Origin: Cognatundibacterium curvum
Lineage (GTDB): Bacteria > Pseudomonadota > Gammaproteobacteria > Burkholderiales > Burkholderiaceae_D
Assembly (NCBI RefSeq): GCF_014284235.1
Contig: NZ_JACOGD010000007.1
Location: 1 to 64,000 of the forward strand
Reading direction: 5' to 3'
Length of the DNA stretch: 64,000 bases
Positions 1 to 64,000 of the stretch are shown one piece after another. A model generated the notes under the pieces. It was not told where the DNA came from and made no database searches. It was given only the letters and a program-made list of their open reading frames with translations. The position numbers and the translations under genes were made by a program. Every line of letters begins with the position of its first letter. The stretch's first letter is position 1.

Positions 1-635
1 AACAACACATCAGCCTCAGCAGCGGCCACAGCCTGCTCGCGAGTGCACGCAAGGCGATACGCTTGTTTGCCTACAAAGCCGGGATGAAACTGATTGCAGC
101 AAATGGGGATGTGGATATCAAGGCGCTACAACAAAACCTGCACCTGCTCGCCAAGCTAGACATCCACTACGACGCCGACCACATCCACATTACCGGCGCC
201 AAACAAGTCTTGATCAACGGCGGCGGCAGTTACACCAAATTCGATACCAATATTGAGGACGGCACTACGGCCAGCAGGACGGTGCATGCAGCCAAACATC
301 AGCGACTGGGACCGAATAATCAACCCATTCCAATTTCATCAAAACCAATATTGGAAATGAACCAGATGATATTTCAGGTTCACCACGCCGAGCAAAACTC
401 AGCAGCTATCCCTGAGCCTTATCAGTTATACCGGGATGGCAAACTGATCGACAAAGGTGCAACCGATGCCTGGGGATGTTTGGTCGTCAAAAACCATATC
501 GCCACGTCTCAATACGAAGTCGTTTTCGCCAACGGAGATCGTTTTGTTTTACCTGTACACCAGGAATCGCAAAACGCGCACCGGGTGGCAAATCAGGGGA
601 AACGTGTCGCTATTGATTCCCCCTCCAAATCCTGA
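1..635 (+). CDS. VgrG-type T6SS spike protein, C-terminal part (5' end outside window)
   Basis: The frame is open from the first bases of the window, so this is the 3' end of a longer gene. The first residues (SLLASARKAIRLFAYKAG, then KLIAANGDVDIKAL) are typical of the DUF2345 region that follows the gp5-like needle in VgrG proteins. After the glycine-rich ITGAKQVLINGGGSYTKF stretch, the last 100 or so residues form a less conserved extension with a small beta-rich module, usual for VgrGs that carry cargo. VgrG trimers tip the type VI secretion needle. The phospholipase gene starts 44 bases downstream on the same strand, so this VgrG probably loads that effector. The family call is strong; the role of the tail as effector adaptor is inference. 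Confidence 0.88.
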   Translation, partial: QHISLSSGHSLLASARKAIRLFAYKAGMKLIAANGDVDIKALQQNLHLLAKLDIHYDADHIHITGAKQVLINGGGSYTKFDTNIEDGTTASRTVHAAKHQRLGPNNQPIPISSKPILEMNQMIFQVHHAEQNSAAIPEPYQLYRDGKLIDKGATDAWGCLVVKNHIATSQYEVVFANGDRFVLPVHQESQNAHRVANQGKRVAIDSPSKS

Positions 636-679
636 CAACGCAAAAAAATTCTCCATTTACTTTCGGAATTCGAGCCACC

Positions 680-2644
680 ATGAAACCTGATCTCGCGAAA
701 ATACTGATTCCATCCCGGCATCCTGTGGGCGAAGACAATTGCAGGGCTACGATTACACGTCAATGGTTACTGGAGCAACGTCATTTGTCGGGCGATCACG
801 CTATTGTGCAGAACAGCCACCTGGATTTTTTCATTTGTGCTTCAGAAGCGTTCCCCGAGATTGAGGCTGACATCAGCCGCGCCACCAAAAGTGTTGATCT
901 GATTTGCTTTGGCTTCGATCCAGCCATGGAAATCAGCCTCAGGCACGGCGCTACCTGGCCACGCGGCAAACGCTATGGAGACCTGTTACTGGAGGTAGCA
1001 AATCGCGGTGTCGTTGTGCGTTTGCTAGTCTGGTATGCGGGAGACGGTCATTTAATCGAAGCTGCTGGAAGAATGGCAAATAATCTGCCCGGCCACCCTG
1101 CCTGGTCGTCAGTGCAAGACAAAAAAAGTCCGGACTATGCAATCAGGCGTTATCGCGAAGACTGGTGGGACAATGCGATGCAAGCGTTGCCGCGTTCTTC
1201 ATCCAATCCCTTCACCCGGTGTAGCAATCTGCATGTGCGCCACCGCGCCTTGCCCCTGATCGACACCATGCTCACGGTTGGCCCCAGCGACCTGACCAAC
1301 ATACAGAAGATGTCCCTGGTACGTGTCGGCACACATCACCAAAAACCAATATTGATCGACTACGAAGTACCCGAAGCCGCTGTCGGCTATGTGATGGGTT
1401 TGAATTCACTCACAGACTACTGGGATACGCCGCGTCATCGCTACGACGAACCACTGCGCGGTAAAGCATGGGAAGGTAGTGCCGATAAAAAGAATCCCAT
1501 GCTAGGCCTGAAGCCTTACCGCGACTATGCCATCCGCGTTGAAGGGCCGGCCTTAGTCGATCTGAACCGTAATTTCACAGCCGCCTGGGATAGCGCAGAA
1601 AAAAACTGGAACCCACACCACCAGGACTTCGGTGCACCTGGCTCCCTGGTGGCGCATCGTATGTCCGTCAACAAAGAGCGCCTGGTGGCGCGCGCTGCAC
1701 CGAATTGCAAACAAGTTCAGATCCTGCGCACCGATGCAATCAGTGGAGATCAAACCATACAGGAATTGTATTGGCTGGTCACGAATCAGGCACGTCAGTA
1801 TCTCTACATAGAAAATCAGTACTTCCAGAACGACGAATGGGCTGCACTGTTGAAAGAGCGCAGACAAATCACACTGCGCGGGCTGAAAAATAACTGTGGC
1901 ATGGCAAAAGAAGATATCCCACCTTTGCACGTATTTATCGTAATTCCTGAACCCGAACAAGATGGCATGATACCCGCCACCTATGACACGATAGCCGCAC
2001 TCGGTCAGGGTCAGCAAATGGCCAAGTATGACGCGGGCGTCAAACAATTTCGTGAACTTACACCCGGGCCCGACGATAGGATGTTCGAACTTGCAAAAAA
2101 ATACCTGCGCAGCATAGGAAAGCTAGACTCCCCTTTATTGAATGATATGAAGGATTCAGCAAAAAAACCTGTCGTCACGAAGGCAGATATGGACAAGCTG
2201 GGCATCAAAGTATTGATCGCAAAACTATACACCCAGGACCAGCGTACAGCAGCCACTCGTGAAATTTACATCCATAGCAAACTACTCATCGCTGACGATG
2301 TGTTCTTTACGCTGGGCAGCGCCAATCTGAATGTGCGCAGTATGTGCTGCGATGGTGAAATCAATATCGCAGGCACCGACCCTGCATGGATCAAGACCAT
2401 GCGCAAGCGGGTCTGGTCCAATATTGCTGGTGAGCTGGATGGGGGTGATGGGAGTTTATATGCAATCCAACAAACACATAAAAATTGGATTAAAACGATG
2501 GACAAAAACGCCTCCGTCGTTACCGACAAAACAGGACGACTCGATGCTCACATCGTGACTTTTTCGGACGACAGAGGTGTCACCCTGTCTCCACGCATCA
2601 GTCAACGCGACGAAACACTCATTCCGGATACGGTGCAAGCATGA
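680..2644 (+). CDS. Phospholipase D family protein, probable T6SS lipase effector (Tle5-like)
   Basis: A 654-residue protein with two HxKxxxxD (HKD) signatures: H220/K222/D227 in the first half and H532/K534/D539 in the second, the second followed by GSANLN. Two HKD motifs in one chain define the phospholipase D superfamily, where the histidines form and resolve a phospho-enzyme on phosphatidyl lipids. There is no signal peptide, which fits delivery by the T6SS rather than Sec export. The gene lies directly after vgrG, and its stop overlaps the start of a secreted Sel1-repeat gene (ATGA). That order is known for Tle5 effectors with Sel1-type immunity proteins, for example around PldB of Pseudomonas aeruginosa. 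Enzyme class is secure; the antibacterial role is inferred from context. Confidence 0.88.
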   Translation: MKPDLAKILIPSRHPVGEDNCRATITRQWLLEQRHLSGDHAIVQNSHLDFFICASEAFPEIEADISRATKSVDLICFGFDPAMEISLRHGATWPRGKRYGDLLLEVANRGVVVRLLVWYAGDGHLIEAAGRMANNLPGHPAWSSVQDKKSPDYAIRRYREDWWDNAMQALPRSSSNPFTRCSNLHVRHRALPLIDTMLTVGPSDLTNIQKMSLVRVGTHHQKPILIDYEVPEAAVGYVMGLNSLTDYWDTPRHRYDEPLRGKAWEGSADKKNPMLGLKPYRDYAIRVEGPALVDLNRNFTAAWDSAEKNWNPHHQDFGAPGSLVAHRMSVNKERLVARAAPNCKQVQILRTDAISGDQTIQELYWLVTNQARQYLYIENQYFQNDEWAALLKERRQITLRGLKNNCGMAKEDIPPLHVFIVIPEPEQDGMIPATYDTIAALGQGQQMAKYDAGVKQFRELTPGPDDRMFELAKKYLRSIGKLDSPLLNDMKDSAKKPVVTKADMDKLGIKVLIAKLYTQDQRTAATREIYIHSKLLIADDVFFTLGSANLNVRSMCCDGEINIAGTDPAWIKTMRKRVWSNIAGELDGGDGSLYAIQQTHKNWIKTMDKNASVVTDKTGRLDAHIVTFSDDRGVTLSPRISQRDETLIPDTVQA

Positions 2645-4416
2645 CACTCCATTTTACACATCCTGCTTGGCAGACCACACGCCAGCTAAGCAAAGCTATC
2701 CTGGTTTCTTTCTTCTTACTCTTGAGTGCACACGCTATGGACATGTCACTGCCCCGCAATCATATGCCCGAATTATTTCATCCCCATCGCACCCAGTTTG
2801 CCTGTCTGCATGAAGCCGAGTTTGTCCCAGCAATAGATCCGCAAGCAGAACGCTGGTACCAGGAAGCCGAAGGCATGCGCGATCCGAAATTTTGGAACGA
2901 TGAAATCGACTGGTCACGCGTTATCACCTTGTATCGCCAGGCGGCAGAGCGCAAACACTGGAAGGCTATGATCGATCTGGCGACCCTGTATCAGGATGGT
3001 ATCTGGGATGGGGACAAGCCATTAGTCGAACGTCAGCCTCAGGCAGCTATGGCATTGACTGAAGAGGCAATGCGCTTAGGCATACCGCTGGCGTGGGCAG
3101 TGATGGGGAATTATTACCGCAGTGGCTTTCTGGTTCCCGTCAATCCCACCGCAGCCTGGGCTTTTTGGCAAAGAGCAGCCGACATGGGTAGCCCTTATGC
3201 ACAAACACGGATTGGTAAATCCTTGCAAACTACCGTTGACCAACCAGAGAAACTATACTGGGCGAATAGAAAAATCGGTCTGCAAATGCTGGAATGCGCG
3301 TTCGCTCAGGGTGATGGCAATGCCGCCTACGAATTAGGGCTGCAATACGAAGCCATATTGAAAGATAATGCTAAAGCGCTGCACTACTATCACGAGGGCG
3401 TCAAAATGGGTAGTGCTGCTTGCGCCAATTCCTTATTCGTAGGTTTCAGTTCAGTGGGCAAGAATGCCATCATTCCTGGTGCTGGCATCGATAATGATCG
3501 TGCACAACGTTACAATCTGATTGGTGATGCCTTGGCATTCAACCCCGCCATCCGCTTACCAAATCTCGATAAAGTGCTGCCTCTGCCACCAGCTAAACTC
3601 CCGGTCTGGAACGGCGACAAGCATCAATTAATCAATGCCGCCAAAGCCGTCGTCACCCCACCGCCTAAACTGCCGCCACATCCTGGCAGCAGCCGCAACA
3701 ATACCCGCTATTACGTGCCACCTGGTATGACCCTGCCAGCTGAGCCGATCGAGGTCTTGGCCTACTGGCCTTATAAAGCGCCGCGCAGTGGCTACTGGTT
3801 ATTGCAGCTACCGCCTGATCCCGCCTTAGCGGACAAGCCATGGCAAATGCGCACCGTCCACGAGCTGAGTCAACATCTGGCACCACGTCATTATCTCGAA
3901 CGTGAAGTGCTCGGCATGCCCAATGAATGGACCGACTGGGACAGCGACATGCAGCAAGCGATCATGGCGATGTTTTGGTGGGAGTTAAGCCCGAATCAAC
4001 GTATCAACAGCCGCTGGTCATATTTGGGTAAGGCGATACCTTTGCAGCAGCCCGCATTGAGTCCGCTGGTCGCACGCCAGCTTGCGCTCTGTATCGCGCC
4101 ACCGGAGCAACAACTGATGTGTGATGGGAATCAGACTTGTCCGCAAACCGGTATCTGGCAAAGCAGTCTGGCAGCCAGTCATCCATGCAGCAAACGCTGG
4201 GCGGCAATGAGTGTGACCGCGCAGCAGGCCTATGTGCAGGCCGGGCAGCGTTTTCCGGTGCCACCGCAAACCGGAACAGGAACTGGCGCAGAAACCGTCA
4301 TTCCAGCGGGAGAGCTGCGTTGGCAATGGCTGGGAAGCGCTACCGCAAACCAGATGCATGTGGATGGCAGAATGCACATCAGTTTGCCGCCACAGTGGCA
4401 GGATGGACAGGGCTAA
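2641..4416 (+). CDS. Sel1-repeat periplasmic protein, probable immunity to the PLD effector (long copy)
   Basis: A 591-residue protein with an N-terminal hydrophobic segment ending in SAHA (about residues 17-32) that looks like a Sec signal peptide. Residues 80-290 hold helical Sel1-like repeats (LYRQAAERKHWKAMIDLATLYQ, then AWAFWQRAADMGSPYAQ, then HYYHEGVKMGSAA). Residues 300-355 form a proline-rich linker with PNLDKVLPLPPAKLP. A C-terminal domain of about 235 residues is rich in Trp and Cys and is not recognised. The start overlaps the phospholipase stop by 4 bases, so the two are translationally coupled. Export to the periplasm is where a phospholipase effector would have to be blocked. 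The immunity function is inferred from position and family. Confidence 0.8.
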   Translation: MTLHFTHPAWQTTRQLSKAILVSFFLLLSAHAMDMSLPRNHMPELFHPHRTQFACLHEAEFVPAIDPQAERWYQEAEGMRDPKFWNDEIDWSRVITLYRQAAERKHWKAMIDLATLYQDGIWDGDKPLVERQPQAAMALTEEAMRLGIPLAWAVMGNYYRSGFLVPVNPTAAWAFWQRAADMGSPYAQTRIGKSLQTTVDQPEKLYWANRKIGLQMLECAFAQGDGNAAYELGLQYEAILKDNAKALHYYHEGVKMGSAACANSLFVGFSSVGKNAIIPGAGIDNDRAQRYNLIGDALAFNPAIRLPNLDKVLPLPPAKLPVWNGDKHQLINAAKAVVTPPPKLPPHPGSSRNNTRYYVPPGMTLPAEPIEVLAYWPYKAPRSGYWLLQLPPDPALADKPWQMRTVHELSQHLAPRHYLEREVLGMPNEWTDWDSDMQQAIMAMFWWELSPNQRINSRWSYLGKAIPLQQPALSPLVARQLALCIAPPEQQLMCDGNQTCPQTGIWQSSLAASHPCSKRWAAMSVTAQQAYVQAGQRFPVPPQTGTGTGAETVIPAGELRWQWLGSATANQMHVDGRMHISLPPQWQDGQG

Positions 4417-4453
4417 AAAGAAAAAAGAGTGAACAAAAGGGGAGGACTTAGTG

Positions 4454-5542
4454 ATGTATATACACATGAATCACCGGCTTCCACATTTTGCTTGGCGGAC
4501 CGCACGCCAGCTATGCAAAGCCATCCAGGTTTCTTTCTTTTTACTCTTGAGTGCACACGCTATGGACATGTCCCTGCCCCGCAATCATATGCCCGAATTA
4601 TTTCATCCCCATCGCACCCAGTTTGCCTGTCTGCATGAAGCCGAGCTTGTCCCAGCAATAGATCCGCAAGCAGAACGCTGGTACCAGGAAGCCGAAGGCA
4701 TGCGCGATCCGAAATTTTGGAACGATGAAATCGATTGGTCACGCGTCATCACCTTGTATCGCCAGGCGGCAGAGCGCAAACACTGGAAGGCTATGATCGA
4801 TCTGGCGACCCTGTATCAGGACGGTATCTGGGATGGGGACAAGCCATTAGTCGAACGTCAGCCACAGGCAGCTATGGCATTGACTGAAGAGGCAATGCGC
4901 TTAGGCATACCGCTGGCGTGGGCAGTGATGGGGAATTATTACCGCAGTGGCTTTCTGGTTCCCGTCAATCCCACCGCAGCCTGGGCTTTTTGGCAAAAAG
5001 CAGCCGACATGGGTAGCCCCTATTCGCAAACTCTGATCGGAAAATCCTTACTTACCTCAAAAGATCAGCCGGACAAATTACTCTGGGCAAATGAAAAAAT
5101 CGGTCTGCAAATGCTGGAATGCGCGTTCGCTCAGGGTGATGGCAATGCTGCCTATGAATTAGGACTTCAATACGAAGTCATATTTAAGAATAAAGCTAAA
5201 GCGCTGCGCTACTATCACGAGGGCGTCAAAATGGGTAGTGCTGCTTGCACCAATTCTTTATTCACAGGTTTCCATTCTTCAGGCAGGAATGCCATCATTC
5301 CTGGTGCTGGCATCGATAATGATCGTGCACAACGTTACAATCTGATTGGTGATGCCTTGGCATTCAACCCCGCCATCCGCTTACCAAATCTCGATAAAGT
5401 ACTACCTCTGCCGCCAGCTAAACTCTCGGTCTGGAACGGTGACAAGCATCAATTGGTCAATGCCGCCAAAGCCGTCGTCACCCCACCGCCCAAACTGCCG
5501 CCACATCCTGGCAGCAATCAAAAAACTTCAACGCTGAATTGA
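4454..5542 (+). CDS. Sel1-repeat periplasmic protein, second (short) immunity copy
   Basis: A tandem duplicate of the preceding gene. It has a very similar signal region, Sel1 repeats and PNLDKVLPLPPAKL linker, but stops after PPHPGS with a short unrelated tail, so it lacks the C-terminal domain of about 235 residues. The start is placed at ATG 4454, eight bases after GGAGG at 4441-4445; an in-frame GTG at 4451 is an alternative. Differences from the first copy cluster in the third to fifth repeats (for example LLTSKDQPDKLLWANEK against LQTTVDQPEKLYWANRK), while flanking stretches are nearly identical. Its stop abuts the ccoS stop on the other strand with no spacer. Possibly immunity to a related phospholipase variant, or a dosage copy. 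Confidence 0.8.
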   Translation: MYIHMNHRLPHFAWRTARQLCKAIQVSFFLLLSAHAMDMSLPRNHMPELFHPHRTQFACLHEAELVPAIDPQAERWYQEAEGMRDPKFWNDEIDWSRVITLYRQAAERKHWKAMIDLATLYQDGIWDGDKPLVERQPQAAMALTEEAMRLGIPLAWAVMGNYYRSGFLVPVNPTAAWAFWQKAADMGSPYSQTLIGKSLLTSKDQPDKLLWANEKIGLQMLECAFAQGDGNAAYELGLQYEVIFKNKAKALRYYHEGVKMGSAACTNSLFTGFHSSGRNAIIPGAGIDNDRAQRYNLIGDALAFNPAIRLPNLDKVLPLPPAKLSVWNGDKHQLVNAAKAVVTPPPKLPPHPGSNQKTSTLN

Positions 5543-5686
5543 TCAGCCATCCACATCATCCACAATACGCTGACCTTCACGATCCAGCTCGTCAAACTGG
5601 CGGTGATTGATGGCCCACCAGAATACACCGCCAATTGCGAACACAAGAACGATACTCAAGGGAACCAGCAGATACAGGATATCCAT
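5543..5686 (-). CDS. ccoS: cbb3-type cytochrome oxidase assembly protein CcoS
   Basis: A 47-residue protein: an N-terminal membrane helix (DILYLLVPLSIVLVFAIGG), then FWWAINHRQFDELD and an acidic end, the usual CcoS pattern. CcoS is a small inner-membrane factor needed to incorporate cofactors into the cbb3 terminal oxidase. The start at 5686 gives the family's usual N-terminus; an upstream ATG at 5701 would overlap the ccoI stop and add five residues. It lies just downstream of ccoI on the same strand, as usual. The next gene would normally be ccoN, but here the T6SS cassette begins immediately instead. Confidence 0.88.
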   Translation of the reverse strand: MDILYLLVPLSIVLVFAIGGVFWWAINHRQFDELDREGQRIVDDVDG

Positions 5687-5693
5687 ACACAAA

Positions 5694-7946
5694 TCACTCA
5701 TCAGTAAGTGGGAACGCGGGTCTGGGCAGCAAATACAGTCGCAATGCATTCAATACAACCAGCAAAGAACTCAGGGACATGCCAAGTGCTGCGTGCCAGG
5801 GCTCCAGCCAGCCGACCACTGCGGCAGGAATAGCGATCAGATTATAAACGATCGCCCACATCAGATTTTCGCGGATCAGACGGAAAGCCTTCTCAGACAC
5901 ACTCAATCCGAACATCAAATCATTGAGGCGGTTCGACATCAATAACAAGTCGCTGCGGGTTTGCGAGATCGCAGCGCCCTGCCCCATCGCAATCGATACA
6001 TCCGCAATCGAGAGTACAGGACCATCATTCATGCCATCACCTACCATGACGACCCGGGCGCCATTTGTCTGTAAGGCTTTGACCACATTGTGCTTATCCA
6101 GCGGGCTCATACGCGCACGTGCATCCTTAATGCCACAAAGTGCCGCCAGGTTCTGCACGGCGTCTTCCGCATCTCCAGATAGCAGCATTACCTGCTTCCC
6201 ACTTTTTTGCAAAGACTGTATCAACTGAGGCGCATCATCACGCATCACATCATCCAGCAGCAGAATCAGATGTACCTGTTCCTGATCGGCCAGTACGGTG
6301 ACACTTTTTCCTGTCAGCTCAGGTGGCAAAACAAATGGAGCCGGCAAAGCTTGAGTCGCATAAACTGGCTGCCCCAGGCGAAAAATCACGCCATTCAGTT
6401 CCGCCTCAATACCAGCGCCAGCCACTTCGCGTACATTCTGTAACTGCAAGTGAACGCCCTGCCCCTGCCAGCCACTCAGATAATTGGCAATCGCCTTAGA
6501 AACCGGATGGGCAGATTCCGATGCCAGGCGAAATGCTAACTGGCGGGCCAGCACAGATGAGGTCAAATCCCTGCACTCTGCGACTTGCATGCGGCCTGCG
6601 GTCAGGGTACCGGTCTTGTCAAAAACAAAGTGGGTGGCTTCCGCCAGGCCCTGAATCGCCTTGCCCGACTTAAGCAGCAAGCCATGCTGTGCCATTAAGC
6701 CTATAGCAGCCGCCATCACGCCGGGTGTCGCCAGCGACAAGGCACAAGGACAAGTCACAACGATGACGCTGATGGCGATCCACAGTGCACGCGATGGATC
6801 TATGCTGGCCCAGGCGATGCCGGCAAGCAGCGCGACCAGCATGATGATCAATAAAAAACGGCTGGCATGCTTATCCGCCAGCAGCACGATGGCAGGCTTT
6901 TCAGCCGCAGCACGCTCCATCATCCCTATCAGACTGGCCAAGCGTGTTTGCTGTCCGACCTGAGTCGCCCGAACGACCAGCTTTCCACTCATATTGACGG
7001 CACCGGCAATCACCGTGTCTCCCACTGCCTTAGGAATCGCCAGTGATTCTCCTGTCATCAATGATTCGTCGCACTCACTGCAACCTTCAACGACGATGCC
7101 ATCCGCAGGTATTTGTGCGCCGGGTACAACCAACACGACTTCACCCTCAAGCAACTGTGAGGCATCCTTTTCCAGCACATCTTTTTTCTGAGGAAAACCT
7201 GGCAAGACCCGGGCAATCAGGGGCTGCAGCTGGGTCAGTATCTTGAGTGCTGCGCCGGTACGTTTCTGTACTTTCTGCTCTATCCAACGTGCGCCCAGCA
7301 ATAAAAAAACAAACATGATGGCCGAGTCAAAGTACACCGCCCCACCCTGATAAGTCGCCCATACACTGGCAAAAAATGTCAGCAAAATACCGAGTGACAC
7401 TGGCACATCCATGCCGATATGACGGTTTTTGATGTCACGCCAGGCAGACTGAAAAAAAGGCAGCGCTGAAAACCCGACCACAGGAATTGCCAACACCATG
7501 CTGGCGATTTTGAGTAATTTATCCAGATCCGGCGTCAGATCACCATCTGCCGTAGGCACTGGCACCAGATAGGCGGGGAATGCATACATCATGACCTGCA
7601 TCATGGCGAAACCAGCCACAAAAATACGCCAAATCGCTAGCTTGTTTTGCTGACGCTCAAATTCATCGGGTGACTGATTCGCTGGCAGCGCGCCGTATCC
7701 GAGCTGCACGATGGCCTGAATAATCTGCGACAGTCCGGTCTGCGCAGCATCCCATTGCACTTCAGCCCTGTGGGTGGCTGGATTAATTACAAAAGCATGG
7801 ATGCCGGGAATTTGTCTGACACGGAATTCGATCAATTGTATGCAGGCAGCGCAATGCATACCGGACAAGGCCAGCTTATCCTGCAGGAAGTGTTCTGGAG
7901 CGGCGTCTGTGGCCTTGGTAGTGCTGGTTCCGGAAGGAATAGACAT
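5694..7946 (-). CDS. ccoI: Copper-translocating P-type ATPase CcoI/FixI (main body)
   Basis: A P1B-type ATPase exporting copper for cbb3 oxidase assembly. From the ATG at 7946 the protein has 750 residues: a heavy-metal-associated domain with MHCAAC (C32, C35), membrane helices, TGES in the actuator domain, the CPC metal-site helix (TCPCALSLATPG), the phosphorylation motif DKTGTLT, the SAHP motif of the nucleotide-binding domain, and GDGMND near the end. ccoS follows, which supports CcoI rather than a general CopA. Unusually, the cysteine-rich N-terminal module normally fused to CcoI is encoded just upstream in another frame and ends 8 bases before this start. No good ribosome-binding site is visible before 7946, so translation may depend on coupling or frameshifting. 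Confidence 0.88.
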   Translation of the reverse strand: MSIPSGTSTTKATDAAPEHFLQDKLALSGMHCAACIQLIEFRVRQIPGIHAFVINPATHRAEVQWDAAQTGLSQIIQAIVQLGYGALPANQSPDEFERQQNKLAIWRIFVAGFAMMQVMMYAFPAYLVPVPTADGDLTPDLDKLLKIASMVLAIPVVGFSALPFFQSAWRDIKNRHIGMDVPVSLGILLTFFASVWATYQGGAVYFDSAIMFVFLLLGARWIEQKVQKRTGAALKILTQLQPLIARVLPGFPQKKDVLEKDASQLLEGEVVLVVPGAQIPADGIVVEGCSECDESLMTGESLAIPKAVGDTVIAGAVNMSGKLVVRATQVGQQTRLASLIGMMERAAAEKPAIVLLADKHASRFLLIIMLVALLAGIAWASIDPSRALWIAISVIVVTCPCALSLATPGVMAAAIGLMAQHGLLLKSGKAIQGLAEATHFVFDKTGTLTAGRMQVAECRDLTSSVLARQLAFRLASESAHPVSKAIANYLSGWQGQGVHLQLQNVREVAGAGIEAELNGVIFRLGQPVYATQALPAPFVLPPELTGKSVTVLADQEQVHLILLLDDVMRDDAPQLIQSLQKSGKQVMLLSGDAEDAVQNLAALCGIKDARARMSPLDKHNVVKALQTNGARVVMVGDGMNDGPVLSIADVSIAMGQGAAISQTRSDLLLMSNRLNDLMFGLSVSEKAFRLIRENLMWAIVYNLIAIPAAVVGWLEPWHAALGMSLSSLLVVLNALRLYLLPRPAFPLTDE

Positions 7947-7954
7947 GCGGATTT

Positions 7955-8194
7955 TCAGGATGGATTCAATTCTTCTCTGGCACGCAAGTAAGCCGCTGTC
8001 ATCTGATTTTTTTCGACTGCCTGCAGAATAGCAAGACAACCATGACAGCAGACAGCCTGGCGCGCATTGTCAAACTGGGTGTATAAAGTCTGGCTTGGCC
8101 TGGAACACTCGCCACAATGAAAGCAGACAACACTCTTCTTTTCAGCTGAGGGCAGCTGTAGGCGTGAAAGAAAATTTGAGAGTGCGCTGATCAT
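7955..8194 (-). CDS. Detached N-terminal metal-binding module of CcoI
   Basis: A 79-residue frame (from ATG 8194; the frame is open further upstream to 8263) with CFHCGE and later VCCHGCLAILQAV, then YLRAREELNPS. These cysteine clusters match the metal-binding module that starts FixI/CcoI-type ATPases. In typical homologues the chain continues directly into the heavy-metal-associated domain. Here a TGA at 7955-7957 ends it, and the ATPase resumes in a different frame at 7946. A single-base shift would join the two into a chain of normal CcoI length. It may be a true split gene, an inactivating frameshift, a recoding site or a sequencing error; the sequence alone does not decide. Confidence 0.65.
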   Translation of the reverse strand: MISALSNFLSRLQLPSAEKKSVVCFHCGECSRPSQTLYTQFDNARQAVCCHGCLAILQAVEKNQMTAAYLRAREELNPS

Positions 8195-8664
8195 CGTTAA
8201 CAGGAAACCATGCAATCCAGTCATCTTACCTGAAGTCAGACAAAACCACTTGATTTGGAACAATTGCTGTCAGCAAAAATCGGGGGAATCGGGAAGAGAA
8301 AGCAAAAAGACGGGAGCATTGCGCTTCCGCCTTTTTGGGTGTTGCCAGACTATTTTGTGAGGATTCTTAGAAACCTCGAAGCCGCCAGAGTACACGGCAC
8401 ATCACTGCACAAATTGTATACAACAACTTAATACTTACGAGTAACAACAAATACAACTTAATACAACATTTACTACTACCACGTACATAACCGGATCAGT
8501 ACCGGAGCCCAAGAAGCATACTGAGATAATCTGCTTTGAATATCGACCTCCCGTTTGAGCCAGCTACGAGAACACTATAATCCAGAGCTTGAATGCCTCA
8601 AAGAAAATTAAATCTATGCAGTGATACTCCGGGATTTAAAAAATCAACTAAACAGTTTCCGGTT
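8195..8664. other. Intergenic region between sppA and the ccoI module
   Basis: About 470 bases without a convincing gene. It holds the terminator-like hairpin at 8304-8336 and an A/T-rich stretch (about 8410-8480) in which ACAACTTAATAC-like words recur two or three times. The promoter for the ccoI genes should lie in the lower half, but no clear consensus was found. The part above 8340 looks like featureless sppA downstream sequence. Confidence 0.5.
8304..8336 (-). terminator. Rho-independent terminator below the sppA operon
   Basis: AAAAAGACGGGAGC pairs with GCTTCCGCCTTTTT across a five-base loop, with one mismatch and one wobble in a 14-bp stem. The A-tract and T-tract make it able to act in either direction. 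On the minus strand it follows sppA at a distance of about 330 bases and precedes the ccoI genes. Confidence 0.7.
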
Positions 8665-9651
8665 TCAGTGCAATGATGGACGTTTGGCTGACAATAAAGT
8701 TGAAATTGCCCCATTTCCCAGCGAAGCACCAAATTTTTTCAGCATACGCTCAGGCAGGCCTTCTTTCTGCGTATAGTCGATCACATTTTCAGCTTTAATC
8801 ACATCCCTCGCGACCGAATCAACCGTACCCAACTCATCCGCCAGGCCCATTTCAACCGCTTTACTGCCAACCCAGAACAGACCTGAAAAAGTCTCAGGCG
8901 TCTCCTTCAAGCGTGTGCCACGACCTTTACGTACCACATCAATAAACTGGGCATGAATTTCGTTCAACATTGCCTGAGAATACGCTTTTTGCTTGCTGGT
9001 CTGCGGCGAATAAGGATCCATCATGCCCTTATTTTCACCGGCGGTCATCAGACGACGTTCTACGCCCAGCTTATCCATCAAACCAGTAAAGCCAAAGCCA
9101 TCCATCAACACACCAATCGAACCTACTACACTGGCTTTATTGACATAAATCTTATCGGCGCCAGCAGCGATGTAGTAACCACCAGAAGCACAAATTTCCT
9201 CAACAACCACATAGACTGGCTTCTCCGGATACTCTGCACGCAGACGCTGAATTTCATCATTGATCATGCCCGCCTGCACCGGGCTGCCGCCCGGACTATT
9301 CATACGCAGTATCACACCGACCGAAGCATTATCAGAAAAGGCACGATTCAAGGCTGGAATCACATCATGCGCACTGGCGCCGCCTTCGGACTCAATTTCA
9401 CCGGAAACATCAATCAATGCTGTATGCGGCCCCAGCTTTTCTGCCGCATCATCGGTGTAATCGGAAAAGCGGTAAATGGCAAACATGACCAAAGTCAGCG
9501 TAGCCAGTTTAAAAAATATACTCCAGCGGCGTCTGAGTCGCTGCTCCTGCAAGCTTTCAAATGCCAGACGCTCCAACACCGAGCGCTCCCATTGCACATC
9601 CCTTTCTGTAGCGGGAGTCGCGTTATTTTGTGGACCAAACTCCTGACTCAT
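8665..9651 (-). CDS. sppA: Signal peptide peptidase SppA, short form (S49 family)
   Basis: A 328-residue membrane-bound serine protease that degrades cleaved signal peptides. A single membrane helix (about residues 43-60) follows a charged N-terminus. The catalytic serine lies in CASGGYYIA (S156) and the likely general-base lysine in GENKGM (K208), the Ser-Lys dyad of the half-length SppA type. GSIGV (residues 177-181) is also characteristic. The length suits the single-domain bacterial form rather than the 67-kDa E. coli protein. It is the last gene of a minus-strand run after rluC, a HAD phosphatase and a Rieske protein; 15 bases separate it from the Rieske gene, so they are probably co-transcribed. 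Confidence 0.92.
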   Translation of the reverse strand: MSQEFGPQNNATPATERDVQWERSVLERLAFESLQEQRLRRRWSIFFKLATLTLVMFAIYRFSDYTDDAAEKLGPHTALIDVSGEIESEGGASAHDVIPALNRAFSDNASVGVILRMNSPGGSPVQAGMINDEIQRLRAEYPEKPVYVVVEEICASGGYYIAAGADKIYVNKASVVGSIGVLMDGFGFTGLMDKLGVERRLMTAGENKGMMDPYSPQTSKQKAYSQAMLNEIHAQFIDVVRKGRGTRLKETPETFSGLFWVGSKAVEMGLADELGTVDSVARDVIKAENVIDYTQKEGLPERMLKKFGASLGNGAISTLLSAKRPSLH

Positions 9652-9666
9652 AGTCTCCCTCCTCAG

Positions 9667-10038
9667 TTATGCCAACACTGGACGCACATAATCATCTGGC
9701 GTCCAAATGACTTTACCATCGACCTCAGTCACTGCCAGCTTACGCAGGCGACTACCACGGCAAGGACCGCCCGAACAATGTCCTGTTTGCGGTTCGTAAA
9801 TAGCGCCATGGGTCGCGCACATAATGTACAAACCACTGGATTCCAAAAACTCGCCCGGATTCCAATCCAGCTCAACCGGCACATGCGCACAGCGATTCAG
9901 GTAAGCATGCACCCCACCCGCATAGCGGATCACAAAACCTGTTGCCTCATCGCTACCCGCCATCACGGAAAAGCGCACGCCTTTTCCGCCCTCTTCCAGT
10001 GCGTCAGACTGACAAATAAAAACTGTTTCCATAGTCAT
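9667..10038 (-). CDS. Rieske [2Fe-2S] domain protein
   Basis: A 123-residue stand-alone Rieske ferredoxin-like protein. The cluster ligands are clear: C50-A-H52 and C74-x-x-H77, the CxH...CxxH pattern. No membrane segment or catalytic oxygenase domain is present, so it is either a small electron carrier or a non-respiratory Rieske protein of the NirD/ferredoxin type. An in-frame second ATG two codons in (METVF) is an equally possible start. It lies between the HAD phosphatase and sppA on the same strand, an arrangement I recall from other Oxalobacteraceae; its partner enzyme cannot be read from the sequence. Confidence 0.88.
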   Translation of the reverse strand: MTMETVFICQSDALEEGGKGVRFSVMAGSDEATGFVIRYAGGVHAYLNRCAHVPVELDWNPGEFLESSGLYIMCATHGAIYEPQTGHCSGGPCRGSRLRKLAVTEVDGKVIWTPDDYVRPVLA

Positions 10039-10068
10039 TCAATCGAATAATGGGTGGAATGGTAAAAC

Positions 10069-10728
10069 TTAGGCATTTTCCTGCAGCCATTGATGCAGTT
10101 CCAAAATCGATTTAGCAGAGAAAATCGGATTCAGACTGAGCAATGAGCCGGCATCGTGCGCCCCAAACTCCACTGCAATAGCAGCAGCGCCTGCGTTGCT
10201 TGCCATCTGCAAATCATGGGTGGTATCGCCTATCATGACGGTACGTTGCATTTCCTGCCCCAGCTCTCTTGTTAATTCTTGCAACATCGCCGGATGCGGC
10301 TTGGAAAACGTTTCATCAGAACAACGGGTTGCATCGAAAACGGCAGTCAGATCAGCCGTGTGAAGCGCACGACTGAGGCCAACCCGGCTTTTACCCGTTG
10401 CGACTGCCAGAAAGTAGCCTTGCTGCGACAAGTCAGTCAACATCTCGCGCACACCAGGGAATAAGGGTAGCTCATGATCCTTGGCCAGATAATGGTAGCG
10501 ATAACGCTCCACCATACGTGGATAGTATTTAGGATCAACGCCAGGAACCGCGACTTGCATTGCATCTGCCAGCGACAGACCGATGACGTAAGCAGCCGCA
10601 TTCTGATCCGGAACCGGCAAGCCTAAATCCTTGGCTGCTGCCTGTATGCATTTCACGATGGTCGCCGTGCTGTCCATCAGCGTACCATCCCAATCAAAAA
10701 CGATAAGATCAAATTGTTTTTTTGCCAT
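10069..10728 (-). CDS. HAD-IA family phosphatase, phosphoglycolate phosphatase-like
   Basis: A HAD hydrolase of 219 residues from the ATG at 10728 (an upstream in-frame ATG at 10779 would add a poorly conserved leader). Motif I is DWDGTL near the N-terminus, motif II is the serine/threonine in VATGKS, the motif III lysine is in FSKPHP, and motif IV is IGDTTHDLQMA. A helical cap between motifs I and II marks the Gph/PGMB-like subfamily. The substrate is uncertain: phosphoglycolate or another small phosphate ester. It follows rluC by about 100 bases on the same strand, the usual neighbour in betaproteobacteria. Confidence 0.85.
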   Translation of the reverse strand: MAKKQFDLIVFDWDGTLMDSTATIVKCIQAAAKDLGLPVPDQNAAAYVIGLSLADAMQVAVPGVDPKYYPRMVERYRYHYLAKDHELPLFPGVREMLTDLSQQGYFLAVATGKSRVGLSRALHTADLTAVFDATRCSDETFSKPHPAMLQELTRELGQEMQRTVMIGDTTHDLQMASNAGAAAIAVEFGAHDAGSLLSLNPIFSAKSILELHQWLQENA

Positions 10729-10824
10729 TTTTACTCTGCACGGTATCGCGTTCGGCGATACCGCTGTTTTATTCATCATTAAGCGATCATACCATTACTA
10801 AACAATTAATTTTTCTGACAAAAA

Positions 10825-11838
10825 CTATGCGCTCTGCAAGCTTTGCAAAAAATTTAAGCATTCTGCTGGTAAAGGCGCCTTGGCCGTCGTTGGCTTGCCT
10901 GTCTCTGGGTGGGCGAAGGTAATTTGATGCGCATGGAGGAACATACGTTTCAGGGCACCACGTTCGGCATTGGCTTTTTGCAAGGCTTTATTGAGCGGAA
11001 AGTCACCATACTTATCATCTCCAGCAATTGGAAAACCGCTGGTGGACAAATGCACGCGAATCTGATGGGTACGGCCAGTTTTCAGCTCCGCCTCGAGCAA
11101 GGCAAAATCTTTAAATTTACGCTGCAGAGTAAACACTGTGTGTGAAGCCATACCGTCGGCCTGCACCCTGACCCTGCGCTCACCTTCTGGAGTCGAGTAT
11201 TTATGCAAAGCCAGCTTAATATGCTGTCTGGCATTTTTCCAATCACCGTACACCAGCGTGAAATAGCGCTTATCGGTCACGCCATCGCGCATTTGTTCAT
11301 GCAAATTGGTTAATGCCGAACGTTTCTTTGCAATCAACAAGATGCCTGAGGTTTCGCGGTCCAGCCTATGCACCAGCTCCAGAAACTTGGCATCGGGACG
11401 GGACGCACGCAATTGTTCAATCACGCCATAGCTGACACCTGAGCCACCATGCACCGCCACACCCGCCGGCTTATCAATAATCAGCAAGTAATTATCTTCA
11501 AACACAATCGGAAATTCGAGTTTGGGCACGACCTGCGCCACAGTTTCTGCCACCCGTATCGGCGGAATCCTGACCACATCACCTTCCACCAGGCGGTATA
11601 ACTGGTCGATACGCCCTTTGTTGACGCGCACTTCGCCAGAGCGCAGCACACGGTAAATATGGCTCTTGGGCACTCCTTTGCAAATACGCAATAAGAAATT
11701 ATCGATGCGCTGACCGGCCTCTTCTTCCGAAATTGTGATCAGTCTGACCTGGGGCATCGCGCTTGAAGGATCGTTCTGGGAAACTTTTTGCACCTGTTTT
11801 TGATGCAAATCCCGATTAATTGTCGCTAAGTCCTTCAT
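10825..11838 (-). CDS. rluC: 23S rRNA pseudouridine synthase RluC
   Basis: A 337-residue protein of the RluA family. An S4 RNA-binding domain (about residues 40-95, with QRIDNFLL and SGEVRVNKGR) precedes the catalytic domain with HRLDRETSG at residues 157-165; D160 is the catalytic aspartate. The S4 domain and length fit RluC, which modifies U955, U2504 and U2580 (E. coli numbering), better than RluA. It is divergent from rne, as E. coli rluC is, which supports the symbol. No strong ribosome-binding site precedes the chosen ATG, and an internal ATG at 11757 (MPQVRLITI) is possible. Confidence 0.9.
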   Translation of the reverse strand: MKDLATINRDLHQKQVQKVSQNDPSSAMPQVRLITISEEEAGQRIDNFLLRICKGVPKSHIYRVLRSGEVRVNKGRIDQLYRLVEGDVVRIPPIRVAETVAQVVPKLEFPIVFEDNYLLIIDKPAGVAVHGGSGVSYGVIEQLRASRPDAKFLELVHRLDRETSGILLIAKKRSALTNLHEQMRDGVTDKRYFTLVYGDWKNARQHIKLALHKYSTPEGERRVRVQADGMASHTVFTLQRKFKDFALLEAELKTGRTHQIRVHLSTSGFPIAGDDKYGDFPLNKALQKANAERGALKRMFLHAHQITFAHPETGKPTTAKAPLPAECLNFLQSLQSA

Positions 11839-12467
11839 TTTGAATATATAATCATTTTCGCCTCAGCAATTACGCTGTTGGCAGTGTAAGAGAAATAAAC
11901 GACTATTTTACACAGGGGCAAGCCCATCAGCCTCGCCAGTTTGCAAATATGATGGGAAAGATGTGTATGCAGGCGTGTTTTCAGGTCAGGGTAACAACCA
12001 AATGTTGTTATCGGGCTCAGTAAAACAGGTCTGGCTCAGAGAATTTGAAAAAACAGGATAAGTTGCGCAAGAGACGATGACTTAATTGCTGGTCAGCGTG
12101 CTTACGCATAGTAGTTGCAGGAAGTTAGCGATTCCGTCAGACACAACACAATAAGATGGTCTGACATCAAAGTTGCTCATCGCCTGGCGTGGTCGATTGT
12201 TAATGCACAAATTTGACAATACAGGACAACGCGGGGGACGTGTGCACTCGGTCATTTCCAGCGATTTACCGCGCCAGGCGCGAAGCAGAATGATATTGAA
12301 TTAATAATTGCGTATCGTAGTTCAGTACGCTGTGCATTCTGCTGCGCCAAAGGCATTCCCCATCCCTTCAGATTCTCCGTCCTCGCATACATCCCGTATC
12401 AGTACAGTTGTGAGCCTCACGACTTGAGGCAGCAACAAAAGATGACCAACAGGTCACGGAGTAAAAC
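11839..12467. other. Divergent rluC-rne intergenic region with long rne leader
   Basis: About 630 bases with no credible protein gene on either strand. In enterobacteria rne has a long structured 5' untranslated region through which RNase E controls its own mRNA, and the length here fits a similar leader. TTGACA occurs at about 12215 but has no well-spaced -10 box, so no promoter is assigned. The exact leader structure cannot be judged by eye. Confidence 0.5.
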
Positions 12468-15407
12468 ATGAAACGTATGCTGTTCAACGCAACGCAGCAA
12501 GAAGAATTGCGCGTTGCCATCGTTAATGGGCAAAAACTCATTGATATCGACATTGAGACTGCTGGTCGCGAACTACGTAAGTCCAATATCTACAAGGGTG
12601 TCATCACCCGCATCGAACCCTCCCTCGAAGCATGCTTCGTCAACTATGGCGAAGAACGTCACGGTTTCCTCCCTTTTAAAGAAGTCGCCCGCTCTTATTT
12701 CAAAGAAGGGATAGACGTCCGTAATGCCACCATCAAGGAAGCATTGCGCGAAGGCCAGGAAATCATGGTTCAGGTGGAAAAAGAAGAGCGCGGCAACAAA
12801 GGCGCGGCACTGACTTCTTTCATCTCTCTGGCCGGACGCTATCTGGTGCTGATGCCTAACAATCCACGCGGTGGTGGCGTATCCCGTCGAGTAGAAGGCG
12901 AAGACCGTCAGGAACTGCGTGAAACCATGGACAAACTGGACCTGCCAACCGGCATGTCAGTGATTGCCCGTACCGCAGGCATAGGCCGTAATGTCGATGA
13001 ATTGCAATGGGATCTGAACTACCTGATGCAATTGTGGCGCGCAATTGAAGGCGCTGGCAAATCGGCTCCCGGCGCATTTCTGATTTACCAGGAATCCTCA
13101 CTGGTGATCCGCGCTATCCGCGATTACTTCCAGCCAGACATCGGTGAAATCCTGATCGATACCGATGATATCTATGAGCAGGCTCAGCAGTTCATGAGCC
13201 ATGTGATGCCAGACATGGTACACCGCGTCAAACGCTACAGTGATGACGTGCCGCTGTTCTCGCGCTTCCAGATCGAACATCAGATCGAAACCGCCTACAG
13301 CCGCACAGTACCGCTGCCATCCGGTGGTGCGATTGTGATAGATCACACTGAAGCACTGGTGTCTGTGGACGTTAACTCGGCCCGTTCCACCCGTGGTGGT
13401 GACATTGAAACAACGGCGTTTAACACCAATCTGGAAGCCGCAGAAGAAGTCGCGCGTCAGTTGCGCCTGCGCGATCTGGGCGGTCTGATCGTGATCGACT
13501 TCATCGACATGGAAAACGCGAAAAACCAGCGTGAAGTCGAGCAGCGCCTCAAAGATGCACTGCGCTATGACCGCGCACGGGTACAGATGGGTAAAATTTC
13601 CCGTTTCGGCCTGATGGAATTGTCGCGCCAGCGCCTGCGCCCTTCCCTGTCTGAAGGCAGCCATGTGACCTGCCCACGTTGTAACGGCACAGGCCACATC
13701 CGCGATACTGAATCGTCCGCTCTGCAAGTCCTGCGCATCATCCAGGAAGAGGCGATGAAAGAAAATTCCGCCGCGATCCATGTCCAGGTTCCGGTCGACG
13801 TAGCGGCCTTCCTGCTGAATGAAAAACGTGGCGAAATCCTGAAAATCGAAACCCGTCACCGCGTCACCGTGATCCTGATCCCGAACAAGCATCTGGAAAC
13901 GCCGCACTACAAACTGGATCGCCTCAAGCATGACGACCCACGCCTGGAAGATCATCATGCCAGCTATGCCATGGCTGAACAGGCAGACACCGATATCGGC
14001 TACAACAAGCGTCAGAAAGAAGACGTCAAGCCGCGCCAGGAAGCCGTCGTCAAGAGCATTACGCCTGAACAGGCCCCTATCGTCGAGCGCAAGGAAGTGG
14101 CACCGGCACCGGTGGCCGCACCTGTCAGCACACCGACACCTGGCTTCTTCAGCAAAATCTTTGGTTTCCTGTTTGGTAAATCCGAGCCAGCTGCAGTCGT
14201 TACACCGGAAGTGACTGAGGAGAAATCCGCAGAACGTGAGCGTCAACGCAGTGGCCGCAACAACCAGCGCAACCGCAATCGCCGCAATCGCGAAGAGCGT
14301 GAAGAACGTCCGGCCAGCGCGCGCGCCGAAAAGGCAGAAGCACCGAAAACGGCTGCACCAGCTGAAAGCCGTCCACCTAAAGCTGCCAAACCTCCGCGTG
14401 AAGAACGTGAGCCACGTGAACAGCGTGAGCCTCAGGAAGGTCGCCGCGAACGTCAGCAGCGTCTGCGTGAAGAGCGTAAAGAAGCCTTGCTGACTGAGGC
14501 CAAGCAGGAAGAGCCAGTATTGCAGAAACATGCAGACCCGGTTCCGCTGGAACTGATCCCGGCCAATACTCCGGTCAGCAACCCGGAAAGTGCGGAAGGC
14601 GAGCAAAGCGAAGAACGCCGTCGCCGTCGCCGTCGCGGCGGTCGCAACCGTAACCGTCGTGAGCGCGAAGCAGGCGACCTGAACGAGCAAAACGAAGGAA
14701 GCGAAGGCAATGAAGGCGCAAGCTTTGTGCCAGTCGCTGACGTCGCCATCGAACAGCAAGCTGCAGCCCAGGCAAAGACTGAAGCTGCCACAGAAGCAAC
14801 TCCAGTGGCAACTGCTGCTGTAACTGCAGCAGAAGCAGCAGTCAACGCGCCAGTTACTCCAGTGACATTTGCTCCAGCAGCGCAAGTGCATGAAGCAGCG
14901 GCAACTGTCGTTACTGAGATTGCACCGGTAGTTGCAACGACTGAAGTAACAGAAGCAGCAATTGTTCCTGCAGAGACAGCAGTTGCAGTGACTCCGCCTG
15001 AAGCTGTCATAACAGCGCCAGCCGCCGAAGTAGCATTGGCAGCAGCACCAGCGGCAGCAATAGCAGCAGTTGAAGCGCTTACGTCAGTTGCCGTAACACA
15101 GGCAACCCCGGCAGCGCCAACAACTCCAGTTGCGCCAGTTGAGCCTGCGCCAGTGGTACAGCCTGAAATCAAGGCAGCGACTGCAGCTCCAGTTAAACAG
15201 GTGGAATCTATGCCAGTGGCTGATCTGCAAGCGATGTTGAGCGCAGCTGGCCTGGTACTGGCCAGCACCGATCCTGAAAAGCATCGCGCAGCCCAACAGG
15301 CAGCGGCCAACATTGTTGCTGCACCACGCGTTCCACGTGAGCGTAAGCCTTTGCCTGCGGCTTCGAATGAACCGCTGATCCTGGTTGAAACACGCAAACC
15401 AGGCTGA
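12468..15407 (+). CDS. rne: Ribonuclease E
   Basis: A 979-residue endoribonuclease, the core of the RNA degradosome and of rRNA/tRNA/mRNA processing. The N-terminal half is catalytic: MKRMLFN start, an S1 domain (about 35-125), then the DNase I-like site with metal-binding aspartates D301 (in SVDVNSAR) and D344 (in IVIDFIDM), then the zinc link CPRC at C402-C405 that forms the tetramer. The C-terminal half (about 510-979) is low complexity: Arg/Glu-rich blocks that could bind RNA (RRNREEREER, RRRRRRGGRNRNRR), then a long Ala/Thr/Val/Pro-rich region. A short conserved-looking end contains ADLQAMLSAAGLVLAST. Length and architecture distinguish it from RNase G. It ends in a strong terminator. 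Confidence 0.97.
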   Translation: MKRMLFNATQQEELRVAIVNGQKLIDIDIETAGRELRKSNIYKGVITRIEPSLEACFVNYGEERHGFLPFKEVARSYFKEGIDVRNATIKEALREGQEIMVQVEKEERGNKGAALTSFISLAGRYLVLMPNNPRGGGVSRRVEGEDRQELRETMDKLDLPTGMSVIARTAGIGRNVDELQWDLNYLMQLWRAIEGAGKSAPGAFLIYQESSLVIRAIRDYFQPDIGEILIDTDDIYEQAQQFMSHVMPDMVHRVKRYSDDVPLFSRFQIEHQIETAYSRTVPLPSGGAIVIDHTEALVSVDVNSARSTRGGDIETTAFNTNLEAAEEVARQLRLRDLGGLIVIDFIDMENAKNQREVEQRLKDALRYDRARVQMGKISRFGLMELSRQRLRPSLSEGSHVTCPRCNGTGHIRDTESSALQVLRIIQEEAMKENSAAIHVQVPVDVAAFLLNEKRGEILKIETRHRVTVILIPNKHLETPHYKLDRLKHDDPRLEDHHASYAMAEQADTDIGYNKRQKEDVKPRQEAVVKSITPEQAPIVERKEVAPAPVAAPVSTPTPGFFSKIFGFLFGKSEPAAVVTPEVTEEKSAERERQRSGRNNQRNRNRRNREEREERPASARAEKAEAPKTAAPAESRPPKAAKPPREEREPREQREPQEGRRERQQRLREERKEALLTEAKQEEPVLQKHADPVPLELIPANTPVSNPESAEGEQSEERRRRRRRGGRNRNRREREAGDLNEQNEGSEGNEGASFVPVADVAIEQQAAAQAKTEAATEATPVATAAVTAAEAAVNAPVTPVTFAPAAQVHEAAATVVTEIAPVVATTEVTEAAIVPAETAVAVTPPEAVITAPAAEVALAAAPAAAIAAVEALTSVAVTQATPAAPTTPVAPVEPAPVVQPEIKAATAAPVKQVESMPVADLQAMLSAAGLVLASTDPEKHRAAQQAAANIVAAPRVPRERKPLPAASNEPLILVETRKPG

Positions 15408-15417
15408 TAAGGGGTAA

Positions 15418-15436
15418 GCTGCCTGTTTCAGGCAGC
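15418..15436 (+). other. Small perfect hairpin after the rne stop
   Basis: GCTGCCTG and CAGGCAGC form a perfect 8-bp stem around TTT, just 10 bases after the rne stop and immediately before the main terminator. It has no T-tract and may protect the 3' end or act as an mRNA-stability element. Confidence 0.5.
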
Positions 15437-15443
15437 ATCAGTT

Positions 15444-15478
15444 AAAAGGCCGGCACATTTCGATGTGACCGGCCTTTT
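15444..15478. terminator. Strong bidirectional terminator between rne and the DUF3422 gene
   Basis: AAAAGGCCGG and CCGGCCTTTT flank CACAT and ATGTG around a TTCG tetraloop, so 15 bp pair with one bulged A. The flanking A- and T-runs let it end rne on the plus strand and the converging DUF3422 gene on the minus strand. UUCG loops closed by a stable stem are unusually stable. Confidence 0.92.
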
Positions 15479-15518
15479 CTTTTATTAGCCCCCCTGCCCC
15501 AGACCAGCGAAACCACTT

Positions 15519-16850
15519 TCAATGCAACTGCCTGTGCATACGACGCAAACCAAGCCAGACTGCGACTGCGATCACCGGCACCAGCCAGGCGGAGAGCAGA
15601 TCGGGATTCAAGGCCCATCCGTATGCCTTCAAGCCCTTACCCACATAAGAAAACAAACCGACCAGATAATACGAAATCGCTGCGACAGACAAACCTTCAA
15701 CCGCTTGTTGCAGACGCAATTGCTGGGCTGCGCGAGCATTCATACTCTGTAAGATCTTCCTGTTTTGCTGCTCCTGCAAAATACCGACCCTGGTACGCAG
15801 TAAGTCATTGGTATGGGCAATTCTTGCCGCCAATGCCTGCTGTCGCCTGACTACGGACTCGCAGGTCTGCATGGCCGGTACCAGGCGGCGCTCCATAAAC
15901 TCCGCTATCGTCGGCAAGCCTTCGATACGCTGTTCGCGCAACTCATCGATACGCGCATTCACCAATTGAAAGTACGCTTTTGAAGCCGAAAAACGGTAAC
16001 TGTTTTGCAGAGACAGCTTCTCGACCCGGGCCGCCAGATCGATGATTTGCGTGAGCATTTGTTGTTCAGCATCGGTATCAGCACCTAGCTGCTGCACATC
16101 CGAACTGAGCGTCATACCATTCATCAAACTGACCAGTTCACCTTCAATCACACTCAGCACGGGCAATGCAGCCTGCGCCTGAGGCAAGCCAAGCAAAGCC
16201 ATCATGCGGTAGGTCTCAATTTCCAGCAAACGCTGGACTGTGCGCCCCGACTGCTGCCCCAAAAACCCCTGATCCCTGACAATAAACCGGCTATAACCAT
16301 CGGCATGAATCAGGAAGTCAGTCCAGATCTGACCCCGGTCCAACACTTCACTACCCACCAGTACTTTGCCCTGAAACAAACTATCCAATCTGGTACTTGA
16401 CCAGGTCTCCATACCCTCTTTCATCAACTCTATGTGAGCGGCCACCATCACTCTGCCTGCCAAGCCTTCAATCCAGGTCTGAGGCACATGGTGCAACGGC
16501 GTCTCAGCAAACAACTCCTGAGATGTGAACGAAAACCCCGCAGGGGGCGTCTGAGCATTATCGACAAAGGTGTAGGTAGCGAATTCAGTATGGCATTCCC
16601 ACTTCAGGCGGAAACGGCCGAAATCGTGGAAAAAATATTTGGCCTCAGCGGCGGGGTTCGCTACGCCAAAGTAAGCACATAAATCCGCCAGTATCTGTTG
16701 CTGCAATAACTGAGCATTACTGGCTTGCGGAAATTCCTGCCCTGCGAACACAGCCAGATGACTGATGCGCTCCGGCGAACTCAGATACAACGAAGGGCGG
16801 GAATGAATTTCCGCAGCTAATGGAATACGCAGACTATGATTCATAGACAT
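15519..16850 (-). CDS. DUF3422 family membrane protein
   Basis: A 443-residue protein of unknown function. Residues 1-370 are mainly soluble, with conserved-looking WIEGLAGRVMVAAHIELMKEGM and FLIHADGYSRFIVRDQGF. A coiled-coil-like stretch (about 300-375, LRTRVGILQEQQNRK) precedes two C-terminal membrane helices (about 380-400 and 415-433) ending in a basic tail. This soluble-domain-plus-two-helix layout is that of the DUF3422 family found in proteobacteria. It may sense or regulate something at the membrane, but no role is known to me. It follows greB on the same strand after 47 bases. Confidence 0.82.
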   Translation of the reverse strand: MSMNHSLRIPLAAEIHSRPSLYLSSPERISHLAVFAGQEFPQASNAQLLQQQILADLCAYFGVANPAAEAKYFFHDFGRFRLKWECHTEFATYTFVDNAQTPPAGFSFTSQELFAETPLHHVPQTWIEGLAGRVMVAAHIELMKEGMETWSSTRLDSLFQGKVLVGSEVLDRGQIWTDFLIHADGYSRFIVRDQGFLGQQSGRTVQRLLEIETYRMMALLGLPQAQAALPVLSVIEGELVSLMNGMTLSSDVQQLGADTDAEQQMLTQIIDLAARVEKLSLQNSYRFSASKAYFQLVNARIDELREQRIEGLPTIAEFMERRLVPAMQTCESVVRRQQALAARIAHTNDLLRTRVGILQEQQNRKILQSMNARAAQQLRLQQAVEGLSVAAISYYLVGLFSYVGKGLKAYGWALNPDLLSAWLVPVIAVAVWLGLRRMHRQLH

Positions 16851-16897
16851 GGCAGGACCTCATTTGAGCTTAGCAATCATCTGAACTGATGCAATAA

Positions 16898-17446
16898 CTA
16901 TGCCGGGTAGTTCACGTCCAAAATGGTCAACTCCTCAACCCGGGCTGGCGTCTTCAGCATGACTGTGTCACCAGTACGTGACTTGGTCAGTGCGCGTGCA
17001 ACCGGCGATATCCAGCTAATGCGGCCATTGAGCGGATCGAATTCATCGATACCGACTATGGTCACGGTGATTTCCACCCCATCCTGATTTTCATACACAA
17101 CCGTCGCACCAAAAAAAACCTGATCACTGCCATGATGCACACGCGGATCCACGACCTCTGCCACATCCAGCCGCTTACTCAGGAAGCGTATGCGACGGTC
17201 TATTTCACGCAGACGTCGTTTTCCATAAATGTAATCGCCATTCTCTGAGCGATCGCCATTCGACGCAGCCCACGAGACTATCTTCACGACTTCAGGGCGA
17301 TCCACGTCGATCAGCCGCAAAAACTCATCTTTCATACGCTGATGCCCTTGTGGCGTCATATAGTTTTTTGAACCGGCAGGAATAGCGGGCGCACCAAAAT
17401 CATCATCCTCGTCCTGCTCAGTTTCTTTCACAAATGCTTTACTCAT
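16898..17446 (-). CDS. greB: Transcription elongation factor GreB
   Basis: A 182-residue Gre factor. It inserts into the RNA polymerase secondary channel and stimulates cleavage of backtracked RNA. The N-terminal coiled coil carries NGDRSENGDYIYGKRRLREIDRRIRFL with the acidic tip residues (D and E in GDRSENGD), and the C-terminal FKBP-like domain has GRISWISPVARAL. The Y-GKRRLR-ID form is typical of GreB rather than GreA, as is the N-terminal extension of about 30 acidic residues. The start at 17446 (MSKAF) is preferred over the in-frame ATG three codons upstream. Confidence 0.93.
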   Translation of the reverse strand: MSKAFVKETEQDEDDDFGAPAIPAGSKNYMTPQGHQRMKDEFLRLIDVDRPEVVKIVSWAASNGDRSENGDYIYGKRRLREIDRRIRFLSKRLDVAEVVDPRVHHGSDQVFFGATVVYENQDGVEITVTIVGIDEFDPLNGRISWISPVARALTKSRTGDTVMLKTPARVEELTILDVNYPA

Positions 17447-17653
17447 CATTACCATGTATCGAACTAGATCAAATTTATTGTCGTCTTCTTACCGCAGCTT
17501 CTGCATCCCTTATAAAATACTAAGTGAATATCAAATGACTGCAAGTAGCGCAGTCAGCGCGGCAACAATCCGCCAGACCCCAGGAATTATTGTATCCCTC
17601 ACGATTTTATGTGAAACCGTGCCAGGGATACCGACTTAGAAACGGAAATATGC

Positions 17654-18301
17654 ATGACTGAACACGCAGCTATTAAATTGTTGATCGTTGACGACCATCC
17701 GGTAGTCCGCGAAGGGATCAAAAGCATAGTCGCTGCCACCAACGATATTGCAGTTGCCGGTGAATCAGCCTCAGGGCTGGATGCTATCCGCCTGTCACGA
17801 CAACTTGATTACAAGGTCATGTTACTCGATATCGCACTGTCTGATAAAAACGGTATCGAAGTACTCAAGCAAATTAAGTCTGAAAAGCCCGATGTGCAGG
17901 TATTGATGTTTTCCATCCACAAAGAAGAGCAGTATGCCATCCGCTCGCTCAAGGCCGGAGCAGCTGGCTATCTTAACAAGCAATGCGCCACCACGGAGCT
18001 GCTGCAAGCCATACGTCAGGTCGCGAACGGACTGAAATACATTACGCCTCAACTGGCCCAGGAACTGGCCAATAACCTGAATCAGGAACACGAAGACGCG
18101 CTGCATAAAACCTTGTCAGACCGGGAATTTCAGACGCTAACCATGATCGCTTCCGGAAAATCGGTCAGTGATATTGCCAAAGACTTATCTTTGTCTGTAA
18201 AAACCATCAGTGAATATCGTTCAAGGATTTTGTTGAAGATGAAATTGCGGCACAATGCGGAGTTAACTCACTACGCGATTAAAAATCAACTGGTTGAGTA
18301 A
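17654..18301 (+). CDS. LuxR/NarL-family response regulator
   Basis: A 215-residue two-domain regulator. The receiver domain (1-125) has the acidic pair D13-D14, phosphoacceptor D59 in MLLDIALSDKNG, and the conserved K109 in GAAGYLNKQ. The DNA-binding domain (about 148-210) is a LuxR-type helix-turn-helix with LSDREFQTLTMIASGKSVSDIAKDLSLSVKTISEYRSRI. No histidine kinase is adjacent, so the cognate sensor is elsewhere. The diguanylate cyclase gene starts 118 bases downstream on the same strand, and the two could be co-transcribed. Family is secure; signal and targets are unknown. Confidence 0.92.
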   Translation: MTEHAAIKLLIVDDHPVVREGIKSIVAATNDIAVAGESASGLDAIRLSRQLDYKVMLLDIALSDKNGIEVLKQIKSEKPDVQVLMFSIHKEEQYAIRSLKAGAAGYLNKQCATTELLQAIRQVANGLKYITPQLAQELANNLNQEHEDALHKTLSDREFQTLTMIASGKSVSDIAKDLSLSVKTISEYRSRILLKMKLRHNAELTHYAIKNQLVE

Positions 18302-18419
18302 TACTGCCAGACCCTGCGCGTTCATGCCGCCTGCCCTGATTGGCCTGTGCCAATCAGGCTTTGCCAATTGATAAGCCGGCTCGCAGGCAACCTGGTCATC
18401 CGCGTGTAGATGGGGCAAT

Positions 18420-20090
18420 ATGTCAACAAAAAATAATAATCCGCAATTCAAAACGCCAACTGATATCGCACGTGAGACATTTCGCCAGCTTGCGATACAG
18501 AGGATTGCGCCAACCCCGGATGCCTATAGTCAGTTGTACCATGAAATTGCCGGTACAGAAGCACCTGCTGCTCAGCCCAAACCTGCTTCACCTGCAGAAA
18601 TCAGCGCCGCCACACCAGATGCTGGCATTGAACATGCCAAAAAGTTGCTCAGCAGCTTTGCCGATTATTTGCAAAATTCTCAAAGTGACTACACGATTTA
18701 CGGTCAACGTCTGAGCCGTGCGGTCAGCAATGACAACTGGGAAGCTTACGAGCGCGAGTTACGTGCTGTCACCGAGCGCATGACCACCAAACCTGCACCG
18801 CAAATCAGCCTGGTTGACGATCCCTTACCCGCGCCAGCAACAGTTGCAAGCAACATTCCACTGGTGGATGAAGTTACCGTTGCGGATAATCGCCCTAAAC
18901 TGCTGAAAGACTTGCTATACCGCACCCTGACGCTGGCCTTGAGTTCACTGCTCAAACCCAATCCACCGCTGGCCAATGAATCCGATGCGCTGGGACTGGC
19001 GGTGCGCGATGCAGAAACTGAAAACGAACTGAATCAGATTGGGGCAAGACTCAAACATCTGTGTTTCCAGATCGAACTGCAAAGTGGTGATACAGCAGAA
19101 CAACAGGAATTATTGCTGCGTCTATTCGACCTGCTGTTGACTAACATTCATGACTTGCTGGATAACGATAACTGGTTGCGTGGACAGATAGAAGTGGTAC
19201 AGAATCTGATTGCAGGTCCGATAGATCATCGCGCCTTACAGGAAGCAACCCGCAGCCTGAAAGATGTCATCTACAAACAAGGCAGTCTGAAGAACAGCAT
19301 CGCCGAGTCGAAATCCTCAGTCAAGAACATGATGGCTGCATTTATCGACCGTTTATCAGCGATGGCAGAAAGTACTGGCGCCTATCAGAACAAGATGGAT
19401 CTGTATGCAAGTCAGATCAGCAATGCCAGGTCTTCAAATGAAGTGACCGGCGTGATCGGCCAGATTTTACTGGAAACTAAAGCAGTCCAGAGCGAAACCC
19501 TGCGCTCGCGCGACATCATCGTCGCGGCACAAAAAGAAGTCGAAGAGGCAGAGGCAAAAATCAAGGATTTGGAAAGCAAACTCGCACATATGAGTGAACT
19601 GGTGCGTGAAGATCAGCTCACCGGCAGCCTGAACCGTCGCGGCATGGATGATATTTTTGAGCGCGAAGCCGATCGTGCTGACCGTCGCAACGCACCACTC
19701 TGCGTTGCCCTGCTCGATCTGGATAATTTCAAAAAGCTGAATGACACACATGGCCATGCTGCTGGCGATGAGGCATTGGTACATCTGGTACGTATCGTAA
19801 AACAAACCCTGCGTTCGATTGATGTCATCGCGCGTTATGGTGGCGAAGAGTTCGTCATCATCATGCCAGAAACAGAAATTGAAGAAGCAGCTCAGGCGAT
19901 GACGCGTGTACAACGCGAACTGACCAAACACTTCTTTACTTCCAACGATCAAAGACTGTTCATTACGTTCTCTGCGGGTGTGGCATTGCGTGGCTTACGT
20001 GAACCTCAGGAACAGGTCATTAAACGCGCAGACAAAGCCATGTATGAAGCAAAACAGACTGGCAAAAACCGGGTGGTGAAAGCAAGCTGA
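18420..20090 (+). CDS. GGDEF-domain diguanylate cyclase
   Basis: A 556-residue protein making the second messenger c-di-GMP. The C-terminal GGDEF domain (about 395-556) has an intact active motif GGEEF at residues 474-478. An RxxD inhibitory site (R465-S-I-D468) sits exactly five residues before it, so product feedback is likely. The long N-terminal region (1-390) has no membrane helices and is largely helical, with coiled-coil character just before the catalytic domain (AAQKEVEEAEAKIKDLESK); coiled coils usually transmit dimerisation signals here. The neighbouring response regulator and the PilZ/YcgR protein at 35302 make motility or biofilm control plausible. Specific role unknown. Confidence 0.93.
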   Translation: MSTKNNNPQFKTPTDIARETFRQLAIQRIAPTPDAYSQLYHEIAGTEAPAAQPKPASPAEISAATPDAGIEHAKKLLSSFADYLQNSQSDYTIYGQRLSRAVSNDNWEAYERELRAVTERMTTKPAPQISLVDDPLPAPATVASNIPLVDEVTVADNRPKLLKDLLYRTLTLALSSLLKPNPPLANESDALGLAVRDAETENELNQIGARLKHLCFQIELQSGDTAEQQELLLRLFDLLLTNIHDLLDNDNWLRGQIEVVQNLIAGPIDHRALQEATRSLKDVIYKQGSLKNSIAESKSSVKNMMAAFIDRLSAMAESTGAYQNKMDLYASQISNARSSNEVTGVIGQILLETKAVQSETLRSRDIIVAAQKEVEEAEAKIKDLESKLAHMSELVREDQLTGSLNRRGMDDIFEREADRADRRNAPLCVALLDLDNFKKLNDTHGHAAGDEALVHLVRIVKQTLRSIDVIARYGGEEFVIIMPETEIEEAAQAMTRVQRELTKHFFTSNDQRLFITFSAGVALRGLREPQEQVIKRADKAMYEAKQTGKNRVVKAS

Positions 20091-20246
20091 AGCAGCACTT
20101 CGGGCAAGCTTGCTGTTTTTGTGGTTTGCCCGAAAACTTATCGCTTAACACGGCGTGCCTGGCAGATGTCAGTTACAAACAAAGTTAGCAATGCAAAATG
20201 AAATTTCCGCAGCCCCCATTTTCTTGCAGTATCACATTGAGAGATA

Positions 20247-20900
20247 CTACAGCCTGAAAATATCAGCCAGAATATTCTTTTCATTAGCACGCACCTCCAG
20301 CTTGCCTTTTTCTCCCGTAAATACCAGACAATCACCCGGCGTTTCCTGATTAATGATGCTGGTTCCCTGGCTGATCACGCTGTTTTTTCTGACCAGACTA
20401 CGTCCTATCACCGCCGTATTCGGATACAGGATCACTCCCTCTTGCAGCACTGGGGCGACACCGTGGTTTTTCCCTACTGTTGAATTTTGATACAAGACCA
20501 GATAATTCGCGTAGCTTGCCTTCGCCAGCACAATACCAACGGAATGACCGATAAAGAAAATTTCCGGCAATTCGATCTCATAAAAACAGTCGATGCCATT
20601 GAGCGACTTATTCAAATAAAACAGCTTGGTGCACAGCTGTTTATCCTGCCGGTTACGCCATATGGTATTCGACAAAAAATATAAAAAAATCGTGTACTGA
20701 CTGGAATGCAGGTAGTCGAATTCGCCTGGTCTCCACATCCTGACTGCATTGATACACACCTCCAGACGCGCCAGCGCCTGATCCAGATCTTTGTCTATTC
20801 TGACCGACAAGTCCTGCTGACCATCTGGAAAAAAATGTTCCAGCTGTCGCACCAGATATTTCATTAAACCGCTGCGCTCCATACCCGGCAGACTGATCAT
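20247..20900 (-). CDS. Left-handed beta-helix (hexapeptide) acyltransferase, serine acetyltransferase-like
   Basis: A 217-residue protein, last gene of the sugar operon. Residues 1-105 are helical (similar to the N-terminal domain of serine acetyltransferases). The second half shows hexapeptide-type turns: IGHSVGIVLAKA, NSTVGKNHGVAPVLQEGVILYPNTAVIG, VRKNSVISQGT. The histidine in FFIGHSVG takes the place of the catalytic histidine of the CysE family. The start ATG at 20900 overlaps the stop of the preceding epimerase gene (ATGA). It is distinct from the true cysE at 49748. In this context it most probably acetylates the sugar or a sugar nucleotide; that is inference. Confidence 0.75.
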   Translation of the reverse strand: MISLPGMERSGLMKYLVRQLEHFFPDGQQDLSVRIDKDLDQALARLEVCINAVRMWRPGEFDYLHSSQYTIFLYFLSNTIWRNRQDKQLCTKLFYLNKSLNGIDCFYEIELPEIFFIGHSVGIVLAKASYANYLVLYQNSTVGKNHGVAPVLQEGVILYPNTAVIGRSLVRKNSVISQGTSIINQETPGDCLVFTGEKGKLEVRANEKNILADIFRL

Positions 20901-21736
20901 ATTTTTCCTTTCAACATAGACGGTAACTGTTCGCATACACTGCTTGCAGTCCACCCGAATTCATCAAGCATCTTTGCTACTGAAATCTGCCCGGGCGGCA
21001 CATATGCCTCACTATTGGCAATCGTGGCTGCTATCGTAACGCCTGTGATCTCCGTAATAGCATCAAACAATGCAGCATTACTGGTATTGGTACCGCTGGC
21101 GACGTTATAAATCCCACCCGTTTCCGACCCGGCCAAATGCAGCAATGCGGATACCACATCATCGATCACCACATAATCACGTACAAACTGGCGCGAAGAC
21201 TCGATACGCAGCGGCTCACTAACTGGCTGCTGCACGACTTTCTGCAGCAGAGTTGCGAGAAAACCCTCTGCATCCAGATCCTGGCTAACCACGCAGGATA
21301 AACGCGCAACGCTGGCCTTGTTTTTTCCAAGTTGTAAACACAGGGACTCGCCCAATGCTTTGGACAAATCAAACAAGTGACGTGGATGATGCGGGTTCAG
21401 TTGCAAAGCATCGGATTCTGCTAACAAACCTGCTGCAGACTGGTCATACAAGCGGGTCGAGGACAGATACACCAGCTTACGGAATACACCCGCATGCAGT
21501 ATCTGATTGAGGCAACTGACATGGGCATCCACACAATCAAACCCGCGCTGCGCGAAATCGGCTGTCACACCGGCACAATAAAACACTGTACCCAAATCGA
21601 GACGCAACAAACCAGGATCATTTTTCTCCGGTATCCAGCAATCCCAGCCATCTGCCACCAATCGGCGATGCAGATGCTGACCGATGAAGCCATGCCCGCC
21701 GACCAGAGTCGCAACCCGCTTTGATGTATTGCCCAT
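20897..21736 (-). CDS. NAD-dependent epimerase/dehydratase (SDR) of the sugar operon, probable 4-ketoreductase
   Basis: A 279-residue extended short-chain dehydrogenase. The N-terminal Rossmann motif is GGHGFIG (residues 13-19) and the active-site strand gives YLSSTRLYD. The catalytic tyrosine of YxxxK appears to be replaced: the matching stretch reads LFDLSK, so F122 stands where Tyr is expected while K126 is kept. In related clusters an SDR at this position reduces the 4-keto group of the C-methylated CDP-sugar. The substitution could mean altered chemistry or a shifted tyrosine (Y97 in STRLYD is near). It is separated by 44 bases from the acyltransferase upstream. Confidence 0.78.
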   Translation of the reverse strand: MGNTSKRVATLVGGHGFIGQHLHRRLVADGWDCWIPEKNDPGLLRLDLGTVFYCAGVTADFAQRGFDCVDAHVSCLNQILHAGVFRKLVYLSSTRLYDQSAAGLLAESDALQLNPHHPRHLFDLSKALGESLCLQLGKNKASVARLSCVVSQDLDAEGFLATLLQKVVQQPVSEPLRIESSRQFVRDYVVIDDVVSALLHLAGSETGGIYNVASGTNTSNAALFDAITEITGVTIAATIANSEAYVPPGQISVAKMLDEFGWTASSVCEQLPSMLKGKI

Positions 21737-21780
21737 GTGTTCGCATCCTTTCTGCCAGTTCTGTCAGGCCTCAGTCCTGA

Positions 21781-22278
21781 TTACGCCTGCACACCACGCT
21801 CACCCAATTGCCGCAATGGGTTCCCGCCCTGTATCGTGTAGGCTGGCACCTCGCCACGCACGACCGAACCGGCGGCAATCACGCAGCCCCGGCGCAGCAC
21901 TGCACCATCAAGCAAGACACAATTCGCGCCTATCCACACGTCATCCTCAATCACAATGCCACCTTTGCTGGGCAAAAAGCCCTGCTGATTAATTCGGACA
22001 TCGCGCGCCATATAAGCATGATTCACAGGCGCGAAAGTGCAATTCGCAGCGATCGCCACATCGGCGCCAATACGGATGCCATTGCCGGTATACAGCACAC
22101 AACCGGAATTGATCACACTGCGCTCACCGATCAACAGATCGCCACTGCCGCCCGCCGGTTTAATTTTGACAAAACTATCGATCACGGCGCGGGCAGCAAG
22201 TACGATACGGCTTCCTCTGACGGAATCTTCAATATCCGCCAGACGGGAAACCACAGCATCGGGATGAATTTCTATCAT
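21781..22278 (-). CDS. Hexapeptide-repeat acyltransferase
   Basis: A 165-residue left-handed beta-helix protein built almost wholly of hexapeptide turns (for example GDLLIGERSVINSGCVLYTGNGIRIGADVAIAANC, then GGIVIEDDVWIGANCVLLDGAVLRRGCVIAAGSVV). NHAY holds the likely catalytic histidine of the maltose/galactoside O-acetyltransferase and sugar N-acetyltransferase group. It starts 10 bases after the methyltransferase stop. Probably O- or N-acetylates the glycan made by this operon. No aminotransferase is present, so O-acetylation is more likely than N-acetylation, but this is inference. Confidence 0.82.
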   Translation of the reverse strand: MIEIHPDAVVSRLADIEDSVRGSRIVLAARAVIDSFVKIKPAGGSGDLLIGERSVINSGCVLYTGNGIRIGADVAIAANCTFAPVNHAYMARDVRINQQGFLPSKGGIVIEDDVWIGANCVLLDGAVLRRGCVIAAGSVVRGEVPAYTIQGGNPLRQLGERGVQA

Positions 22279-22288
22279 AGGCAGCCTC

Positions 22289-23515
22289 TTACACTATCTT
22301 CCATTCAGGAATCGCAAACACCAGGCGACCGCCCCAGTTGCGTATCATGTGTAAATCCGCACTGATTTCCTGCTCCAGATTCCAGGGCAATACCAACACA
22401 AAATCCGGCTGGTCTTGGATCAGATGATCCACATGGACGATAGGAATCCGGCTGCCCGGCATGCATTTCCCTTGCTTATGCGGATTGATATCCACTACAT
22501 AGGACAGTAAATCGGCCCGTACACCAGCAAAATTGAGCAAGGTATTGCCTTTAGCCGCTGCACCATAGGCAGCAACTTTCAGACCTTGCTCACGACTGGC
22601 AAGCAAAAATTTAAGTAAGGCATATTTAGTTTGCTGAGCACGCTGTTGCGCATTGCGGTAGAAAGTCAGGCTATCGACGCCAGCTTCCCGCTCTTTCAGT
22701 AACAAAGCATCTACCCGCCCACTGCGCTCACGTTGGCCGGTATCTGAACGCTGCGCCAGCACACGCAAACTACCACCGTGGGTAGTCAGCTGCTCCACGT
22801 CAAAAACACTTAAGCCCTGACTATTGAAAATACGCTCTACCGCCAATAAGGAGAGATAAGAAAAATGCTCGTGGTAAGCCGTGTCAAACTGATTCAGGTT
22901 CACCATATTCAGCAAATGAGGAAACTCAAAACTGGCTACCCCATGAGGCTTGAGCAAGGTCGCAAATCCAGCCACAAAATCATTCATATCCGGCACATGC
23001 GCCAGCACATTATTTGCCACCGTCAGATCCGCTGATTTCCCTTCTGCAGCCAACTGCTTTGCCAGTGTCAGTCCAAAAAACTCTTCACGTATCGCCAGCC
23101 CTTTGTCACGCGCAGCAGCAGCCGTACTGGCGGTCGGCTCTATACCCAGACAAGGAATCCCCGCCTGCTGTACATACTGCAGCAGATAGCCATCATTAGC
23201 TGCCACCTCAACCACATGACTGTCTGCATTCAGTCCCAGACGCTGCTGCATATCCTGCACAAAACGCTTTGCATGCGCCAGCCAGCTCGACGAGCAAGAG
23301 CTGAAATACGCGTAATCGGCATCAAACAGATTTTCACGGCCAGTGAAGTCCAGGGTTTGTACCAGCCAGCACTGTTCACACACCATGAGCTTGAGAGGCA
23401 ACCAGGTCTCGGCCTGCTGCAACTGCTGCGCAGACAAATAGGCATTCGAAGGAGGTGCACTACCGAGATCGAGAAAAGTATGCGTTAAAGCCTGGCCACA
23501 GTGTCGGCAATTCAT
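22289..23515 (-). CDS. NDP-sugar C-methyltransferase (SAM-dependent, TylC3-like)
   Basis: A 408-residue methyltransferase with the three-part build of sugar C-methyltransferases: an N-terminal zinc-binding domain (C3xxC6 and C46xxC49, CRHC and CEQC), a SAM-binding core with VVEVAANDGYLLQYV followed by the acidic GIEP, and a C-terminal Rossmann-like domain with YGAAAKGNTLLNF and VVDINPHKQGKCMPG. Enzymes of this family add a methyl group to C3 of 4-keto-6-deoxyhexoses, giving branched sugars. The ATG at 23515 overlaps the stop of the rfbC-like gene, and this start puts CRHC directly at the N-terminus as usual. The substrate is probably the CDP-4-keto-6-deoxyhexose made by the upstream enzymes. 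Confidence 0.87.
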   Translation of the reverse strand: MNCRHCGQALTHTFLDLGSAPPSNAYLSAQQLQQAETWLPLKLMVCEQCWLVQTLDFTGRENLFDADYAYFSSCSSSWLAHAKRFVQDMQQRLGLNADSHVVEVAANDGYLLQYVQQAGIPCLGIEPTASTAAAARDKGLAIREEFFGLTLAKQLAAEGKSADLTVANNVLAHVPDMNDFVAGFATLLKPHGVASFEFPHLLNMVNLNQFDTAYHEHFSYLSLLAVERIFNSQGLSVFDVEQLTTHGGSLRVLAQRSDTGQRERSGRVDALLLKEREAGVDSLTFYRNAQQRAQQTKYALLKFLLASREQGLKVAAYGAAAKGNTLLNFAGVRADLLSYVVDINPHKQGKCMPGSRIPIVHVDHLIQDQPDFVLVLPWNLEQEISADLHMIRNWGGRLVFAIPEWKIV

Positions 23516-24075
23516 CGCCCTACTCCCTGAAAATGTTGGTCTAAAAATGGAAATTGCTGATCGCGTTCTGATTGTCGGCCAATTGGCAATGGCCAATGGA
23601 TTTGCAAACGGGGATCTTGCACATGGATGCCGAATTCGCTATCCGGCGCATAAGCCTGGCTATGACAGTACAGCATTTCTACGTCATCGCTGAGTGTCTG
23701 AAAGCCATGCGCGAAGCCCTCTGGTATCAGATATGAACAGGCTTTTTCAGCAATCAGATGCACCGCATGCCAATGCAGGAAGGTGGATGAACCTAGACGC
23801 AAATCCACCGCCACATCCCAGACTTCACCACGCAGACAGGTAATCAGCTTCGCCTCAGCATGCGGTGCTAATTGCATATGCAATCCACGCACACTGCCTT
23901 TCTCTTTGGTATAGGTATGATTGATCTGCTGTACAGGCTCACGCCAGCCAAACAAGGCAAGTTCTTCAGCGCAGAACAGGCGTTGAAAATAACCGCGCTC
24001 ATCCCCCAGTGGCAGGCGCTGTATCAGATGTAAATCTCTGAGCGGGGTCTCTATCAATTCAAATCTCTGAGCCAT
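23512..24075 (-). CDS. rfbC: dTDP-4-dehydrorhamnose 3,5-epimerase-like protein
   Basis: A 187-residue cupin-fold epimerase of the RmlC/RfbC family, with DERGYFQR near the N-terminus, the catalytic-histidine strand SVRGLHMQ, and later WDVAVDLRLGS and IPEGFAHGFQTL. The neighbours supply CDP-4-keto-6-deoxyglucose rather than dTDP-sugars, and no rmlA, rmlB or rmlD is in the window, so it probably epimerises C3 and/or C5 of the CDP-linked intermediate. It follows rfbG after 11 bases. The symbol reflects the family, not a proven rhamnose role. Confidence 0.85.
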   Translation of the reverse strand: MAQRFELIETPLRDLHLIQRLPLGDERGYFQRLFCAEELALFGWREPVQQINHTYTKEKGSVRGLHMQLAPHAEAKLITCLRGEVWDVAVDLRLGSSTFLHWHAVHLIAEKACSYLIPEGFAHGFQTLSDDVEMLYCHSQAYAPDSEFGIHVQDPRLQIHWPLPIGRQSERDQQFPFLDQHFQGVGR

Positions 24076-24086
24076 GTCCTGTCCTT

Positions 24087-25157
24087 TCAGGCCTGCAAAA
24101 AATCCTGCAAATCGCGGTCACACAGCTGTGCCGCAGGCACACCTTGATAAAACTGCTGATACCAGGCCATGGTGCGCTGCACCGACTCGTCCAGTTGCCA
24201 ACGGCCGTAGATATTCAGTTCAGCTCTCGCCTTGGCAACATCCAAAGCCAGCAAGCCAGCTTCATGCGGACCTTCTGGCTGGGTCGCAAAACGCAGATCA
24301 CCATGACCAAATGCGGCATGCGCAGTCTGCACCACTTCCCGTACGCTAGCGGCACTGTCCGGTCCAAAATTCCAGGCATCTGCAAAGCGCGCATCAGCCC
24401 ACAGTGACTCCGCCAGGCACAGGTAAGCACACAGTGGCTCCAGCACATGCTGCCAGGGGCGTACTGCATCAGGACGCCGTATCAAGACTTCCTGCCCCAG
24501 TTGCCAGGCTTTGGCTGCATCGGGTAATAATCGGTCCTGCGACCAGTCACCGCCACCGATCACATTGCCCGCCCTTGCTGATGCAACGCGGATATCCATC
24601 TCTTGCAGAAAAGCGCTGCGGTAACTGGCAATCACCAGTTCACAGGCTGCTTTACTCGCACTGTAAGGATCATGCCCTCCTAACTCAGCAGTTTCAGGAT
24701 AAGACTGACCAGTCTCCAGATTTTTATACACTTTGTCAGTAGTGACCATGACACCAACCCGCACACCTGGCGTCAACCGCATCGCATCAAGCACATGCGC
24801 CGTTCCCATCACATTGCTGGACAAGGTTGCAAGCGGCGTCTGATACGCAGGTCTGACCAAGGCCTGGGCAGCCAGATGCAGCACAATTTCCGGCTGCGCT
24901 TGCCGGAAGCTGCGTTTGACCGTTTCGGCGTCACGGATATCTGTCAATTGATGACGGACACCCGATAATGACAGCGCTTCAAATAAGTTAGGTGTAGTGG
25001 CCGGAGCCAGCGCCAGCCCATGCACCTGCGCTCCCAGCGCAGACAACCAGTGTGCCAGCCAGGCCCCTTTAAAGCCGGTATGCCCGCTCAGTAAAACACG
25101 CTTACCCCGCCAAAACGCAGGGTCAGGCAGACGCGGTCTGGCTACCAGATTTTCCAT
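24087..25157 (-). CDS. rfbG: CDP-glucose 4,6-dehydratase
   Basis: A 356-residue extended SDR converting CDP-D-glucose to CDP-4-keto-6-deoxy-D-glucose, the entry to CDP-deoxysugars. It has [14 protein letters not shown] at the NAD-binding N-terminus, [11 protein letters not shown], and an intact YxxxK in [28 protein letters not shown] and [19 protein letters not shown] are characteristic of RfbG rather than RmlB. The start at ATG 25157 overlaps the rfbF stop by 16 bases; a longer form from 25178 is less likely. It acts directly after the cytidylyltransferase encoded upstream. Confidence 0.92.
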
Positions 25158-25912
25158 GGCGCCCGTCCGGAATTCCACAATTCTTCCAGCATATTTTTTT
25201 CACGTAAGGTATCCATAGGCTGCCAGAAGCCACTGTGCTCGAAGGCCATCAGTTGCTGCTGACTGGCTAACTGATTCAGCGGATCGCTCTCCCAACTGCA
25301 GCTGTCATCTGGAATCAACTGCAACACTTCGGGCGACAATACAAAATAGCCGCCATTAATCCAGCCGCCATCGCCACGTGGTTTTTCTGTAAAACCTGCG
25401 ACCTGTGTACCCTGACGTTCCAGCGCACCATAACGTCCCGGCGGCAATACGGCAGTGACGGTGGCAGACTTACCGTGTTCACGGTGAAAGCGTATAGACT
25501 CGGCGATATTCACATCCGAGACACCATCACCATACGTAAAGCAAAATGCTTCCTCATCCTGTATGTAACGGGCCACCCGCTTCAAACGCCCGCCTGTCAT
25601 GGTTTCTTCACCGGTATCCACTAAGGTGACTTTCCAGGGTTCTGCATGCCGCTCATGCACTTCCATGCGATTGTTTTGCATATCGAAGGTCACATCCGAC
25701 ATATGCAGAAAGTAATTGGCGAAATACTCTTTGATCATGTAGCCCTTATAGCCACAGCAAATCACGAAATCATTCACGCCATGCGCGGAATAGCTTTTCA
25801 TGATGTGCCACAAAATAGGGTGACCGCCAATTTCTATCATGGGCTTAGGCCGCAAATGGGTCTCTTCAGAAATCCGGGTACCGAGGCCACCCGCCAAAAT
25901 CACCGCTTTCAT
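25142..25912 (-). CDS. rfbF: Glucose-1-phosphate cytidylyltransferase
   Basis: A 256-residue nucleotidyltransferase making CDP-glucose from CTP and glucose-1-phosphate. The signature [22 protein letters not shown] opens the protein (residues 8-29), followed by [10 protein letters not shown] for metal and nucleotide binding and [12 protein letters not shown]. The GTRISEET form separates RfbF from the dTTP-using RmlA. The start overlaps the stop of the TPR glycosyltransferase gene (ATGA), placing it second in the operon. Confidence 0.94.
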
Positions 25913-28107
25913 ACCTGATTATCCTCACAATAACGTAACCACATCTGACGTAAAGCAAGATCAAAGCTCTGCCCGAATGCCGGCTCATTCATCAGCAATG
26001 ATTCGCGCATCGTCTGTCGCATCGTCTGGCGATAATGCACCAGCCTCTCTATGTCGTGCGCCAGTATCAGCGCCTTTTGCGCATATTCCATCTCTGTTTC
26101 TGCGATCCACTCCGGGAATCCGGCTGCGTGCAGAATACTGGCCCCCAGCCGCCCGACACTGGGCCTGTCCACTAATGTGATATAGGGTATGCCCATATAC
26201 AGACTCTCAATTAAGGTAGTCCCTGAGTTATGTGGGAAGCAATCCAGACTGATATCGATTTTCTGCAAAGGCACCCAGGAAGGCGATGCATAGCCGATAT
26301 CCAGACGCGAACGCTCTATGCCATAGGCTTCGAAGCGCTTCGCCATTTCATCTTGTATACCAGGATCATGGAAGTCTCCGCTATTAAGTACCAGACGTGA
26401 ATTTGGCATCGCGTCAAGGATGGCCGCCCACACTTTAATCACTTTGTGATTGATACGATTGGCGCGCGACAAGCTGCCAAAGGTCACAATGCCGTCTTTC
26501 AGGCATGGAGGCTCACTCATTTCAGGTACGCCGGGATCAGGGCGGTATACGATAGTCGGCCCGTTCAGACGCCAAATCTTCTCTGAGAACAGATGATCGC
26601 AGTGATCGGTCACCGAGTACTGGTCAGTCACGTAGTAATCGATCGCCTTCAATCCCGTGGTATAGCCGAAATCCAGCCAGTGAAAGGAAACCGGCGCCGG
26701 CTTGCGTGCAAATACGCCAAGCCGGTTGTCGGTCGAATGTCCGCCAATATCAATCAGAATATCAATACCGTCATTACGTATCTGCGCAGCCAGTTCTGCA
26801 TCTGATAAATGATTAGTTACTCTCCAATGATCAGTACATGCCTTATATTTATCTGTCACCACGTCTTCCATTGGCGGATCTGAATAGGCAAATACTTCGA
26901 TATTGCTGCGATCCAGATGCTCCATCATAGGCAACAGGAAATAACGGCAGACCTGGTTGTAAAAAGCTTGTGAAACGATGCCGACTTTCAGCTTCTTGCC
27001 CGGATCGCGTTGATTCAAAAAAGGCTGCCATTCACCACGGAACGGCGCACCAAAACGCTGCTCGAATTCTTCATAGCCACCATAAATCACCTCTGCCGGT
27101 AAATCCGGATGGTAATTCAGCACAAATAACAAGGAACTATATATCTTACGACTGAATTTAGATTGCGGATCTTGCTCAAAGGCCAGGGCCTGCATATAAG
27201 CGTCCAGTGCTTTATCGGCCTTACTGGCTCTTTGCAAGGAATTGCCATAGGCAGCCCAAATTTTTGAATTACGTGGCTGATTCAGAATTTCAAGCTCAGC
27301 AAAATCAATCGCTTCCTTTGCCTTACCTTTAAGTGTCAGCACATCAATCAATGCCGGTACCGCGATAGGATTATCAGGCATGATTGCGATTGCTTTGCGA
27401 TAGTAGTCTTCGGCCTTGTCGTATTCTTTCTGTGCCGTGTAGACCTCAGCGAGATTACTATAAAAGAAAGGCACTCCAGGCTTGATGCTGATTGCTCTCA
27501 AATAAGAAGCAATCGCCTCTTCCTGCTGACCATTGCCATTGAGGGCGTTACCCAGATTATTGTGCGCATTCGCCAGCCCTGGCTCCATCTGTATTGCCTT
27601 TTGCAAAGCCTGTATCGCTTCAGGGAAGCGCTGCAATCCATTGAGCGCGGCGCCCACATTCCCCTGAATGTGGGCATTCTGTGGCATCAGCGCCAATGCA
27701 CGCTTACCAACTTCGAGTGCACGTTCAAAATCCTGCTGCTCAATGCGACTGATGGCGAGGTAATCCCAGCCATATGGGTCACGTGGCAAGACCGTCGTCA
27801 GCCAGGCACTGACTTTTTCGAGCAAACCAAAGTTCTTTACTTCAATCAGCGCGTTCATTAAGTCGTAACAGGCATCGGCATCGACCTTAGCCGCAACGCT
27901 GCCTTCAAAGGCTTGTTGCAATGCATGCCAGGCGGCTTCAAAGCTACTTTGCTGTATACCTATTTTTGCCAAGAGATAATGGGCATCCGCATTCAAGGGA
28001 TAGCGTGCGGTAATTTGTTGGCAGAGCTCGGCGGCATGGACTACATCGCCATTTTTCAGACTTGCTTTGGCTTCAGACAGAAATTTCTGCGGATTAATTG
28101 CTTTCAC
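25909..28107 (-). CDS. TPR-repeat SPINDLY/OGT-type (GT41) glycosyltransferase, probable flagellin glycosyltransferase
   Basis: A 732-residue soluble protein. The N-terminal half (about 1-340) is a run of tetratricopeptide repeats (such as [33 protein letters not shown]). The C-terminal half is a GT41 catalytic domain like O-GlcNAc transferase/[86 protein letters not shown] at 28107 is chosen because AGAGGT lies seven bases upstream; the open frame continues to 28164. Such enzymes glycosylate Ser/Thr of proteins, with TPRs selecting the target. It is the first gene of the CDP-sugar operon and divergent from flagellin 380 bases away, so flagellin is the likely acceptor. Confidence 0.87.
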
Positions 28108-28434
28108 TATAACTACCTCTTTCAAGTCCTGACACGGAAAATGTAGCAAAATTCCCTGCAACACCTATCATGCAACGTGGAAATCACAGCTGATATGCGC
28201 AAGAAGCCAATTTGACGCCCTCATTTTATCGAGAAAATTTCTTTTTAATCAGCAAAACAGAGGCAAGATTACAGTCTAAATTACCCTAAAGTATTTTAAA
28301 AAACTGTCGTAGAGCGGAAAATACAGAGAAACTTAAGCAAAAAAAATAATATTTATTTGCAGTAACTTCCTAAAAGTTTTCAAACCTTGACCGTTACCCT
28401 TCACAACGGCGGTGCAACAGTCAACAAGACAGAC
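28108..28434. other. Divergent control region between the glycosylation operon and fliC
   Basis: About 330 A/T-rich bases separate the two divergent starts; no gene is visible. The flagellin promoter sits at its right edge. On the minus strand TCTCGATAA near 28230 resembles a sigma-28 -10 box, but the TAAA upstream is about five bases too close, so no promoter is assigned to the operon. Confidence 0.5.
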
Positions 28435-28461
28435 CAAAGTTTGAGGCTCAAACGCCGAATT
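28435..28461 (+). promoter_or_regulatory. Sigma-28 (FliA) promoter of flagellin
   Basis: CAAAGTTT at 28435-28442, exactly 11 bases, then GCCGAATT at 28454-28461. The consensus is TAAAGTTT-N11-GCCGATAA, so seven of eight match in the -35 and six of eight in the -10. It lies 26 bases before the fliC start, with AAGGAG at 28475-28480 between. It predicts late-class flagellin expression under FliA/FlgM control. Confidence 0.88.
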
Positions 28462-28487
28462 GAATAACTTAGGTAAGGAGAATCAAC

Positions 28488-30284
28488 ATGGCTTCATATA
28501 TCAATACCAATATTGCGTCCATCAATGCACAACGCAATCTGAACTCTTCTCAAGCGTCTTTGTCCACTGCGATGCAACGCCTGTCATCCGGTATGCGTAT
28601 CAACAGCGCCAAAGATGATGCGGCGGGTCTGGCGATTTCCCAGCGTATGACTTCCCAGCTGAGCGGTCAAAATCAAGCGGCACGTAATGCGAATGACGGT
28701 ATCTCTCTCGCACAAACCGCTGAGGGCGATTTACAGCAAATCGGCTCTAACTTGCAACGTATCCGTGATCTGGCTGTTCAGGCATCCAACGGTACCAACA
28801 GTGCATCTGACCGCGCAGCGTTGAACAACGAAGCCAGCCAGCTGATCTCTGAGATCAACCGTGTGGCCAGCACATCTAACTTCAACGGCGTGAACCTGCT
28901 GGACGGCTCTTTCTCTAACCAGACTTTCCAGGTTGGTGCAAACGGCACATCGAACGATCAGATCACGATCGGTGCGATTGCCAGCGCTAAATCCAGCTCT
29001 TTGGGTGTAGGCTCCAGCTCCAGCTACTCCGCTACATTGGCTGGCGCATCGAATACCAACGATGCAATCGGCGCAGGCTCCCTGGTCATTAACGGTGTAA
29101 GCATAGGCGCCTCCAGTGCTGACGGCGTTTCCTACAAAGATTCTCACGGCAGTGCGATTGCTAAAGCAGCAGCGATCAATGCAGCTTCTGGCAACACTGG
29201 GGTATCTGCAGTCGTCAATGCAAACAGCGTTGCCGGTACCGCAGTCAGCAGCGGCGGCTTGACTGCCATCACTTCTGGCTCTATCAAAATCAACGGCGTT
29301 GACATCGGCGCAGTTGCTTCTGCAAGTACAGCTGTAGAGCGCGGTTCCCAAATGACAGCAGCGATTAACGCTAAGTCCGCACAATCCGGCGTGTCCGCAA
29401 CCTACGACACGTCCACTGGTGCAGTGAATCTGTCAGCTTCCGATGGTCGTAACATCACCATCGAAAGAACTGCAAATGCAGCTACCACTGATGCACTGAC
29501 CGGTCTGACTGCAAGTACTGCCAGTGGCGCCACTACTTCGACCGTATCCGCCCAGGTCAGCCTGACTTCCAGCAGCTCCAAAGGTATTCAGGTCACCAAT
29601 GGTTCGGAAACCAGCGTTACAGCGGGTGGTGCAGCGACTACATCCGGTTTGTCAGCCGGTGGCATCACGATCAACGGCTTTGATATCGGCGCGGTTGCCA
29701 GTGGTGCGACAGCAGCGATCGCCGGTCAGAACATCGCCGATGCTATCAATGCCTCTGCTGCAAAAACAGGTGTCACAGCAACTGCAAGCTCCAGCGGCAC
29801 ACTGAAATTGCAATCCCTCACAGGTGGCAACATTGTTGTTGCAGGTACAGCTGGTGGTCTGACAGCCTCTGGCCTGACAGCCGGTACAACCAGCGCTGCT
29901 GCGGGTGTAGGTGCAACTTCGGTTGGTCTGAGCACAACGGCAGTCTCTGCTTCTGTAACAGTTGGCGGCGGTTTGTCTTCACTGGATCTGACTTCCGCAT
30001 CAAGTGCAACCTCAGCGCTGGCGACTATCGACTCCGCGCTGCAATCTGTGAACTCCTCCCGCGCTTCTTTGGGTGCATTCCAGAACCGTTTCACTTCTGC
30101 AGTGACCAGCCTGCAAACTTCGCAAGAAAACTTATCTTCTGCACGTAGCCGTATTCAAGATGCTGACTTCGCATCGGAAACAGCGAATATGACCCGCGCA
30201 CAGGTATTGCAACAAGCTGGTACGGCGATTCTGGCGCAAGCTAACTCGGCACCTAACGGCGTGTTGGCTCTGCTGCGCGGCTAA
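28488..30284 (+). CDS. fliC: Flagellin
   Basis: A 598-residue flagellin. The conserved N-terminal D0/D1 helices (AQRNLNSSQASLSTAMQRLSSG, INSAKDDAAGLAISQRM) and the C-terminal D1/D0 helices (SRIQDADFASETANM, QQAGTAILAQANSAPNGVLALL) are intact. The middle (about 200-490) is an expanded, Ser/Thr/Ala/Gly-rich insert with at least three repeats of the flagellin_IN type, each with a core like INGVDIGAVAS followed by AINA and GVSA. This surface region offers many Ser/Thr sites for O-glycosylation by the adjacent GT41 enzyme. Only one flagellin gene is in the window. AAGGAG is well spaced before the ATG. Confidence 0.96.
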   Translation: MASYINTNIASINAQRNLNSSQASLSTAMQRLSSGMRINSAKDDAAGLAISQRMTSQLSGQNQAARNANDGISLAQTAEGDLQQIGSNLQRIRDLAVQASNGTNSASDRAALNNEASQLISEINRVASTSNFNGVNLLDGSFSNQTFQVGANGTSNDQITIGAIASAKSSSLGVGSSSSYSATLAGASNTNDAIGAGSLVINGVSIGASSADGVSYKDSHGSAIAKAAAINAASGNTGVSAVVNANSVAGTAVSSGGLTAITSGSIKINGVDIGAVASASTAVERGSQMTAAINAKSAQSGVSATYDTSTGAVNLSASDGRNITIERTANAATTDALTGLTASTASGATTSTVSAQVSLTSSSSKGIQVTNGSETSVTAGGAATTSGLSAGGITINGFDIGAVASGATAAIAGQNIADAINASAAKTGVTATASSSGTLKLQSLTGGNIVVAGTAGGLTASGLTAGTTSAAAGVGATSVGLSTTAVSASVTVGGGLSSLDLTSASSATSALATIDSALQSVNSSRASLGAFQNRFTSAVTSLQTSQENLSSARSRIQDADFASETANMTRAQVLQQAGTAILAQANSAPNGVLALLRG

Positions 30285-30322
30285 TCTCCAGCAGCAGGTA
30301 CAATTAGTATGATGTAAATTTT

Positions 30323-30345
30323 CCCCCGGTCATCACGATCGGGGG
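30323..30345 (+). terminator. Hairpin between fliC and flaG
   Basis: CCCCCG and CGGGGG form a GC-rich stem, extended inward by about three pairs, after the fliC stop. There is no T-tract right after it, so it is a weak or partial terminator, or a 3' stabiliser that leaves abundant fliC mRNA and reduced read-through to flaG. Confidence 0.55.
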
Positions 30346-30367
30346 ATACTACTTTAAGGAAATGATC

Positions 30368-30739
30368 ATGGACATCCGATCGATTGGCAGTTCAGTGCAA
30401 TCAGGACAACTGATCAGTGAAAAAGTGAACATCAGTTCTGATGCGCAACGTGTCGGAAATACCAATGGACTCTCAGGCACTACAAACGCCAAAACTGAGT
30501 CCGGCACTGCACCAGACCTCAGCCAGGTCACTAAAGCTGTCGCTGACATCAATAAAACAATTCAATCTCTTTCTCAGGATTTGCAGTTCAGTGTCGATAA
30601 AGACAGTGACAAAGTGGTCGTTAAAATTATCGATCAGCAAACCAAGCAAGTATTACGTCAGATTCCGAGTGAAGAAGCACTTGAAATTTCGAAATCTCTG
30701 GATAAGTTACAAGGACTGCTGATTAAACAGCAGGCGTAA
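30368..30739 (+). CDS. flaG: FlaG family flagellar protein
   Basis: A 123-residue protein whose C-terminal half is the FlaG domain: LQFSVDKDSDKVVVKIIDQQTKQVLRQIPSEEALEISKSLDKLQGLL. FlaG affects filament length and assembly and usually lies between fliC and fliD, as here. ATG 30368 is preferred over ATG 30362 because AAGGA at 30356-30360 is properly spaced only for the former. The N-terminal 60 residues are polar and variable. Confidence 0.9.
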   Translation: MDIRSIGSSVQSGQLISEKVNISSDAQRVGNTNGLSGTTNAKTESGTAPDLSQVTKAVADINKTIQSLSQDLQFSVDKDSDKVVVKIIDQQTKQVLRQIPSEEALEISKSLDKLQGLLIKQQA

Positions 30740-30835
30740 TGGCTTTTTCAGAAATTGACCCATAAATACCCCTCTGTCATCCGGATTGGGTCGGTCGTTG
30801 ATTTGATAAAGTGATGGCTAATTAAGGAGAATCAC

Positions 30836-32851
30836 GTGGCTACAATTCAATCAACTGGCGTCGGATCTGGACTGGATGTGAGCGGCATCATCAGTAAGCT
30901 GATGCAGGCTGAGAGTACGCCTTTGGTCAACATTACCAAGAAGCAGGCTAGCTATCAGGCCGATCTGACTGCTTTCGGCACTGTTAATGGTGCGCTGAGT
31001 TCTTTACAAACCGCGCTTGCCACACTCAATAACGTCAACACATTTAAAAATCTGAATGCCGCTTCTTCAGATGCTTCGGTCGCCAGTGCATCCACTAACA
31101 GCACGGCAGTCGCAGGTAGCTACAACATCAATGTCAGCAAAATCGCGCAGGCACAAACAATTTCCAGTGCAGGCCAGGTGAGTACCACGACACCGATAGG
31201 ATCTGGTGCCAGCACGACCATCAGTTTTCAGTTTGGCACCATTACAGGCACCGCTGCATCCGGCGTATACACCGGCGCGAGCTTTGATCAGGATGCGACA
31301 CAGGCGACTGGCACGGTCACCATAGACAGCACCAATAATTCCTTGCAGGGTATACGTGATGCCATCAATGCTGCGAAAGTCGGTGTACAGGCTTCTATCG
31401 TTGGCGATGGCAGCGCCACCCCCTATCATCTGGTCCTCAATTCCAGCAAGACCGGTGCAACTTCCAGTATGAAAATCAGTACCACAGGTGATAGCGCTCT
31501 GGCTAACCTGATGAACTATGATCCGGCTGGTACGCAGAACTTTAAAGAAGTTGTGAATGCACAAAGCGCGAATCTGACGGTAAATGGGATTCCTGTCACC
31601 AGCGCCAGCAACAGTGTGTCAAGCGCGATTCAAGGTGTGACAATCACAGCGCAGAAAGTGGGCACCACCAACCTGAATCTGACTGCGAATACGACCCAGA
31701 TACAAAGTGGCATTACTGCATTTGTGAATGCATACAATAGCCTGAATTCCACCATCGCCTCAGTGACCTCCTACAATCCGACGACTAAAGCTGCGGGCGC
31801 CTTGCTGGGTGATGCGACTGTGCAATCTGTACAAAATCAGATACGCAGTGTGATGACGAACTCAGTCGCCGGGCTGGGTGGCGGTCTGACCAATCTGGCG
31901 CAGATAGGCATCTCTTTCCAAAAAGACGGCTCGCTTGCAGTCGACTCCGGCAAATTACAATCGGCGCTGAGTGCCAATTTCAGCGATGTGGCAGGTTTGT
32001 TTGCGGCAGCTGGCAAAACAACCGATAGTCTGACCAGTTTTGTCGCCGCTGGCCCCAATACCAAACCTGGTTCTTATGCGGTCAACATTACACAATTGGC
32101 GACACAGGGAAACCTGACCGGCAGTCTCAACTTAAATAGTGGTTCAACAACAATTGCCAGTGGCACTACCCTGTCGTTTTCCGTCGATGGCGTCGCTGCT
32201 GATGTGAACCTGACCGCTGGTACTTATACCGCAACCCAGTTAGCCAGCATGATACAGTCCGCAGTCAATGGCACCGCTGGTTTTAGTGCTAAGGGCATCA
32301 GCATAAATGCCACAATTGACTCCAGTGGCTTCCTGAACATGACCTCGGGCAGCTATGGGTCAACTTCGAATATCAGCCTGACCAATAAGTCAGGAACAGG
32401 GCTCGACCAGCTGACTGGCGTTGTCACTTCGGGTACACCGGGGAAAAATGTAACAGGTACTCTAAACGGCGTTGCAGCAATAGGTACAGGACAAACCCTG
32501 ACCGGCGCCAGTGGCTCTGATTCAGCCGGCATACAAGTGCTGATCAGTGGTGGCTCCACCGGCGACCGCGGCAGTGTAAATTTTTCACAAGGCTATGCAT
32601 TTAATTTGAATGCGGCATTGAGTCGTTTTGTCGGTGCCAATGGCGCTATCACCAATGCCACCAATGGTATTAACAGCTCGATCAAAGACCTGCAAAAGCA
32701 GACCGAGACCATCAACAAACGTCTGGCTGTAACCCAGGCCAGATATCAGGCTCAGTTTTCAGCGCTGGATAAAATCGTGAGTTCTATGACAGCGACCCAG
32801 AACTTCCTGACCCAGCAAATAAACGTTTTAAACGGTACCACCAACAAGTAA
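30836..32851 (+). CDS. fliD: Flagellar hook-associated protein 2 (filament cap)
   Basis: A 671-residue cap protein that folds flagellin at the growing tip. The N-terminus (GSGLDVSGIISKLMQAESTPL) and the C-terminal coiled coil (INSSIKDLQKQTETINKRLAVTQARYQAQFSALDKIVSSMTATQNFLTQQ) are the conserved D0/D1 parts; a flagellin_IN-like segment occurs around 110-190. It begins with GTG, preceded by AAGGAG at about 30824. It is followed by fliS after 22 bases. Longer than the E. coli protein (468 residues), owing to extra central domain sequence. Confidence 0.95.
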   Translation: MATIQSTGVGSGLDVSGIISKLMQAESTPLVNITKKQASYQADLTAFGTVNGALSSLQTALATLNNVNTFKNLNAASSDASVASASTNSTAVAGSYNINVSKIAQAQTISSAGQVSTTTPIGSGASTTISFQFGTITGTAASGVYTGASFDQDATQATGTVTIDSTNNSLQGIRDAINAAKVGVQASIVGDGSATPYHLVLNSSKTGATSSMKISTTGDSALANLMNYDPAGTQNFKEVVNAQSANLTVNGIPVTSASNSVSSAIQGVTITAQKVGTTNLNLTANTTQIQSGITAFVNAYNSLNSTIASVTSYNPTTKAAGALLGDATVQSVQNQIRSVMTNSVAGLGGGLTNLAQIGISFQKDGSLAVDSGKLQSALSANFSDVAGLFAAAGKTTDSLTSFVAAGPNTKPGSYAVNITQLATQGNLTGSLNLNSGSTTIASGTTLSFSVDGVAADVNLTAGTYTATQLASMIQSAVNGTAGFSAKGISINATIDSSGFLNMTSGSYGSTSNISLTNKSGTGLDQLTGVVTSGTPGKNVTGTLNGVAAIGTGQTLTGASGSDSAGIQVLISGGSTGDRGSVNFSQGYAFNLNAALSRFVGANGAITNATNGINSSIKDLQKQTETINKRLAVTQARYQAQFSALDKIVSSMTATQNFLTQQINVLNGTTNK

Positions 32852-32873
32852 AAGATTAAGCGAAGGAATTCCC

Positions 32874-33341
32874 ATGTTTAGTTCATCATCAAATGGCGCG
32901 AATGCTTATACAAAAATAGGTGTTGAAACCGGTGTTATTGCGGCTTCGCCTCATAAACTGATCGTGATGCTGTTTGAAGGTGCCATTGTCGCGATTAATA
33001 ATGCGCAGGTACAAATGCAAAGCGGCGATATTGCTGCTAAAGGTAAATCCATCTCCAAAGCGATTTCGATTATTGATAACGGCTTGCGAGCCAGCCTCGA
33101 TAAACGGGTTGGTGGTGAGATCGCCTTGAATCTCGATGCCTTATATGAATACATGACCAGACAGTTGCTGCTGGCCAACCTGAATAACAGTGAAGATGCA
33201 TTGATTGAAGTAACAAAATTATTGCGGGACCTGAAATCCGCCTGGGATGCGATTGCGCCACAGGCTACGACAGCCGATGCGCCACCCGTCATGCTGCATG
33301 ACCCTTTACAACCACGTCCTACTCACGTTTTTGAGGCTTGA
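32874..33341 (+). CDS. fliS: Flagellin export chaperone FliS
   Basis: A 155-residue helical chaperone that binds the C-terminal end of flagellin and prevents premature polymerisation in the cytoplasm. It shows the family pattern Y-K-GVETGVIAASPHKLIVMLFEGAIVAINNAQ and LDALYEYMTRQLLLANLNN, then LLRDLKSAWDAI. It has a short extra C-terminal tail (about 20 residues). It lies in the usual order fliD-fliS-fliT with short gaps. Confidence 0.95.
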   Translation: MFSSSSNGANAYTKIGVETGVIAASPHKLIVMLFEGAIVAINNAQVQMQSGDIAAKGKSISKAISIIDNGLRASLDKRVGGEIALNLDALYEYMTRQLLLANLNNSEDALIEVTKLLRDLKSAWDAIAPQATTADAPPVMLHDPLQPRPTHVFEA

Positions 33342-33347
33342 TTCAGA

Positions 33348-33683
33348 ATGGAAAGCTTAGAAATTATCTCCTTGTATGAAAATGTCGCGTCTCTGACCAA
33401 TCAGATGCTCAATGCTGCGCGAGACCGGGACTGGGAACGCTTAAGCGTATTGGAAAGTGATTGCTCTTTGAAAGTTGAAGCAATAAAGACGGCGGATACG
33501 CCTGCCCCGCTCTCCCCTGAATTAAAAGAAAGAAAAATCCGGGTCATCAAAAAAATCCTAGCAGATGACAGGGAAATTCGCGATATCACTGAGCCCTGGA
33601 TGGCAGAGTTATCGCAACTGATGCGTAGCTCTAATACCGCCTTGAAGGTCAATACTGCCTACGGGACAGGTAACGCGGCCTGA
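33348..33683 (+). CDS. fliT: FliT-type flagellar chaperone
   Basis: A small 111-residue helical protein directly after fliS (6-base gap). It has SLYENVASLTNQMLNAARDRDWERLSVLESDC, the start typical of FliT family proteins, which chaperone FliD and in enterobacteria also modulate FlhDC. Sequence conservation is low in this family, so the call rests on motif plus position. Confidence 0.82.
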   Translation: MESLEIISLYENVASLTNQMLNAARDRDWERLSVLESDCSLKVEAIKTADTPAPLSPELKERKIRVIKKILADDREIRDITEPWMAELSQLMRSSNTALKVNTAYGTGNAA

Positions 33684-33688
33684 ATATC

Positions 33689-34816
33689 ATGCCTGGACGT
33701 CTCGACAGCTTGTACAAACCCATTTCGGCTGTCGAGGCGATCCGCTCTGCCCTGCCACTCAAAGCAGGTGATCAGAACACCTATCTGAAGTTTTCCCAAC
33801 TGGCGCTGGGTCAGCCGTCTCAGGCGGAAGTCCTAGGCACAAATCCGGATAAGCTGACTACCATACGCATCGGTGATCTAAGTACTAGCTTAAGACTACC
33901 CGCCAGTTTTTCGGGTGCAGACAAGCTCATTTTTCGCCTGCTGGCACTGACCCCAACTATTCATATCAGCTTGCAAAATCCTGCTCAGCCGCTGGACGTT
34001 GCGCATTACACACTGAATTTGCATACCGACCTCAATAGCCAACAAACGCAGTGGGTCAGAATCAGCCCTGAACAACTGAGCGCAAGCCTGGGCTTACAGT
34101 TGGCTCAGACTGAAACCAGCAGCGTAACCCAACTCAGCCCGCTGAGTCAGATTCTGTTACGACTAACAGACAAGGGTAAACCCATGTCCGGAGCAGAGCT
34201 TCTTTCTGCCCAGCCCTTGTTGAGTAATGCTCAGGACTTAGCCAAACCAGCTGCATTGGCAGGGGTCATGGAAAAGGCGGTGTCGCAAAGTGGCTTATTT
34301 TATGAATCGCATATTGCAGCCTGGGCACAAGGACAGCTGGAACAGAAAGCTCTGGAGGCTGAGCCTCAGCACAATTTGCTGGCGGCTATTCCACATGCCA
34401 ATGCTGAGCAAAGTGAATATACAGAGACATTGAAGCAAATAATCCAGAATCAGCTACAACTGCTTGAGCAAGATAAACTGCAATGGCGCGGTGAACTGTT
34501 TCCCGGCCAAAAGCTGGAATGGCAGATCACAAAAGACCCGCATCATCAGGCTGCTGCTGATACACCACAACCGGAGATTTGGCATACCCGCCTGCGCATG
34601 ACATTACCCGGACTGGGTGAGCTGGACGCGAAAATACAATTACACCAGCAAACCGTACAGATTGCGATCTCTGCACCAGAATCATCGGCATTGACACTGG
34701 CGGCAAATGAGCGCAGTTTAACCTCTGCACTCGAAGCTGCAGGGATGAAAATATCCGGACTACAGGTTTCAGGGGCAGTGATGTCAGCAGCTGATAAACC
34801 TCAACCGACAGACTGA
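33689..34816 (+). CDS. Flagellar hook-length control protein FliK-like
   Basis: A 375-residue protein with a C-terminal FliK-type domain (about 265-365: ELFPGQKLEWQITKD, then RMTLPGLGELDAKIQLHQQTVQIAISAPESSALTLAANERSLTSALEAAGMKISGLQVSG). The N-terminal part is Gln/Leu-rich and variable. A second, more typical FliK is encoded at 42106 in the FliJ-FliK-FliL position, so this one is a paralogue; its link to the downstream FlhB C-terminal homologue suggests an export-switch or length-control role. It starts 5 bases after fliT. Confidence 0.75.
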   Translation: MPGRLDSLYKPISAVEAIRSALPLKAGDQNTYLKFSQLALGQPSQAEVLGTNPDKLTTIRIGDLSTSLRLPASFSGADKLIFRLLALTPTIHISLQNPAQPLDVAHYTLNLHTDLNSQQTQWVRISPEQLSASLGLQLAQTETSSVTQLSPLSQILLRLTDKGKPMSGAELLSAQPLLSNAQDLAKPAALAGVMEKAVSQSGLFYESHIAAWAQGQLEQKALEAEPQHNLLAAIPHANAEQSEYTETLKQIIQNQLQLLEQDKLQWRGELFPGQKLEWQITKDPHHQAAADTPQPEIWHTRLRMTLPGLGELDAKIQLHQQTVQIAISAPESSALTLAANERSLTSALEAAGMKISGLQVSGAVMSAADKPQPTD

Positions 34817-34939
34817 TTGGGGGAGAAATTTGGATTTGCACTTAACATCAACCCGCTGGCAAATGACTTACAGGCTTAATATCCAGCGTCACCAGCCACC
34901 GCTGGCGTAATTTAATGACAAAAGACACACCGATACCAT

Positions 34940-35233
34940 ATGGATGACAAGTCCCAGCACTTGCCACTTAAGAATGCCGTGGCACTAGCCTACCAGGAAG
35001 GTGAAAGTGCGCCCAAAGTTGTCGCTAAGGGTAAGGGGCTAATTGCGGAACAGATCATACTCAAAGCCAGGGAGCATGGCGTACATGTGCATGAATCAAA
35101 AGAATTGACGAGTTTGCTGATGCGGGTGGAGCTGGATCAGGATATTCCGCCAGAGCTGTATCGCGCAGTTGCAGAACTGCTCGCTTGGCTTTACCATATC
35201 GAAGCCGAAAAGTCCGGAATCAACAAAAAGTAA
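34940..35233 (+). CDS. FlhB C-terminal-domain homologue (FhlB/EscU-type)
   Basis: A 97-residue stand-alone version of the cytoplasmic domain of the export gate protein FlhB: AVALAYQEGESAPKVVAKGKGLIAEQIILKAREHGVHVHES, then ELLAWLYHI. The autocleavage loop NPTH of FlhB is not present; APKVVAKG follows the usual position. Such small homologues occur next to FliK-like genes and can substitute for the FlhB C-terminal part in export switching. The 123-base gap upstream holds no visible gene. Confidence 0.85.
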   Translation: MDDKSQHLPLKNAVALAYQEGESAPKVVAKGKGLIAEQIILKAREHGVHVHESKELTSLLMRVELDQDIPPELYRAVAELLAWLYHIEAEKSGINKK

Positions 35234-35301
35234 TATTTACCCGCGCTGACTTCGCACTGACTTTTGTACGCATTCATTTTACTGACAATAACAACACAAA
35301 T

Positions 35302-36060
35302 ATGCAACTTACCCCCACACTTGGGACAGAGAATCAAAGTCCCTATCAAGTCGAGTCCCGCAGGGAAATTATTTCACTGCTACGCGGGCTAAGTGACAGT
35401 AATCAGTTAATCAGCATGCTGATTAACGGGGGGGCTGAGGTTTTTATCACCTCTATTCTGCATATCGACGAAGCAGCCAATCTGGTCATCGTGGACAGTG
35501 CACCTGGTCAATTGGCGAACCAGCGTATTGCGGAAGCAAACCGTATCTCGTTTGAAGGCTTGCTGGACAAGATAGGCATACAATTCTCTGCAAACAAAGT
35601 CAGTATTTCGAGTTTTGAGAACCGGCCTTCTTTGCAATTTCCGATTCCTGCCACGTTGATACGCCTGCAAAGGCGCGAGTATTACCGCATCAATACGCCA
35701 CTCTCCACTCCGATCAAGGCTAATTTCCCGGTTGAAGTGGACGGCCGGATAGAAACGCTGAAGCTGACGCTAGTGGACATCAGCTGTGGTGGCATTGCTG
35801 TGCTGGATGAGAAAAAACTATTGGATGTGACCGTAGGCACGACCTACGATCATTGCAAAGTAGAGTTGCCGACTATCGGCCTGGTTGATGTGAGTCTGCA
35901 GGTCAGAAACTCTCAGGAGCTGGTTTTGCTGAATGGAAAATCGAACCGCCGTGTAGGTTGCCAGTTCATCAACCTGTCCAATGCAGTACTGGCCAGCGTT
36001 CAACGTTACATTATGAAACTGGAGCGGGAGCGCAATTCCAAATTAACTGGCATACGCTGA
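35302..36060 (+). CDS. ycgR: PilZ-domain flagellar brake protein YcgR
   Basis: A 252-residue c-di-GMP receptor. The N-terminal YcgR domain (about 1-115) precedes a PilZ domain with QRREYYRINTP (RxxxR) and DISCGGIAVL (D/NxSxxG), the c-di-GMP ligands. When loaded, YcgR slows the flagellar motor at FliG/FliM/MotA. The start at ATG 35302 (MQLTPTLG) avoids overlapping the FhlB gene; an open frame extends back to 35185. It lies between filament and basal-body genes, a sensible place for a motility brake. Confidence 0.88.
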   Translation: MQLTPTLGTENQSPYQVESRREIISLLRGLSDSNQLISMLINGGAEVFITSILHIDEAANLVIVDSAPGQLANQRIAEANRISFEGLLDKIGIQFSANKVSISSFENRPSLQFPIPATLIRLQRREYYRINTPLSTPIKANFPVEVDGRIETLKLTLVDISCGGIAVLDEKKLLDVTVGTTYDHCKVELPTIGLVDVSLQVRNSQELVLLNGKSNRRVGCQFINLSNAVLASVQRYIMKLERERNSKLTGIR

Positions 36061-36095
36061 TCCGCCCTCGCCTTTCCTGTCAATTTCGCGATCAT

Positions 36096-36461
36096 TCATA
36101 TCTGCATACTCATGATGTCATGGTATGCAGTCACCAGTTTATTTCTGACCTGTACCGTAGTCTGAAACGAGATATTTGCTTTTTGCATAGAGATCATGAC
36201 ATCGGACAGGCTGACTTTATCGTCACCCAACGCAAATTTACGCCCGAGCTCCTGAGAACTCATTTGCACCTCATTCACCTGATCAAGCGACGCCTTTAAG
36301 GCATCCGCAAAATCCAGTTTTTGTGGCGCTGTCGTTGCCGCCGCCCCTGTCGCGGCGCCAGCCAGATTCACACCAGCGCCAGCCTCCATTTTCGCTGCTG
36401 CATTACGCAACTGTGCCACCATTGCATCAATGCGGCTGCTATCTATGCCTGCGAGTTTCAT
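36096..36461 (-). CDS. fliE: Flagellar hook-basal body protein FliE
   Basis: A 121-residue junction protein linking the MS ring to the proximal rod. The conserved C-terminal part reads DFADALKASLDQVNEVQ, then LSDVMISMQKANISFQTTVQVRNKLVTAYHDIMSMQI. AAAGGAG five bases before ATG 36461 fixes the start; the frame continues upstream through a TTG. It is transcribed opposite to fliF and converges with ycgR 35 bases away. Confidence 0.93.
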   Translation of the reverse strand: MKLAGIDSSRIDAMVAQLRNAAAKMEAGAGVNLAGAATGAAATTAPQKLDFADALKASLDQVNEVQMSSQELGRKFALGDDKVSLSDVMISMQKANISFQTTVQVRNKLVTAYHDIMSMQI

Positions 36462-36827
36462 ATCAACTCCTTTATTCAATCTGTCAGCTTACTCAGCTTA
36501 ATCAACTCCGCCACAGGCAGTCACCGGATTACTGCATAAGCAAACAACCGGCATCCACGCTGATGAGCTGCTTCGCTGAGCGTCATTAAAGAATGTCCCA
36601 TGCAATAAGTTACCAGCTTCCGTCTGCTGCATATGCCAGAGTAAGCAGGGAAAATCCCCTTTATTCGGGACATCATTTTTTTTCGGTTAACGCAAAATAG
36701 CTAACAGAGAAAAACCATCTTGGTTTGGTGCGCGAAGCGTAAAACCGCTGCCATCAACCATTAACGCTTAAGCTGACGAGTATCATGTACCCACAATTTA
36801 TTGATTTTGCCGCGGTTGGAGTAAAGT
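36462..36827. other. Divergent fliE-fliF control region
   Basis: About 370 bases between the starts of divergent fliE and fliF; no gene. It should hold class-2 promoters. AACGCAAAATAGC at 36689-36701 resembles one half of an FlhDC box (AAYGGS-N2-3-AAATARCG), and an imperfect inverted repeat AAGCGTAA...TTAACGCTT spans 36735-36770. No sigma-54 element with correct GG-N10-GC spacing was found. Confidence 0.45.
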
Positions 36828-38561
36828 ATGGCCACAGCTGACACATTATTGAATCCGGAAGAGATCGTTGCTGAACCGCCACGCGTGTTCGGTATTCCAC
36901 AAACGCCGGGCATACGCATCGCGATGCTATCCGGCGGTGCCGCCCTGATCATAGCCATCATGGCCGGATTGTGGCTTTGGGGACAGCAACCTGAATACAA
37001 GGTGCTGTTTTCCAACTTTAATGACCGTGATGGCGGTGCGATTGTGGCATCGCTGCAGCAGATGAATGTGCCCTATAAGTATTCGGATGGCGGTAATGCA
37101 ATCCTGGTACCGGCCGCACAAGTACATGATGCACGTCTGAAGCTGGCGTCGCAGGGTCTGCCTAAGGGTGGCAATGTAGGCTTTGAACTGATGGAAAATC
37201 AAAAGCTGGGCATTTCTCAGTTTCTGGAACAAGTCAATTTCCAACGTGCTCTTGAAGGTGAACTGGCACGCTCTATCCAGGCGGTCTCCTCCGTACAGGC
37301 GGCGCGCGTGCATCTGGCCATTCCTAAGCAAAACGTCTTCATCCGCGACCAGCAAAAACCAACTGCGTCGGTATTACTGAACCTCTACCCGGGACGCAAT
37401 CTCGACCAGCAGCAGGTCAGCGCGATTCTGCATCTGGTTGCCAGCAGCGTACCGGAACTCTCTACTAAGAACGTATCAATCGTTGATCAGAATGGCACCC
37501 TGCTATCTGATATGAACCGCCAGGGTATAGGTGCTAACCTGGACCCATCCCAACTGAAATACGTACAGGAATACCAGCAAAACATTATCAAGCGGGTGGA
37601 ATCCATCATCGCCCCTATCGTTGGAGCGAACAATGTGCATGCGGAAGCAACCGCCGATATCGACTTCTCGAAAAGCGAGCAGGCAGCGGAAAGCTATCGC
37701 CCTAACTCGCCACCGGAAGCGTCGACCATACGCAGCCAGCAATCCAGCGAGACCTTTAACAAAAACAATAATCCATCCGGCGTTCCCGGTGCACTGACCA
37801 ATCAGCCACCGGTACCGGCAACCGCTCCTCTTGTTACCAGCACCACCACTGGCGCCAGCCAGGCTGCAGCAGCTGGTTTGGTACAGAAGGATTCGACCAT
37901 TAATTACGAAGTCGACAAGACCATACGCTACACACAGCAAGGCATGGGCGGCGTCAAGCGCCTGTCGGTTGCAGTCGTAGTCAACTACAAAAATGAAACC
38001 GACAAAAATGGCAAAGTCATCCCACGTGCGTTGACCGATGCAGAAAAAGCGCAGATTACCGATCTCGCACGGGAAGCAATGGGCTTTAATAAAGAACGCG
38101 GCGATACCTTAAGCGTTGCGAATAGTCCTTTTGTAGGTCCGGATAAAGAAAACCTGATTGATGCACCACTCTGGAAGCAACCAGAGAATATCCAGCTGGC
38201 CAAAGAACTGGGCCGTTACTTATTGCTTGCTGCAGTCATGGCTTACCTGTTCTTTGGCTACTTACGCCCTATCCTGTACAAGATCATGGGCAAAGACAAA
38301 GAGAAGGAAGAAGCCGAAGCCAAGGCAAAAGCAGAAGCCGAGGAAGCGGAACGCATCGCCGAGGAAGAACGTATCGCCGAAGAAGCCGCAGCCGCAGAAG
38401 AAGACGGTGCCGTGGTTCAGCTTTCCAGCGAGGAAGAACAACAAGTTGCTGGAAAACAAGCTACTATTTATGAGATGAATCTGGAACTTGCCCGTGAACT
38501 GGCCAAATCCGATCCAAGAATCGTCGCTAACGTGATTAAAAAGTGGGTGAACAATGAGTGA
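36828..38561 (+). CDS. fliF: Flagellar MS-ring protein FliF
   Basis: A 577-residue membrane ring protein, the base of the flagellar motor. Two membrane helices flank the periplasmic part: about residues 27-47 and about 468-485 (YLLLAAVMAYLFFGYL). Between them are the ring-building motifs EYKVLFSNFNDRDGGAIV, QVNFQRALEGELARSIQ and ARVHLAIPKQNVF. The C-terminal cytoplasmic tail, which binds FliG, is preceded by a Glu/Ala/Lys-rich stretch (about 490-530). It overlaps fliG by 8 bases and leads the large fliF-fliR run. Confidence 0.96.
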   Translation: MATADTLLNPEEIVAEPPRVFGIPQTPGIRIAMLSGGAALIIAIMAGLWLWGQQPEYKVLFSNFNDRDGGAIVASLQQMNVPYKYSDGGNAILVPAAQVHDARLKLASQGLPKGGNVGFELMENQKLGISQFLEQVNFQRALEGELARSIQAVSSVQAARVHLAIPKQNVFIRDQQKPTASVLLNLYPGRNLDQQQVSAILHLVASSVPELSTKNVSIVDQNGTLLSDMNRQGIGANLDPSQLKYVQEYQQNIIKRVESIIAPIVGANNVHAEATADIDFSKSEQAAESYRPNSPPEASTIRSQQSSETFNKNNNPSGVPGALTNQPPVPATAPLVTSTTTGASQAAAAGLVQKDSTINYEVDKTIRYTQQGMGGVKRLSVAVVVNYKNETDKNGKVIPRALTDAEKAQITDLAREAMGFNKERGDTLSVANSPFVGPDKENLIDAPLWKQPENIQLAKELGRYLLLAAVMAYLFFGYLRPILYKIMGKDKEKEEAEAKAKAEAEEAERIAEEERIAEEAAAAEEDGAVVQLSSEEEQQVAGKQATIYEMNLELARELAKSDPRIVANVIKKWVNNE

Positions 38562-39549
38562 TGACGGCGTACAGAAAGCAGCCACTTTTATGCTGGCTCT
38601 GGGTGAGGATGGCGCGGCTGAAGTAATGAAGTTTCTCGGCCCACGGGAAGTGCAAAAAATCGGTGCCGCGATGGCAACGATAGGCGCCATTCCGCATGAA
38701 AAAATTGCCAAGGTACTCGAAGAATTTAAAGCCGAAGCAGACGTCAGCTCTTCCGTTGGTCTGGATTCGGATGAGTATATCCGTAATGTCCTGACCAAAG
38801 CGCTGGGCGACGACAAGGCATCATCCCTGCTCAACCGCATCCTGGGCGGCAAAGACGCCAGCGGCATAGAAAGCCTGAAATGGATGGATTCACCCTCCGT
38901 CGCAGATCTGATCAAGAATGAGCATCCGCAAATTATCGCGACCATACTGGTGCATTTGGAAAGCGATCAGGCTTGCGAGATTCTGAACAATTTCTCTGAA
39001 CGTCTGCGTAATGATGTGGTGCTGAGGATCGCCACCCTGGATGGTATTCAGCCGACGGCGCTGCGCGAACTCAATGATGTACTGACCAAACTGCTGACTG
39101 GTAATGAAAGTCTGAAGAAAAAATCCATCGGTGGTGTGCGTGCTGCTGCCGAAATCCTGAACTTCATGAGTGGTGAAAACGAAGCCTCTGTGATGGACAA
39201 TCTGCGCAAATACGATGGCGATATGGCAGAAAAAATCATGGATGAAATGTTCGTCTTCGATAACATCATGGACATTGACGACAAAGGCATACAAATGCTG
39301 CTGCGTGAAGTCCAGTCCGACTCGCTGATCGTGGCGCTGAAAGGCGCTAATCCGGATATGCGTGAAAAGATCTTCCGCAATATGTCTGCGCGTGCGGCGG
39401 AAATGATGCGTGAAGATCTGGAATCCAAAGGCCCGGTACGTCTGTCTGAAGTTGAAACGCAGCAGAAACAAATCCTGCTGGTAGTCCGCCGTCTGGCCGA
39501 TGAAGGTCAGATTATGCTGGGCTCTAAAGGCGATGACGCGTATGTCTAG
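38554..39549 (+). CDS. fliG: Flagellar motor switch protein FliG
   Basis: A 331-residue C-ring protein that couples stator movement to rotation. The N-terminal FliF-binding domain has GVQKAATFMLALGEDGAAEVMKFL; the middle domain has NEHPQIIATILVHL (the EHPQ motif); the C-terminal torque domain has MDEMFVFDNIMDIDDKGIQMLLREV with the charged residues that face the stator. Length and architecture are standard. It overlaps both fliF and fliH by 8 bases. Confidence 0.97.
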   Translation: MSDDGVQKAATFMLALGEDGAAEVMKFLGPREVQKIGAAMATIGAIPHEKIAKVLEEFKAEADVSSSVGLDSDEYIRNVLTKALGDDKASSLLNRILGGKDASGIESLKWMDSPSVADLIKNEHPQIIATILVHLESDQACEILNNFSERLRNDVVLRIATLDGIQPTALRELNDVLTKLLTGNESLKKKSIGGVRAAAEILNFMSGENEASVMDNLRKYDGDMAEKIMDEMFVFDNIMDIDDKGIQMLLREVQSDSLIVALKGANPDMREKIFRNMSARAAEMMREDLESKGPVRLSEVETQQKQILLVVRRLADEGQIMLGSKGDDAYV

Positions 39550-40234
39550 TATTTTCCACAACCTCGATCCGGCCGCCTTCCGCCCTTGGGAGCTGACTTC
39601 GTTCGGGGATAAACATCCAAAAATAGAGCTGGATCCCATCCCGGCACCAGTTGCGGAAGTCCCGCTGGTTCCTATGCTGACAGAAGAAGAACTGGAAGCG
39701 GTGCGACAACAGGCGCGCCAGGAAGCTTATCAGGATGCGTATCAAAGCGCATTCGAACAAGGACTCCTGGATGGCAAAGAGCAGGCCTATGCCGAATCGC
39801 GTACAGAGATGCAGCAGGAATTACAGCATTTACAAGAGCTGGCCGCGAATTTCAGCACACAGCTGCAACACATGGGCAAGGAAACCGGTAAAGACTTGCT
39901 GGCTCTGGCCTTGGATCTGGCGCAAGCCATGCTCAGAACCCAAATTGAGATGCGGCCGGATGTCATATTGCGTATCGCTGAAGATGCGATTGCTCAACTG
40001 CCATCGCGCCAACAGGCAACCCAGATCCATGTACATCCTGATGATGCGGCTCAGGTACAGGAATTACTCACCCCTGCCCTGCAACAAATCGGCTGGCGCA
40101 TCAGCCCCGACGAACAAATCACCCGTGGTGGCTGCATGATAGAGACGCCACAAAACGTGATTGATGCCAGTCTGGAAAACCGCTGGCAAAAACTAAGTGC
40201 GCACATCACCGAACAACTGCAGGCACCGGACTGA
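39542..40234 (+). CDS. fliH: Flagellar export apparatus protein FliH
   Basis: A 230-residue negative regulator and stator of the ATPase FliI. ATG 39542 overlaps the fliG stop by 8 bases and begins [18 protein letters not shown]. The middle is Ala/Gln/Glu-rich, helical, with an [22 protein letters not shown] segment (GxxxG-like repeats are modest), and the C-terminal domain has [27 protein letters not shown] and [13 protein letters not shown]. It is followed by fliI after 5 bases. Confidence 0.92.
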
Positions 40235-40239
40235 AACAG

Positions 40240-41619
40240 ATGGAAGCTACCCTGACCCATGAGTGGCAATCGCTGCTGAAAACCAGCCAGTCCGGCATAC
40301 GTCCGTCCGACGATCTGGTAATCGCCGGACGCGTCACTAAAGTGACCGGTCTGGTGATGGAAGCAGTTGGTTTGCGCCTGCCAGTCGGCAGCGCCTGTGC
40401 CATCCATCTGGCGAACGGCTCACACATTGATGCCGAAGTGGTAGGCTTTGATGGTGATCGTCTGTTCCTGATGCCGCATAGTGACCTGGATGGTGTGACG
40501 CCGGGTGCACCCGTCTATGCCGAAGTGCTGTCCGCAGCGCAGCAGGCGCAGCGCAGACCGAATGACCGTAGCCGCCAGTTACCAGTTGGCTATCAGTTGT
40601 TGGGCCGCGTGGTCGATGGCAATGGACGGCCACTTGACACCCTGGGGCCACTCAATACCCAAGTCAGTGCGCCACTGGGAGCCAGAATTTACAACCCGCT
40701 CGAACGTGCACCTATCAGCGACACGCTGGATGTAGGCGTGCGCGCCATTAATAGCATGCTCAGTGTAGGCCGCGGACAAAGGTTGGGTTTATTCGCCGGT
40801 TCCGGCGTCGGTAAAAGTGTGCTGCTCGGCATGATGGCGCGCTATACCACGGCTGATGTGATTGTGGTCGGCCTGATCGGCGAACGGGGTCGCGAGGTCA
40901 AGGAATTTATTGAACAGATTCTGGGTGAAGAAGGTCTGGCGCGCTCGGCAGTGGTCGCCGCCCCCGCAGATGCGCCACCGTTACTACGTTTGCAAGGTGC
41001 TGCCTACGCCACCACCATCGCTGAGTTTTTCCGCGATCAGGGCCATAACGTCTTGCTGATTATGGATTCCCTGACCCGTTACGCGATGGCCCAACGTGAA
41101 ATTGCGCTGGCCATCGGTGAGCCGCCAGCGACCAAGGGCTATCCACCTTCAGTTTTCGCCAAGCTGCCGGTACTGGTTGAACGCGCAGGCAATGGCAAGG
41201 AAGGCGGCGGCTCTATCACGGCTTTCTATACTGTTTTGACTGAAGGCGATGATCAGCAAGATCCGATTGCGGATTCAGCCCGCGCGATTCTGGATGGCCA
41301 TATCGTGCTCAACCGTACGCTGGCAGAAGCTGGACACTATCCGGCGATTGATATTGAACAATCGATCAGCCGTGCCATGCACAGCATCACCACGCCAGAA
41401 CATCAGCAATTGTCGCGCAAGCTCAAACAGCTGTATTCGCGCTACGAACGCAGCCGGGATTTGATCAGTGTCGGCGCCTATGCGCCAGGCTCAGACCCTA
41501 TGCTGGACGAAGCGATACGGCTGCACCCGCACATTACCGCATTTTTGCAACAGAATATTCTGGAAAAATGCAGCATATCCGAGAGCTTAGCGGGACTTCA
41601 GGCTCTGTTTAACGCTTAG
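40240..41619 (+). CDS. fliI: Flagellum-specific ATP synthase FliI
   Basis: A 459-residue export ATPase similar to F1 beta. Walker A is GSGVGKS (residues 187-193), followed by [17 protein letters not shown] and Walker [17 protein letters not shown]. The hexamer supplies energy for type III flagellar export, together with FliH and FliJ whose genes flank it. Length is normal. Confidence 0.97.
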
Positions 41620-41652
41620 ATTTTCCTATGAGGCGACTATACTGAAATCATT

Positions 41653-42093
41653 ATGGCAGCGAAGTCTCCACTACAAACTCTGATTGAAATTGCGGAACGT
41701 GATACCGATGAGGCGGCCAAAACGCTGGGAAAAGCGATACGCGCGCATGAAGATACGCTGAGCAAGCTGAATTTGCTGCTGCAATACCGGGATGATTACG
41801 ATGCAAAATTCAGGGATGCCAGTGCGCGTGGCATCAATATTACGCAGTACGGCAACTTCATGAGTTTTCTGGCCAAACTGGATAGCGCAGTTGATGGGCA
41901 AAAGTTAGTGGTCAAAGACGCAGAGCGAAAAATTGAAATGGCGAAAATGAACTGGCAAGCCAATGAAAAAAAACGCTTGTCTTATAACACTCTGGATAAA
42001 CGTGCCGCATCCATCAGACAGGCCAAAGAAAGTAAGCGGGACCAGAAACAAACCGATGATTTTGCAGCACGCACTTATTTTTATAAACAATAG
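41653..42093 (+). CDS. fliJ: Flagellar export protein FliJ
   Basis: A 146-residue coiled-coil protein that forms the stalk of the FliI hexamer. SPLQTLIEIAERDTDEAAKTLGKAIRAHEDTLSKL and later SYNTLDKRAASIRQAKESKRDQKQTDDFAARTYF are the family pattern. It sits between fliI and fliK as usual. Confidence 0.92.
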   Translation: MAAKSPLQTLIEIAERDTDEAAKTLGKAIRAHEDTLSKLNLLLQYRDDYDAKFRDASARGINITQYGNFMSFLAKLDSAVDGQKLVVKDAERKIEMAKMNWQANEKKRLSYNTLDKRAASIRQAKESKRDQKQTDDFAARTYFYKQ

Positions 42094-42105
42094 TATTAGA
42101 TTTGA

Positions 42106-43704
42106 ATGAGCCGGATCATGCAAACCACGTTTATCAAGTCAGCCGCCGATTTACTACCCACGAATACCGCTGGGGGCAATAGCAAATCAGGCAGCAATCC
42201 GACCTCCTCTGCCACTTCATTTCAACAGCAATTCAGACAGGAATTAGCAAACCAGCAAACGGCCAAATCCACGCCTGTATCGCAGCCAGCGCCAGCCACA
42301 AACAATGCGCGCACAGCTACTGAAAATAAGGCAGAAAACGGCAACGCCAAACAGGTAGCGGATGAAGAACAAAAAGACGATACGCCACCAACACCACAAG
42401 CGACCGCCTTATCCAGTTTGCTGCAACAACTGATGCCTGCTGCTGAAGTACCCGGCACTGAAGCGCTGACACCGGCAACTGCACAAACCATGCGTGAACC
42501 CGGTAAGCTGATTGCAGATCCAGGCCAGCCAGATAACAGCGGTTCACTGGCATCCGTCTCTGCGTTGATACCGGCAACCACTCCAACGATGCGTGAACCC
42601 GGCAAGCTCATTGCTGATCCGGGCCAGCCAGAGAACAACCGTTCACTGGCATCCGTCTCTGGGCTGATACCGGCAACCACTCCAACGATGCGTGAACCCG
42701 GCAAGCTCATTGCTGATCCGGGCCAGCCAGACAAGAGCGATTCACTGACACCCATCTCAGCCCTGACACCGGCAACTGCGCAAGCTATGCGTGAACCAGG
42801 CAAACTGATCGCTGACCCTGGCAACCCTGATGCGGGCATTAATTCTGCGCTGGCCTTTCCGGGACAGGCATTGAGAACTGACATCAGCGATACCGCCAAA
42901 CAGAATCAGGTGCTGACGGCGGCAGCATTGGCTGCAGCCGGACAGGCAAGCCAGCGACCTGACAACGTGACTGAAAAAGGTCTGGACGAGCCACTCCGCA
43001 CAATGAAAAAAACTATCCCAGGCGATGCAAACTCACTGTCTGACCTGAAGCAGAATAAAGTCGATGACAAGTCAATTGCATTGCAAGCCGGCGCGGCGGG
43101 ACAAAAAACTGAAGAACGCCTGTCCTTCGCCAATACTCTGCGCAGCATCAGCCAAGAGCAGAACACAACTACAATCCCGGCTACAGTGACCCAAGCCAGC
43201 CCAGGATTTGCATCGTATGTGCAGACGGAGCAAGCCGTCCGTCCAGTGCAAATTCCCGTTGGTGTGCATCAGTCTGGCTGGGACAAGGCAATCGGTGAGC
43301 ATGTGATCAGCATGGCAGCCAGCAAGCTGCAACAGGCGGAGCTGTCTCTGAATCCACCTGAGCTGGGGCCGCTGAAAATCATACTCAGTCTGAATCAGGA
43401 TCAGGCCAATGCCACTTTCATTACAGCCCAGCCTGAAGTCAGACAGGCTCTGGAAGCCTCTATGCCCAAGCTGCGCGACATGATGAATGATGCGGGTATG
43501 CAATTGGCGGGATTTAATGTGCAGACCCAGTCGTCGCCATCAAGCCAAGGACAGGGTCAACAGCAGGCAAATACTGGCTTCCAGCCAGAAAACAGCCCGC
43601 GCCGGAACTCTGAAATTGTGCGAAATGATGCAGAAACAACGCGTAGTACAACAACAGCTGGCAGAGCCAGAACCAATCCGGGAGCAGTAGATACCTTTGC
43701 CTGA
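42106..43704 (+). CDS. fliK: Flagellar hook-length control protein FliK
   Basis: A 532-residue secreted ruler. The C-terminal switch domain (about 385-475) carries WDKAIGEHVISMAASKLQQAELSLNPPELGPLKIILSLNQDQANATFI, followed by a Gln/Asn/Arg-rich tail. The N-terminal ruler part is disordered and contains nearly four tandem repeats of 33 residues (core MREPGKLIADPGQP) at about residues 120-243. The start could also be ATG 42118 (MQTTFIK). Order fliJ-fliK-fliL is standard. Confidence 0.93.
   Translation: MSRIMQTTFIKSAADLLPTNTAGGNSKSGSNPTSSATSFQQQFRQELANQQTAKSTPVSQPAPATNNARTATENKAENGNAKQVADEEQKDDTPPTPQATALSSLLQQLMPAAEVPGTEALTPATAQTMREPGKLIADPGQPDNSGSLASVSALIPATTPTMREPGKLIADPGQPENNRSLASVSGLIPATTPTMREPGKLIADPGQPDKSDSLTPISALTPATAQAMREPGKLIADPGNPDAGINSALAFPGQALRTDISDTAKQNQVLTAAALAAAGQASQRPDNVTEKGLDEPLRTMKKTIPGDANSLSDLKQNKVDDKSIALQAGAAGQKTEERLSFANTLRSISQEQNTTTIPATVTQASPGFASYVQTEQAVRPVQIPVGVHQSGWDKAIGEHVISMAASKLQQAELSLNPPELGPLKIILSLNQDQANATFITAQPEVRQALEASMPKLRDMMNDAGMQLAGFNVQTQSSPSSQGQGQQQANTGFQPENSPRRNSEIVRNDAETTRSTTTAGRARTNPGAVDTFA
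42466..42837 (+). repeat. Tandem 99-bp in-frame repeat in fliK
   Basis: About 3.75 copies of a 99-bp unit coding for 33 residues with core MREPGKLIADPGQP; the second and third copies are almost identical in DNA, the outer ones have drifted. Because FliK measures hook length, gain or loss of a unit would change the ruler by 33 residues. Confidence 0.9.
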
Positions 43705-43922
43705 GCAGCAAACTGGAAATATTGCCAGTGAAACAGGTAAAATAAGAACCTGAAGCGATACGCAGGCATACGAACCAGTCATCGGTAGCGGCAACAAACA
43801 GTCAACGCCAGGATAAGCCTGAGCTAAGGGAGTTTCCCCCCTCTGTTTCACCGTTCACGCATGCCTTCGATATCGGATAATAGAGAAAATCGTGGCACGT
43901 CTTGCCAGATGAGAGGAAGAAC
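43705..43922. other. fliK-fliL intergenic region
   Basis: About 218 bases with no gene; the only large gap within fliF-fliR. It may carry an internal promoter for fliLMNOPQR, but no consensus with correct spacing was found. GAGAGGAAG just before ATG 43923 is the fliL ribosome-binding site. Confidence 0.4.
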
Positions 43923-44429
43923 ATGGCGAAAGCTCCTGCGAAAGCAGCACCGGATCACGGTGAACCCGCTGCTGGCGGCAAATCAAAGAAAAAACTGATC
44001 ATCATCATTGCTGCTGCAGTCGTTTTGCTGGCAGGTGTAGGTGGTGGAGCTGCTTTCTTTTTGTCTAAAAAATCAGCCAATAAAGAAAAAGAACACAAAG
44101 TGGAAGCGGCCAAGCCACCGGTCTTCCTGCCTATGGAACCGTTTACTGTCAATCTGCAGTCGACTGAAGGTGATAAGTATCTGCAGGTGACCATGACACT
44201 GCAGGTTGAAGGCCAGGATCAGGCTGATCTGATCAAAGCAAATATGCCGCAAGTGCGTAGCCGCCTGCTGTTGCTGTTGTCGAGTAAAGAAGCAAGCGAA
44301 ATCATTTCAACTGAGGGCAAAGAAAAACTGGTGGAAGAAATCGTTGAGAAAACTTCTCAGCCATTTACACCTAAGGGCGATCCGCAAAAAGTCGGCGGTG
44401 TGTTCTTCACTTCATTTGTCGTTCAATAA
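43923..44429 (+). CDS. fliL: Flagellar basal body-associated protein FliL
   Basis: A 168-residue single-pass membrane protein near the stator. A short cytoplasmic N-terminus rich in Ala/Lys leads to one helix (about 29-48, KKLIIIIAAAVVLLAGVGGGAAFFL); the periplasmic domain has FLPMEPFTVNLQ, YLQVTMTLQVE and RSRLLLLLSSKEASEI, typical of FliL. ATG 43923 is chosen from its GAGG site. Confidence 0.94.
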   Translation: MAKAPAKAAPDHGEPAAGGKSKKKLIIIIAAAVVLLAGVGGGAAFFLSKKSANKEKEHKVEAAKPPVFLPMEPFTVNLQSTEGDKYLQVTMTLQVEGQDQADLIKANMPQVRSRLLLLLSSKEASEIISTEGKEKLVEEIVEKTSQPFTPKGDPQKVGGVFFTSFVVQ

Positions 44430-44434
44430 GCATC

Positions 44435-45436
44435 ATGTCAGACAATTTTCTCTCCCAGGAAGAAGTTGATGCCCTTTTAAAGGGTGTCACGGGAGATCAG
44501 GATGACTCCCTCTCTCAGGAGGACACCTCTGGTGTCCGCCCATACAATCTCGCCACGCAAGAGCGTATCGTGCGTGGCCGTATGCCGACGCTGGAGATCA
44601 TCAATGAACGTTTTGCACGTCTGTTACGCATAGGCTTATTTAATTTTTTACGTCGCAGTGCCGAGGTTTCCGTCGGCACAGTGCGCGTGTCGAAATACAG
44701 TGAATTCATCCGCAATCTGGTGGTACCAACCAATCTGAATCTGGTGCACATGAAGCCTTTGCGCGGCACTTCGCTGATCGTGCTCGACCCGGGACTGGTA
44801 TTTTTATTGGTGGACAATCTGTTTGGCGGTGATGGACGCTTCCATACCAGGGTGGAAGGTCGCGACTTTACCCAGACAGAACAAAGGATCATTCACCGTA
44901 TTCTGGAAATCATTTTTGAAACCTATTCCAAATCCTGGGAACCCGTATATCCGATTGAATTTGAATATATACGCTCAGAAATGAACACGCAGTTCGCCAA
45001 CATTGCTACCCCAAATGAGGTAGTGGTCTCCACTACCTTCACGATAGAACTGGGGCCAGTCAGTGGCGAAATGCATATCTGCATGCCATACTCGACGATA
45101 GAGCCTATCCGCGATGTACTGACCAGCAGCCTGCAAGGTGAAACGCTGGAAGTGGATAAACGCTGGGTACGTCTGATGACGCAGCAGATACAGATTGCAG
45201 AAGTCGAACTGGTGGCAGATCTGGGTACCACCCGCGTCACACTGGGCGACATCCTGAATATGAAAGAGGGAGATGTGATACCGCTCAGCGTGCCTGAGAT
45301 CATCTCAGCTAAAGTGGACGGCACCCCGGTCATGGAATGTAAGTATGGTGTTTTTAATGGTCAATATGCCTTACGCGTGGAAAAGCTGCTCAGCTCCAGC
45401 GTACAGGAAGTAGCACAAGGAGAAAATCATGGATGA
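44435..45436 (+). CDS. fliM: Flagellar motor switch protein FliM
   Basis: A 333-residue C-ring protein that binds phospho-CheY and FliG. The N-terminal CheY-binding peptide is LSQEEVDALLKGV; the middle domain has RMPTLEIINERFARLLR and GTSLIVLDPGLVFLLVDNLFGGDGR; the C-terminal SpoA domain follows. It overlaps fliN by 8 bases. Confidence 0.97.
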   Translation: MSDNFLSQEEVDALLKGVTGDQDDSLSQEDTSGVRPYNLATQERIVRGRMPTLEIINERFARLLRIGLFNFLRRSAEVSVGTVRVSKYSEFIRNLVVPTNLNLVHMKPLRGTSLIVLDPGLVFLLVDNLFGGDGRFHTRVEGRDFTQTEQRIIHRILEIIFETYSKSWEPVYPIEFEYIRSEMNTQFANIATPNEVVVSTTFTIELGPVSGEMHICMPYSTIEPIRDVLTSSLQGETLEVDKRWVRLMTQQIQIAEVELVADLGTTRVTLGDILNMKEGDVIPLSVPEIISAKVDGTPVMECKYGVFNGQYALRVEKLLSSSVQEVAQGENHG

Positions 45437-45860
45437 AAGCGCAGACACACCCATCAGTGAAGACGATTGGGGCGCAGCCATTGCCGAGCAGGAAAAGGCT
45501 GAAGCTGCTGCAGCAGCATCCAGCGCAGCACCAAAAGCAGAACCCAGTGCCGCCATCTTCACCGAATTCAGCAATAAAAGCAGTGGTATAGAAACCCACA
45601 ATGACATTGACTTCATTCTGGACATTCCGGTCCAGCTTACGGTTGAACTTGGACGCACCAAGATTGCGATTAAAAATTTGCTGCAATTGGCGCAAGGCTC
45701 AGTGGTTGAACTCGATGGCATGGCCGGTGAACCTATGGATGTACTGGTCAACGGCTGCCTGATCGCCCAGGGTGAAGTGGTGGTGGTGAATGATAAGTTC
45801 GGTATCCGTCTGACCGATATCGTAACGCCTGCTGAACGCATCAGAAAACTCAATAAATAA
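45429..45860 (+). CDS. fliN: Flagellar motor switch protein FliN
   Basis: A 143-residue protein at the bottom of the C-ring. A variable acidic/Ala-rich N-terminus (1-60) precedes the conserved SpoA domain: DIPVQLTVELGRTKIAIKNLLQLAQGSVVELDGMAGEPMDVLVNGCLIAQGEVVVVNDKFGIRLTDIV. Its TAA stop shares a base with the fliO ATG. Confidence 0.96.
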   Translation: MDESADTPISEDDWGAAIAEQEKAEAAAAASSAAPKAEPSAAIFTEFSNKSSGIETHNDIDFILDIPVQLTVELGRTKIAIKNLLQLAQGSVVELDGMAGEPMDVLVNGCLIAQGEVVVVNDKFGIRLTDIVTPAERIRKLNK

Positions 45861-46306
45861 TGCAGAAACTCTCCCCTTCCCTGCTGTCGATTCTGATGCT
45901 GCCAGCCCTGAGTCAGGCTGCCGACAATGCGGTTGTTGCGCCCACTACCGGTTTCCTGCAAATCATCCTGGCGCTGTTGTTTATTCTGGGCCTGATGTTT
46001 GCGGCCGCCTGGGCCTTTAAACGTATCACACCGGTTGGCCAGCAAAACCGGCTGGCTTTGAAAATTGTAGGTGGACTCAATCTTGGTCAGCGTGAACGCA
46101 TTCTGGTGGTAGAGATAGGCGATCAATGGATGGTCCTCGGTGTCACCGCACACAGCATTAATCAGCTGGGCCAGGTCGCCAGACAGGAAGAGCTGTTACA
46201 GCATGGCAGCACCGACACGGGTGCCTTTCAAAACTGGCTGCAAAAAACCATCGCTAAGCGGAATGAAACCAGCTCCGCTGCTGAGTCACGCCCACCGCAA
46301 ACATAA
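45860..46306 (+). CDS. fliO: Flagellar biosynthesis protein FliO
   Basis: A 148-residue membrane protein that stabilises FliP during export gate assembly. A possible signal sequence (1-20) is followed by a membrane helix (about 33-54, [22 protein letters not shown]) and the cytoplasmic FliO domain with [32 protein letters not shown]. It starts on the last base of the fliN stop (TAATG). Confidence 0.92.
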
Positions 46307-46311
46307 TCTGC

Positions 46312-47103
46312 ATGAAACTGCTACGCTATCCCGTACCACGTCTGAGTCTGTTTCTGAGTCTGTGTCTGAGTCTGTTTACGCTCTCATTCCTGCTACTCTT
46401 TCCGGACACGGTATTCGCCCAAAATAGTGGCGGGCTGCCCGCTATCAACTCCACACCAGCTGCCGGTGGCGGACAGAATTATTCATTGAGCCTGCAGACT
46501 CTTCTGTTCCTGACTTCGCTGAGTTTTTTACCTGCAGCTTTGCTGATGATGACCAGCTTCACCCGCATCATCATCGTGCTGTCGCTGTTACGTCAGGCAC
46601 TGGGCACCCAATCTGCTCCGCCAAACCAGGTCATGGTCGGACTCGCCTTGTTTCTGACTTTATTTGTGATGGGACCGGTGCTGGACAAAGTGTATGCCGA
46701 CGCCTATCAGCCTTTTTCAGAAAACAAAATCAGCATGTCTGAAGCTTTAGACAAAGGCGCCGCACCGCTCAAAGAGTTCATGATGAAACAAACCCGCCAG
46801 ACCGATCTGGCGCTGTATGTGAAACTGGCTAACATCCCGGAATTACAAGGTCCGGAGCAAGTTCCGCTGCGCGTGCTGATTCCGGCTTTTGTCACCAGTG
46901 AATTAAAAACCGCATTTCAGATCAGCTTTGCGATCTTCATTCCTTTCCTGATCATCGACATGGTGGTGGCCAGTGTACTGATGTCGATGGGGATGATGAT
47001 GGTCTCCCCTTCTATCGTCGCACTGCCGTTTAAGCTGATGCTATTTGTGCTGGTAGATGGCTGGGCGCTGCTGATAGGCTCGCTGGCACAAAGTTTTTAC
47101 TAG
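46312..47103 (+). CDS. fliP: Flagellar export gate protein FliP
   Basis: A 263-residue core protein of the export gate. It has a cleavable signal peptide (about 1-35, ending in VFA-Q) and four membrane segments. Family stretches include [42 protein letters not shown] and [22 protein letters not shown]. Within the signal peptide a 12-bp DNA repeat encodes [12 protein letters not shown]. Confidence 0.97.
46342..46377 (+). repeat. Three 12-bp tandem repeats in the fliP signal sequence
   Basis: CTGAGTCTGTTT, CTGAGTCTGTGT and CTGAGTCTGTTT in direct succession, in frame, coding [12 protein letters not shown] in the hydrophobic core of the FliP signal peptide. It looks like slippage expansion. Confidence 0.9.
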
Positions 47104-47111
47104 AGGAAGTC

Positions 47112-47381
47112 ATGTCTCCAGATACCGTCATGAATATGGGCCGGCATGCGATGGAAGTCATGCTGATGGTGTCCGCGCCGCTGTTACTGGTGGCGCTGGC
47201 GATAGGCCTGGTCGTCAGTATTTTTCAGGCGGCCACCCAGATTAATGAAACCACCTTATCTTTCATTCCTAAACTGGTCGGCATCTTCGTCACCCTGATC
47301 GTGGCTGGCCCTTGGATGCTGTCCATACTGCTCGATTACATGCGCGAAATGTTGACCAGCATCGCCACTATGGCAGCCTGA
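47112..47381 (+). CDS. fliQ: Flagellar export gate protein FliQ
   Basis: An 89-residue protein with two membrane helices (about 16-38 and 54-75). VMLMVSAPLLLVALAIGLVVSIFQAATQINETTLSFIPKL is highly characteristic. It assembles with FliP and FliR in the gate, and its gene lies between theirs. Confidence 0.97.
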   Translation: MSPDTVMNMGRHAMEVMLMVSAPLLLVALAIGLVVSIFQAATQINETTLSFIPKLVGIFVTLIVAGPWMLSILLDYMREMLTSIATMAA

Positions 47382-47398
47382 GCTGACAGAGAGACGGG

Positions 47399-48199
47399 AT
47401 GATTAACTTCTCCAGTCAGCAGCTGATCGAGCTGATTACCGCTTTTCTATGGCCACTGACGCGCATACTCGGCTTAATTGCTGTTGCCCCGCCATTCGGC
47501 AATAGCGCGATACCCATGCAAATTAAACTCATGCTGGGTGTAGCACTCGCCATGATCGTCGCACCGACTATAGGCAAGCTGCCGGGGGCAGATCCGCTGT
47601 CATTAACCGGTATGTTGATACTGACGCAGCAGTTTGTGATCGGTCTGGCCATGGGTTTCGTGATGCGCATCCTGTTTGCCGGCATAGAAATGGCTGGCGA
47701 GGTCGCGGGTATGACGATGGGCCTGGGCTTTGCAACCTTCTTTGATCCGATGACGCAAGGGCGAAACTCAGCGATTTCGCAATTTCTGGTGCTCACCGCG
47801 ACCTTATTATTTCTGGCGCTGAATGCGCATCTGGCCATGTTGTCCGCACTGGTGGAAAGTTTCAGCACAATTCCAATTGCGAGCGATCTGAAATCGGGCT
47901 TCAGCATGTATAGGCTGGTGATCTGGGGCGAGCAGATTTTCATTACCGGCCTCAAATTATCGCTGCCCATTGTTGCCGCACTGCTCATCACCAATATCGC
48001 ACTGGGTATCCTGACCCGCGCAGCGCCTCAGCTGAACATTTTCGGGATAGGTTTTCCGATTACGATAGGGGTAGGTTTTCTGATGCTGACGCTGCTGATG
48101 CCCTATCTGGAAACGCCGATAGAAAAATTATTCCAGCAAGGTCTGAATGCTATGATGTACGGCGGAGATAAAGCCATCCCGCTGCCCAAACCGAAGTAA
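47399..48199 (+). CDS. fliR: Flagellar export gate protein FliR
   Basis: A 266-residue polytopic membrane protein (about six helices) of the FliPQR gate. It shows PLTRILGLIAVAPPFGNSAIPMQIKLMLGVALA, ILFAGIEMAGEVAGMTMGLGFATFFDP, and the conserved end GFPITIGVGFLMLTLLMPYLETPIEKLFQQGL. It is the last flagellar gene of the run. Confidence 0.96.
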   Translation: MINFSSQQLIELITAFLWPLTRILGLIAVAPPFGNSAIPMQIKLMLGVALAMIVAPTIGKLPGADPLSLTGMLILTQQFVIGLAMGFVMRILFAGIEMAGEVAGMTMGLGFATFFDPMTQGRNSAISQFLVLTATLLFLALNAHLAMLSALVESFSTIPIASDLKSGFSMYRLVIWGEQIFITGLKLSLPIVAALLITNIALGILTRAAPQLNIFGIGFPITIGVGFLMLTLLMPYLETPIEKLFQQGLNAMMYGGDKAIPLPKPK

Positions 48200-48206
48200 G
48201 GCCATC

Positions 48207-49751
48207 ATGCAGGTGAAGCCTCAACAATCAGATCGTTTATTCAGCATCCAACAAATCCAGATGTTGGAGCGCAATGCCAAGGCCGACAGACACCAGCCGT
48301 CATTGATGGAATTGGCGGGCAAAGCGATCTTTAGCCAGGCACTGACACTCATCAAGCCCGGTCAAGGCCCGGTGCTGCTGATCGCCGGACCCGGCAATAA
48401 CGGCGGCGACGCCATGGAAGCAGCTGCTCACCTCAGTGCTGCTGGTTACACCACAGATATGATCCGCATAGGCGAAGATGCCGCCCGCTCACCGGAGGCA
48501 CAACTGGCACTGAACCAGGCCTTACACGCCCCGATACAACATCTGCCTGCCGATGTCTCCTTAGTGCCCTCAACCGACCAGCCGGCCTATCAGTTAATCG
48601 TGGATGGCCTGTTCGGCATAGGCTTGAATAAGCCCATCACTGACGCTGCAGCGCAACTGGTAGCCCAGATAAACAACTACACCGCGCAAACCGGCTGCCC
48701 AGTGCTGGCCATCGATGTGCCCAGTGGCCTACACGCAGAAACCGGTGCAATTGTAGGTGGCGCAGCTGGCTGCTGCATCGCTGCCACGCACACCTTAAGT
48801 CTGATTGGCAACAAGCCTGGCTTGCATACCGGTTATGGTAAGCAGCTGGCCGGTCAGGTATTGCTGGATGATCTGCAGCTTGCTGCTGTGGCCCACAGCG
48901 GGTATGTGGCCTGCCTGACTGATCCTGCACAAATCGAATGTCATGCATTGTCGCGTAAGGCTTATACCCATAAAGGCAGCTTTGGCGATGTGGCCATCAT
49001 CGGTGCTGCGCCGGGTATGGCGGGCGCGGGCATCCTTGCTGCCAGAGCCGCGCTGTTTGCCGGTGCCGGGCGAATTTTTCTGGTGCAGCCGGATACGGAG
49101 CTCAGACTGGATATGCTACACCCGGAAATTATGTGCAGGGATGCCAGGCAATTTGAGTTCAATAAGCAGGTGATTGTGATCGGCCCGGGTTTGGGGCAAG
49201 AACAGCTTGCGGCAGATCTGCTGCGTGCCGCTTTACAGCATCCCTGTCCGGTAGTGATTGATGCCGATGCGCTGAATCTGCTGGCGACCAAGCCCGAATT
49301 AGCGGCGCTACTCCAGACCAGAACCGCAGCCGCCCTGCTCACGCCTCATCCTCTGGAAGCCGCACGGCTGCTTGCTCTCAGCACTGAACAGGTGCAGCAA
49401 AACCGTGCGATGTCAGCCAAAGAATTAGCACAGCGATTTGGCTGTCACATCATTTTAAAAGGCGCGGGCAGCATACTCTGTGGCCCACAGGACAGACATT
49501 ACCGGATTAACCCCAGTGGCAATCCCGGACTTGCCTCGGGCGGCACCGGCGATGTATTGGCTGGATTGTGTGGCGCCCTGCTGGCGCAAGGCATGGAGGT
49601 GGGCGATGCCGCTGCATTCGCGTGCTGGGCGCATGGTGCCGCAGCCGATGAACTGGTGGCGGCAGGAAGCGGACCGATAGGATTACATGCGAGCGAATTA
49701 CTGCCCGTCATCCGCTCCTTACTGAACCGCTTAGTAACTGGCCGGATTTAA
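48207..49751 (+). CDS. nnr: Bifunctional NAD(P)H-hydrate epimerase / ADP-dependent NAD(P)H-hydrate dehydratase
   Basis: A 514-residue metabolite-repair enzyme. The N-terminal YjeF_N epimerase half (about 1-225) has [25 protein letters not shown] and [14 protein letters not shown]. The C-terminal ribokinase-like dehydratase half (about 245-514) has [35 protein letters not shown] and [24 protein letters not shown]. Together they restore NAD(P)H from its hydrated, inactive forms. It starts 7 bases after fliR, so it may be transcribed with the flagellar operon, though it has no flagellar function that I know of. Its stop overlaps the cysE stop on the other strand. Confidence 0.93.
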
Positions 49752-50494
49752 TCGACCAGACTGTTAATCTGGTCGGGATTGAGCTTTTCGCACTCAGTAA
49801 TTTCGTCTATGCGTATTCCTGCACAGGCAATCGCCTTAGTCAGTTGCTCGATCTGTTCCTGTTGTGACACCGCATGATCGATCAGTTTATGCAGCACCTT
49901 AGAAACCGGATCGTCGCTGTTCGGCGTAACCCCATAGGCCGCAAATAATTGCGCACTGCCGGAATCTGCCGAGCCCGTCTCCTTCTTGATGATATGTGCA
50001 GGATTGCCGACTGCCGTTGCACCGGCCGGAACCGGCTTGACCACCACAGAGTTAGAACCTATCTTGGCACCGGCGCCGACAGTGAAACTACCAAGTACTT
50101 TGGCCCCCGCGCCGACGATGACGCCAGCCTCCAGCGTAGGGTGACGCTTGGCACCGCGTGTCAGAGAAGTGCCGCCCAGCGTCACGCCCTGATAGATCGT
50201 GCAGTCATCGCCGACTTCAGCAGTTTCACCGATCACCACACCGAAACCATGATCGATAAACACGCGGCGACCTATCGTGGCGCCAGGATGAATTTCGATA
50301 GCGGTCAGGATACGAGCCAGATGCGAGATAAAGCGGGCCAGCCATTTCAAACCACGCTGCCAGCACCAATTAGCCCAGCGATGCATGAGTATCGCCTGAA
50401 AACCCGGATAACAAGTCACCACATCCCAGGCATTACGGGCGGCGGGGTCTTTTTGTATGATACTGGCGATATCTTCGCGCAAACGGCTAAACAT
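49748..50494 (-). CDS. cysE: Serine O-acetyltransferase CysE
   Basis: A 248-residue acetyltransferase (serine + acetyl-CoA to O-acetylserine), the first step of cysteine synthesis. The N-terminal helical domain is followed by hexapeptide repeats: [42 protein letters not shown] with the catalytic histidines, then [42 protein letters not shown] 50494 gives the usual N-terminus ([12 protein letters not shown]); the frame stays open to 50635. It follows rlmB by 94 bases on the same strand. Confidence 0.94.
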
Positions 50495-50588
50495 GGGACG
50501 GGGTAAGTTGGAGTGAAACAGGCAGGAATAGTAGCGCATCCTGAGAAAGTCCGCACAGCGCGGACTATCCCGATTCAGGAGCTGTTGA

Positions 50589-51329
50589 TTAGGCTTTGAC
50601 CGTGCGTTGACGGCGCGCTTCGTACAGACAAACACCGGACGCCACAGAGACGTTCAGGCTTTCGACCGAGCCCAGCATAGGAATGCTGACCAGATGGTCA
50701 CAGGTTTCGCGGGTCAGGCGACGCATACCTTCACCTTCTGCACCCATCACCAGAGCGATACCGCCCGTCATATCAACGTCGTAGATGGTTTTATCTACTT
50801 CATCCGCAGTGCCAATCAGCCAGATATCACGTTCCTGCAATTCACGCAAAGTACGCGCGAGGTTAGTCACGGTGATATAAGGCACAGTCTCGGCAGCACC
50901 ACTGGCGACCTTAGCCACAGTCGCATTCAAACCGACTGCACGGTCTTTCGGTGCGATCACCGCATGTGCACCGACACCATCGGCCACACGCAGGCAGGCT
51001 CCCAGGTTATGCGGATCGGTCACGCCATCCAATACCAGCAACAAAGGTGGCCCCTCAATCGCATCCAGCAATTCATCCAGATTGCGCGCCAGCGACAACT
51101 CACCCGCTTTCGCAACGACGCCCTGATGGCGGCGCGTGCCAACCATATTGGAGAGACGCTGGTCATCTGCATGAATGATACGGATACCGGCCGCCTTCAC
51201 AGACTGCAGCAAATCATTCATACGGCGGTCATGCCGTTCAGCATCGACATACACTTCTTCCACCGAAGAAGCTTCGTGGCGAATACGGGAGGTCACGGCA
51301 TGGAAGCCGAAAATCATTTTACTTTTCAT
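50589..51329 (-). CDS. rlmB: 23S rRNA (guanosine-2'-O-)-methyltransferase RlmB
   Basis: A 246-residue SPOUT methyltransferase modifying G2251 in the ribosomal P site. The N-terminal substrate-binding domain starts [14 protein letters not shown]; the knotted SAM domain has [45 protein letters not shown] and [23 protein letters not shown]. Its location after rnr on the same strand is the common bacterial order rnr-rlmB. Confidence 0.95.
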
Positions 51330-51505
51330 AAACTCTTTTTTCTTAATTTTCTTACTTTTCTTAATGAAGACTGATGCAAGCTGTTACGGCCATTGAGTTC
51401 TGACAATCGCGATAACACCTTAGTGTATGTGAGGCATCCGTCTTTTTTTCTTAGACAGGGAGCGCAGTCAGGTCAGTGACAGAACTGCAGCTCCCTGAGT
51501 TACCA

Positions 51506-53959
51506 CTAGCGTCGCTTCCGTGAGGATTTAGACGCAGATTTGCTGACTGCTGCTTTCTTTTTGCGCGCAACAGGATTGGCCTTAGGTGCTCTGCCTGCAG
51601 GCGCAGAACGCGCTTTGCGTACTTCCACCGGTTCAGCCGCATAAGCCGCTTTGGCTTTGGAAGGACGCTCAGATTTCTCTGCTGCAGATCCGGACTTGGT
51701 TTTGCCACGCACACCGGCCACACCTGCCTGCGAACCAGGCTGGACGATACTCAGATCTATCTTACGTGCATCCAGATCCACCCGGCTGACCTGTACTTTT
51801 ACCTTATCCATCAACTGGTAGCGCTTACCAGTACGCTCACCGCGCAATTCATGGCGCGCCTCGTCGTACTGGAAGTAATCCGTACCAAGCTCGGTGATAT
51901 GCACCAGGCCTTCGATATAGATATCATCAAGCTGAACAAAGATACCGAACTGGGTGACACCGGAAATCGTGCCGATAAACTCTTCACCCAGTTTGTTTTT
52001 GATGTAATAGCACTTCAGCCAGGCTTCCACATCGCGCGAAGCCTCATCCGCTCTGCGCTCATTGGCAGAGCAATGGGTACCCAGCATATCCCAGATACCT
52101 GGATCTTTTTCCACCTTTTGCTTACCTGCCGCTTTATCCGCCTGCAATTGCTTACGCGCTGCATTCGAAATGGTGGTGTTCAGCAAAGTCGTATCTATCC
52201 CTTTAGGCTCGTAGGTCTTACCTTGCAGGATGGCCTTGATCGCGCGGTGCGTGAGCAAATCAGGATAGCGCCGGATCGGGCTGGTGAAATGGGCATAGGC
52301 TTCATACGACAAGCCAAAATGGCCGATATTATCCGGGCTGTAGACCGCTTGCTGCATAGAACGCAACAGCATAGTCTGCAACAAGGCCGCATCTGGCCTG
52401 CCCTTCACCTTCTCCAACAAGGCTGCATAATCGCTGGCCTTAGGCGCATCACCACCACCCAGGAACAAACCAACTTGCTTGAGGAAGTTCCTGACCTGCG
52501 TCAGTTTTTCCTTAGTCGGTCCTGCATGGATACGGTAAGTACCGTGGTGTTTATAGGTTTCCAGCAAATTCGCGGCGCACACATTGGCGGCCAGCATGCA
52601 TTCTTCGATGAGCTTATGCGCATCATTTCTGGTACGTGGGATAATCTTTTCTATTTTGCCCGCAGCATTGCAAACGATATAGGTTTCTGTGGTTTCGAAA
52701 TCAATCGCACCGCGCACATGACGCGCTTTCAGCAAGGCCTGAAACACTTCATATAAGTGGCTCAGATGCGGCACCAGGGCCTGACGTTTAGCGGCTTCTG
52801 GCCCCTTGGTATTGCCAAGGATGGCGGCGACTTCAGTGTAGGTAAAGCGGGCCGCAGAATGGATCACTGCCGGGTAAAACTGATAGGCCTGGATCTCACC
52901 TTCCTTAGTGATGACCATATCGCATACCAGCGTCAGACGATCCACATCCGGATTCAGTGAGCACAGACCATTAGACAGCTTTTCCGGCAGCATAGGAATC
53001 ACGCGGCGCGGAAAATATACCGAGGTGCTGCGCGCTAAAGCATCATGGTCCAATGCATCATTGGGCTTCACATAGTGACTCACGTCTGCGATTGCGACAA
53101 TCAGGCGATAGCCTTTGCTGCGCCCGATTTTGACAGGTTCGCAATAGACCGCATCATCAAAATCCCGTGCATCTTCACCGTCTATGGTGACCAAATGCAC
53201 ATCGCGTAAGTCGACGCGTTCTGCCAGATCTTTTGCCAGCACTTCTGAAGGCAATTTCGCGGCAACTTTTAACGCGGCATCAGAGAAGATATGCGGCACA
53301 CCAAACTTGCGAACTGCAATCTCAATTTCCATGCCGGGGTCATCAATCTCACCCAGCACTTCGACTATCTTCCCTACCGCTTGCGCATAACGGGTAGGCT
53401 GCTCGATTAATTCGACACTGACCACTTGTCCGGCTTTTACTTTTCCGGGGGCAGCAGCAAGCAGGATGTCCTGACTAAAGCGCTTGTCTTCAGGCGCAAC
53501 TACCCATACGCCATTTTCATGCAGCAATCTGCCGATCACATGGGTATTAGCGCGCTCTGTAATTTCAACGATCCCACCCTCAAGCCGGCCACGGCGATCA
53601 GTACCAACGATCTTGGCCATGACACGGTCACCATGCAAGACTTTCTGCATTTCACGCTCAGGCAGGAATAAGTCTTCGCTGCCATCATCGGGGATCAGGA
53701 AGCCATAACCTTCACGGTGGCTACTGACTTTTCCCGAAATAAAACTGTCTTGATTAGCCAAAGTGTATTGGCCAGATTTACCCAGTTTGATTTGCCCGTC
53801 ACGTTCCATTGCGTTCAGTCGTCGCGTCATGCCCTCGAACTCCTCTGGTTTTACATGCAGTTGATCCGCCAGCGCCTCAGCACTGAGCTTAGCCTTACTT
53901 GTACGAAGAATACCGAGAATTTCTTCCCGACTTGGAATGGGGTATAAATGTTTATTCAA
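51506..53959 (-). CDS. rnr: Ribonuclease R
   Basis: An 817-residue 3'-5' exoribonuclease able to degrade structured RNA. The N-terminus has an HTH-like domain (residues 5-70), then cold-shock domains (YGFLIPDDGSEDLFL), the RNB catalytic domain with IDGEDARDFDDAVYCEP (metal-binding aspartates), an S1 domain near 645-725 (GEEFIGTISGVTQFGIFVQLDDIYIEGLVHI), and a basic Lys/Arg/Ala tail of about 75 residues. The size and basic tail fit RNase R rather than RNase II. Confidence 0.96.
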   Translation of the reverse strand: MNKHLYPIPSREEILGILRTSKAKLSAEALADQLHVKPEEFEGMTRRLNAMERDGQIKLGKSGQYTLANQDSFISGKVSSHREGYGFLIPDDGSEDLFLPEREMQKVLHGDRVMAKIVGTDRRGRLEGGIVEITERANTHVIGRLLHENGVWVVAPEDKRFSQDILLAAAPGKVKAGQVVSVELIEQPTRYAQAVGKIVEVLGEIDDPGMEIEIAVRKFGVPHIFSDAALKVAAKLPSEVLAKDLAERVDLRDVHLVTIDGEDARDFDDAVYCEPVKIGRSKGYRLIVAIADVSHYVKPNDALDHDALARSTSVYFPRRVIPMLPEKLSNGLCSLNPDVDRLTLVCDMVITKEGEIQAYQFYPAVIHSAARFTYTEVAAILGNTKGPEAAKRQALVPHLSHLYEVFQALLKARHVRGAIDFETTETYIVCNAAGKIEKIIPRTRNDAHKLIEECMLAANVCAANLLETYKHHGTYRIHAGPTKEKLTQVRNFLKQVGLFLGGGDAPKASDYAALLEKVKGRPDAALLQTMLLRSMQQAVYSPDNIGHFGLSYEAYAHFTSPIRRYPDLLTHRAIKAILQGKTYEPKGIDTTLLNTTISNAARKQLQADKAAGKQKVEKDPGIWDMLGTHCSANERRADEASRDVEAWLKCYYIKNKLGEEFIGTISGVTQFGIFVQLDDIYIEGLVHITELGTDYFQYDEARHELRGERTGKRYQLMDKVKVQVSRVDLDARKIDLSIVQPGSQAGVAGVRGKTKSGSAAEKSERPSKAKAAYAAEPVEVRKARSAPAGRAPKANPVARKKKAAVSKSASKSSRKRR

Positions 53960-54083
53960 ATGTAATGAATTTCTAAAAATAAAATAAAATGCCTACAGCA
54001 ACAATATACTGCAGTGCACCCAGACAGTTTACCGGAGCAACGCTTTTTTACCTAACTATTCTTGCATTTTTCAACGGACCGCC

Positions 54084-54111
54084 TTGACATCAATTCCAAT
54101 TAATCTATAAT
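54084..54111 (+). promoter_or_regulatory. Sigma-70 promoter of the tRNA-Leu array
   Basis: TTGACA at 54084-54089, 16 bases, then TATAAT at 54106-54111: both boxes match the consensus exactly. It lies 15 bases before the first tRNA, as expected for a stable-RNA promoter. Confidence 0.9.
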
Positions 54112-54125
54112 CGCGGTCTTCCGTT

Positions 54126-54210
54126 GCCCACGTGGCGGAATTGGTAGACGCGCATGGTTCAGGTCCATGTGCCGCGAGGTGTGGGGGTTCGAGTCCCTCC
54201 GTGGGCACCA
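54126..54210 (+). tRNA. tRNA-Leu (anticodon CAG), copy 1
   Basis: An 85-base tRNA with CCA encoded. The acceptor arms GCCCACG and CGTGGGC pair fully; the anticodon stem CATGG/CCATG encloses TTCAGGT with anticodon CAG (reads CUG); there is a long variable arm as in class II tRNAs; the T-arm is GGGGGTTCGAGTCCCTC. Confidence 0.97.
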
Positions 54211-54218
54211 AGATTGCT

Positions 54219-54251
54219 AGGCCCGGTCAGTGAAAATTGACCGGGCCTTTT
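54219..54251 (+). terminator. Terminator after tRNA-Leu copy 1
   Basis: AGGCCCGGTCA and TGACCGGGCCT form a perfect 11-bp stem followed by TTTT, 9 bases after the tRNA. Confidence 0.9.
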
Positions 54252-54359
54252 GCATTATTCCGACCACAATCTTCACAAAATCAACACGCATCACCAGACA
54301 CCCTGCCACCGTGCAGCATAATTTTCCGTCACCCCCTGTGCAAACCACGCACATTACCC

Positions 54360-54365
54360 TATAAT
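54360..54365 (+). promoter_or_regulatory. -10 box (TATAAT) upstream of tRNA-Leu copy 2
   Basis: A perfect TATAAT 14 bases before the tRNA. The -35 region at 17-base spacing (TGTGCA) is weak, so this promoter is probably less active than that of copy 1. Confidence 0.65.
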
Positions 54366-54379
54366 AGCTGTCTTCCGTT

Positions 54380-54464
54380 GCCCACGTGGCGGAATTGGTA
54401 GACGCGCATGGTTCAGGTCCATGTGCCGCGAGGTGTGGGGGTTCGAGTCCCTCCGTGGGCACCA
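54380..54464 (+). tRNA. tRNA-Leu (anticodon CAG), copy 2
   Basis: Identical in sequence to copy 1 over all 85 bases including CCA; it sits in a repeat unit with its own -10 box and terminator. Confidence 0.97.
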
Positions 54465-54472
54465 AGATTGCT

Positions 54473-54505
54473 AGGCCCGGTCAGTGAAAATTGACCGGGC
54501 CTTTT
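54473..54505 (+). terminator. Terminator after tRNA-Leu copy 2
   Basis: The same 11-bp stem (AGGCCCGGTCA/TGACCGGGCCT) and T-run as after copy 1. Confidence 0.9.
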
Positions 54506-54626
54506 GCATTATTTCGATCACAAATTTCGACCACAATCTTCACAAAATCAACACGCATCACCAGGCGCCCTGCCACCGCGCAGCAAAAATTTCCCTTACC
54601 CCCTGTGCAAACCACGCACATTACCC

Positions 54627-54632
54627 TATAAT
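54627..54632 (+). promoter_or_regulatory. -10 box (TATAAT) upstream of tRNA-Leu copy 3
   Basis: TATAAT 14 bases before copy 3, in a spacer nearly identical to that before copy 2; no good -35 box. Confidence 0.65.
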
Positions 54633-54646
54633 AGCTGTCTTCCGTT

Positions 54647-54731
54647 GCCCACGTGGCGGAATTGGTAGACGCGCATGGTTCAGGTCCATGTGCCGCGAGG
54701 TGTGGGGGTTCGAGTCCCTCCGTGGGCACCA
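54647..54731 (+). tRNA. tRNA-Leu (anticodon CAG), copy 3
   Basis: Identical in sequence to copies 1 and 2, with CCA encoded. Confidence 0.97.
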
Positions 54732-54739
54732 AGATTGCC

Positions 54740-54772
54740 AGGCCCGGTCAGTGAAAATTGACCGGGCCTTTT
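54740..54772 (+). terminator. Terminator after tRNA-Leu copy 3
   Basis: The same GC-rich hairpin and T-run as after copies 1 and 2; homology between the units ends shortly after it. Confidence 0.9.
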
Positions 54773-54871
54773 GCATTCTGCGCCCGATACTCATCCCTGC
54801 ACTCATCCTTGCACACACCTCATCAGCAACTGTCCGCGCCGAACCCCGTCACATCCTTTGCGTACACATAA

Positions 54872-54899
54872 AAAAACAGAAGCCTGAGCTTCTGTTTTT
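54872..54899 (-). terminator. Terminator of the hisZ-purA-phosphoribosyltransferase run
   Basis: AAAAACAGAAGC and GCTTCTGTTTTT form a perfect 12-bp stem around CTGA, 14 bases past the phosphoribosyltransferase stop. The flanking A/T-tracts let it work in both directions, so it may also stop read-through from the tRNA array. Confidence 0.92.
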
Positions 54900-54913
54900 A
54901 AATGGAACCAGAC

Positions 54914-55456
54914 TTACGCAGTCTCGCCTCTTTTCAGCCATGCATTCAGCTGGTGCGGACGGATACCGTCATATTCTTCAAACGGCTGATGTATCCATGG
55001 ATTAGTCGGCAGGTGATCCACATAATAATCTGGCTCTACTGTAGAGCATGCTTTAAACCAGATTACCGCAGACTTTACCTCAGTCACGCCTGGGAAATTT
55101 TCACGCAGATGATGCAATACGCGCTCCAGGGTGACGCCGGAATCGACCAGGTCATCTACCACCAGAACACGCCCCTGCAAAGAACCCTTAGTCATCGAAA
55201 TGTATTTACCGATATCGAGCGAGCCCTGCACAGTGCCCGCCTCTTCACGGTAAGAGCTGGTCGACAAAATAGCCAGCGGCACATCGAAGATACGCGAGAA
55301 AATATCACCAGGACGCAAACCGCCACGCGCCAGACACAGTACCTGATCAAACTTCCAGCCTGACTCATGCACCTTCAAAGCCAGCTGTTCGATAGAACGG
55401 TGATATGCGTCCCAGGAAACCCACAGGTGCTTATCGTCAGATTCAGGAGTATTCAT
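54914..55456 (-). CDS. Purine phosphoribosyltransferase (hypoxanthine/xanthine-guanine type)
   Basis: A 180-residue PRTase. The PRPP-binding motif is VLVVDDLVDSGVTL (residues 97-110), preceded by CLARGGLRPGDIFSRIF. The type I PRTase family is clear; substrate choice is not, but position after purA favours salvage of a purine base. It follows purA by 16 bases and ends before a strong terminator. Confidence 0.85.
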   Translation of the reverse strand: MNTPESDDKHLWVSWDAYHRSIEQLALKVHESGWKFDQVLCLARGGLRPGDIFSRIFDVPLAILSTSSYREEAGTVQGSLDIGKYISMTKGSLQGRVLVVDDLVDSGVTLERVLHHLRENFPGVTEVKSAVIWFKACSTVEPDYYVDHLPTNPWIHQPFEEYDGIRPHQLNAWLKRGETA

Positions 55457-55472
55457 ATTTCTTATTTCTTTC

Positions 55473-56789
<1,317 letters not shown>

Positions 56790-57941
56790 TTAGTCCACAT
56801 TTTGAAGAATCCAATTTTCACCATCGAAAACAACTACGCGATTGCAGTCGAATTCGTCTTGTTCATTCTCATGACCTGGCATGCTTTGTATAACTACTTC
56901 ACCAGCATCACGCAATGCTTTAATTTTTTCACGCAGTGCGGAATCGCGGCTCCAGGGAGCGCGGATGGCGACTTTACGCCCCGCAGCCGGCATCAGTCTG
57001 GCCAGTTCACGCAAATCAAGTGAGAACCCAGTCGCCGGACGCGCCCGGCCAAACGCCTCACCCACATGATCGTAGCGACCACCACGTGCCACTGCATTCG
57101 GCAAGCCGCTGACAAAGGCACTGAACATCACACCACTGTGATAGTGGTAGCCCCGCAAATCGGCCAGATCGATAATGACATGATCTGCGCCAACCAGATT
57201 AGACAATACTTCGAGTTCACTCAATGCTTTTTCTATACCCGCCACTTGCGGCAGACGCATACGCGCAGTTTTGAGTATGCTCACATCGCCATATAGCGAA
57301 GGCAAGGCCAGCAAAGCAGACCGCACTACCGGTGCATAGGCAGCACTGATCGCGTCTATACCAGGCACATCCTTCGCTTCCAGCAAGGCATACAGCTTAT
57401 CTTCGTCAGCCTTGGCGCGCGCATCCAGCTCCAGGATGGAGCGCAACACACCAACATGGCACAGATCCAGGCGCACATTATTAACACCGACCGCCTGCAG
57501 ACAACCAATCACGATTTCATGAATTTCCGCATCCGCTTCCAAGCCAGCATGACCATAGATTTCAGCACCGATCTGTACTGGCTCACGGGTTGCATGCAAA
57601 CCCGAAGGACGGGTATGCAATACACTGCCCGCATAGCACAGGCGAGTCACATAATTGCGATTCAACAAATGCGCATCGATACGCGCCACCTGGGTTGTCA
57701 TATCCGCACGCAAACCCATGGTGCGGCCAGAAATCTGATCCACCAGTTTAAAAGTACGTAAATCCATATCCTGCCCGGCACCGGTCAGCAAGGACTCGAT
57801 GTATTCCAGCATAGGCGGCATCACCATTTCATAGCCGTAGAGGCGGAAATGATCCAGAAAAACGCGACGTAAATCCTCAATCTTGCGCGCCTCGGACGGC
57901 AAGATATCTGCAATATTCTCAGGTAAAAGCCAGTTTGGCAT
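56790..57941 (-). CDS. hisZ: ATP phosphoribosyltransferase regulatory subunit HisZ
   Basis: A 383-residue paralogue of histidyl-tRNA synthetase that activates the short form of HisG. It has [58 protein letters not shown] and later [21 protein letters not shown]. It is shorter than HisS and lacks the anticodon-binding domain. Position between hflC and purA is normal in betaproteobacteria. Start at ATG 57941, three codons after an in-frame ATG. Confidence 0.94.
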
Positions 57942-57969
57942 GAAAAACATTCAAAAAAAAGAAAGACCG

Positions 57970-58008
57970 CAACAAAATGCGATCCGCACCGGTTAAGGTG
58001 CGGATCGC
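57970..58008 (-). terminator. Hairpin/terminator between hflC and hisZ
   Basis: GCGATCCGCACC and GGTGCGGATCGC form a perfect 12-bp stem around GGTTAA. On the minus strand ATTTTGTT follows, giving a moderate T-rich tail. It lies 31 bases past the hflC stop. Confidence 0.8.
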
Positions 58009-58039
58009 TAGTCTGGGTCAGTAAGTCAGGATGAAACGC

Positions 58040-58942
58040 TTATTTCGCTTTCGCTGGCGCGGCAGCCGCACCGGCAGGATTAGAGCCCTTAAAATATTTG
58101 AAAAAATCAGAACTAGGATCAACCACGATCACATCCGATTTGCTCCGGAAAGTGCTGCGATAGGCTTCCAGGCTCTTATAAAATTTATAAAATTCTGGAT
58201 TCTGTCCAAATGCCTGCGCATAAATCTGCGACGCTTCCGCATCACCAGCACCCTTCATCTGCTCCGCTTCGCGATAAGCTTCCGCCAGAATCACGACACG
58301 CTGGCGGTCAGCGTCAGCCCGAATTTTCTCAGATTCTGCCGCGCCAGTCGAGCGCAATTCGTTCGCAACACGTGTGCGTTCGGCTTTCATACGCTCATAC
58401 ACAGAGTTATTAATCTGCTCTACGTAATCAACACGCTTCAAACGTACGTCAATAATATCAACACCAATCTGACGCGCTTCTTCAGTGACCTTGGCTTTGA
58501 TGGCCTCCATGACTTTGCCACGCTCACCGGAAATCACATCACGCACAGAACGCTTGGTGATTTCATCATTCAAAGCAGCTTTCACAATTTGCGATAAACG
58601 ATCCTGCGCCTTACGCTCATCACTGCCAAAACTCACGAAGTAGAGCTTAGGGTTAGTGATTTTCCACTTCACATAAGAATCCACCAGAATGTTCTTTTTC
58701 TCGGCAGTGATAAAGCGATCCGCTTCGGCAGAGTCTATCGTCAGATTGCGCTTATCCAAAAACAAGACATTCTGAAACGGTGGTGGCAACTTGAAATGCA
58801 AACCAGGCTCGCTGATCACGGATTTCACTTCACCGAAGGAAAAGACGATAGCGTGTGACTTTTGATCAACCACGAAAATTGTCGAATACGCGAAGATCAG
58901 CGCCGCCACTAAAGAGGCGAATACACTAGCTAATTTACTCAT
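58040..58942 (-). CDS. hflC: HflC, modulator of FtsH protease
   Basis: A 300-residue SPFH/stomatin-family protein. An N-terminal membrane anchor (about 5-24) precedes the band-7 domain (GEVKSVISEPGLHFKLPPPFQNVLFLDKR) and a helical C-terminus (RADADRQRVVILAEAYREAEQMKGAGDAEAS). With HflK it forms a cage around FtsH. Its start shares a base with the hflK stop. Confidence 0.95.
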   Translation of the reverse strand: MSKLASVFASLVAALIFAYSTIFVVDQKSHAIVFSFGEVKSVISEPGLHFKLPPPFQNVLFLDKRNLTIDSAEADRFITAEKKNILVDSYVKWKITNPKLYFVSFGSDERKAQDRLSQIVKAALNDEITKRSVRDVISGERGKVMEAIKAKVTEEARQIGVDIIDVRLKRVDYVEQINNSVYERMKAERTRVANELRSTGAAESEKIRADADRQRVVILAEAYREAEQMKGAGDAEASQIYAQAFGQNPEFYKFYKSLEAYRSTFRSKSDVIVVDPSSDFFKYFKGSNPAGAAAAPAKAK

Positions 58943-60216
58943 TATCTTGTCTCCCGATCACGAGAATCACGGCTATCTCTGGATCGCCCATCTTTACTGT
59001 AACGCATTTCAACGGTAGGAATCTGCTCGGTGGCAGGAGGCGCAACTGGCGCTACCGGTTTAGCAGCAGGATCCTGCGTCTGCAGCATTTTATCCAGTGG
59101 CAGATACAACATATTGTTACCTGCTTTGGTATCCAGCATCAGCTTGCCAGTGCTGGAGAATATTTGCTGCATAGTTTCCAGATACATGCGGTCGCGGGTC
59201 ACTGCAGGTGCCTTCTGATACTCAGACAAGACCTGTTTGAAGCGGGAAGCATTACCTTCGGCATTCGCCACCACACGTGACTTATACCCCTCTGCCTCTT
59301 GCAACAAGCGCGACGCTTCGCCCTTAGCTTTAGGAATTACCTCATTGGCATAGGCCTGGCCTTCATTTTTCTGGCGCTCTTTATCCTGTCCGGCTTTTAC
59401 CGCATCATCAAATGCTGTCTGCACTTGTTCCGGCGGCTGCACACCTTGCATGGTGACGTTAGTGACCAGTACGCCAGCGTTGTAGCGATCCAGTATTTGC
59501 TGCATCAATGCACTGGTATCGAGCGCGACTTTTTCACGGCCCTCATACAGTACAAAGTCCATCTTGCTCTTACCGACGATTTCACGAATCGCAGTTTCAG
59601 CAACCTGACGTATCATTTCATCCTGATCGCGGCTGTTACCAAGTTCGCGGTTGTTATACAACCATTCAGCAGCGCTCTTGAGCTTGTACTGAACTGCAAA
59701 CTGAATATCGACGATGTTTTCGTCATCCGTCAGCATCAGTGATTCTCTGGCCTCTTTCAACTTCACCGATTTGCGGTAACCGACTTCTACCGTACGTACC
59801 TGAGAAACGTTGACTATTTCGTGATGTTGAACAGGATAAGGCCAACGCCAGTTCATACCGGCACCGGTAACATGACTGTATTTTCCAAAAGTGGTAATGA
59901 CTGCGGTTTGACCTTCCTGAACGATGAATACACCGCTGACCAGCCAGACAAAGGCAAAAACGACGGCGATTGCACCTACACCAAAACGGGCACTGGCGGG
60001 ATCAGGAGAAAAGCCATTGCCGTCACCACCATTACCGCCATCTTTACCACCCAGCAAACGCGCAATGCGCTGATTCAGATCTTTCCAGACCTGATCCAGA
60101 TCCGGCGGCGTATCGGGAGATTTTTTATCGTCCTTAGGATTGTTAGATCCCCTGCCCCATTGCGGGTCATTTAAAGACAAAGTCAAACCGATTCTTTTGA
60201 GAAACGAAGCAATCAT
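58942..60216 (-). CDS. hflK: HflK, modulator of FtsH protease
   Basis: A 424-residue SPFH protein, partner of HflC. A Gly/Asn/Asp-rich cytoplasmic N-terminus (LNDPQWGRGSNNPKDDKK) is followed by a membrane helix (about 80-100) and the band-7 domain (VQEGQTAVITTFGKYSHVTGAGMNWRWPYPVQ), then the helical region with EVIPKAKGEASRLLQEAEGYKSRVVANAEG. ATG 60216 is preferred over TTG 60231. Confidence 0.95.
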   Translation of the reverse strand: MIASFLKRIGLTLSLNDPQWGRGSNNPKDDKKSPDTPPDLDQVWKDLNQRIARLLGGKDGGNGGDGNGFSPDPASARFGVGAIAVVFAFVWLVSGVFIVQEGQTAVITTFGKYSHVTGAGMNWRWPYPVQHHEIVNVSQVRTVEVGYRKSVKLKEARESLMLTDDENIVDIQFAVQYKLKSAAEWLYNNRELGNSRDQDEMIRQVAETAIREIVGKSKMDFVLYEGREKVALDTSALMQQILDRYNAGVLVTNVTMQGVQPPEQVQTAFDDAVKAGQDKERQKNEGQAYANEVIPKAKGEASRLLQEAEGYKSRVVANAEGNASRFKQVLSEYQKAPAVTRDRMYLETMQQIFSSTGKLMLDTKAGNNMLYLPLDKMLQTQDPAAKPVAPVAPPATEQIPTVEMRYSKDGRSRDSRDSRDRETR

Positions 60217-60252
60217 TCTTTTGCTATCCAAAATTAGTAGGTTGGACTACTG

Positions 60253-61380
60253 TTACAAAAAACGGATATCGTCGGGATCAGGTGCCTGGTCCTTTTTCCC
60301 GGAAATCTGTTGCGCCTTTTGCAGCGCGAAATCCGCAACTGCCTGCCTCAATAAATCGAGACCAGCCCCAGTTCTTGCACTTACGGAAATACGTTCGATT
60401 CTACCATACTCGTCATAGCCGACACTGGGCCCGGCATCCGTCAAATCTATCTTGTTGAAGACGATCAACTGCGGCACATTATCCGCACCAATTTCTTTCA
60501 GAACCAGATTGACCTGCGCCATCTGATCCTCGCGTACCGCACTGCCCGCATCCACCACATGCAACAACAGATCTGCATGAATAGTCTCTTCCAGGGTCGC
60601 CTTAAACGCGGCAACCAGTTGATGTGGCAACTCACGGATAAAGCCAACGGTATCTGAAATTACGATGCTGCCAGATTCACCCAGATACAAGCGCCGCGAA
60701 GTCGTGTCCAGCGTTGCAAACAACTGATCTGCCGCATAGGTACCCGCCTTGGTCAGTGCATTGAACAAAGTGGATTTCCCTGCATTGGTATACCCGACCA
60801 GGGACACCGTAAACTCTTGATTCCTGCCTCGCGCACGGCGCTGGGTTTCACGTTGCTTCTGTAACTTATCCAAACGCGACTTTAGCATCTTGACGCGATC
60901 ACCAAGCAAACGTCTGTCTGTTTCTAACTGTGTTTCACCCGGACCACGTAAGCCGATACCACCTTTTTGACGTTCCAGATGGGTCCAGCCCCGCACCAGG
61001 CGGGTCGCCAAATGCTGCAACTGAGCCAGCTCGACCTGCAGCTTACCGTCATGGCTTTTCGCTCTTTGCGCAAAAATATCCAGTATCAGGCTGGTACGGT
61101 CCACAATACGCACTTTACAAACGCGCTCCAGATTCCGCTGCTGAGCAGGTGATAAGGCATGATTGAAGATGACGACCTCTAACTGATCGTCAGCCACCAT
61201 ATCTGCTATCTCCTGCGCCTTACCAGAACCAACAAACAAAGCTGCATCAGGCGCATTGCGTTTACAAGTCAATACATGTGCCGGCTGCACACCGGCAGAC
61301 TGGCTTAACAGCGTGAGTTCTTCCAGACTTGCAGTCGTATCTTCCCGACCAAAATCAACCCCGACAAGAATGGCACGCAT
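60253..61380 (-). CDS. hflX: GTPase HflX
   Basis: A 375-residue ribosome-associated GTPase that rescues stalled ribosomes under stress. The N-terminal HflX domain (1-190) has NHALSPAQQRNLER and KGGIGLRGPGETQLETDRR; the G domain has G1 GYTNAGKSTLFNAL, G3 DTVGF and G4 NKID. Its gene sits between hfq and hflK, the same order as in E. coli. Confidence 0.96.
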   Translation of the reverse strand: MRAILVGVDFGREDTTASLEELTLLSQSAGVQPAHVLTCKRNAPDAALFVGSGKAQEIADMVADDQLEVVIFNHALSPAQQRNLERVCKVRIVDRTSLILDIFAQRAKSHDGKLQVELAQLQHLATRLVRGWTHLERQKGGIGLRGPGETQLETDRRLLGDRVKMLKSRLDKLQKQRETQRRARGRNQEFTVSLVGYTNAGKSTLFNALTKAGTYAADQLFATLDTTSRRLYLGESGSIVISDTVGFIRELPHQLVAAFKATLEETIHADLLLHVVDAGSAVREDQMAQVNLVLKEIGADNVPQLIVFNKIDLTDAGPSVGYDEYGRIERISVSARTGAGLDLLRQAVADFALQKAQQISGKKDQAPDPDDIRFL

Positions 61381-61418
61381 TAATCTGCCAACCTAAAGAA
61401 AATACAAAAATTCAAAAT

Positions 61419-61655
61419 TTACTCAGCGTCCGCTTCAGAATTGATACTCACCGCACGGGCTGGGACGACGGTAGAAATGGCGTGTTTGTATACCATTTGT
61501 GTCACTGTGTTGCGGAGCAAGACTACATACTGGTCGAAAGACTCAATATGTCCTTGCAGTTTGATACCGTTAACCAGATAGATAGAAACAGGAATATGTT
61601 CCTTACGCAAAGCGTTCAGAAACGGGTCTTGTAACAATTGCCCTTTATTACTCAT
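61419..61655 (-). CDS. hfq: RNA chaperone Hfq
   Basis: A 78-residue Sm-like hexameric protein that pairs small RNAs with mRNAs. It has [43 protein letters not shown] (Sm1) and [11 protein letters not shown] (Sm2), and a short C-terminal tail. It is 38 bases upstream of hflX. The tail is shorter than in E. coli (102 residues), normal for betaproteobacteria. Confidence 0.98.
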
Positions 61656-61810
61656 AGCAGCTCCATTGTGTTGTTGTGATCAGGAGATTGGGGCGAATTG
61701 CTCAGTATCAAGCCCTACCCCAAGTTGTATTACAGAATAACTCTAAACTAGATTTTATCTTTAGCGCAAACTGATTATTGCTAAAAATAAAAAATTTCAG
61801 AAAACCAACA

Positions 61811-63151
61811 TTATTTCGACTTATCGAAAGGATTTTTACCGGAACGCATTTCTATACGCAGCGGGGTACCTGTCAGCGAAAAAGTTTCGCGGAAATGCTT
61901 CTCCAGATAACGCTTATAGACATCACCCACTGCTTCCAGCGCATTGCCGTGGATAACGATAATCGGCGGATTCTGACCACCCTGATGCGCATAGCGCAAT
62001 TTAGGACGGATAGAGCCTTTACGCTTAGGCTGTTGATGCTCAACCGCCTCAATCAGGGCACGTGTAAGCTTAGGCGTAGACAAATTGGCCATCGCCGCTT
62101 CGTAAGCCGCATCGATCGACTTCATCAAAGGAGCGATACCTGTCGACTTGAGCGCGGAGATAAAGTGAAATTTTGCGAAAGTCAGGAAATTGAGCTTACG
62201 TTCAATATCCATCTTAATCTCATCACGCCTGTCACTTTGCAAGCCATCCCATTTATTCACACCAACCACCAGGGCACGGCCAGACTCCAGAATAAAGCCG
62301 GCAATATGCGCATCCTGCTCAGAAATATCCTGCTGCGCATCCAGCATCAATAAAACCACATTGGCTTCTGAAACGGATTGCAGGGTTTTGACAACAGAGA
62401 ATTTCTCGATTGCTTCAAATACCTTGCCACGACGACGGATACCCGCTGTATCGATGAGGGAGTAATTTTTCCCATCACGCTCAAATGGAATTTCTATCGA
62501 ATCACGGGTAGTGCCCGGCATATCGAAAGCGATCACACGATCTTCACCCAGCAAGGTATTGACCAGCGTCGACTTACCCACATTAGGGCGGCCAACAATA
62601 GCGATACGTATGCCTTTTTCTTGCGGCAGCTCAGACTCTTCCTCGGCAGGACGCTGAGTAAAGGCGATATCCAGCGCCTCTTCCACCAGATCTGCAACAC
62701 CATCACCGTGAGCCGCAGAAATCACATACGGATCACCCATGCCTAATTCGTAAAAATCAGCTGTGACTGAGGTATAACGCATACCCTCTGCTTTATTCAC
62801 GACCAGCATGACTGATCTGCCTGATTTACGCAGGTAATCGGTAATTGTTTTGTCGTGCGGAGTGAGCCCCTGACGACCATCAACGATAAAGATAACCACA
62901 TCGGCTTCAGCGACCGCCTGCTTGGTCTGCTTCGCCATTTCATGAACAATACCTTCCTTGGCAACAGGCTCGAAACCACCCGTATCGATCACCAGAAAAG
63001 GACGTTCTCCAACCCTGCCCTCACCATAGTGGCGATCACGGGTCAAGCCCGGTAAATCGGCCACCAGGGCATCACGTGAACGGGTGAGCCGATTGAACAG
63101 CGTGGATTTGCCGACATTAGGTCGACCTATAAGTGCAATAACCGGCTTCAT
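61811..63151 (-). CDS. der: Ribosome biogenesis GTPase Der
   Basis: A 446-residue GTPase with two tandem G domains, each with a clear P-loop ([12 protein letters not shown] at about residues 8-19 and [12 protein letters not shown] near 187-198), and a C-terminal KH-like domain. It acts in 50S subunit assembly. It follows bamB after 5 bases, the widespread bamB-der pair. Confidence 0.97.
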
Positions 63152-63156
63152 TTAAT

Positions 63157-64000
63157 TTATTCGGTCGCAATAGCGACAACTGATCCTGACTTTGTTTGAA
63201 CAATCAGATTCGATCCCGCCACAAGCGACGTTCCCAAAATCTGACTACCATCGGTACTGAGACGACCGATGAAAGAACCATCTTCTCTGGAGAGAAAATG
63301 GAGATAACCTGCATAATCACCAACCACGACTGCACGTCCAAAAGAGACAGGTGCAGACAACTGACGATAACCTAACTTTTCATTTCTCCAGGCACTGGTA
63401 CCACCCTCTTTTGCATACGCATTCACTACACCGGCTAAATCGGCAGCAAACACGAAACGCTCGTCGGCACCAACACCAACCTGGCTGGACAAATTCTTGC
63501 TCCAGCGAGCTGCACCTGTTTTTACATCAAAACATCCCACCCGCCCCTGATAAGAACTGGCACAGACATCTTTCCCAACCACAAATGGCATTCCGGATAC
63601 ATCGGCGACGCGTTCCAGCTCGGTCGCACCTTTCGGCTCACCAACTACAGCCTCCCAACGTACACCTCCATTGCTGAGCGCTAAAGCCAGCATGCGACCA
63701 CCCGGCAAAGCAACAATCACTGTATCGTTGTAAATCACCAGACCAGGTGCCGCACGCAGCGTCAGTGCAGGCAACTGGCGTTCCACCGTCCATTTTTTGG
63801 CACCGGTATCGACATCATAAGCACTGATGCGATTATCACTGCCACGCACGATCACCAGCCCGCCACCAACTACAGGTGCAGATAACACTTCACTGCTTTC
63901 CTGAATCTTCCATTTCGCTGTGCCATCCGTAGTAAACGCCTGCAAGCCACCTTTTTCAGCAGCGACGACCACGGTATTCATGCCGACACCAACGCCAGCA
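63157..64000 (-). CDS. bamB: Outer membrane assembly lipoprotein BamB, 3' part (5' end outside window)
   Basis: At least 280 residues of a PQQ-like beta-propeller, open to the right edge of the window. Propeller repeats are visible, such as VIVRGSDNRISAYDVDTGAKKWTVE and VGCFDVKTGAARWSKNLSSQ, then VGDYAGYLHFLSREDGSFIGRLS. BamB scaffolds the BAM complex for outer-membrane protein insertion. The signal and lipobox lie outside the window. Confidence 0.93.
   Translation of the reverse strand, partial: AGVGVGMNTVVVAAEKGGLQAFTTDGTAKWKIQESSEVLSAPVVGGGLVIVRGSDNRISAYDVDTGAKKWTVERQLPALTLRAAPGLVIYNDTVIVALPGGRMLALALSNGGVRWEAVVGEPKGATELERVADVSGMPFVVGKDVCASSYQGRVGCFDVKTGAARWSKNLSSQVGVGADERFVFAADLAGVVNAYAKEGGTSAWRNEKLGYRQLSAPVSFGRAVVVGDYAGYLHFLSREDGSFIGRLSTDGSQILGTSLVAGSNLIVQTKSGSVVAIATE

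Follow-up and report, generated by a model that had tools for sequence, protein, structure and literature searches.

A probable flagellin glycosylation island in Cognatundibacterium curvum combines a predicted CDP-linked branched-sugar route with a GT41-family transferase

Which sugar is made by the gene cluster next to the flagellin gene of Cognatundibacterium curvum, and on which molecule is it placed? We addressed this question in a window of 64,000 nucleotides, meaning the whole stretch of DNA that was analysed, where an earlier note had described an eight-gene operon on the minus strand (20247-28107) divergent from fliC. An ORF check confirmed all eight open reading frames at these positions. 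The features needed below are:

25909..28107, minus strand: TPR (about residues 1-310) plus GT41 catalytic domain, 732 aa, putative flagellin O-glycosyltransferase (Pfam)
26455..26457, minus strand: codon for Arg551, which aligns with the donor-site Lys of GT41 enzymes (SPY K665)
25142..25912, minus strand: rfbF, glucose-1-phosphate cytidylyltransferase (TIGR02623, 477 bits, cut-off 300)
24087..25157, minus strand: rfbG, CDP-glucose 4,6-dehydratase (TIGR02622, 435.7 bits, cut-off 278)
23512..24075, minus strand: rfbC-like NDP-4-keto-sugar epimerase (3-, 5- or 3,5-; PF00908, 188 bits)
22289..23515, minus strand: TylC3/TcaB9-type sugar C-methyltransferase (PF08421, PF13489, PF08484)
21781..22278, minus strand: LbH1, hexapeptide acyltransferase (PF00132)
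20897..21736, minus strand: extended SDR, Tyr of YxxxK replaced by Phe122 (codon 21371-21373; PF01370)
20247..20900, minus strand: LbH2, putative CysE/EpsC-like acyltransferase (NCBIfam NF041874, 37.2 bits, cut-off 150)
28371..28397, plus strand: sigma-28-like promoter of fliC (motif match 117 nt ahead of the ORF)
28488..30284, plus strand: fliC, flagellin, 598 aa, presumed acceptor (PF00669 and PF00700; Flagellin_N 151.5 bits)

Four start/stop overlaps had been claimed and all four were found, three of them of 4 nt (GT41/rfbF, rfbC/methyltransferase and SDR/last gene) and one of 16 nt (rfbF/rfbG), given the rfbG start at ATG 25157. The divergence from fliC also held, the fliC start at 28488 lying 380 bp from the GT41 start. 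Compared with U. rugosum, dN/dS is 0.016-0.075 for the eight genes, each of which is thus under purifying selection; the operon is therefore not a chance set of ORFs. What is observed is the gene set itself, its position by fliC, its joint inheritance and the catalytic motifs kept or lost; donor, acceptor, sugar structure and step order are inferred, and we consider the operon to be probably a flagellin glycosylation island that builds a CDP-linked methyl-branched sugar for FliC. Comparison with relatives supports the earlier view that the genes form one operon, that the sugar is CDP-linked and C-methylated, and that flagellin is its most likely target.

The sigma-28-like site before fliC is one of 71 three-mismatch matches within the window, and it keeps a near-fixed place before fliC in most relatives, as judged with a matrix derived from these same sites. 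Sigma-28 control of the operon was considered and rejected, the GT41 side having no consistent site and 4 of 100 shuffled sequences scoring as high as the best site in the window. A sigma-70 scan gave 4 sites, fewer than the 10 that shuffled sequences yielded on average.

CDP is the only nucleotide-sugar route within the operon. RfbF would form CDP-glucose and RfbG would convert it into CDP-4-keto-6-deoxyglucose; RfbG carries the motifs TDK and YSASK, in agreement with the [ST]DK and YxxxK patterns of CDP-glucose 4,6-dehydratases as tabulated in PMC8987622. The rfbC-like enzyme, whose His, Lys and Tyr positions are conserved in relatives, would then epimerise the keto sugar. It reaches 142.1 bits against the RmlC equivalog TIGR01221, below the cut-off of 155.75, and appears assignable to the PF00908 family only, not to RmlC. 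The TylC3-type enzyme would subsequently add a methyl branch beside the keto group, most likely at C3 and possibly at C5. Its PDB relatives, similar from end to end, are sugar 3-C-methyltransferases, placing it in the TcaB9 type; it keeps the EHF stretch, and like TcaB9, the D-mycarose enzyme and other 3-C-methyltransferases it has a Zn-binding N-domain, a SAM domain and a C-terminal domain. The solved 3-C-methyltransferases act on dTDP-sugars of antibiotics, whereas the operon enzyme sits in a CDP-only route. PMC12645811 yielded nothing on CDP sugars. The proposal of a sugar "of the virenose kind" is weakened, because the sequence fixes neither the methylated carbon nor the stereochemistry and because the epimerase misses the RmlC cut-off.

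Completion of the sugar is attributed to the SDR and LbH1 and then LbH2, which could perform C4 reduction or another NAD-dependent step, and O-acylation. LbH2 has no Pfam match, its CysE/EpsC-like similarity is weak and under the cut-off, and its predicted model (pLDDT 52.4) is too poor for use. The SDR of the window lineage keeps the Gly-rich NAD motif and lacks the catalytic Tyr of extended SDR 4-ketoreductases: position 122 is Phe in this lineage (4 genomes, 7 rows), while Tyr is present in 19 other rows and in both Cupriavidus SDRs. Due to this loss, the plain 4-keto reduction proposed earlier is doubtful. The gene with Phe122 is under purifying selection (dN/dS 0.07-0.10). SDR and LbH1 occur in 22 loci and DegT in 6, the window counted, and the two sets never occur together, and we therefore place the SDR at the 4-keto step. 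These observations speak for a variant, compatible with the island, in which GT41 glycosylates flagellin with something other than a plain 4-OH branched hexose, since the window-lineage SDR would not be a classical reductase. Against it stands PglF, a nucleotide-sugar SDR that according to the table in PMC8987622 has Met in place of the Tyr and still works, and we regard the variant as somewhat unlikely.

The earlier note had also proposed looking for the same gene set beside fliC in relatives, and it was found in Undibacterium and other Burkholderiaceae. A strong methyltransferase homologue (60-100% identity) is present in 29 of 43 genomes of Undibacterium, the genus that includes the host, and in 28 of these it lies on the fliC contig at a distance of 5.0-16.5 kb, the remaining genome being an 880-contig assembly. 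Among 27 island loci examined in relatives, the rfbF-rfbG-rfbC-methyltransferase core is constant in all 27, and in all 26 that span fliC the GT41 gene is divergent from it across a gap of 277-1279 bp; two of these 26 loci show irregularities. The C4 branch (SDR plus acyltransferase, or DegT) and the last gene interchange between loci. In seven Undibacterium loci a GGDEF gene adjoins fliC with no ORF of 100 aa between them, an empty slot, and since at least seven relatives with fliC are without the island, it is dispensable for having flagellin. Both the insertion of glycosyltransferase and sugar-biosynthesis genes beside fliC and the presence, absence and exchange between close relatives are marks of a glycosylation island. 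Outside the genus, the gene set together with a GT41 lies near flagellin in G029, G045, G100, G111 and two Cupriavidus genomes. Other relatives count against the reading: G127 and G153 have the CDP genes some 11 kb downstream of a GT41 from another clade, and in G043 the sugar genes and the GT41s are on separate contigs. Linked genes can also travel together without joint function.

Alternatively, the CDP-sugar could feed an LPS O-antigen or capsule, its position beside fliC being incidental. The core can indeed serve elsewhere: in G010 the same rfbF-rfbG-rfbC-methyltransferase genes stand next to an ABC exporter, and on a Desulfolutivibrio plasmid they accompany a family-2 and another glycosyltransferase. 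In the window, however, the claim that Wzx, Wzy and other O-antigen genes are missing was borne out, in that a Pfam scan of 27 proteins (8 from the operon plus 9 and 10 more, from a list of 56 window ORFs) gave no polysaccharide flippase, polymerase, ABC exporter or lipid-carrier transferase, which is not the composition of an O-antigen gene cluster, and the TPR GT41 protein was the sole transferase among them. The linkage to fliC in 28 of 29 Undibacterium genomes, and in other genera, likewise speaks against an incidental position, and we judge this alternative unlikely. The operon holds the only rfbG of the genome and its only PF08484 protein; surface polysaccharide has a separate locus, with Bac_transf, a family-2 transferase and genes that by eye resemble rml.

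If the operon is a flagellin glycosylation island, the TPR superhelix of GT41 would hold FliC in the cytoplasm, and the sugar would be transferred before export to Ser/Thr of the FliC central domain, where these residues make up 30.5%. The target might instead be another protein (FlaG, FliD, pilin or several), FliC not being the target or not the main one. In line with this, a second GT41 cluster of the genome is close to pilin genes and a PglL/Wzy_C protein, and the GT41-rfbF-rfbG-methyltransferase genes of G060 have no flagellin within the 20 kb examined. The comparison with U. seohonense points the other way: most of the operon and fliC are 77-89% identical and both flanks 63-74%, so that by sequence fliC appears to have been transferred between species jointly with the operon, whereas flaG and fliD (51% and 57% aa identity) did not move with it. 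A main target other than FliC is thus, in our estimate, quite improbable.

How unusual would such a flagellar glycan be? Pseudaminic acid, which is CMP-linked, is the sugar of FlmG of Caulobacter crescentus. FlmG is a proven flagellin transferase in which an N-terminal TPR binds flagellin and a C-terminal GT-B domain O-glycosylates it before export, as described in PMC7591256; the operon GT41 has the same domain order, with flagellin binding only proposed. In the Enterobacteriaceae (De Maayer and Cowan 2016, PMC4875605, as far as its accessible text goes), 11 of 43 transferases of flagellin glycosylation islands are GT41 with a SPINDLY domain, and the genes of FGI type 23 (4 strains) include those for CDP-4-keto-6-deoxyglucose. 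Those islands resemble the present one in having a transferase and sugar genes beside fliC that vary and are horizontally exchanged, both being predictions only, but they are inserted between fliC and fliA, as opposed to between the GGDEF gene and fliC in Undibacterium. A CDP-paratose flagellin island is predicted in Clostridium butyricum DSM 10702 (PMC13317340), where a flagellar island containing rfbF and rfbG likewise suggests a CDP-deoxysugar on flagellin; it has RfbH and RfbS for a dideoxysugar in place of the epimerase and C-methyltransferase of Undibacterium, and the terms GT41 and C-methyl are absent from the accessible text. Since GT41 and CDP-sugar flagellin islands had already been predicted (PMC4875605, PMC13317340), the claim of an unusual glycan is reduced to the branched CDP route with GT41: the island type is known, and its pairing of a CDP C-methyl-branched route with GT41 looks new. 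Literature searches at the level of titles and abstracts gave no report of a branched-chain sugar on a flagellin, which is what the island would produce.

The transferase scores 114.7 bits against PF13844 Glyco_transf_41 (cut-off 25) in addition to its TPRs, and belongs to the GT41 family. Its AlphaFold2 model (pLDDT 86.9) shows an N-terminal TPR followed by a C-terminal GT-B domain, and shares fold and domain order with SPINDLY and OGT, its best sequence and structure matches, Arabidopsis SPINDLY giving the best PDB folds. GT41 enzymes are known for UDP- and GDP-sugars; the donors of SPINDLY and OGT are GDP-fucose or UDP-GlcNAc. At the donor site, where SPY has Lys (K665), the operon enzyme has Arg551. 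All 34 domains of its clade have Arg at this position, while Lys stands there in all 55 other aligned domains and in SPINDLY, a feature newly noted here, and because of the replacement we do not class the enzyme as an O-GlcNAc or O-fucose transferase. The diphosphate loop of the clade (CFPHNSGTT) is altered as well, and the loop preceding it is shorter.

In a sample of 116 genomes of the family, Arg-type GT41 was found in 7, all 7 with the methyltransferase; 4 had the methyltransferase and no Arg-type GT41, and 105 had neither; GT41 loci were examined in the 34 strong-match genomes, the rest of the 105 being counted as none. The association is significant by Fisher test (p 7e-9 by genome, 5e-4 by genus), with kinship ignored. 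A strict rule by which Arg551 would mark CDP donors was rejected, because the CDP/methyl set occurs near flagellin with Lys-type GT41 in G100, G111 and both Cupriavidus, and behind Lys-type GT41 in G060, and because G138, outside the sample, carries an Arg-type GT41 together with rfbF at the end of a contig, no rfbG or methyltransferase being found in this 83% complete genome. If the island works as proposed, the donor range of GT41 extends to CDP-sugars, and the natural Lys-to-Arg change offers a handle on what sets donor choice. Tentatively, we can imagine a distinct GT41 subfamily retuned by Lys to Arg and altered loops to a CDP-linked C-methyl-branched 6-deoxysugar, writing a fixed sugar core with swappable C4 and tailoring genes on flagellin as a switchable flagellar coat of the genus, for instance against phages or predators. 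Named strains of U. crateris, U. rugosum and U. seohonense make the reading testable.

A class-wide search at E 1e-85 identified GT41 in 11 of 369 genomes, the window's own included. Flagellin was near GT41 in 2 of 7 loci examined further, and Lys stood at the place of Arg551 wherever the pattern matched, which it failed to do on some ORFs. In the bacterial structure 5djs, titled as a K341M mutant, Met occupies the place aligned with Arg551.

The analysis bears out the earlier description of eight genes: they lie on a single strand, are tightly packed and have the family assignments claimed for them. Two starts are as follows.

25157, reverse strand: preferred start of rfbG, with a 16-nt overlap with rfbF
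20900, reverse strand: start of the last operon gene (LbH2, a putative hexapeptide acyltransferase), with an ATGA overlap with the SDR gene

The operon resembles its surroundings in G+C. The host is Undibacterium, and among named records the GT41 is nearest to those of U. crateris, U. rugosum and U. seohonense, at 97%, 94% and 91% identity. The operon's rfbG is the only one in the window's assembly to pass the family cut-off, and its methyltransferase is the only PF08484 protein there; the Flagellin_N proteins of the assembly are fliC in the window and one weaker match elsewhere. A separate locus in the same genome carries Bac_transf, family-2 transferase, Polysacc_synt_2 and rml-like genes (the latter recognised by eye). 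A second, distant GT41 of this genome (approximately 30% identity; L061 2121-16949, fetched from G000:C22:617000-636500) heads DegT, KASIII-like, SDR-like and Rieske genes; within a few kb the genome also encodes a PglL/Wzy_C protein and has a pair of pilin-like genes. Elsewhere in the window, the adjacent gene pair at 2641-5542 is very similar over the first 60 residues and is likely to represent recent tandem copies, the first gene having DUF6396 and Sel1 matches.

In the genus scan, Flagellin_N was matched in 41 of 43 genomes and the methyltransferase in 31 (E 1e-3), two of them weakly and 29 at 60-100% identity. As to the search for the gene set beside fliC in relatives, which the earlier note had proposed, 28 of these 29 genomes carry the methyltransferase on the fliC contig, 5.0-16.5 kb away, the remaining genome being split over contigs. 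Loci were read for 27 of the 28 relatives (G133 left out), and rfbF, rfbG, rfbC and the methyltransferase are present in all 27. Either SDR together with LbH1, the other putative acyltransferase (21 loci), or DegT (6 loci) is always present and never both, which with the window counted in gives 22 SDR and 6 DegT loci. A CmcI-like gene is found in 20 relatives, LbH2 in four and neither in three, one of which is cut by a contig end. The GT41 gene is divergent from fliC in all 26 stretches holding fliC, with a gap of 277-1279 bp, and in seven loci (L124, L127, L129, L134, L135, L141 and L142) a GGDEF gene adjoins fliC with no called ORF between them. Taken together, these loci show the island to be a fixed slot whose core stays the same while its ends can be exchanged.

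Some loci show individual features. Phytanoyl-CoA dioxygenase-like and TylF-like genes stand at the island end in L048 (4407-5946), and such additions, perhaps for further sugar decoration, occur in 4 of the 27 relatives. In L149 (17151-17477; G151) a flagellin N-terminus fragment with its own promoter-like site, likely a recombination scar, lies between GT41 and the full fliC. GT41 is broken into two overlapping frames of 331 and 442 aa in L133 (1864-4067; G132), either a strain frameshift or a sequence error. Genome G138 has two flagellin loci on separate contigs (L138 and L154) with a GT41 beside each, one Arg-type (see below) and one of the DegT-linked clade.

Compared with U. seohonense in 500-base steps, nucleotide identity is 77-89% from approximately 20.5 to 30.0 kb, a stretch that begins within the last operon gene and stops close to the fliC end, whereas the aligned parts of both flanks show 63-74%. 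In the same comparison, seven operon genes and fliC have a synonymous divergence of 0.6-1.1, the last operon gene reaches 2.1 and flaG 2.4; values for fliD, fliS, the GGDEF gene and the response regulator are saturated, and no pair was obtained for greB. This supports the operon and fliC as a joint unit, but joint function is not proven thereby, because linkage alone could yield the same pattern.

RfbG carries the TDK and YxxxK signature, which a table in PMC8987622 assigns to CDP-glucose dehydratases. Sugar 3-C-methyltransferases align with the methyltransferase over the full length, and YHEHF or YHEHY is found in every methyltransferase row except one, a distant protein from genome G043. Because the rfbC-like enzyme does not reach the RmlC cut-off, family assignment leaves more than one stereochemistry possible for it. 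The 4-keto reduction previously ascribed to the SDR is not safe in its classical form, since the Tyr of YxxxK is replaced by Phe122 (window codon 21371-21373). Phe is confined to 4 genomes of the window lineage (7 rows); the 19 other rows and both Cupriavidus replicons keep the Tyr. The SDR gene is under purifying selection, which means that the protein does something, and PglF, with Met at this position (table in PMC8987622), is an example of an SDR that works without the catalytic Tyr.

The GT41 model (pLDDT 86.9, from a 21-sequence alignment) has SPINDLY structures as its best fold matches. A tree of 88 domains gives full support to a clade of the genus CDP-linked GT41s together with those of G029, G043 and G045 (33 rows). 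Thirteen alignment columns distinguish this clade from the DegT-linked one, five of which (551, 623, 626, 628 and 634) fall in two donor-binding stretches of GT41 enzymes. Arg551 is present in 34 of 34 CDP-linked clade domains, the window counted, and Lys takes its place in 30/30 and 25/25 other domains. Read off the alignment, Arg551 corresponds to SPY K665, a residue with a catalytic role. The Arg-type GT41 goes with the rfbF-rfbG-rfbC-methyltransferase set without being required for it.

GT41 flagellin islands and CDP-sugar flagellin islands have been predicted before, and a TPR plus GT-B flagellin transferase is already known. De Maayer and Cowan (PMC4875605), working on flagellin islands from 198 strains, report GT41 enzymes in them and, in 4 strains, an island for CDP-4-keto-6-deoxyglucose; CDP-paratose has been predicted on Clostridium butyricum flagellin (PMC13317340, 2026), and FlmG is described as a proven transferase of the TPR plus GT-B kind (PMC7591256). 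The listings and abstract openings covered by our literature search held no report tying a C-methyl-branched CDP-sugar to flagellin, nor one of the Arg-type GT41 clade.

Outside the genus, two Cupriavidus replicons carry flagellin, GT41, rfbF, rfbG, methyltransferase, rfbC-like and SDR genes amid flagellar genes, and one of them has an LbH2-like gene in addition; these records lack annotation in that region, and the gene names come from our own comparison. In a family sample of 116 genomes, GT41 was matched in 34 (E 1e-60), the CDP-glucose dehydratase in 33 and the methyltransferase in 11. In eight of these 11 (four Undibacterium, G029, G045, G100 and G111) the methyltransferase lies approximately 20 kb or less from a flagellin gene; G043 has it on a different contig from its GT41s, and in G010 it is accompanied by an ABC exporter. 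Genome G060 has GT41-rfbF-rfbG-methyltransferase-rfbC-SDR in a row (L221 7623-14540) and no flagellin within the 20 kb read around these genes, which could possibly reflect the same sugar on another protein target. Flagellin was found in 13 of 40 GT41 loci fetched outside the genus, several of which end at contig ends, and in two more once the neighbouring stretch was included. Four GT41 proteins of approximately 1490-2025 aa have two or three GT41 modules per chain (L049 8097-14174, L050 8881-14031, L053 7172-11842 and L059 4397-8878); the one in L049 adjoins flagellin genes and that in L053 lies within approximately 12 kb of them, and the modules within each of these two are near-identical, pointing to recent duplication.
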